Positions 1 through 32,645 of a stretch of 32,645 nucleotides of DNA are shown here, piece after piece (the stretch's first letter is position 1; every line of letters begins with the position of its first letter). The DNA comes from Lentisphaerota bacterium (GTDB lineage Bacteria; Verrucomicrobiota; Kiritimatiellia; PWTM01), in the NCBI GenBank assembly GCA_016873715.1, contig VGWF01000049.1:1-32645 (forward strand), given 5' to 3'. Made by a program: the position numbers and the translations under genes. The notes under the pieces are model-generated. The model worked only from the letters and a program-made list of their open reading frames with translations, was not told where the DNA came from and made no database searches.

Positions 1-1152
1 GGGGGGTACGGCTACAACAATGATCGTTACCGCGACCATGAAGAACTTTAGGACGGTCTTGACCGACTCTTGCGCCCCAGCATTCCATGCGATGATCGAA
101 ATGGTGAATACAGCCACAGCCCAGAGAGTCATCCACCACTTCTTAGACTCCAGGGAGAGGATCTTAAGCCCAAGCGCACCGAGTACAGCAAACACCAACA
201 ACGGCCATACTTGAGGCGCGTGCAACTGCGTCCAGACTGCTCCGGCATCAAGCCCAGCGTGCGCGTCACGTATCAAGGCTATTACCTTGCTGGCGATCAG
301 AGCAATGAAGATGAGTACTGCTGCGATGGTACCCCAAACACTGATCTGGGCGGCCAGACCGGCCAGTCGCTTCTGCAGCGGCGTTTCACCCTCGGCGCGC
401 TCCTGTAGTTCTTCGCCGCAACCGGGGACCTGACATCTCCCTTCTTCGCGGTACACCTTTCGGTGCTCGGTGTTCGAACAGATATAGCCCTTGCCCAAGG
501 CGCTGGCCAGATTCCCCATTTCCGTTTTGTCGCCCACAGCCATGATCTCAGCAAGTCCATTGCCGGTCATGATATGCGTGCCACCGATCAACCGCTCGTG
601 TCGCCGCTTGTGAACCGCATCTGACTCGCCGGTCATCAGTGCTTCGTCGACCATGAGGTCGACACCGTGCAGCACGATGGCGTCCGCCGGTATCTTGTCG
701 CCGCCCTCCAGGTGAATGATATCGCCGACCACTAGGTCAGCGGTGCCGATGGTGTGGAAGTGCCCATCGCGCGTTACTTTAACCTGAATCTTGTCGCTAT
801 CCTGTTTGAGGAGTTCAAACGCCTTGTCCGCCTTGTATTCGCTCCAAGTTCCACCCGCAGTGGCGAGACCTACGGCAATCAGAATGGCCACACCATCCCA
901 AGGGACATTCCTGTCTAGCAATCCGACGATGATCGCGATTGCAGCGCACACGAGCAGGATGATGATCGTCGGATCCTCAAACTTCTCCAACCACTGCTTC
1001 CAAAGGGGGTCCTTGGCGGGAGGCGTGAGACGGTTCTCGCCGTAGGTACGGCGGTTGCTCTGCACCTGCGCCGCGGTCAACCCCTTGGCCGAATCGGTCG
1101 ATGGTTTGTACGCGGGCTGTCTTGCCTGCACAGTTTCAACGCTCGGTGCCAT
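1..1152 (-). CDS. Calcium-translocating P-type ATPase, PMCA type (N-terminal part, runs off the window)
   Basis: Reading the minus strand from the ATG at 1152 gives 384 codons with no stop before the window edge, roughly the first 40% of a PMCA/SERCA-like pump (usually about 900 residues). Visible in order: an N-terminal cytosolic segment with the LTAAQV and GENRL signatures of cation ATPases; TM1-TM2 around residues 56-95; an actuator domain carrying the MTGES dephosphorylation motif; TM3 near 265-285; and a TM4 start ending in VVAVP. The phosphorylation site (DKTGT) and nucleotide-binding domain lie off-window. Odd: a Cys/His-rich insert with C225, H230, C240 and C245 sits between the actuator domain and TM3, and the last two codons read Pro-Pro where the family has PEGLP. 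The start is supported by AGGAG six bases upstream. The region is lower in GC than the rest of the window, consistent with transferred DNA. The family call is firm; Ca2+ specificity is inferred. Confidence 0.9.
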   Translation of the reverse strand, partial: MAPSVETVQARQPAYKPSTDSAKGLTAAQVQSNRRTYGENRLTPPAKDPLWKQWLEKFEDPTIIILLVCAAIAIIVGLLDRNVPWDGVAILIAVGLATAGGTWSEYKADKAFELLKQDSDKIQVKVTRDGHFHTIGTADLVVGDIIHLEGGDKIPADAIVLHGVDLMVDEALMTGESDAVHKRRHERLIGGTHIMTGNGLAEIMAVGDKTEMGNLASALGKGYICSNTEHRKVYREEGRCQVPGCGEELQERAEGETPLQKRLAGLAAQISVWGTIAAVLIFIALIASKVIALIRDAHAGLDAGAVWTQLHAPQVWPLLVFAVLGALGLKILSLESKKWWMTLWAVAVFTISIIAWNAGAQESVKTVLKFFMVAVTIIVVAVPP

Positions 1153-1185
1153 CTGAGTCTCCTCTCTCGTCCCAACCTTGGTTTG

Positions 1186-1213
1186 ATTCGACTCCATCGG
1201 CGCGGCCGCGTCA
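1186..1213 (-). promoter_or_regulatory. Possible sigma70-type promoter of the Ca2+-ATPase gene
   Basis: On the minus strand a TTGACG hexamer (1213-1208) is followed after 16 bases by TCGAAT (1191-1186). That is a good -35 and a weak -10, about 35 bases upstream of the ATG at 1152, with an AGGAG ribosome site in between. This rests on pattern only. Confidence 0.3.
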
Positions 1214-1369
1214 AGCACTGAAGCGGTCTATTGTCTTGGTGCTTTCAAACTCACCGATCTGTGTGCGGCAAGATTGGGCGTCGAGACAGTCAAGACAGTC
1301 CAGGCTGGCGCGGGACTCCGATCCTCCATCCCCGCCGCGATCCGCCTTCCGATACAGTCCAGTCTTGAC

Positions 1370-1393
1370 GCACGTCTATAAGACTAGACGTGC
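1370..1393. other. Perfect 9-bp hairpin over the stop codon of the AAA/DUF4143 gene
   Basis: GCACGTCTA (1370-1378) and TAGACGTGC (1385-1393) are exact inverted repeats around a 6-base loop. They cover the TAG stop (1386-1384) of the minus-strand gene. No T-run follows on the minus strand, so a canonical intrinsic terminator is doubtful, but a transcript-end or protective hairpin is plausible. A second inverted pair, GTCAAGAC (1289-1296) and GTCTTGAC (1362-1369), lies just beyond it. Confidence 0.45.
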
Positions 1394-2640
1394 CGTCGAG
1401 ACTGGTCTGTACCGAGAGCGGTGGCCCACTCCAACGCTGGGCGGGTGAGGAACTCCGCGATCGGGATCCCCTGGGCGCCGGCCAGCAGGGGGCGGGCGGA
1501 TGGGAATGCGGCTATGAAGGCGTCGACACCGGGCGGATTGGCGCGACGGGCCGTGCTCTTGACCTCGACGGCCGTGATTGCGCGGCCCGAGACGAGGACG
1601 AAGTCGACCTCGCGGTTCCGGTCGAGCCAGTACTGGACGTCAACGCCGGTCCCGCGGCTCGTGTTCAGGAGATGCGCCCCGACGGCGGATTCGACGAGCC
1701 GGCCCTTGAACTCGGGATCCCTGTCGAGGTCGGCGAAGTGCACCGGCCCGAGCGCCGTCATCAGGGCGGTGTTCAAGACCTGCAGCTTCGGGCTCGACCC
1801 GCGCTGACGGACCTTTTCCCCCGCGTACTTCTGGAGGCCGGCGACGAGCCCCGCGCCATGGAGCAGGTCGAGGTAATGCGCGAGCGTCGTCGTGTTCCCA
1901 ACGTCCTGAAGCTGGCCGGTCATCTTCTGGTAGGACAGGATCTGGCCGGAGTACTCGCACGCCAGATGGAACAGGCGGCGCAGGAGCGCCGGCTTGTCGA
2001 CCCGGCTCAACAGGAGGATGTCGCGCGAGATCGTGGTCTCGATCAGCGCGTCGATGATGTACCGGCGCCAGCGTTCCTCGTCGCCGATCAGGGCGGCGGA
2101 TCCCGGGTAGCCGCCGAAGTACAGGAACTGCTCCAGGGTCCAGCCGAAGGCCTCCCGCATCTCCTGATACGACCAGTGCGGCACCGGCGTGATTTCGAAG
2201 CGGCCGGCAAGGCTCTCGGTGAGGCCTTGCTGCACAAGCAGCGGCGAGGATCCCAGCAGCATGACCTTCAGGGCGGTCCCGGCGCGGGTGTCTTCGTCCC
2301 ACAGGCGCTTCACGGTCTCGGACCATCCGGCGATCTTCTGGACCTCGTCGACCATGAGCAGTGCCTGACCGAAGCCCCCCCTGCTCCGCGTCAGGGACCG
2401 TCCGATCTCCCATTGCTGGGCGAGCCAGGCCCGGTCCTGAAGCGTGGGCTCGTCGGCCGAAACGTAGTGGACGGACTCCCCCAGCCCCTCACCGATCTGT
2501 CGGGCGAGCGTTGTCTTGCCGGCCTGGCGCGGCCCCGACAGGACCTGGATGAACCGGCGGTCCTCGCTCAACCTGCTGTGCAGCAGAGGATAGAGATGCC
2601 TATGAAACGTGCGCCCGGAGACTCTTGACGATTTACTCAT
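1384..2640 (-). CDS. AAA ATPase with C-terminal DUF4143 domain
   Basis: A 418-residue protein of the widespread AAA_14/DUF4143 family, whose cellular role is poorly known. It has a Walker A motif GPRQAGKTT (about residues 36-44), Walker B LLMVDE (94-99), a sensor-like LLGSSPLL, and a C-terminal DUF4143 half. That half contains REVDFVLV followed by VEVKS, a D-x(n)-ExK arrangement recalling the PD-(D/E)XK nuclease fold known for this domain. I chose the ATG at 2640 because it begins the family's usual N-terminus; a GTG at 2685 would add 15 residues through a palindromic site. The gene lies 84 bases downstream of the integrase gene on the same strand, as island cargo. No partner antitoxin or methylase is present. 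Family assignment is confident; function is not assigned. Confidence 0.9.
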   Translation of the reverse strand: MSKSSRVSGRTFHRHLYPLLHSRLSEDRRFIQVLSGPRQAGKTTLARQIGEGLGESVHYVSADEPTLQDRAWLAQQWEIGRSLTRSRGGFGQALLMVDEVQKIAGWSETVKRLWDEDTRAGTALKVMLLGSSPLLVQQGLTESLAGRFEITPVPHWSYQEMREAFGWTLEQFLYFGGYPGSAALIGDEERWRRYIIDALIETTISRDILLLSRVDKPALLRRLFHLACEYSGQILSYQKMTGQLQDVGNTTTLAHYLDLLHGAGLVAGLQKYAGEKVRQRGSSPKLQVLNTALMTALGPVHFADLDRDPEFKGRLVESAVGAHLLNTSRGTGVDVQYWLDRNREVDFVLVSGRAITAVEVKSTARRANPPGVDAFIAAFPSARPLLAGAQGIPIAEFLTRPALEWATALGTDQSRRHV

Positions 2641-2660
2641 GACAGTGAGTAAAACTACTC
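2632..2660. promoter_or_regulatory. Palindromic TACTCA/TGAGTA operator-like array over the start of the AAA/DUF4143 gene
   Basis: TTTACTCA (2632-2639) and TGAGTAAA (2646-2653) form a perfect 8-bp inverted repeat whose loop contains part of the ATG. GAGTA (2647-2651) also pairs with TACTC (2656-2660), so three half-sites alternate in orientation. On the minus strand TTGACC (2679-2674), a possible -35, precedes TTTACT inside the array by 20 bases. This layout would allow autoregulation, or a translation-blocking hairpin, at the start codon. Confidence 0.45.
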
Positions 2661-2724
2661 GCAACCAACCCGAGGTCAACACCAAAAGGTCGCATCAACG
2701 TCCCACGCCGATCCGGGGCGGGCA

Positions 2725-3951
2725 CTACCCCGCGGCGGCGACGGGGGCGATCCTGACGACTTTCGCACGGGTGGTCGCCGGACCGATCCGCCAGAACGTG
2801 GCGGCGTCCTTGGCGGTCACGCGGGCCTTGTAGTGCCGGTGCAGGACCTCGGGCTCTCCGACGTGGCCAAGCTGCAACGCGGTCTTGCCGGCGGGGTGGA
2901 ACTGGGCTAGGTGGTACGTCCCGAAGCTGTGGCGCATGCCGTTGGGCGGCCAGTCGACCTTAGCCTCCTTGCGGACCTTCCGTAGCGCCCGGCGCGAGAA
3001 GTACAGCAAGCCGCTTTCTCCGCGGTGCGGTGCGAGCCATGCGGCAAGGTTCGGTTGGATCTCCACGTCGCGGTCCCGGCGTTTCTTCGCCGTCGCGGCA
3101 TCCACACGGATCAGCCGCCGATCCAAGGCGATCCGTTGCCAGTCGAGGTCGGAGAGCTCGTTCTCGGTCCGAAGCCCGGCGAACAGCCCGACGGCGAGCC
3201 AAGGAACGAGCCGGGGCGCGTGCTTCACGGCCGCAGCCATGATCCGCTTGACTTCGGCCGGCGTGAAGATGCCCGGCGCGCGGTGGTCGATCTGCCCGCG
3301 GCGCTTCGGCACGGGCTGCGTCGGTGTGTATCCCATTTCGTTCGCGAACAGGAATACGCTCTTCGCGAACCGGCGCCAGTCGTCGCGGGTCACGGGGCCG
3401 CACCCCTCCGACCGCTGCCGGATCCACTCGACCATGTCGCGCGTGGTCACCGAACGGATGGGCCGGTCGCCAAGGTCCTCGCCCAAGGCCGTGCAGCGGC
3501 GCTTCAGGTCGCGCAGGGTCCGCGGCCGGAGGTTGTTCTCGGCCGACTGCTTCAGCAACTCGTCGCAGCAGGTCCGAACGGTCACGGCATCCCCCGCCGG
3601 ATCGGCATGGGCCAGGTAGTGCTCGACCGCCGCGGTCAACGAGCCCTTGCGCCCTTCGTCCAGCAGTTCGAGCGCCCGCAACACGTCGGCGCGCTGGTAG
3701 TCGGTCAGCTTCGAGAGGCTGACGGCGCGGTGTGTCGCCTCGAACGCGACGGCGGCGGCGGCATCCTTCCGTTCCTCGCGCCACTCGTCGGCCAGCCTGT
3801 CGGCCGCGTCGGCGTCCGCGACGACACGTCGGCGCCTGGGCGAGAACACCCGGCCGGAGTCCACGAGGAAGCCCCGGCCCGCCGCGCGGATCTTGGGCCA
3901 CTTCGGCCGCCGGCCCGTCCGTCCCCTGCCCTCTTGCGCCGCGTCACTCAT
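2725..3951 (-). CDS. Tyrosine-type site-specific integrase
   Basis: A 408-residue phage/island integrase (tyrosine recombinase) that would act at the neighbouring tRNA-derived site. An N-terminal arm-binding region (about 1-110) is followed by a core-binding domain (about 120-215) and the catalytic domain (about 225-395). Catalytic residues visible are R261 (in AGLRTENE), K289/K290, R340 (GMRHSFGTY), H363 (QLGH) and nucleophile Y374 (HRHYKARV). The His of the usual H-x-x-R box is Asn (N337), a substitution seen in some active recombinases. The start at 3951 has a GGAAGGGG ribosome site; longer in-frame starts would run into the direct repeats upstream. The gene reads away from the tRNA fragment 120 bases upstream, which fits attachment-site-proximal int placement. 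It was probably functional when the island inserted. Confidence 0.93.
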   Translation of the reverse strand: MSDAAQEGRGRTGRRPKWPKIRAAGRGFLVDSGRVFSPRRRRVVADADAADRLADEWREERKDAAAAVAFEATHRAVSLSKLTDYQRADVLRALELLDEGRKGSLTAAVEHYLAHADPAGDAVTVRTCCDELLKQSAENNLRPRTLRDLKRRCTALGEDLGDRPIRSVTTRDMVEWIRQRSEGCGPVTRDDWRRFAKSVFLFANEMGYTPTQPVPKRRGQIDHRAPGIFTPAEVKRIMAAAVKHAPRLVPWLAVGLFAGLRTENELSDLDWQRIALDRRLIRVDAATAKKRRDRDVEIQPNLAAWLAPHRGESGLLYFSRRALRKVRKEAKVDWPPNGMRHSFGTYHLAQFHPAGKTALQLGHVGEPEVLHRHYKARVTAKDAATFWRIGPATTRAKVVRIAPVAAAG

Positions 3952-4004
3952 CTGGAACCCCTTCCATTCGGCCGGATGCGGCCGGGTGGCATTTACGCGC
4001 CGAG

Positions 4005-4026
4005 AGTGTGGCAGAAGTGTGGCAGA
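4005..4026. repeat. Two tandem 11-bp direct repeats upstream of the integrase
   Basis: AGTGTGGCAGA occurs twice head-to-tail (4005-4015 and 4016-4026), between the integrase start and the tRNA fragment. Tandem short repeats beside an attachment core are typical arm-type integrase binding sites. That role is inferred from position. Confidence 0.5.
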
Positions 4027-4072
4027 GTCAAGGCGCAAGCGCGCTTTTCTCGCTACAGTTGCGCTTTGGCTC

Positions 4073-4122
4073 GCGCATTCGTAATGCGCAGGTCGTCGGT
4101 TCGACCCCGACCGTTGGCTCCA
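4073..4122 (+). other. tRNA-Thr(CGT) 3' fragment, likely island attachment site (attR)
   Basis: The segment folds as the 3' part of a tRNA: anticodon stem GCGCA/TGCGC around loop TTCGTAA (anticodon CGT, 4080-4082), variable bases AGGTC, a perfect T-stem GTCGG/CCGAC around TTCGACC, 3' acceptor strand CGTTGGC, T discriminator, and encoded CCA. No D-arm or matching 5' acceptor (GCCAACG expected) precedes it. It lies directly upstream of an integrase gene. This is the usual scar of integration into a tRNA 3' end: the intact tRNA-Thr should lie to the left of the window, with the island between. Antisense reading of this piece produces a well-known kind of false peptide (GRGRTDDLRI-like). Confidence 0.85.
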
Positions 4123-4405
4123 GCTTCTCCCCCCGCACTTCCTCTTCGTTGAGTCCGCTTTTCCGGGGCAAGGAGTCGTTCAGATCGACTCCGATGACAG
4201 GGCCAAAGGAAGCAACCGCTTTCGCGTCGACCGTGCCGGAGCGGGCCCATGACGGGCAGGCGGTTGCCTGCGGATCGGAAGCCCATGCGGTGACAAGACC
4301 GCCTACGTCCGACAGGATACGATGGTTCACCGGCCGTGGGACGCGGTCGACGCGCGCAAAGGCGGTTGCACGTCGCACCCCTCGGAGTGTATGAGAATAC
4401 CCGCC

Positions 4406-7111
4406 ATGAATCCTACTCGAATCGTCCTGTGCCTGCTCGCTTTCCTGCCCTTCCCCACCGCCGGTCTTGCCGCGCCGCAGTTTGAACTGCCCCAGGGCGC
4501 GTTCTTCGAGGCGGAGGACTACGACCGGCTGGTGCGGGGTGAGACCGGCTTCGCGAAGGTGACCGTCGAGGTGGGCGTCAGCGGCGGCAAGATCATCCTC
4601 GGCATGTTCGCGGACGGATTGATCCGCTACGACCTCGCGGTGCTGCAGGCCGGCTCGCACGCGCTCTGGGCGCGGTGCGCGGCGCCGGGCGATGCGACGG
4701 CCGGCTTCGGCTTCGGCGGCGAGGACGCCGGACTGGCCACGGCGCGCGTGGCGAAGACCGTCGAAGGCCTCGGTTCGTTGACGGCTCCGAACGCCTACCA
4801 GTGGCGACGGCTCGGCAGCGTGGATCTGCCCGCGGGCAAGACGCAGCTGCTCCTCGGGCGCGGCGCGCTGCGATACGACTGCTTCTTCCTGAGTCGGCAG
4901 CCGGAGTTCGTGGTCACCGACGCTCTTCTGACGGAACTGGAACGCGCAAAGGAAACGCCGAAGGGCCGGAAGCTCCCGGAGCTTGTCCACACCCGCGCCA
5001 TCACGCGGCATCCTCAGTGGCTCATGCAGAACGCCCTCCGGCCCGCTTACGCGCATTGCGAATGGGACAAGGCGAACACGCCCCAGTCGTGGGCGAAGAT
5101 GGCGCGGGAAGCGGGCGCGAACTGCCTGGTCGGCGTCGGGGAGATGCCCGCCGGCACGCTCGACGGGACGATGAAGGCGTTTCCTTTCGAGTCCATGGAC
5201 AAGAAGGGCTTCAAGCTGCCGCCGGGGTACCGGAAGGACGACCACTCCTGGGTGAAGGAGTTCGCCGACGCCGGGCACGCCGAAGGGCTGAAGGTGGTGA
5301 TGTATGACGGCGCGTATCGCACGCTCGATCCACTCCTGCTGGAGCATCCCGAGTGGCGGCAGCTCGACGCCAAGGGCGCGCCCTATCGCGCCGGGTTCGG
5401 TTCCTGGCATTCGCCCTATCGCGCCGCCTACATCGCGCGCTGGGTGAACGCGGCGCGCGAGTGCGGCATTGACGGAATCATGGTGGATATGCTGTTCACC
5501 GCCCCGCGCGGCGGCGACCACTCGCCGTTCGCCGTCAAAGCGTTCAACGATCGATTCGGCGTCGAGCCGCCGCGGGTCGAGGATCCCCGCGACCTGACGT
5601 GGCAGCGATGGATTGACTTCCAGGCGTGGACCCGCGAGGAGGTCATGCTGGATGTCACCGAGGCGCTCCACGCGGTGAGCCCGGAAATCGCCTGCATCTG
5701 GAACCAGACCACCGGCTGGGTGTTCGACGGACGCGAATACCTGACCTCCCGCGCGGGGAAGTGCGCGGATGGCTTGCTGGAGGAGATGGGCTGGGAGGTC
5801 TCGCACGGAGCTTTCGATAGCCGGCCGTTCGCATGGCCGCTGCAAAGCGCGTGGCAGAGCCTGTTCCTGCGCTGTCGCACCGCCTACGGACAGATGTGGC
5901 ACCTGAACGGCTTCTACACCCGGGTCAACCACGAGGCGCTGTCCTATTCGATGTTCGCCAACGGCATCGCGCCCGCCGTGGTCACCGGCGGCAACTGGGA
6001 CTACCTGAAGCGGATCTGGTCCCACATCCAGGCCTGCGAGAAACACATGGCCGGCGCGACGCTCGCGCCTTACGCGGCGCTGCACTTCAGCGAGGACACG
6101 CTCCAATGGCACGCGAACGCGCGCGGCGACGATGCGCGCCAGGCCTATCTCAGGAATGTCTTCGGTTTCTTCCAGGCCTTGCTGGAGACGCATCTGCCGG
6201 TCGCCATCGTCACCGACGACGAGTTGGCGGATGCCGCCGCGCTCCGACGGTATGCGACGGTTGTGCTTCCGAACACCTCGTGTCTTAGCGACCAACAGGC
6301 GGCGGCGCTGGCGGCCTACGTGCGGGAAGGCGGCGGGCTGATCGCTTCGTTTGAAACGGGCGTGTTCGATGAAGATGGCACGCGCCGGGAGAAACCCGCG
6401 TTGGAGGAACTCCTCGGCGTGAAGCAGGGCGCCGTGGTCGGCGGCCGGAATTGGATGCTGGACACGACAAAACAGACCCACAGAATCACGCGCATCCCCG
6501 AAGTCACCGACGGCGGCGATCCGTCACAAGGTTCCCGCGACCGGAAACCGCAGGTGACATTCTTCGTGGCACACGCCAGCCGCGACGCCCGGATCGTGAA
6601 GACGACCGCGCAGGACGGCATTGAATCGGTCCGGCTGGGCGGACCGGGATCCGGGTACAGCGCGCTGCACACCCGCGTGGTCGGCCGTGGGCGCGTGGCC
6701 TATTTCCCGCCGGACATCGGTCACGGCTACTTCGCCTACAACCACCCGATCGCCCGGCGTCTTATCGAGCGCACGGTTCGCTGGAGCGCGGGGCAATCCC
6801 CGTTCTTGGAAACCGACGCGCCGATGGCGGTCCAGACCGTCTGTTTCCGCAAGGGCGACGACCTCGTCGTGCACCTGGTCAACGACAACTCCTCGTTCGG
6901 CCGCGCCGCCGCGCCGAACCCGGAGAGTTTTGGCGCGTTCCGCGACGAGGTCTTGCCGGTGCATGGAGTGAAGCTCGCCGTCAGCGGCAACTACCGGAAA
7001 GCGATCCTGCTGCCCGATGGCAAGGAACTGGCCGTCCGATCGAATGACGGCAAGGTGGAGACGACCGTTCCCCGCGTGGACATCCACGCGATGGTCGTGT
7101 TCACGCGGTAG
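4406..7111 (+). CDS. Secreted GHL6-like glycosyl hydrolase with beta-galactosidase-trimerisation-like domain
   Basis: A 901-residue exported protein. The signal peptide spans about residues 1-23 (hydrophobic core VLCLLAFLPF, Ala-rich cleavage site). Next comes a beta-rich, CBM-like region (about 30-165, beginning FFEAEDYDRL). A TIM-barrel-like region (about 195-590) follows, with HPEWRQLD, a long glycosidase-type linker and GIDGIMVDML, resembling hypothetical glycosyl hydrolase 6. A GATase-like domain (about 600-720; YATVVLPNTSCLS, YVREGGGLIA) matches the trimerisation domain of GH42-type enzymes. The C-terminus is a beta-rich tail with VHLVND. I prefer the ATG at 4406; an ATG at 4391, with GGAG only 3 bases away, would add five residues. 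The exact substrate is unknown; the fucosidase next door suggests a complex fucosylated glycan. It is the first gene of the plus-strand glycan locus. Confidence 0.8.
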   Translation: MNPTRIVLCLLAFLPFPTAGLAAPQFELPQGAFFEAEDYDRLVRGETGFAKVTVEVGVSGGKIILGMFADGLIRYDLAVLQAGSHALWARCAAPGDATAGFGFGGEDAGLATARVAKTVEGLGSLTAPNAYQWRRLGSVDLPAGKTQLLLGRGALRYDCFFLSRQPEFVVTDALLTELERAKETPKGRKLPELVHTRAITRHPQWLMQNALRPAYAHCEWDKANTPQSWAKMAREAGANCLVGVGEMPAGTLDGTMKAFPFESMDKKGFKLPPGYRKDDHSWVKEFADAGHAEGLKVVMYDGAYRTLDPLLLEHPEWRQLDAKGAPYRAGFGSWHSPYRAAYIARWVNAARECGIDGIMVDMLFTAPRGGDHSPFAVKAFNDRFGVEPPRVEDPRDLTWQRWIDFQAWTREEVMLDVTEALHAVSPEIACIWNQTTGWVFDGREYLTSRAGKCADGLLEEMGWEVSHGAFDSRPFAWPLQSAWQSLFLRCRTAYGQMWHLNGFYTRVNHEALSYSMFANGIAPAVVTGGNWDYLKRIWSHIQACEKHMAGATLAPYAALHFSEDTLQWHANARGDDARQAYLRNVFGFFQALLETHLPVAIVTDDELADAAALRRYATVVLPNTSCLSDQQAAALAAYVREGGGLIASFETGVFDEDGTRREKPALEELLGVKQGAVVGGRNWMLDTTKQTHRITRIPEVTDGGDPSQGSRDRKPQVTFFVAHASRDARIVKTTAQDGIESVRLGGPGSGYSALHTRVVGRGRVAYFPPDIGHGYFAYNHPIARRLIERTVRWSAGQSPFLETDAPMAVQTVCFRKGDDLVVHLVNDNSSFGRAAAPNPESFGAFRDEVLPVHGVKLAVSGNYRKAILLPDGKELAVRSNDGKVETTVPRVDIHAMVVFTR

Positions 7112-7160
7112 GACGATTCGATCAAGAACGTATCGGCACATGAACAACAGGGAGCCTCGC

Positions 7161-7193
7161 ATGCTACGCATCCACACCCTCGCCGCGATTTAG
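7161..7193 (+). pseudogene. Signal-peptide stub of a lost gene
   Basis: After an AGGGAG ribosome site, an ATG opens ten codons (MLRIHTLAAI) that look like the start of a signal peptide, then meet TAG. Seven bases later begins the ribosome site of the next gene (GAAAGG). It reads like the first codons of an exported protein whose body has been deleted. It could equally be a short leader peptide or chance. Confidence 0.35.
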
Positions 7194-7206
7194 TTGAAAG
7201 GAAACA

Positions 7207-8664
7207 ATGAAACCAAACCTGATCGCCATCGGATCCCTCGTGTTGCTTGGCCTCGGCCTGCACCCGGCCGACGCCGAGACGAACAATCCCCACACCGACT
7301 GGTTCTGCAAAGCCGGCTACGGCGTGTTCGTGCATTACTTGAACGACGTCCAGAACAACCCGGACACGGTTCAGAGTCTCGACAGGCAGACCTCCTGGGA
7401 CGAATGCGTGCGCGAGTTCGATGTGAATCGCTTTGCCGACGCGATGGCCCAGGCGGGCGCCGGTTACGTGATCTTCACGATGCACCAGCGAACGCGGTTT
7501 CTCATCGCGCCGAACGCCACGTTCGACCGGATCACCGGCTACAAGCCCGGCGAAGCGTGCGCCACGCGCGACCTGGTCACCGACCTTCATACGGCGCTCT
7601 CCGCGAAGAACATCCCCCTGATGCTCTATTGGACCGGTACCGGACCCAGCGCCGACGCCAAAGCCAACGCGGCCATGGGCTGGCAGGTGCCCATCGCCAA
7701 GGACTGGTTGCTGAAATGGGCGGCCATCACCGAGGAATACGCGCTCCGCTATGGCGAGAAAGTCGCCGGCTGGTGGGTGGACGGTTGCTATTTCAAGCAC
7801 GGCGATCTTCGCTACGATGACGAGAAGCTCGGCATCCTGGCGCGCGCGTTGAAGGCGGGGAACCCCAAAAGCATCATTGCCCTCAACCCTGGCGTGGAGC
7901 TCGCCGCCTACTCGCGACACGAGGATTTCACGGCGGGGGAACAGAACCGGTTCCACGAACAGCCGCTGGGCCGCTGGCTAAACGGCGAGCAATGGCACAT
8001 CCTGTCCTACCTCGGCGCGGATCGCGGCGGCAATTACTTGGGGTGCGGTTGGTGCGAGCCGGGCACCCGATACACCAAACGCGAACTGGCGGAGTACATC
8101 TTCGACGTTAATCACGCCGGGGGCGTGGTATCCGTGGATGTGCTGCTCTTTCGCGACGGGACGCTCGACCGCTCGCAGCTGGAAGTGTTGAAGTCACTCC
8201 GCCCGGCCCTGGCGACGATGAAGGCCCGTCCGCCGGTTCCGCCGGGCAATCTGGCGTTTCGCAAGCCCGCGCGCCTGCTCAGTCTCGACGGTTCGCACGA
8301 GTTGGTGGTCAACCATCAAGGCGCTTCGAAATTCGGCGTGGACGGCGAACCGAACACCTCCGCGCTGGCAGCGAATGAATGGCCGTGGACTTACGAGGTG
8401 GACCTCCTTGAACCGCGCGCGGTGCGGCGCGTGAACGTCACTTTCGCCAAACGCGGCTTTGCCACCGACCTGCGGCTCCAAGCCTCGGCGGACAGGAAGA
8501 CCTGGCAGAGCATCGCCAACGCCGCCGACCTCGACGGCTCGCCCTACGCCGCCGAGTTTCAGCCTGTGAAAGCGCAGTGGATTCGAGTGAGCGCGCTGAA
8601 ACCGAACGGTCCAAACCAGAAGGGAACGCAGATGGCAGTCGCCGAACTGGAGGTTTACGAGTGA
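7207..8664 (+). CDS. Secreted GH29-like alpha-L-fucosidase with C-terminal F5/8 type C domain
   Basis: A 485-residue exported protein with a signal peptide (about 1-23, ending PADAE) and a GH29-like (beta/alpha)8 domain (about 28-345). The catalytic domain shows GVFVHYL, the substrate-contact stretch GAGYVIFTMHQRT, and WWVDG, in which D192 sits at the position of the GH29 nucleophile. A jelly-roll F5/8 type C (galactose-binding) domain (about 350-485) ends in MAVAELEVYE. GH29 enzymes release alpha-L-fucose from glycans with retention; the acid/base residue cannot be fixed by eye. The start has a good GAAAGGA ribosome site. The stop TGA overlaps the GTG of the sulfatase relic by 4 bases (GTGA), implying the two were once translated together. 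Some non-fucosidase proteins share this fold, so the family is surer than the activity. Confidence 0.82.
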   Translation: MKPNLIAIGSLVLLGLGLHPADAETNNPHTDWFCKAGYGVFVHYLNDVQNNPDTVQSLDRQTSWDECVREFDVNRFADAMAQAGAGYVIFTMHQRTRFLIAPNATFDRITGYKPGEACATRDLVTDLHTALSAKNIPLMLYWTGTGPSADAKANAAMGWQVPIAKDWLLKWAAITEEYALRYGEKVAGWWVDGCYFKHGDLRYDDEKLGILARALKAGNPKSIIALNPGVELAAYSRHEDFTAGEQNRFHEQPLGRWLNGEQWHILSYLGADRGGNYLGCGWCEPGTRYTKRELAEYIFDVNHAGGVVSVDVLLFRDGTLDRSQLEVLKSLRPALATMKARPPVPPGNLAFRKPARLLSLDGSHELVVNHQGASKFGVDGEPNTSALAANEWPWTYEVDLLEPRAVRRVNVTFAKRGFATDLRLQASADRKTWQSIANAADLDGSPYAAEFQPVKAQWIRVSALKPNGPNQKGTQMAVAELEVYE

Positions 8665-8879
8665 CCGCGCCAAGGGTCATCCGCTGGGGACAACCACTCC
8701 CCTTCCCCGCCCTGCTGCCCGCGCCGCTGCGCGCACTGCATGCCTACGACGCGCCGAGGCCCAACAGCGTCTTCATCCTCGCCGACGGCCCCGGCTGCGG
8801 CGACGCGCAGTGCTAGAGCCGCGGACGAGGGAAGATTCCCACGCCTGCAATCGGGCATCGTCGAGGTCTCCGGCCCACC
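8661..8879 (+). pseudogene. Relic of a sulfatase gene, N-terminal portion with in-frame stop
   Basis: From a GTG that overlaps the fucosidase stop, the frame reads into RPNSVFILADGPGCGDAQC, an unmistakable match to the opening of type I sulfatases ([20 protein letters not shown]). A TAG (8814-8816) stands where the family has Tyr. Beyond it the same frame still reads GKIPTPAIGH and RRGLRPT, matching the family's KIPTPNID...REGVRFT. The second of the two metal-binding Asp residues in the ADD motif is already Gly. After about 8880 the similarity ends in a dispersed repeat, and the Cys/Ser-x-Pro-x-Arg formylglycine site is absent. Only about 70 codons of a protein normally near 450-550 remain. 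This indicates the locus once encoded desulfation. Confidence 0.8.
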
Positions 8880-8908
8880 CGTCATCGCTCCCGAGCGCAT
8901 CACGATCT

Positions 8909-9024
8909 CCCCCGCGGCGGGACCGGTCTGTCTCTCCCTCGCGCCTCGATCCCGGAGTGCGTTCGCGTCCCATTCTTGCCAACCCGCAGTCACTCTGGCA
9001 GCTTCACCGCCATGAGAACGCTGC
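8909..9024 (+). repeat. Dispersed intergenic repeat, copy A
   Basis: This segment matches 13449-13564 over about 115 bases, with a 52-base identical run (8963-9014 against 13503-13554), and matches 18663-18702 more weakly. The end of the repeat is the ATG, plus the next few codons, of the FAD oxidoreductase gene. The same element upstream of the other two genes ends in an ATG that opens no gene. Confidence 0.8.
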
Positions 9025-12000
9025 TTCTGACCATCGTCGCGGGACTGTTTCAGACCGTCGGCTGCGTGATGGACGCCTCCGCCGATACGGCGGCCGACAA
9101 GCCGGCGGGTACTCAGACGGTTTATGACGTCGTCGTCTATGGCGATTCCTCCGGCGCGGTCATTGCCGCGATCGCGGCGAAGCGCGAGGGGCGGTCGGTC
9201 ATCTGGTTGAATCCCACCGGCTTCGCGGGCGGCATGAGCGCCAGCGGACTGGGGGCGACGGATTTTCTCGGCAGACAAAACACTTTTGGCGGCATCGCCA
9301 AGGAATTCTACGCGGGCGTCGCGGCGGCCTATGGAGTGGATTTCGTTCGCAGCTTCGAACCGCACGTCGGCAAGCAGGTGTTTGAGCAGATGATCAAGGC
9401 TGCCGGTGTGACCGTGGTTTACAACGAGAAGCTCGACCGCGCTCCCGGCAAGGGCGTGACGATGGACGGCCGGCGCATCCGGGCCATCACGACGCTCAGC
9501 GGAAGAACCTACCACGGCAGGATGTACATCGATGCGACCTACGTCGGCGACCTGATGGCCGCCGCCGGCGTGACGTACACGGTCGGACGCGAGCCGGAGA
9601 GCCAATACGGCGAGGACTTGGCCGGCGTGCGGCGCGGCGACACGAAGCCGCGGGTGCATTACACGCAGGGCGACAAGGATCACTTCATCAAGGACGTCGA
9701 CCCCCATGTGAGCCCCGGCGACTCCGCCAGCGGCCTGCTGCCGCACGTTCACAAGATCGAGGGCCTCACGAACGGCCAAGGCGACAAGAAGATCCAAGCC
9801 TACAACTACCGGGTCTGTCTCACGACCGATCCGAAGAACCGCATCCCCATCGAAAAGCCGGCGGGCTATCGCGAGCTTGATCACGAGCTGCTGCTGCGCA
9901 ACTTCGACGCGGGTGACCCTCGCCTCCCGGCGCTCATCGAGCCGCTCGCAGGCTCCGGGCAGAAGGTGGACTGGAACAACATGCACGCCGTCGGTTCGGA
10001 CCATCCCGGCACGAACTGGGACTACCCCGAAGCCGGCTACGAGCGCCGTCGCGAGATCGAAAAGGAGCATGAGACCTACATCCGCGGATTCCTATGGACG
10101 ATGGCGAACAGCCCGCGCGTGCCCGAAGCCATCCGCAAGCGCACGGCGTCCTACGGGCTGCCGAAGGACGAGTTCACCGACAACGGCGGCTGGCCGTGGA
10201 TGATCTACATCCGCGAAGCCCGGCGCATGGTCGGCGATTACGTGATGACCCAGAACGATTGCATGGGCATGAAGTCCGCGCCTGACCCGGTGGGGCTGGG
10301 ATCGTTCGGCATGGACTCGCACTGCGTGCAGCACATCGTCACCGACAACGGCACGGTGCAGAACGAAGGCGTCATCTGGCGGGTGCCGCCCCGGCCGTAC
10401 GGCATTTCCTATCGCGCGATCATTCCGAGGAGGGGCGAGTGCGAGAACCTGCTCTCGCCCATCTGTCTCTCCGCCTCGCATGTCGCCCACGGCTCGATCC
10501 GCATGGAACCGGTCTTCATGGCCTTGAGCCAGAGCGCGGCCATCGCTGCCGGACTGGCGCTCGACAGCCATGGGAGCGTGCAGGACGTGCCCTATCCGGC
10601 GCTCCACGCGAAACTTCTCGCGGCCGGACAGATCGTTGACCCGTCGCAAGCGCCCGCAACGAAACGCGCCGCTGCGAAGAAGAAACCCGCTCCGACCGCC
10701 GGCGCCGTGACGAGCGCGCCGGTCGCGATGGCGGCCGCCGAAGCTCCGGTATCGCGCTTCCGGGGTTACTACACCCGGCTGCCGTTCGATGATCACGGGT
10801 TCACAGGGAAATACGCGGACATCGTTGTCGACGTGCCGCAGCGGGGGCAGTTCGTCTTCAGCCGCGAGTTCGGGTATCAACCCCGGTGGCTGCCGCGCGG
10901 CGGCAAACCGCACTCCGTTGCCCGGCTGATTCCGCGCAAGGGCGATGGCCCGGACCAACGCCCGGACAATCGCAACATCGCGTGCAACGCCGCCATCGTC
11001 GGGCAGTCGGAGGCGAGCGTCACCGTCCACTGGCGTTACGCGCCGGATATCACGAAACCATCCTTCACCGACTACCGCGAGGCCTACAACGCAGCCGGCA
11101 CCCCCGCCCCGTTCTACGCCGACTACGCCGATGAGTACTTCGTCATCCACGCTGACGGCAACGTGGTCCGCACCGTGAAGAACGGCTGCGCCCGGCTCGC
11201 GGACTGGAATGACCCGGGCAACCGGATCGAGCAAACGCTGCAACTCACGCCCGACGGCATTCGCGAGACCGCGTTGCGTCCGGCGCAGCTCTCCCGGGCT
11301 TCGGTGCCGCCGGTCGCCGGCTCGCCGGTGAAGTCCGGGCGCACCGAGAACGTGATCCGCCACTGGCGCTTCGACGAGGGCGCAGGGTTCGCGACCGCGG
11401 AAGAGCGATCCGACAAGGCCTGCGAGATCGGCGGCGTGGAGGCGTACTGGCGGCCGGGCGTGTCCGGCGCCTGTCTTTCGTTCGATTCGTACAGCAGCTT
11501 CGTCACGCTGCCTGCGGCCCAGTGTCCACGCCTCGAAGGCGCCCTCACCCTCTCCGCGTGGATCGCGATCCAGGAGTATCCCTTCCATCTCGCCGCGATC
11601 GTGGACCACATGGACGGCAACAAGGGCTGCCTGCTCGGCGTCAACGCCAAGGGCCAGGTGGAGTTCAGGATCGGCACCGGCGACGCCGTCCGGTCGGTGG
11701 TCACCGAGCGCGTTCCGCTCTACGACTGGGTCCATGTCGCCGCGGTCGCCAGGAGCGGCGCGGCCGCCGTCGTCTATCTCAACGGCAAACCGGTCGCCAC
11801 CGCGTCCCAAGCGTCCGTTTCCGTAGACGCGACGAACATCGACCTCTCCCTCGGCATGACCCGGTCGGCGCGTCAATTCCCGCTGTTTGCGGAGCGGCCG
11901 GTGACCAAGCAATTCAAGACGACCATGGCGTTCAGCGGTTGGATTGACGAAGTGCAGCTGTTCGACAAGGCGCTGAGCGAATCGGAAGTCGCCGCGGAAC

Positions 12001-13316
12001 ACGCGGCGCTCCAGCCTTCGACCGCGCGTCCGCTGAAGCCCTGGGTGTTGCCCGCCGGGCCGGACGTGTCGCCGGGATTTCGCGCCGAGAACACGAAGTT
12101 GCGCTACAGCCCCGAGTGGGACGGGCTGTGGCGCGTGGGCGACTTCGCCGACATCGTGGTGACGTTTGCCGACAAGCCCTGGCGCTACGTCTTCTGGCGC
12201 GGCACGCGCTACCTGCCGTCCCTGGTCACCGCCCACGGTCGTGATGGAATCTGGAGCAACGACCAAGGACCTGAACGCTACGATGGCCAGTGCTACGAGC
12301 ACATGTCCGACATGCTCTGCCGCTTTTCCAACGCCCGGATCATTCATCGCAGCGACGCGCGCGTCGTGGTGCATTGGCGGAACGCCTCGGCGTCGATTGA
12401 CTACAAGTGGCCCGCGCTGGATGCGAACGGTTGGGGGATTTGGACGGACGAGTACTGGACGATCTACCCCGATGGCATTTCCATCCGCCACCAGTGGGTG
12501 CATAACAACACCGACAAGCCGATCACGGCGGAGTTGAACCAGAACGAGATCCTCTGCCACCCGGGCCAGGCCACCGAGGACGTGCTGAACGACGACGCGG
12601 TGATCCTGGCAGATCCGAAGGGCCAGATCAGGACCATCTGTCGCACCAGCCCGCCCGCCAAGAAGGGCGAGGGCGACTGGAATCTCCAGCTCATCAACCT
12701 GAAGGGCAGGACCAAGCAGTTCGAGATCGGCGAAGTCGGCGCTTACGGCGAGACGTGTCTGCACCGAGACGTCTGGTGGCGGGGCTGGAATCACTATCCC
12801 GTGCAGCTCATTCCGAGCGACGGCACGCGCGTGACCACCTACGACCGTCCGTCGTCCACATGCCCGGCCACGTTCCGCGAACTGCGTCACAGCAGGGGCG
12901 GCAACAACATCGAGGCGATGGTCATGTACGGCCTGACGGACAAGCAGCCCGTCGAGCTGACGGCGCTGAACCGCTCATGGAACTTCGCACCCGCCGTCAT
13001 CGACACCAACGGCTGCGTTTCCCTCGGCTACGAGCAACGGGAACGCGCCTTCAAGTTCGTGAAGACCGCCGAAACGCTCGGCTTCACGCTTCGCGCCACC
13101 CAGGAGCGACCGCTGGTCAATCCCGCGTTCATCATCGCCAACTGGGGCCGCCCCGACAGCGCCGTGTCATTGAAGATCAACGGCCAGACCAAGACGCCGG
13201 GGACTGACTACCGCACGGGCACCGAAGTGGACACCGCCGGAACGGACACGCTCGTGATCTGGCTGCCGTTGTCGGCGACCGAGACGGTTTCGGTTGAGCT
13301 TGGCAAGCGAGAATGA
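9012..13316 (+). CDS. Secreted FAD-dependent oxidoreductase fused to a duplicated beta module with a nested LamG domain
   Basis: A 1435-residue exported protein. Signal peptide or lipoprotein leader: MRTLLLTIVAGLFQTVGC, with Cys after a hydrophobic run. The FAD_oxidored-type domain (about 37-555) starts YDVVVYGDSSGAVIA, a variant dinucleotide-binding loop, and continues GGMSASGLGATDFLG and YIDATYVGDLMAAAG. A Lys/Ala/Pro linker (about 556-580) leads to beta module 1 (about 583-770). A LamG/concanavalin-like domain follows (about 781-997: HWRFDEGAG, LTLSAWI, FSGWIDEVQLFDKALSE), then beta module 2 (about 1023-1435). Modules 1 and 2 resemble each other: ADIVV in both; VTVHWRY against VVVHWRN; DEYFVIHADG against DEYWTIYPDG. 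The start is the ATG at 9012, at the end of repeat copy A. Substrate is unknown; oxidation of an extracellular sugar or glycan is a guess from the neighbours. Confidence 0.85.
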   Translation: MRTLLLTIVAGLFQTVGCVMDASADTAADKPAGTQTVYDVVVYGDSSGAVIAAIAAKREGRSVIWLNPTGFAGGMSASGLGATDFLGRQNTFGGIAKEFYAGVAAAYGVDFVRSFEPHVGKQVFEQMIKAAGVTVVYNEKLDRAPGKGVTMDGRRIRAITTLSGRTYHGRMYIDATYVGDLMAAAGVTYTVGREPESQYGEDLAGVRRGDTKPRVHYTQGDKDHFIKDVDPHVSPGDSASGLLPHVHKIEGLTNGQGDKKIQAYNYRVCLTTDPKNRIPIEKPAGYRELDHELLLRNFDAGDPRLPALIEPLAGSGQKVDWNNMHAVGSDHPGTNWDYPEAGYERRREIEKEHETYIRGFLWTMANSPRVPEAIRKRTASYGLPKDEFTDNGGWPWMIYIREARRMVGDYVMTQNDCMGMKSAPDPVGLGSFGMDSHCVQHIVTDNGTVQNEGVIWRVPPRPYGISYRAIIPRRGECENLLSPICLSASHVAHGSIRMEPVFMALSQSAAIAAGLALDSHGSVQDVPYPALHAKLLAAGQIVDPSQAPATKRAAAKKKPAPTAGAVTSAPVAMAAAEAPVSRFRGYYTRLPFDDHGFTGKYADIVVDVPQRGQFVFSREFGYQPRWLPRGGKPHSVARLIPRKGDGPDQRPDNRNIACNAAIVGQSEASVTVHWRYAPDITKPSFTDYREAYNAAGTPAPFYADYADEYFVIHADGNVVRTVKNGCARLADWNDPGNRIEQTLQLTPDGIRETALRPAQLSRASVPPVAGSPVKSGRTENVIRHWRFDEGAGFATAEERSDKACEIGGVEAYWRPGVSGACLSFDSYSSFVTLPAAQCPRLEGALTLSAWIAIQEYPFHLAAIVDHMDGNKGCLLGVNAKGQVEFRIGTGDAVRSVVTERVPLYDWVHVAAVARSGAAAVVYLNGKPVATASQASVSVDATNIDLSLGMTRSARQFPLFAERPVTKQFKTTMAFSGWIDEVQLFDKALSESEVAAEHAALQPSTARPLKPWVLPAGPDVSPGFRAENTKLRYSPEWDGLWRVGDFADIVVTFADKPWRYVFWRGTRYLPSLVTAHGRDGIWSNDQGPERYDGQCYEHMSDMLCRFSNARIIHRSDARVVVHWRNASASIDYKWPALDANGWGIWTDEYWTIYPDGISIRHQWVHNNTDKPITAELNQNEILCHPGQATEDVLNDDAVILADPKGQIRTICRTSPPAKKGEGDWNLQLINLKGRTKQFEIGEVGAYGETCLHRDVWWRGWNHYPVQLIPSDGTRVTTYDRPSSTCPATFRELRHSRGGNNIEAMVMYGLTDKQPVELTALNRSWNFAPAVIDTNGCVSLGYEQRERAFKFVKTAETLGFTLRATQERPLVNPAFIIANWGRPDSAVSLKINGQTKTPGTDYRTGTEVDTAGTDTLVIWLPLSATETVSVELGKRE

Positions 13317-13696
13317 CTTCCCCGCGAGGGAACAACGTCAGCATTCGAACAAGAGGGACGACCCCTTCCCCGCGTGGCACGTCGCAGTCCGGAGGGCGGA
13401 GACGCGACTGCGACGCCGAACACGTTGAGGCCTACGCTAACGGCTGAGCCCCCGCGGCGGGACCCATCCGTCTCCCCCTCGCGCCTCGATCCCGGTGCGC
13501 CCTCGCGTCCCATTCTTGCCAACCCGCAGTCACTCTGGCAGCTTCACCGCCATGCGAACGCTGTTCCGGGCCGGTCCCGACGGGCACGCCCGCCCTGCGA
13601 AGCCCGCCGGGTGAAGCCGGGTGCCCGCACCGCCCGAGACGCGGTTTCCTGTCGGGCGGCGAAGGTCCATCCACGGGCAAGAGAAGGAGCCATGAA
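13317..13696. other. 380-base gene-free interval containing repeat copy B
   Basis: No credible gene is present; short frames here are out of phase with any recognisable family. About 13449-13590 is the dispersed repeat. The remainder is GC-rich without a clear terminator. The last bases hold the ribosome site GAAGGAG (13683-13689) of the next gene. Confidence 0.7.
13449..13590 (+). repeat. Dispersed intergenic repeat, copy B
   Basis: It shares a 52-base identical run with copy A (13503-13554). Past the ATG-like triplet at 13552 it continues to resemble copy C: GGCCGGTC..GACGGGC. It therefore links the two other copies and shows that the element extends beyond the point where copy A turns into a coding sequence. 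Confidence 0.8.
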
Positions 13697-16225
13697 ATGT
13701 CTACTCGACAGCGGGAAGTGACGCATTCCCTCGCCATGGCCGTGGTGGGGCTGTGCCTGGGAACCCCCGCCCATCTGCGTGCAGCCGAGGGCTCCGTGCT
13801 CAAGGCGGAGAGCTTTCGGCCCTACGTCGAGGCGTTCAAACGCAACGACCGTGAACTTCATGCCCAGGCCGTTCCCAACAAGGCGGCCTGGGAGTTCCTG
13901 AAGAACAATGTGCCGTGGTTCGAGTGCCCGGACAAAGATATCGAGGAGACCTATTGCTTCCGCTGGTGGACCTTCCGCAAGCACCTCAAGTCCACGCCCG
14001 ACGGCTATGTGGTGACCGAGTTTCTGCCGCCGGTGGGCTGGGCCAGGAAGCACAACACGATCAACTGCCCCGCGGGCCATCATTTCCGCGAAGGACGCTG
14101 GCTCCATTCGCCGGTGTTTCTGGACGACTACGCGGTCTTCTGGTTCCACAAGGGCGGACAGCCACGGCAATACAGTTTCTGGGCGGCGGACTCCATCTGG
14201 GCGCGCTACCTGGTCACCGGCGAGACCCGCATCGTGAAGGAGCTCTTCCCGGAGTTGATCAAGAACTACGAGGCTTGGGAGGGCGACCATCGCGACGCCA
14301 ACGGCCTCTACTGGCAGGTGGACGGTCGGGACGGGATGGAGGTGTCCATCGGCGGCGCGCCGCATCCGAAAGCCGAGGGCTATCGGGCCACGATCAACAG
14401 CTATCAATACGGCGACGCCCTGGCCATTGCGCGGATGGCCGACCTTCTGGGCGACAAGGCCGTGGCCGAGCGCTTCCGCGGCAAGGCGGCGGAGTTGAAG
14501 CGGCTGGTCCAGGAGAAGCTGTGGGATGCGGAGGCGCAGTTCTTCAAGGTCCTGCCGCGCGGCGAAGGCACGCGCCCGGCGGACGTGCGGGAGTTGCACG
14601 GCTATACACCCTGGTACTTCAACCTGCCCGATGCGGACAAGTCGGTCGCGTGGAAGCAACTCATGGACCCGCAGGGCTTCCATGCGCCGTTCGGCCCGAC
14701 CACCGCCGAGCAGCGGCATCCCAAGTTCGCGGTTTCCTACCAGGGCCACGAATGCCAGTGGAACGGCCCGAGCTGGCCGTTCGCGACCTCCCAAACGCTC
14801 GAAGCCCTGGCCAATCAGCTGCGCAATTGCCCGCAAGATGTCGTGAGCAAGCAGGACTACTTCGACACGTTGAAGACCTACGCGAGATCGCACCGGCGGA
14901 CGCTCGAGGATGGCCGGGTGGTGCCGTGGATCGACGAGAACCTGAACCCGAAGACCGGCGATTGGATTTCACGCACCCGGCTCTCGAAATGGAAGAACGG
15001 CACATGGGACGCGGGCAAGGGCGGCGAAGAGCGCGGCAAGGACTACAACCATTCGACCTTCTGCGACCTGGTCATCAGCGGCTTGGTGGGCTTGCGACCC
15101 CGCGCCGACGACACGGTCGAAGTCCATCCCCTGCTGCCCGAGGGCACCTGGGACTACTTCTGCCTGGACCCCGTGCGTTACCACGGGCGCTCGCTGACGA
15201 TCCTCTTCGACAAGACCGGCTCGCGTTACAACAAGGGGAAGGGCCTGCGCGTGTTGGCCGACGGACGGGAGATCGCCGCGTCCGAGACGCTGGGCCCGGT
15301 GCGCGCGACCCTGCCGCCGCGGCAGTTCCTCCCCGGCACGGACACGTCGGGCGGCTGGACGAAGTACGAAGGGAACCCGGTGCTGGGCGGCACGTACGGC
15401 ACCTGTTTCGACATCACCGTGCTGCGCGAGGAGAACAAGTACCGGATGTGGTTCTCGTGGCGGCCGCAGCGGAGCCTGGGGCTGGTCGAAAGCACCGACG
15501 GCATCCATTGGAGCGAACCGCGCATCGTGCTCGGCCCGCGCAAGGAGTCCGGCTGGGAAGATAACCTCAACCGCCCCGTGGTCCTGCGTCGCGACGACGG
15601 CTACCACCTCTGGTACACGGGCCAGACGAGCAAGCAGTCGTGGATCGGCTATGCCACCAGCCCGGACGGCGTGACGTGGAAGCGGATGAGCGACAAGCCG
15701 GTCCTGTCGCCCGACGCGCCGTGGGAGAAGGTGGCGGTGATGTGTCCCCATGTGATCTGGGACGCCGAGGCACGGCAGTTCCGCATGTGGTATTCCGGCG
15801 GCGAACAATTCGAGCCGGACGCGCTGGGCTACGCCACCAGCCCCGACGGCCTCGTGTGGACCAAGCACGCGTCGAATCCGGTGTTCACGCCCGATCCCAA
15901 GCTGAAATGGGAGCAAGACCGCGTCACGGCTGCGCAGATCGTCAAGCAGGGCGCGTGGTACGTGATGTTCTACATCGGGTTCAGCGACAAGTGGCACGCG
16001 CAAATCGGCATCGCCCGTTCGAAGGACGGCCTCACCGGCTGGCAGCGGCATCCGGCGAACCCGATCATCCGCCCCAGCGCCTACGGGTGGGACCAGGTCT
16101 CCTGCTACAAGCCCCACGCCATCTTCGACGGCACGAAATGGCTCCTTTGGTATAACGGCAGTCACAGCGGCGTGGAGCAGATCGGCGTGGCCTTTCACGA
16201 GGGCGAAGACCTGGGATTCGAGTAG
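13697..16225 (+). CDS. Secreted two-module glycosidase: (alpha/alpha)6-barrel (MGH1/GH63-like) fused to a GH43/GH130-like beta-propeller
   Basis: An 842-residue exported protein with a signal peptide (about 1-31: AMAVVGLCLGTPAHLRA). Residues about 35-510 resemble MGH1/GH63-type (alpha/alpha)6-barrel glycosidases: FWAADSIWARYL, DANGLYWQ, INSYQYGDALAIARMA, HECQWNGPSWPFATSQ and YNHSTFCDLVISGLVGL. A short beta segment (about 510-548) leads to a five-bladed propeller-like domain (about 549-842). Its repeated blade signatures are YRMWFSW, YHLWYTG, FRMWYSGG and WLLWYNG, together with the ATSPDG blade motif, as in GH43/GH32/GH130-like proteins. The ATG at 13697 is 7 bases from GAAGGAG; an out-of-frame ATG five bases earlier opens only nine codons. 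Alpha-glycoside cleavage in the first half and furanoside or phosphorolytic activity in the second half are family-level guesses. Confidence 0.8.
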   Translation: MSTRQREVTHSLAMAVVGLCLGTPAHLRAAEGSVLKAESFRPYVEAFKRNDRELHAQAVPNKAAWEFLKNNVPWFECPDKDIEETYCFRWWTFRKHLKSTPDGYVVTEFLPPVGWARKHNTINCPAGHHFREGRWLHSPVFLDDYAVFWFHKGGQPRQYSFWAADSIWARYLVTGETRIVKELFPELIKNYEAWEGDHRDANGLYWQVDGRDGMEVSIGGAPHPKAEGYRATINSYQYGDALAIARMADLLGDKAVAERFRGKAAELKRLVQEKLWDAEAQFFKVLPRGEGTRPADVRELHGYTPWYFNLPDADKSVAWKQLMDPQGFHAPFGPTTAEQRHPKFAVSYQGHECQWNGPSWPFATSQTLEALANQLRNCPQDVVSKQDYFDTLKTYARSHRRTLEDGRVVPWIDENLNPKTGDWISRTRLSKWKNGTWDAGKGGEERGKDYNHSTFCDLVISGLVGLRPRADDTVEVHPLLPEGTWDYFCLDPVRYHGRSLTILFDKTGSRYNKGKGLRVLADGREIAASETLGPVRATLPPRQFLPGTDTSGGWTKYEGNPVLGGTYGTCFDITVLREENKYRMWFSWRPQRSLGLVESTDGIHWSEPRIVLGPRKESGWEDNLNRPVVLRRDDGYHLWYTGQTSKQSWIGYATSPDGVTWKRMSDKPVLSPDAPWEKVAVMCPHVIWDAEARQFRMWYSGGEQFEPDALGYATSPDGLVWTKHASNPVFTPDPKLKWEQDRVTAAQIVKQGAWYVMFYIGFSDKWHAQIGIARSKDGLTGWQRHPANPIIRPSAYGWDQVSCYKPHAIFDGTKWLLWYNGSHSGVEQIGVAFHEGEDLGFE

Positions 16226-16429
16226 ACACCCCCCCGGGGGAGCAGGGTCACCCGCATCGCCACGGCCACGGTGGGCGCGGCGGCGATGGCGCCGCAGGCA
16301 AGTGCCGCGGAAAGCGAATCCCAGGCAACCACGGACACGGTGGACGCGCTTGTCGTCGGTGGCGGCACCGCCGGAGCCATCGCAGCGATTCAATCGGCGC
16401 GTTTAGGCGCGAAGCCGATGCTCATCGAG
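16226..16429 (+). pseudogene. Relic of a secreted FAD-dependent oxidoreductase (N-terminus only)
   Basis: In the same frame as the upstream glycosidase stop, the sequence reads a signal-peptide-like stretch (ATATVGAAAMAPQASAAES). It then gives DALVVGGGTAGAIAAIQSAR and LGAKPMLIEA, the classic FAD-binding start of the FAD_oxidored family (GGGTAG..AA..AR.GA...L.EA). Similarity stops at about 16429. The frame ends without the rest of the protein (normally 400 residues or more), and no good start codon precedes the signal peptide (GTG at 16271 falls inside it). It differs from the intact FAD gene at 9012, so it is not a recent copy. The 16430-16659 stretch contains nothing I recognise. Confidence 0.75.
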
Positions 16430-16659
16430 GCGGAACGGGACGGGGAGAGAAGCGGACAGACCGGCAGCGGGATGACGCCGGAGACCAGACGGCGGGGAAG
16501 GCTTCGACGGCGGGCTCCGGAAGACGTAGCATGAAGCGGCTTTCCGGTCGGAGCGGGAGTGATGGTCAAGAGTGAGGGCGCGGACGCGCCTGCACGGAGG
16601 CCAACGAAGGGCTGGATTTGTACGATGAGACACACGGATTCACTTCCGGGACGCACAGC

Positions 16660-18501
16660 ATGAGCGCCGTGAGACGTCTGCTCCTTGTTCATGTCCTCTT
16701 TTCCGTACTCCCCCTGCCGGGCTTGCTTTGGGCCGCGGATCGAGTCACGCCGGGCAGATTCGTCATCGAGCCGCCCACGATCAACAACCTGGGCTTCCGC
16801 TGGTATATCGAGGGCGACGACAACGCCAACGCCGCCGTGGCGGTGAGTTACCGGAGCCAGGGGGAGCGGGACTGGAAGGAAGCCATCCCCATGCTCCGCG
16901 TCCACCACGAGATGGTGAACGCCCGCAGCGGCAAGTGTGAGACCTTCGACGCCGGAAACCTCTTCGCGGGAAGCGTGCTCCTGCTCCGGGAGGCCACGCC
17001 GTACGAGGTTCGCTTCGTCATGACGGATCCCGACGGCGGCGCGCCGGAACCGAAGGAGGTGACCGTGTCCACGCGGGCCGTGCCCGTCGCCTTCGAACAG
17101 GGACGTACGGTCCATGTCTATCCCGAGGGCCATGCGGGCTCGAGGGGCGAACCCTCCTCCCCGGGAATCGAGCAGGCCCTCGGCTCGGCCCAGCCCGGCG
17201 ACATCATCCTCGTACACGGGGGGACCTACCGGCTGAAGGAAATGCATGTGCGCGTCAAGGGCGAGCCGGGGAAACCCGTGGTGGTCCGGGGCGAGAACGG
17301 CAAGACCGTGCTCGAGAGCAATGGCGGCAAGATGTTCGAGGGGGCGGGCAGCGCCCACCTGTTCTTCGAGAACCTGGTCATCCGGAAGGCGGACGTGGCT
17401 TTCGGCGCCGGGGGACGAGGCAGCCCCGGCACGGAATCCCTGGTGATCCGGAACTGCCACCTGTCCGACGTGGGCACGGGCATCCTGTCCGGGTCCGCGT
17501 TGAACCGCAACTGGTACGTGGCCGACAACACGATCATCGGCAGGAATCGGGCCTGGTTTCCCTACACCAAGGAGAACCCCTCCCACACCGGGATCAACCT
17601 CTACGGCCAGGGCCATGTCGTCTGTCACAACAGGATAGCCTTCTTCTGGGATTGCCTGGCCATGGCCAACCACGGCCTCCCGGAGGCGGGCAACGAGGGC
17701 GCCGCCGTTGATTTCCATAACAACGATTTCGAGAAGGCCGTGGACGACCTCGTGGAGACCGACTACGGCTCGCACAACATCCGCGTGTACGCGAACCGGG
17801 GGCGCAACGCCCACTGCGGCATATCCGCGCAGCCCATGTACGGCGGGCCGGTGTACATCTTCAGGAACGAGCTCTTCGGACTCACGTTCAAGCCGCTGAA
17901 GCTGCAGAACGATCCGGCGGGCATCCTGGTCTTCAACAACACGCTGTGCAGCGCGGGGCACAGCTTTCACAACGCCGGGGTTTACAACATCCATCTCCGC
18001 AACAACCTTCTCCTGGGGGGCAACTTCGACAAACCCAAGACCGTGGTCGCCCAGCTCGGAACCCTCGCCCCGGACCGCTCCAGCTTCGATTACAACGGCT
18101 ACCGCCTTTCCGGATGCGAGCAGGCCCGCATCAGCTATCAGACGGGCAAGGACTACAAGTCCTACTATTCCCTCGAGGAGCTGAGCAGGGCCACGGGCCA
18201 CGAGGCCCACGGCCTTGTCGTGGACTACGACGTGTTCATGAAGGCCTTTGTCCACGAGGAGGGCAGGACCCTGAAGGCCGGGGACTACGACCTGAGGATC
18301 CGCGAGGCTTCCAAGGCCGTGGACGCGGGCTGCCCGATTCCGCAGATAACGGACGGATTCGCGGGAAAGGCGCCGGACCTGGGATGCTACGAACTGGGGC
18401 AGCCGCTCCCGATCTACGGGCCGCGCAGCGCGCAGGCGGGTGCACCGGAGGGAGCAGACGACCGGAGCGAACGGCATCCTCAAGGCCAACCCGGTCCCTG
18501 A
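16660..18501 (+). CDS. Secreted right-handed parallel beta-helix protein with N-terminal Fn3-like domain
   Basis: A 613-residue exported protein. The signal peptide covers about 1-25 (LLLVHVLFSVLPLPGLLWA). Residues about 27-140 look like a fibronectin-III-like domain (FRWYIEGDDN, ATPYEVRFVMTDP). From about 150 to 530 the protein is a beta-helix of the pectate-lyase/NosD type. PGDIILVHGGTYR is the usual first rung, followed by repeated short rungs such as LFFENLVIRKAD, LVIRNCHLSDVG, WYVADNTIIG and ILVFNNTL. Such proteins are commonly polysaccharide lyases or glycan binders; no specific lyase catalytic set is evident by eye. ATG 16660 begins the signal peptide; its ribosome site is weak. The last 20 or so residues are Gly/Pro/Arg-rich and look like run-on beyond the natural end (DLGCYELG). 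Confidence 0.85.
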   Translation: MSAVRRLLLVHVLFSVLPLPGLLWAADRVTPGRFVIEPPTINNLGFRWYIEGDDNANAAVAVSYRSQGERDWKEAIPMLRVHHEMVNARSGKCETFDAGNLFAGSVLLLREATPYEVRFVMTDPDGGAPEPKEVTVSTRAVPVAFEQGRTVHVYPEGHAGSRGEPSSPGIEQALGSAQPGDIILVHGGTYRLKEMHVRVKGEPGKPVVVRGENGKTVLESNGGKMFEGAGSAHLFFENLVIRKADVAFGAGGRGSPGTESLVIRNCHLSDVGTGILSGSALNRNWYVADNTIIGRNRAWFPYTKENPSHTGINLYGQGHVVCHNRIAFFWDCLAMANHGLPEAGNEGAAVDFHNNDFEKAVDDLVETDYGSHNIRVYANRGRNAHCGISAQPMYGGPVYIFRNELFGLTFKPLKLQNDPAGILVFNNTLCSAGHSFHNAGVYNIHLRNNLLLGGNFDKPKTVVAQLGTLAPDRSSFDYNGYRLSGCEQARISYQTGKDYKSYYSLEELSRATGHEAHGLVVDYDVFMKAFVHEEGRTLKAGDYDLRIREASKAVDAGCPIPQITDGFAGKAPDLGCYELGQPLPIYGPRSAQAGAPEGADDRSERHPQGQPGP

Positions 18502-18822
18502 CACGAAGGCCGGAGAGGTCCCCCGGGAAGCAGAGTCGGCGAGGCGGGCCGACAGTGCGGAGAGAAGCGGGCGACCGCGTAGCTCGTCGGGGCGGAGAGC
18601 CGGGCGTCCAGCCCGGCCTGAAGGTCCTTCGCCTGCCGTCCGTCCGCCACCCTTGCCTTCCCTGCGGCGCTCTGGCAGCTTCCCCGCCATGAGAACGCCG
18701 CTTCAGGCCGGTCAAGACGGGCGTGTGCCCCCACGGCCCGAAGAGCCGGTGCGTGTTGAAGGCGTGCTCCCGGGACCCGGTGGAGGAACGGCCCTTCCAA
18801 GCCTTGGACCGTTGAGTTCCCC
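18502..18822. other. 321-base gene-free interval containing repeat copy C
   Basis: No gene is supported. Around 18652-18726 lies the third copy of the dispersed repeat. No strong promoter or terminator is apparent, and the ribosome site of the next gene is weak. Confidence 0.6.
18652..18726 (+). repeat. Dispersed intergenic repeat, copy C (divergent)
   Basis: CTCTGGCAGCTTCCCCGCC followed by ATGAGAACGCCGCTTC matches copies A and B around their shared ATG. The following GGCCGGTCAAGACGGGC matches copy B. It is about 100 bases upstream of the radical SAM gene, in the same orientation as the other copies. Confidence 0.65.
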
Positions 18823-20250
18823 ATGAACGTGCTTTTCGTATATCCCGTTCCGCCGCCGAAGTACCAGATCCTGCGCTACCAGCAGGGCATCGGCTCGATT
18901 TCCGCCGTGCTGAAGCAGGCAGGCCATCGGACGAGCCTGCTCTACCTCTGGCAATTGGACGACGACTCACTGGACCGGCGCATCCGCGAATTCGGGCCGC
19001 AGCTCGTTGCGGTCTCGATGACCAGCGGGTTCTTCGAGTTCGGCTGCGCCGTGGCCAAGCAGGTCAAGGAGCGGCACAACCTGCCCGTCCTCTTCGGCGG
19101 CGTCCACCCGACGCTCCGCCCCGAGGAGTCCATTGCCGCGGACGGCGTCTTTGCCATCTGCGTCGGCGAGGGCGAGTACCCGACCCTCGAGCTTTGCGAC
19201 GCGATGGAGGCCGGCCGCGATCCGACGAAGATCCAGAACCTCTGGGTCAGGCAGAACGGCGAAGTCCACCGCAACGGCATCCGCCCGCTGATCACGGACC
19301 TGGATTCCCTGCCCTTCCCCGACCGCGAGATCTTCCCGTTTGACGAACTCCTGAAGACGCTGCCGGAGGCCGAGTTCATGGGGAGCCGCGGCTGCCCGTA
19401 TCTTTGCACGTACTGCGTGAACCACGCGCTGATCGAGATGTACAAGGGCAAGGGCGCGTACGTCCGCTCCCGCTCCGTCGACAACCTGTTGGACGAGATC
19501 GACGAGGTGACGCGGCGGTATCCCGCGATTGGCTTCCTCGGATTCCACGACGACACGTTCACGCTGAACCCGCGCTGGCTGAAGGAGTTCTCGGAGAAGT
19601 ACCCCGCCCGCTTCAAGAAGTACCCCTTCTGGTGCAACGCGACGGCGAAGTCGGTCACCGAGGATGTCGTGCGCATGCTCAAGCACGCGGGCTGTTACGA
19701 GGTGCGCATCGGACTCGAGAGCGGCAACGATCACATCCGGGTCGAAGTGCTCCGGAAGAAGCTGACGAGGGACGAGATCATCCGCGCGTTCCGGCTCCTG
19801 CGCGAAGCCGGCATCCACACGTACGCGTTCAACATGATCGGCCTGCCGTACGAAACGGTCGACACGATCAGGGACACGATCGAGCTCAACCGCATTGTGC
19901 AGGCCGACGAGGTGTTCTGCTCGGTGTTCAACCCGTACCCCGGCACGCGGCTCGACGAACTGTGCCGCGAAAACGGCTGGTTCACCGGGAAGACCGTCGC
20001 CAGCTACTTCGAGAACGAGTACTCCCTGAACCAGCCGAGCGTCTCGCGCAAGGACGTGCTCTACTACCACGAGATCTTCCGCGACCTGGTCCGCTGGCCC
20101 TGGGCCGGGGGAATCATCCGGCTGGCCCACCGCATCCCCGTGAGCCGGACCAAGACCTTGTGGAACGTGATCCGCCGCCTGCGGGCGAAGGGGCTTGAAC
20201 TCCTGCATCTCATGACCCGGAAACGCGCGCCAGACTGCGCTCCAAGCTGA
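18823..20250 (+). CDS. B12-binding-domain radical SAM protein
   Basis: A 475-residue cytoplasmic protein. An N-terminal cobalamin-binding Rossmann-like domain (about 1-135) contains MNVLFVYPVPPP, GIGSISAVLKQAGH and LFGGVHPTLRPEE. The DxHxxG signature of base-off B12 binding is not present in recognisable form. The radical SAM core (about 180-400) has the [4Fe-4S] motif CPYLCTYC (C191, C195, C198), then GFHDDTFTLN, IGLESGND and NMIGLPYET. The C-terminal tail is basic. The family includes methyltransferases and ring-forming enzymes acting on lipids, sugars or cofactors; the substrate cannot be read from sequence. It closes the plus-strand block, 321 bases after the beta-helix gene. The ATG at 18823 matches the family's usual first residues. 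Confidence 0.9.
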   Translation: MNVLFVYPVPPPKYQILRYQQGIGSISAVLKQAGHRTSLLYLWQLDDDSLDRRIREFGPQLVAVSMTSGFFEFGCAVAKQVKERHNLPVLFGGVHPTLRPEESIAADGVFAICVGEGEYPTLELCDAMEAGRDPTKIQNLWVRQNGEVHRNGIRPLITDLDSLPFPDREIFPFDELLKTLPEAEFMGSRGCPYLCTYCVNHALIEMYKGKGAYVRSRSVDNLLDEIDEVTRRYPAIGFLGFHDDTFTLNPRWLKEFSEKYPARFKKYPFWCNATAKSVTEDVVRMLKHAGCYEVRIGLESGNDHIRVEVLRKKLTRDEIIRAFRLLREAGIHTYAFNMIGLPYETVDTIRDTIELNRIVQADEVFCSVFNPYPGTRLDELCRENGWFTGKTVASYFENEYSLNQPSVSRKDVLYYHEIFRDLVRWPWAGGIIRLAHRIPVSRTKTLWNVIRRLRAKGLELLHLMTRKRAPDCAPS

Positions 20251-20788
20251 CACAGGCACCCTCCCCCGGTTTGTCGCGGGGTTCAGCCACGGCGACGCCG
20301 CCAGCCACGGGGCGGCTTTCCTGCGCGGCGTCTTCCGCGATCGGGGTTCTCCGTCCGACACCGTCCCTGAGCCGCGGCGCATCCTTCGGGCTTTCGCGAC
20401 CAGGCGCGGGATATCGACGCGTTTCGCGACGAGCGCGGTCCGGACGACATCGTCCGCGCAGGCACGCCGATCGCCGCACGCCGGACACGGACGGCGGCGA
20501 TCTCGTGAACGGGGCAGCGTGCGGGCGAGGCCGAAGCTGAACGGCTCCAGCCGCGTGATCGACACCTGCGGCAGGTGGACCGACCGACTGCCTCCGGGTG
20601 CCGGCGTCGACGGACCATCGAAACGGCCAGGCGCGGCGGGCGAGATGCTCGGGGCCGGGGGCGAGACGCGGTCGCCCGTCGCGGCCCTCCTGACGGCGGG
20701 TGGGCGGCCGGGCTGTCAAGACGGGGCGCGGAACTCCCCTCCTCCGCTCCCGCCGCGACATGCCGGCGATCTCCGGGCGGGTCGGCGG
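20251..20788. other. 538-base gene-free interval with a possible decayed minus-strand ORF
   Basis: No recognised gene. On the minus strand, between about 20600 and 20380, one frame shows almost uniform G/C third positions. It reads LPQVSITRLEPFSFGLAR, then CPACG, then DDVVRTALVAKRVDIPRLV, then loses that character. It has no convincing start and runs on into antisense of the radical SAM gene. It may be a remnant of an unknown zinc-binding protein. GCCGCC/GGCGGC inverted repeats occur near 20300. Confidence 0.4.
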
Positions 20789-21310
20789 CTACGCGGAGTC
20801 CCGCGCGGGCTGGCTGTCGAAGACCTCCCAGTGGATGAGGCTGGCGAGGTCGCGCTTGCGCGGCGGCCGGCCCGGCTCGGCCTCGTACCCGAGGGCGACG
20901 AGCGAAACCAGCCGGTAGCGCGACGGCAGGCCGAGGAGGCGGGCGATGTCCGCCTCGTAGGGGCGCCCGTGTCCCGCGACCCAGCAGGACTGCACCCCGA
21001 GGGCGGTGGCGGCGATGAGCACCGTCTGCGTGGCCGCAGCGCCGTCCTCCAGATGGCTGGTCGTCCCGAGACATCCGACGGCCACGCAGGCGGCGGCCCC
21101 GGTGATGCACTTCCCGAAGTCGGTCGCGGCGGCGATGGCGGCCAGCCGGGCCCTCTCGGTCACCACGACGAAGGTCCAGGGCTGTTCGTTGTTGGCGGTG
21201 GCGGCGTGGCGCGCCGCTTCGACGATCTGTTCGAGGACGGCCTTCGGAACCGGCCTGTCGAGGAACCGGCGTGTGCTGTGACGAATCGCAATCGCTTCCA
21301 AGGCATCCAT
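20789..21310 (-). CDS. Nitroreductase family protein (FMN-dependent)
   Basis: A 173-residue protein, normal size for the short nitroreductase subgroup. The N-terminal FMN-binding signature RHSTRRFLDRPVP is followed by AARHAATANNEQPWTFVVV (the family's A.SA.N.QPW.FVVV box). GVQSCWVAG and LVALGYEAEPGRPPRK, the C-terminal phosphate-contact region, complete it. Such enzymes reduce nitro compounds, quinones or flavins with NAD(P)H as cytoplasmic dimers. The ATG at 21310 has GGAGGGG five bases upstream, a strong site. It is 125 bases downstream of the zinc-ribbon gene and probably its own unit. The physiological substrate is unknown. Confidence 0.93.
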   Translation of the reverse strand: MDALEAIAIRHSTRRFLDRPVPKAVLEQIVEAARHAATANNEQPWTFVVVTERARLAAIAAATDFGKCITGAAACVAVGCLGTTSHLEDGAAATQTVLIAATALGVQSCWVAGHGRPYEADIARLLGLPSRYRLVSLVALGYEAEPGRPPRKRDLASLIHWEVFDSQPARDSA

Positions 21311-21435
21311 GGAATCCCCTCCGTACCGCGCGTTCCGTGCAATCCGGAACAAGCTACGATATTCCGGAGCACAATTCCAAGCAGGACCGGTGGTTTCCGC
21401 TGCCGGGGTGGACGGATCCGCGCCGCGGGGCGACG

Positions 21436-21666
21436 CTACCGCCGGACCGCCTCGTTGAGGATTCCGCAGCGCCGGCAGGTGGCCAGCGGGACATTCCGGG
21501 CATCCTCGTAGACGTGCCCGCACGACTCGCACCGGTAGATGGCGTTCCGGCGCGGGCGGCGCCTGAGCATGCCGTCGCGGACCATGTGCTGGATCCAGAG
21601 GACCACGACCGCGCCGAGGGCGAGCGCCGTCGGCAGGAGGATCGCGGCGGAGATGCGCGGGGTCAC
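21436..21666 (-). CDS. Small membrane-anchored zinc-ribbon protein
   Basis: A 76-residue protein starting at GTG 21666, whose GTGA overlaps the stop of the TonB-like gene. It has one transmembrane helix (about residues 6-28: AAILLPTALALGAVVVLWI), a basic stretch (RRRPRR), then a zinc ribbon CESCG...CRRCG (two CxxC knuckles about 15 residues apart). The ribbon probably faces the cytoplasm. No named family is recognised. Its translation is coupled to the ExbB/ExbD/TonB-like genes, so it likely serves that system, for example as an assembly or regulatory factor. A longer in-frame frame extends upstream, but that part is shadow of the TonB-like gene. Confidence 0.7.
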   Translation of the reverse strand: MTPRISAAILLPTALALGAVVVLWIQHMVRDGMLRRRPRRNAIYRCESCGHVYEDARNVPLATCRRCGILNEAVRR

Positions 21667-22355
21667 GGCGGCGACTCCGTCGTTCCGGGATGGACGAGCC
21701 TGGCCACGACCCATCCCGCCGGGCCCGCGGGGCGGCGCCAACGCATGACGCTGCGAACGGTCTCCGCCCGCGCGGCGGCCGGCGCGTCGCCCGGCTCGAT
21801 AAAGGCCCGCGCCGGCATGCCGGAATCGTCGAAAGCCACACGCACCTCCGCCTCCCACGCCGACGGTCCAGCCAACGCGGCCGGCACCGGGAACACAACG
21901 CCGGGCGGAAGCCGGCCCTCGACCGGGACGATCGCGGCGACCGGCGGCGGCGGCGGGGCCGGCCGCGGGCCGGCCGGAACCGACGGGAGGGGCACCGCCG
22001 GCACCGAGACGCCCGCCTCATCCACCGCCGCGGCCCGGCGCGCCAGAAGCGGAGGCGGCTCCGGCGCCGGCTCCAGCGGCGGCCGCGCCACCGGACCCGC
22101 CTCGACCTCGCGGCTGAACCCCGCGGGCGTCGGCAGGGAGAAGAGGACGGGCGACCAGATGGCGCGGGCGTCCGGCCGCTCCGGCGGCGCGAACGACTGC
22201 AGCGGCATGTAGGACACCGCCGCGCGGAGGCCCGAAGGCGCCGGCCCGGGCGGCGCGACGGGCCGCAGACCGAGCAGGACCGCCGCCCACCATGCAACCC
22301 CGGCGACGATTCCGGTGCCCAGCGCGCCGATCCGGGCTGTCCGCCCCGCGCTCAC
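21663..22355 (-). CDS. TonB-like energy transducer
   Basis: A 230-residue protein starting at GTG 22355 (GTGA overlap with the exbD stop). It has one N-terminal transmembrane helix (about 12-33: LGTGIVAGVAWWAAVLLG) and a long Pro/Ala-rich periplasmic spacer (about 34-165, with PEPPP and PPPPP). A small C-terminal domain (about 170-225: WEAEVRVAFDDSGMP and VMRWRRPAG) has the beta-alpha pattern of TonB C-termini. TonB transmits ExbB/ExbD proton-motive-force energy to outer-membrane receptors. The N-terminal SxxxH motif of classical TonB is not seen. The call leans strongly on gene order. Alternative: a TolA-like partner. A longer ATG start at 22418 would overlap exbD by 67 bases. Confidence 0.72.
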   Translation of the reverse strand: MSAGRTARIGALGTGIVAGVAWWAAVLLGLRPVAPPGPAPSGLRAAVSYMPLQSFAPPERPDARAIWSPVLFSLPTPAGFSREVEAGPVARPPLEPAPEPPPLLARRAAAVDEAGVSVPAVPLPSVPAGPRPAPPPPPVAAIVPVEGRLPPGVVFPVPAALAGPSAWEAEVRVAFDDSGMPARAFIEPGDAPAAARAETVRSVMRWRRPAGPAGWVVARLVHPGTTESPP

Positions 22356-22825
22356 GGCGCGACGGCCTCCGGCGACGCGGCCACGCGCGTCGCCAGCGAA
22401 ACGGACTTCGCGCCGCATTCCATCGCCAGGTTGTAGATGTTCACCAGCGTTCCGTGCGGCACGCGGCGGTCCGCCTCGACGATCAGCGGGCGGCCCGGGC
22501 TCTCGTGCAGCGCCTTGAGGATCTCCGACCGCAGGCCGGCCAGCGTCACGCGGCGGTCGTTGAAGAAGACCATGCCCTCCTGCGAGACCGCCACCACGAG
22601 GGCGTCGTAGGACTGGCCGTCCGCGAACGCCGCCTCCGGCAGTTCGAGCCGCACCCCGGGCTGGAGGACGAACGGCGCCTGCACGAGGTAGTACAGCACG
22701 CCGACCAGCACGACGCTGAGGAACGCGGCGGCGTCCAGCGGCACGGCGGCCCGGCGCAGACGCCCGCGGAACACGCGCGGGAACATCGGCGACTCGGCTG
22801 CGCGGCGGTCCATCGCGGCGTTCAT
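22352..22825 (-). CDS. ExbD/TolR family biopolymer transport protein
   Basis: A 157-residue inner-membrane protein. A short basic cytoplasmic N-terminus precedes one transmembrane helix (about 28-48) beginning VPLDAAAFLSVVLVG. The Asp aligns with the proton-carrying Asp of ExbD/TolR (PxVD). The periplasmic domain (about 55-150) has SQEGMVFFNDRRVTL, RPLIVEADRRVPHGTLV and AGAKSVSLAT-like features typical of the family. It forms the ion channel with the upstream ExbB. ATG 22825 overlaps the exbB stop as ATGA, and its own stop overlaps the GTG of the TonB-like gene. Whether it serves Ton, Tol or another task cannot be told from this gene alone. Confidence 0.88.
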   Translation of the reverse strand: MNAAMDRRAAESPMFPRVFRGRLRRAAVPLDAAAFLSVVLVGVLYYLVQAPFVLQPGVRLELPEAAFADGQSYDALVVAVSQEGMVFFNDRRVTLAGLRSEILKALHESPGRPLIVEADRRVPHGTLVNIYNLAMECGAKSVSLATRVAASPEAVAP

Positions 22826-23454
22826 TCGCCCCTCCCCGCGACGCGCCGCCGCTCCTGCGCGAGCTGGTCGAGAACCTCGCCCACCGCGCGCTCCATGTCG
22901 ATCAGGATGCTCTCCACGCGGCCGACCAGCAGGTTGTAGGCCGCGAAGGACGGAATCGCCACCGCCAGCCCCGCCGCGGTGCACACCAGCGCGCGCCACA
23001 GGATTCCGGTGAGGTCGCCCGAGTGGACGAGCGGCGCGTGCCGGTGCATGACCAGGAGGGAGTCCATCAGCGAAAGCACCGTGCCCAGCAGCCCGAGCAG
23101 CGGGGCGAGGCGCGAAACCACGGCGACCACGCCCATGCGCCGCTCCAGCCGCGGGATCTCGGCCATCCCCGCCTCGACCATCGCGCGGCGGACGGTTTCG
23201 CGGTCCTCGTCGTGGTTGAGCAGGGCCGCGCGGACCATGCGCGCGACCGGGCCGGGCGTCTCGTCGCACAGGCTGACGGCCTCGGTGATGTTCTGCCGGC
23301 GCACGACGTTGAAGATGCCCTGCAGGAAGTCGTGCGGGAGGATCTGCGCGCGGCGCAGGTGCAGCATGCGCTCGAAGAACGTGACCGTGGCCGCCACGCC
23401 GGCGAGCAGGATCATCCATGCGACCGGTCCGCCGATCTTCAGCCATTCAAGCAT
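22822..23454 (-). CDS. MotA/TolQ/ExbB family proton channel protein
   Basis: A 210-residue inner-membrane protein with three helices in the family layout: TM1 about 10-30 (GPVAWMILLAGVAATVTFF), TM2 about 107-132 and TM3 about 150-178. The core motif APLLGLLGTVLSLM corresponds to the APLLGLLGTVxGM signature. GLAVAIPSFAAYN in TM3 matches the family's GLxVAIPAxxxYN. Cytoplasmic loop 1 carries the Arg/Glu-rich segment. It assembles a pentamer with ExbD to harness the proton motive force. The start is 15 bases after the TPR gene stop, with a GGGAG site. Part of the coupled operon. Confidence 0.93.
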   Translation of the reverse strand: MLEWLKIGGPVAWMILLAGVAATVTFFERMLHLRRAQILPHDFLQGIFNVVRRQNITEAVSLCDETPGPVARMVRAALLNHDEDRETVRRAMVEAGMAEIPRLERRMGVVAVVSRLAPLLGLLGTVLSLMDSLLVMHRHAPLVHSGDLTGILWRALVCTAAGLAVAIPSFAAYNLLVGRVESILIDMERAVGEVLDQLAQERRRVAGRGE

Positions 23455-23469
23455 TGCGGGTCTCCCGGT

Positions 23470-25995
23470 TCAAAACAGCATCCAGTGTTCGGCGCGGATC
23501 TTCCGGATCCGGGCGGCGGCATCGGCGGCCGCGGACCCGCCGTCGTCGACGACGCGCTGGTAGATGTTCGCGGCTTCGCGCCATCGCTCGCCCCGCTCCT
23601 CGATCGCGGCGGCGCCGAAGGCGGCGCGGACGAACCAGACGGGGGCGCCGGTCCGGCCCGCGCGCCGTTCGGCGGCGTGGCTGTAGACGACGGCCATGTA
23701 GCGGTCGAAGGCCTCGCCGGGACGGCCCATCCGCTCCAGGCATCGTCCCGCCTTGTAGTCCGCCTGCATGGCGAGGTCGGCGGAGGCCCGGGGATTGTCG
23801 CGCACGGCCTGGTAGGAGGACAGGGCCTGCGCGTAGCGGGCGACGTCGCTTCCGCCGAGCGTGAAGTGGCAGTCCCCCTTGCGGCCCCAGGCCAGGAGGG
23901 CGAGGTAGCTGTCCGGCCGGGCCTTGATCAACCCGTCGAACAGGAGGAGGGCGGCATCGAAGCGGCCGAGTTCGCTGAGGGCGTCGCCCTGCGCGAAGCG
24001 GGCGTCGGGCAGGTAGGGGCTCTTCGGATAGGTGGTGGCGAGGCGGCTGTAGTGCTCGATCGCGCGGACGAACTCGTGCGCGGCGGCGGCGGAGCGGCCC
24101 GCGCGGTAGAGGGCCTGGTCGGCGAGCGGGCTGGCGGCGTGGGCCTCGGCCACGCGAAGGAACTCGGCCTCCGCGGTGACGTGGTCGCCGAGGTTGTAGG
24201 CGTGCTCGCCGAGCCAGAACTGGACGTCCGGGGCCCAGGCGGACGCCGGATGGCGCGCGATGAACTCGCGGCAGACGCGGACGGAGTCCTCGTCGCGTCC
24301 CAGCAGGTACAGGCACCAGCCGCGCATGAAGGCGGCGTGCTCGGGCACGGGTCCCGCGTCGCCCGCGGAGGCCAGCGCGTCGAAGTCCTTCAGCGCGGCC
24401 TCGAACTCGCCCCTGCGGTAGCGGATGAGGCCGCGGCCGAGCCGGGCGGCGCCGGCCTCGGGAGCGGCCGGATGCCGCGCCAGGATCGCCTCGTGGCCGG
24501 CCAGGGCGTCGTCCCAAGCGCCGCGCGCCTCGAGAATGCGCACGCGCTGGAGGGCGGCCTGCGGCGCAAGGGGCGAATCCGGCGAGCGCGCTTCGATGGC
24601 GGCGAAGCGGGCGAGCGCCTCGTCGGCCCGGCCGGAGCGGTACAGGCTTTCGGCGGCGAGGAACGCGGCGCGGGGCGCGAGCGGGTGGGCGGGATGGGCG
24701 CTGCCGAAGGCCGCGTAGCGGTCGAACGCGGTCGGGAACTGGCCGTTGGCGAACCAGGCATCGGCCGCCTTGAACTCGGCCTCGGCGCGCCGCAACGGGT
24801 CGGCGAGTTGCTCGGCGGCCTTCTCGAACGCGGCGGCGGCCTCGGCATGCCGCTGCAACTCGAGGAGGCACCACCCCTTCCCCATCTGCGCCTCGGCGCG
24901 GCCGGCGGGATCCTCGTAGGCGTCGAGATGGTTCTGAAAGCCGGCGAGCGCGTCCGCGTGGCGGCCGGCATCGAGGAGGCGGCGGGCGAGGTCCATCTGG
25001 ATCCGCGCGCCCTCGGGATGCCGGGGATAGGCCTGGATCGCCTCGCGGAGCCGGTCGCGCCCCGCGTCGAGGTCGCCGGACCGTACGCCCAGGCCGGCGC
25101 GGTGGAACGCGACGTCGGCCGCGGCGGGCGTGCGGACCGCCAGTTCGCGGCCGCGGTCGAGGGCGGCCGCCGCGGCGGCGAGGTTGGTCCGCGCCTCCTC
25201 GACCGCCCCGAGGACGAGCCACGCGCGCGCGCGGTCCGCCGGAGGGGCGTTGGTGTCGGACGCGATCGGCCGGGCCACCGTCAGCGCGGCCTCCGCGTCG
25301 CCGGCCAGGACCCGGAGTCTCGCCAGCATGAGTCGGGCGGTCAGCGCCTCGGGCGACGACGGGTGCGTGCGAACGAGGTCCTCGACCGCCGCGACGGCGG
25401 CCGGGCCCGGGTCGACGCGCGCCCGGAGCTCCGCGCGGTCGAGCGCATGGCGGGGCGAGGCCGGGAACTCCCGAACCAGCGCGTCCCAGACCGCGAGGGC
25501 CTCGTCGGTCCGCCTCGACTCGTCGAGCACGAGGGCGAGAAGCCGCCAGGCGCGTTCGCGAAGGTCCGGCGGCACCCCGGCGGCGGACAGCGTCGCGAGG
25601 CATTCCATGGCGCCCGCCACGTCGCCGGCGGCACGCTGGGCCAGGGCCCTCGCGAGGATGGCGGCCGGGCGGCCCGCGGCCGACGCGGGCACCTCCGCCG
25701 CGAGGTAGGCCAGCGCCTCGCGCGGCTGGCCGCGGCCGACGCGCGCGCCGATCACGCCGGCCGCGCAGTCGGCGCGGACCTCGTCCGAAGGCGCCCGGGC
25801 CGCGGCTTCGCGGAACAGGGACTCGGCCAGGTCGTAGAGTTCGTCGTGCAGCGCCTCGCGGCCCCGCTCCAGGAGGACCGCCCACGCGGCGTCGCCCGGA
25901 GACGGCGGGGCGGAGGGGGCCTGCGCACCGGCGGGCGACAGCCCGGTCCAGGCGGCGGCCAGCACGGCAAGCCCATGGCGGATGCGCGCGTTCAC
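23470..25995 (-). CDS. Exported TPR-repeat protein
   Basis: An 841-residue protein with a signal peptide (about 1-25: HGLAVLAAAWTGLSPAGAQA). It is followed by essentially continuous tetratricopeptide-type helical hairpins up to the C-terminus, for example YDLAESLFREAAARAP, ARFAAIEARSPDSPLAP and YRAGRSAAAAHEFVRAIEHYSRLATTYPKSPYLPDARF. The later repeats resemble the YbgF/CpoB and BamD-type outer-membrane-assembly TPRs. It probably scaffolds envelope complexes in the periplasm. The ATG at 25995 overlaps the uvrA stop as ATGA, and exbB follows after 15 bases. TPR periplasmic partners are known for Tol systems (CpoB), though those are far shorter, about 260 residues. Precise role unknown. Confidence 0.9.
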   Translation of the reverse strand: MNARIRHGLAVLAAAWTGLSPAGAQAPSAPPSPGDAAWAVLLERGREALHDELYDLAESLFREAAARAPSDEVRADCAAGVIGARVGRGQPREALAYLAAEVPASAAGRPAAILARALAQRAAGDVAGAMECLATLSAAGVPPDLRERAWRLLALVLDESRRTDEALAVWDALVREFPASPRHALDRAELRARVDPGPAAVAAVEDLVRTHPSSPEALTARLMLARLRVLAGDAEAALTVARPIASDTNAPPADRARAWLVLGAVEEARTNLAAAAAALDRGRELAVRTPAAADVAFHRAGLGVRSGDLDAGRDRLREAIQAYPRHPEGARIQMDLARRLLDAGRHADALAGFQNHLDAYEDPAGRAEAQMGKGWCLLELQRHAEAAAAFEKAAEQLADPLRRAEAEFKAADAWFANGQFPTAFDRYAAFGSAHPAHPLAPRAAFLAAESLYRSGRADEALARFAAIEARSPDSPLAPQAALQRVRILEARGAWDDALAGHEAILARHPAAPEAGAARLGRGLIRYRRGEFEAALKDFDALASAGDAGPVPEHAAFMRGWCLYLLGRDEDSVRVCREFIARHPASAWAPDVQFWLGEHAYNLGDHVTAEAEFLRVAEAHAASPLADQALYRAGRSAAAAHEFVRAIEHYSRLATTYPKSPYLPDARFAQGDALSELGRFDAALLLFDGLIKARPDSYLALLAWGRKGDCHFTLGGSDVARYAQALSSYQAVRDNPRASADLAMQADYKAGRCLERMGRPGEAFDRYMAVVYSHAAERRAGRTGAPVWFVRAAFGAAAIEERGERWREAANIYQRVVDDGGSAAADAAARIRKIRAEHWMLF

Positions 25996-28874
25996 CCCGC
26001 CCGCTTTGTAGCCGGACGAAGCACCTCGCGCAAGGCCCGGCCCGTGTGGGATCCGGGCACGTCCGCGACGGACTCGGGCGATCCCTCGGCCACGATCCGT
26101 CCCCCCGCCTCGCCGCCCTCCGGGCCGAGGTCGAGGATCCAGTCCGCCCGCTTGATCACGTCGAGGTTGTGCTCGATCACCAGGACCGTGTTCCCCGCGT
26201 CGCGCAGGCGCTCGAGGACCTCCATCAGCCGCCGCACGTCCGCGAAGTGGAGGCCGGTCGTCGGCTCGTCGAGGATGTAGAGCGTCTTCCCCGTGTCGCG
26301 GCGGCTCAGCTCGGCCGAGAGCTTCACGCGCTGCGCCTCGCCCCCGGAGAGCGTCGTCGCCGGCTGGCCGAGCTGCAGGTAGCCGAGACCGACCTCGGAC
26401 AGCGTCCGGATCTTCCGCTCGATCGAGGGCACGCTTCGGAAGAACTCCAGGGCGTCATCGATCGTCATGTCGAGCACGTCGGCGATGCTGCGGCCGTTGT
26501 AGCGCACCTCGAGCGTCTCGCGGTTGTAGCGCCGGCCGGCGCACTGCTCGCACGTGACGTAGACGTCCGGCAGGAAGTGCATCTCGACCTTCAGGATGCC
26601 GTCGCCCTTGCACGTCTCGCAGCGGCCGCCCTTGACGTTGAAGCTGTAGCGCCCGGGCCCGTAGCCCCGCATCTTCGACGCCGGGAGCTGCGCGAAGAGG
26701 TCGCGGATCAGCGTGAAGGCGCCGGTGTAGGTCGCGGGGTTGCTCCGCGGGGTGCGGCCGATCGGCGACTGGTCGATCACGATCATCTTGTCGACCCGGT
26801 CGAGCCCCGCGATGCGGCGGTGCTTCCCGGGGCGCTCGCGGGCGCCGGAGAAATGCCGCGCGAGGGCGCGCCGCAGGATGTCGTCCACCAGCGTGCTCTT
26901 GCCGCTGCCCGACACGCCCGTGACGCAGACGAGCAGGCCGAGCGGAATCCGCGCCGTGACGCCCTTGAGGTTGTTCTCCGCCGCGCCGGCGACCTCGATC
27001 CACCCTTCGCCGGGAGGCGTCCGACGCTCCGGCACCCCGATCGCCGCCTCGCCGCGGAGGTACTGCGCCGTCAGCGAGGGCGCCGCGAGCAGTTCGGGCA
27101 CCGTGCCCTGGAAGACCAGCTCGCCGCCGTGGCGGCCCGCGCCGGGACCGAGGTCGAGGACCCAGTCCGCCTCGCGGATCGTCTGCTCGTCGTGCTCGAC
27201 GACCACCACCGTGTTGCCGAGGTCGCGCAGCCGCTTGAGCGTGTCGATCAGCCTCCGGTTGTCGCGGTGATGCAGCCCGATGCTCGGCTCGTCGAGGACG
27301 TACAACACCCCGACCAGCCCCGCGCCGATCTGCGTGGCCAGCCGGATGCGCTGCGCCTCGCCGCCGGAGAGCGTCCCGCTCTCGCGGTCGAGCGTCAGGT
27401 AGTCGAGGCCGACGTCCACCAGGAACCTGAGCCGCTGGCGGATCTCCTTGACGACCTCCCGCGCGATCCGCTCCTGCACGGGCGTCAGCGACAGGGTCCC
27501 GATCCACCGGTCGGCCTGCGCGACGGACATCCGCATCACGTCGACGATCGACGCCCCGCCGACGCGGCAGGCGAGGCTCTCCGGCCGCAGCCGCGCGCCG
27601 GCGCAGCCGGTGCACGGCTGGCGGCTCATGTAGCCGCGCAGCCGCTCGCGGATGGAATCGCTGTCGGTCTCCTTCATCCGCCGGTCGAGGTTCGGGATGA
27701 CGCCCTCGAACGGCTTGGTGTAGCGATGCCACGCCCCGCCGCGCCAGAAACCGAACCCGATCTCCTCGCCGCCGGACCCGCGCATCACGACGCGGCGGAA
27801 CGTCTCCGGAAGGTCGCGCCACGGCGTCGCGGGATCGATCGCGTAGTGCTTGAGCAGCGCGCGCAGGAGGCCCTTGTAGTAGATCAGCAGGCGGCGCCCG
27901 CCCCGGCGCCAAGCCTGGATGGCGCCATCCTCGATCGACAGGCCCGGGTCGGGGACGATCAGATCCTCGTCGAACACCTCCATCGCCCCCAGCCCGTGGC
28001 ACGTCGGGCACGCGCCGTAGGGGCTGTTGAACGAGAAGCTGCGCGGCGACAGGGCCTCGAAACTGAGCCCGCAGTGCAGGCAGGCGTTGCGCTCGGAGAA
28101 GAGCACGTCCCGCGCGTTCCCGCCGCCGGGTTCCTGGATGAGCGCGGTCAGCTGCCCGCCGCCGGTGCGGAGCGCGGTCTCGACGGAATCGGTCAGGCGC
28201 GACGACGCCGCGGATCCGGCGACGATGCGGTCGACGACGACCTCCACCGTGTGCTTGCGCTTGCCGTCGAGCTTCGGCACGTCGTCGAGGTCGCGGATCT
28301 CGCCGTCGACGCGCACCCGCACGAACCCCTGCTTCGCCGCGTCCTTGAGGACCTCCTCGTGCCGGCCCTTCCGCCCGGCGACCAGCGGCGCAAGGATCGA
28401 GAGCCTGGCGCCCACCGGAAGACCCAGCAGGCGGCCGACGATCTGCTCCGCGCTCTGCCGCTCGATCGGCCGGCCGCATGTCCAGCAGTGCGGCGCGCCG
28501 ACGTGCGCGAAGAGCAGGCGGAGGTGGTCGTGGATCTCCGTCGTCGTCGCGACGATCGACCTCGGGTTCGAGCCGGCCGTCCGCTGCTCGATCGAGATCG
28601 CCGGCGAAAGGCCGTCGATCGCATCGACGTCCGGCTTCTGCATCTGTTCGAGGAACTGCCGCGCGTAGGCCGAGAGGCTCTCGACGTACTTGCGCTGGCC
28701 CTCGGCGAAGAGCGTGTCGAACGCCAGCGACGACTTGCCCGATCCGCTCAACCCCGTGACGACCGTCAGCCGGTCGCGCGGGATGCGGACATGGATGTTC
28801 TTGAGGTTGTGCTCCCGCGCGCCCTGGATGCGGATCCAGCCGCCGGGCGCCCCGTTTGTGCCGTGGGTGGTCAT
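25992..28874 (-). CDS. uvrA: Excinuclease ABC subunit A
   Basis: A 960-residue cytoplasmic ATPase (E. coli 940) that recognises DNA damage with UvrB in nucleotide excision repair. Two ABC modules are visible: Walker [10 protein letters not shown] (residues 41-49) and a second, GVSGSGKST (about 650-660). The signatures are [11 protein letters not shown] and [11 protein letters not shown], with Walker [11 protein letters not shown] and [10 protein letters not shown]. Zinc modules are CLHCG...CPTCHG in the first half and CETCKGDG...CEQCAG in the second. The ATG at 28874 gives the conserved N-terminus ([13 protein letters not shown]); a GTG at 28895 is possible. A TATACT -10-like hexamer lies just upstream (28892-28887) without a clear -35. 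Complete and apparently functional. Unusually, it heads the TPR/ExbB/ExbD operon. Confidence 0.98.
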
Positions 28875-28900
28875 GGAAAGACGGGCAGTATACACCAGTG

Positions 28901-28924
28901 GGCCCGGCGCGGCACGCGCCGGCC
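28901..28924. terminator. GC-rich hairpin after the queuosine-precursor transporter gene
   Basis: CCGGCGCG (28904-28911) and CGCGCCGG (28915-28922) form a perfect 8-bp stem with a 3-base loop, nine bases beyond the transporter stop on the minus strand. No T-run follows. It may still end or slow the upstream transcript ahead of uvrA. Confidence 0.4.
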
Positions 28925-28932
28925 ACCCGGGC

Positions 28933-29592
28933 TCACACGGAGGCCCGGGGGGCCGGATCGCCGCGGACCAGGTAGATCAGCGGCACGCTCAGAACCGTGA
29001 CCGCGTACTTCACCGCGAGGTTCATCCCGAAGATCTGCCAGACCACCGCCCACGGCAGCGCCCCGGCGAACGCGCCGAGACAGAAGATGAGGTTGTCCAC
29101 CGGCACCGACACGCTGTTGCTGACCAGCACCCGCGCCCACGCGCGGCGCGCCGTCACGCGCGTCACGAACCAGTGGTACACCTCCGTGTCGGCCAGTTCG
29201 CTGACGACCTCGGCGGCGATCGACGCGAGCACGATCCGCCACACCGGCGCCAGCACCGCCGAGAACTCCCGCGCCAGGCCCCACGACGGGTCGCCCGTCA
29301 CCGACGCCGTCCACTGGAGATAGAAGGCCATGAGAAGGTTGATCGCGCCCGCCGAGAGGATCAGCGCCCGCGCCCCCTGCCGGCCGAGCGCCTTGTGGAC
29401 CAGGTCGCGAAGGGTGAACGTGACCGGGTAGACGAACGTGCCCATGTCCACCGCCACGCCGAGGACCACGCCGATCTTCAGGCTCGCGACGTCGGAGAGC
29501 ATCTGCGCGCCGATGTAGGCCGCCACGACGACGATCGCCGTCGCCGTCATCACCGGTGCCGCGGGGAGCGGCACGAATCGTTCCGTCTTCAC
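28933..29592 (-). CDS. yhhQ: Queuosine precursor transporter (YhhQ/VUT family)
   Basis: A 219-residue inner-membrane protein, close to E. coli YhhQ (221). It has six predicted helices with the VUT-family landmarks: [48 protein letters not shown] and [14 protein letters not shown]. The family imports preQ0/preQ1 for the tRNA modification queuosine. Start uncertain: GTG 29592 (or GTG 29598) after GAGG gives the family length, whereas an ATG at 29658 would add a Pro/Ala-rich extension with no family counterpart. It lies upstream of uvrA on the same strand with a hairpin between. It was not checked whether the genome makes queuosine by another route. Confidence 0.88.
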
Positions 29593-29785
29593 TCTCACCT
29601 CGTTTTGGTCAGGCGGGTGTTCGGGGACCGCCGCGGCGGGATCCGCTCCCGCCGCCATCGGCACGGATCCTAGCCCACCCGTCCCCCGCAGCCAAGCGCT
29701 CCCCCGGCCGCCCGTCCGGCCCCCGGGAAGCCCCGGCCACGGCCGGCCGATCGGGAACGAACGAGGCCGCGAGGGCCTTGCGCAC

Positions 29786-29868
29786 GGCGCCGACGGAGCG
29801 GCGCCCTCCAGACCCGTCCTCCCGTGTAGCCGTTGAACAGGCCTGGAGGGCGCCGCTCCGTCGGCGCC
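29786..29868. repeat. Perfect 26-bp inverted repeat with 31-base loop (REP/MITE-like)
   Basis: Arms 29786-29811 and 29843-29868 are exact reverse complements (outer end GGCGCC, inner end CTCCAG/CTGGAG), separated by 31 bases. GAACAGG occurs in the loop and again just outside the right arm. The structure is far too long for a chance hairpin, and lacks a T-run and a transposase. It resembles palindromic REP-type or miniature inverted-repeat elements. Confidence 0.8.
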
Positions 29869-29931
29869 ATGAACAGGTTCCCGGAGCACCCCTGGTCGCC
29901 GCTCGCCGGGGACTGCGCGAGGGGCCGGGCA

Positions 29932-29977
29932 GACGCATCTTGTTCCTAAGGTACCGCTACCTCGAGGAAGATGCGTC
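29932..29977. repeat. Extended inverted repeat upstream of glgB
   Basis: GACGCATCTT (29932-29941) pairs with AAGATGCGTC (29968-29977). Inside it CCT/AGG and AGGTA/TACCT (29949-29953 and 29958-29962) continue the stem with small bulges around a CCGC loop. Outside, GGGCCGGGCAG and CTGCCCGGGCCC pair again after a short bulge. It ends 25 bases before the glgB -35 element. Confidence 0.7.
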
Positions 29978-30002
29978 GGCCCTGCCCGGGCCCGCACCGC
30001 CG

Positions 30003-30031
30003 TTGTCACCCCTCGCCCGGCCCTGTAGTAT
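30003..30031 (+). promoter_or_regulatory. Sigma70-like promoter of glgB
   Basis: TTGTCA (30003-30008) and TAGTAT (30026-30031) are separated by exactly 17 bases, with TG directly before the -10. Transcription would start near 30038, leaving a leader of about 30 bases with GGAGG six bases before the glgB ATG. Confidence 0.55.
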
Positions 30032-30066
30032 GCGGGGGACCGCGACGGGCGCGGCGGAGGACCGGA

Positions 30067-32310
<2,244 letters not shown>

Positions 32311-32330
32311 GATGTGCGCTCCGCTGTTCC

Positions 32331-32417
32331 GGTGGGGTACCGAAGTGGCCAAACGGATCAGACTGTAAATCTGACGGCTCTACGCCTTCGAAGGTTCGAA
32401 TCCTTCCCCCACCACCA
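32331..32417 (+). tRNA. tRNA-Tyr(GTA)
   Basis: A class II tRNA. Acceptor stem GGTGGGG/CCCCACC with A discriminator and encoded CCA (32415-32417); anticodon stem TCAGA/TCTGA around CTGTAAA with anticodon GTA at 32365-32367; long variable arm (CGGCTCTACGCCTTC region); T-arm GAAGG/CCTTC around TTCGAAT. It starts 20 bases after the glgB stop. Confidence 0.97.
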
Positions 32418-32468
32418 GCCTTCGCCCGAGCCTCGCGAGGGCGTCCGCCTTCGCCCGGAGGACCGGGC
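32418..32468. repeat. 11-bp direct repeats and hairpin after tRNA-Tyr
   Basis: GCCTTCGCCCG occurs at 32418-32428 and 32447-32457. The second copy runs into a hairpin GCCCGG-AGGA-CCGGGC (32453-32468). The hairpin may end the tRNA transcript, though no T-run follows. Confidence 0.5.
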
Positions 32469-32481
32469 TACGGCGTGACGC

Positions 32482-32579
32482 GGCTCTTCCCCAAAGACGG
32501 GGGCAGCGGCGTTTGGACGTTAGCAGCACAGGCTCTTCCCCAAAGACGGGGGCAGCGGCGTTTGGACGTTAGCAGCACA
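32482..32579. repeat. Perfect 49-bp tandem duplication
   Basis: Units 32482-32530 and 32531-32579 are identical and abut without a spacer. Each contains CCCC-AAAGAC-GGGG, a small hairpin, and ends GTTAGCAGCACA. GGCTCTTC recurs near 32626, so a further degenerate unit may continue past the window edge. No gene is visible from 32418 to the end. Confidence 0.85.
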
Positions 32580-32645
32580 AGGCCCTCACGCGAAGTCTGT
32601 AGTTCTCGAAGTTTCGGAACCCGAAGGCTCTTCTGGAGATCATCT

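Follow-up and report, generated by a model that had tools for sequence, protein, structure and literature searches.

M1-LamG-M2 is a conserved secreted protein of many phyla, in which two related modules, M1 and M2, stand on either side of a LamG domain, and the gene at positions 9012–13316 of the window (the whole 32,645-nucleotide stretch of DNA that was analyzed) carries this unit joined to an FAD oxidoreductase. The unit seems to be a new, unnamed and widespread protein family, and the FAD fusion is a recent, rare and derived addition, seen in two loci, that is not the core of the architecture. Multidomain carbohydrate-active proteins are already known as a class; what seems new here is the M2 family and its FAD fusion, and a literature search found nothing on the FAD/M1-LamG-M2 architecture. 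As to function, we infer a secreted glycan-acting protein in which the conserved unit has recently been fused to a secreted flavoenzyme, a proposal that we rate at roughly even chances.

The gene is a single uninterrupted open reading frame of 1,434 residues, starting at ATG 9012 (or TTG 8976), with the stop codon ending at 13316. From its sequence the product looks secreted, and its parts follow in the order signal peptide, FAD_oxidored, Ala/Pro/Lys linker, M1, LamG and M2. The preliminary description had the modules attached to a secreted flavoprotein, and that the FAD part is in one frame with the rest is borne out both by the uninterrupted frame and by the recurrence of the full architecture in locus L032 (G406:C131, an uncultured Lentisphaerae MAG), whose product also starts with a signal-like stretch. 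The parts of the protein and the neighboring genes are as follows.

4322..7108, + strand: upstream GH42M/ThuA/GHL6-like gene (Pfam)
7207..8661, + strand: upstream alpha-L-fucosidase-like gene with an F5/8 type C domain
9012..9083, + strand: signal peptide, residues 1–24 (boundary approximate), read from the sequence, MRTLLLTIVAGLFQTVGCVMDASADT
9126..10616, + strand: FAD_oxidored (PF12831), residues 39–535 (Pfam, 331.8 bits)
10647..10748, + strand: Ala/Pro/Lys-rich linker, residues 546–579, read from the sequence; its counterpart in L032 is KQAPAPKQKAAKKKKAP...
10749..11336, + strand: M1 module, residues 580–775, of which 580–734 match the N-terminal part of M2 (AlphaFold2 model)
11490..11993, + strand: LamG/concanavalin A-like domain, residues 827–994 (Pfam; structural match to AbnA domain 4)
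12069..12983, + strand: supersandwich part of M2, residues 1020–1324 (AlphaFold2 models; VIA-align Z 13–15.6 to supersandwich domains)
12984..13313, + strand: C-terminal beta-sandwich of M2, residues 1325–1434 (AlphaFold2 model; an equivalent segment follows M1 in L086)
13697..16222, + strand: downstream gene with MGH1-like GH, GH65 C-terminal and GH130/GH43-like parts

Pfam matched two regions of the 1,434-residue protein, FAD_oxidored (residues 39–535; 331.8 bits against a gathering score of 27, covering profile positions 1–416 of 416) and Laminin_G_3 (PF13385, residues 827–994; 67.9 bits against 27.6, positions 3–151 of 151), and none on either flanking module. A search of seven M2 sequences gave no meaningful Pfam match, the best hit (E 0.015) being to an unrelated family, and no known Pfam family of mutarotase-like enzymes, aldose epimerase for example, gave a profile match either, in agreement with the preliminary description, which recognized no named family for the module. 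A scan of GTDB genomes with the M2 alignment confirmed 296 relatives, from which 76 loci were kept; by their record names these relatives fall in Verrucomicrobiota, Lentisphaerota, Planctomycetota, Bacteroidota, Acidobacteriota, Ignavibacteriota, Aminicenantes and TA06, and a plasmid collection yielded no M2 relative. The kept loci hold 37 M1-LamG-M2 frames, 45 LamG-M2 frames and 17 that start at M2, some of these last being cut by contig ends, and M2 also occurs alone as a protein of 480–500 residues. Across the relatives E69, E77, D81, R98, E128, Y133, P134, R140, N210, P244 and W304 (M2 numbering) are invariant. The source genome encodes a second member, a signal peptide-LamG-M2 protein on contig C138, adjoining genes that from their sequence are GH115-like and GH2-like. 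M2-family genes stand in tandem, three to five in a row, at L073:2264–13258, L061:3652–11110 and L057:460–7209, and the frame at L115:142–4215 (− strand) continues from M1-LamG-M2 into a second LamG-type domain, Ig-like and CBM4_9 domains at its C-terminal end.

Modeled alone with AlphaFold2 (pLDDT 91.2), M2 is predicted to consist of a galactose-mutarotase-like supersandwich followed by a beta-sandwich, and the supersandwich topology of this predicted model is matched in VIA-align with Z up to 15.6 among glycan-degrading enzymes (PL26 15.6, GH38 14.7, GH174 14.4, LacZ 14.0 and PL8 13.1). The predicted fold is thus like that of the PL26 exo-rhamnogalacturonan lyase, GH38, LacZ domain 5 and PL8 (Z 13–15.6 over 203–266 residues), whereas identity to galactose-mutarotase-like supersandwich domains is only 4–13% and neither a PDB nor a Pfam profile match was obtained. 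With the PL26 rhamnogalacturonan lyase the supersandwich part aligns over 237 residues at 12% identity, with no PDB profile match, and the GH174 endo-1,3-fucanase (9k1g) superposes over 251 residues with Z 14.4 and rmsd 3.8, a match of fold only, at 5% identity over the aligned part. Searched against PDB sequences, the M2 profile found no chain at a meaningful level, GH174 included. The LamG domain is closest in structure to domain 4 of the GH43 arabinanase AbnA (Z 23.0, rmsd 2.4, 194 residues aligned), which was solved with an arabino-oligosaccharide and shares the fold at ~20% identity. With the whole M1-LamG-M2 model as query, Foldseek and VIA-align gave chiefly LamG-type jelly rolls; hits to the binding domains of clostridial neurotoxins among them reflect the shared jelly-roll fold only and were set aside as carrying no functional meaning.

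In GH38, LacZ, PL8 and PL26 the supersandwich domain is often an accessory one, and a catalytic role of M2 is therefore not shown by its fold. GH174 is a family of endo-fucanases, with D119, E120 and E218 as proposed residues (PMC11943901), so catalysis, too, may accompany the supersandwich fold. The substrates of GH174 are sulfated fucans, and a fucosidase-like gene lies next to the window gene. Since other glycosidase genes adjoin it as well, the substrate is likely a fucose-containing or otherwise decorated polysaccharide. Among the genes flanking the relatives (n = 82), sulfatases (6), GH29-type fucosidases (5), URO-D (4) and 3-keto-disaccharide hydrolases (3) are some of the commonest, with GH106 represented by two of the 82, all as raw counts without a background. 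The downstream frame at 13697–16222 unites MGH1-like glycosidase, GH65 C-terminal and GH130/GH43-like domains in one gene, and a phage-integrase-type gene borders the glycan cluster (2725–4038, − strand). The likeness of M1-LamG-M2 genes, ~80% even between distant Verrucomicrobiota and Lentisphaerota, is suggestive of transfer.

To our knowledge, none of the members identified here has a known activity. In the proposed glycan-acting protein, M2 would be the acting or ligand-binding domain, because it holds the residues fixed in all relatives, and LamG would bind carbohydrate and keep the protein on its substrate. M1, in which the M2 site would have been lost, may serve as a packing or substrate-platform domain. 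The FAD domain is envisaged to oxidize a hydroxyl group of a sugar in the same substrate, so that the fusion would hold two steps of one pathway together. It is possible, though we would give it distinctly less than even chances, that M2 is not an enzyme and that M1-LamG-M2 is a sugar-binding or cell-surface scaffold, leaving the FAD domain as the sole catalytic part and the fusion as a means of targeting the flavoenzyme to glycan. This would suit the frequent accessory role of the best supersandwich matches, the company of LamG and CBM4_9 domains in which M2 travels, and the C-terminal beta domains that some PF12831 proteins of the source genome carry too (judged by eye); against it, M2 exists alone in proteins of 480–500 residues with invariant acidic and aromatic residues, which is more like an active site than a plain scaffold. 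The opposite extension of the glycan-acting proposal, which we think unlikely, is that M2 defines a new family of carbohydrate-active enzymes, present in many phyla and with a supersandwich catalytic domain, the FAD fusion coupling sugar oxidation to cleavage; speculatively, oxidation of the sugar would come first and elimination or hydrolysis second, within one secreted polypeptide. A domain of ~415 residues that belongs to secreted-looking proteins, is often encoded beside glycan-degrading genes and goes unnamed in Pfam represents a gap in the carbohydrate-active catalogue.

The relationship between M1 and M2 is an old, real and partial duplication. The ADIVV, V.VHWR and DEY..I..DG blocks that the preliminary description had reported in both modules are present in M1 and in M2 in the same order, and the modules match directly by blastp (32% identity over 149 residues, E 6e-8), with a Smith-Waterman score of 98 against a best of 54 in 500 shuffles. 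Comparison of the M1 profile (n = 29) with the M2 profile (n = 42) gave a probability of 99.9 and E 1.4e-33 over 143 columns. Residues 579–1434 were modeled with AlphaFold2 at pLDDT 92.8 and pTM 0.94, the M1 fold being seen only within this larger model, and the predicted secondary structures of the modules agree at 0.70 in register versus ≤0.52 at the shifted registers tried (every 3 residues from −30 to +30). Self-alignment and structure prediction, two of the checks suggested at the outset, upheld the relatedness of the modules. The homology of the duplicated module stands on the profile match, the shuffles and the secondary-structure register; the copies are not equal, M1 being an abbreviated relative of M2's N-terminal portion. 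The corresponding stretches are ~580–734 in M1 and ~1020–1174 in M2, so that M1 corresponds to no more than the first ~155 of M2's 415 residues and is without the last ~255. Conserved M2 positions absent from M1 include N210, the H242–P244 block, G288 and W304 (alignment A4 numbering); in the profile alignment M1 retains D81, the HWR block and E128 but not E69 and E77.

A Sedimentisphaerales MAG (L086) shows how such a module may have arisen. There M1 is directly followed by a segment that matches M2 positions 315–420 (41.7 bits), with positions ~152–314 missing in between, the arrangement expected after deletion of the interior of a complete M2 copy, and M1 is therefore best read as an M2 copy shortened by loss of its central part. 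The frame concerned (L086:3961–7269) runs M1, the C-terminal sandwich of M2 and then LamG-M2, and looks like an intermediate of the M1 deletion. Half a supersandwich can thus survive as a separate domain, with the apparent intermediate still present. In a tree of N-terminal halves, built by a quick method on 181 columns, the 29 M1s all cluster together (SH-aLRT 100), separate from the 69 M2s, and the duplication is for this reason taken to be old. M1 lies N-terminal to M2 in 39 of 39 frames (loci L032–L107, a sample drawn with M2), and all seven strong matches of an M1-profile search across 346 genomes of the class are in frames containing M2 as well. Of free-standing homologues, a search for which had been proposed for each module, M2 has examples, and M1 was found only together with M2.

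The earlier reading of an uncharacterized domain duplicated around a LamG insert draws on the homology of M1 and M2 and the position of LamG between them, and we now consider it improbable, as LamG-M2 without M1 (45 frames) is about as common as the full unit (37) and M1 is an old separate clade rather than a full M2 copy. LamG is N-terminal to M2 in many proteins that lack M1, so it goes with M2 and is no insert between existing copies. The more likely order of events is M2, then LamG-M2, then M1-LamG-M2 and last FAD-M1-LamG-M2.

The last of these steps is confined, among the kept loci other than the window's own, to L032, whose product is ~80% identical to the window protein over 1,437 residues, linker included, and whose FAD copy is 87% identical. 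Like the secreted flavoproteins of PF12831, the domain here matches the whole profile, and near copies of it stand alone; what sets it apart is that it runs on into M1-LamG-M2, a feature shared with one other locus only. By sequence, only its Rossmann-type N-terminus resembles solved flavoproteins, and no solved structure was matched in this way by the cap region. In the careful tree the window protein pairs with L032 (99/96), and this clade lies inside a fully supported group (100/100) that also includes four unfused proteins, the branch that groups these four being weak (89/73). The simplest history is a single fusion event in the common ancestor of both fused genes, and transfer of a fused gene between the two lineages is possible. 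The fusion, whose conservation had been left as a point to check, thus recurs, but in two loci only. We dropped the idea that an assembly error, frameshift or stop loss joined neighboring genes, which has very little chance of being correct: FAD alone (G471/L172, 84% identity) and M1-LamG-M2 alone (G369, 82% over 858 residues) do both exist, but order, frame and linker are repeated in L032/G406, an independent MAG of a different family, neither fused gene has a stop or frame change, and the M1-LamG-M2 part begins without a signal peptide of its own. Rare as it is, the fusion offers a testable hint about which reaction shares the pathway of M2. Within the source genome 27 places match the 9012–13316 protein, most of them FAD_oxidored paralogues, and the frame at L005:1231–4044 (− strand) combines an undecaprenyl-diphosphatase-like stretch, then FAD_oxidored and then a C-terminal part that by eye looks like EF-hands.
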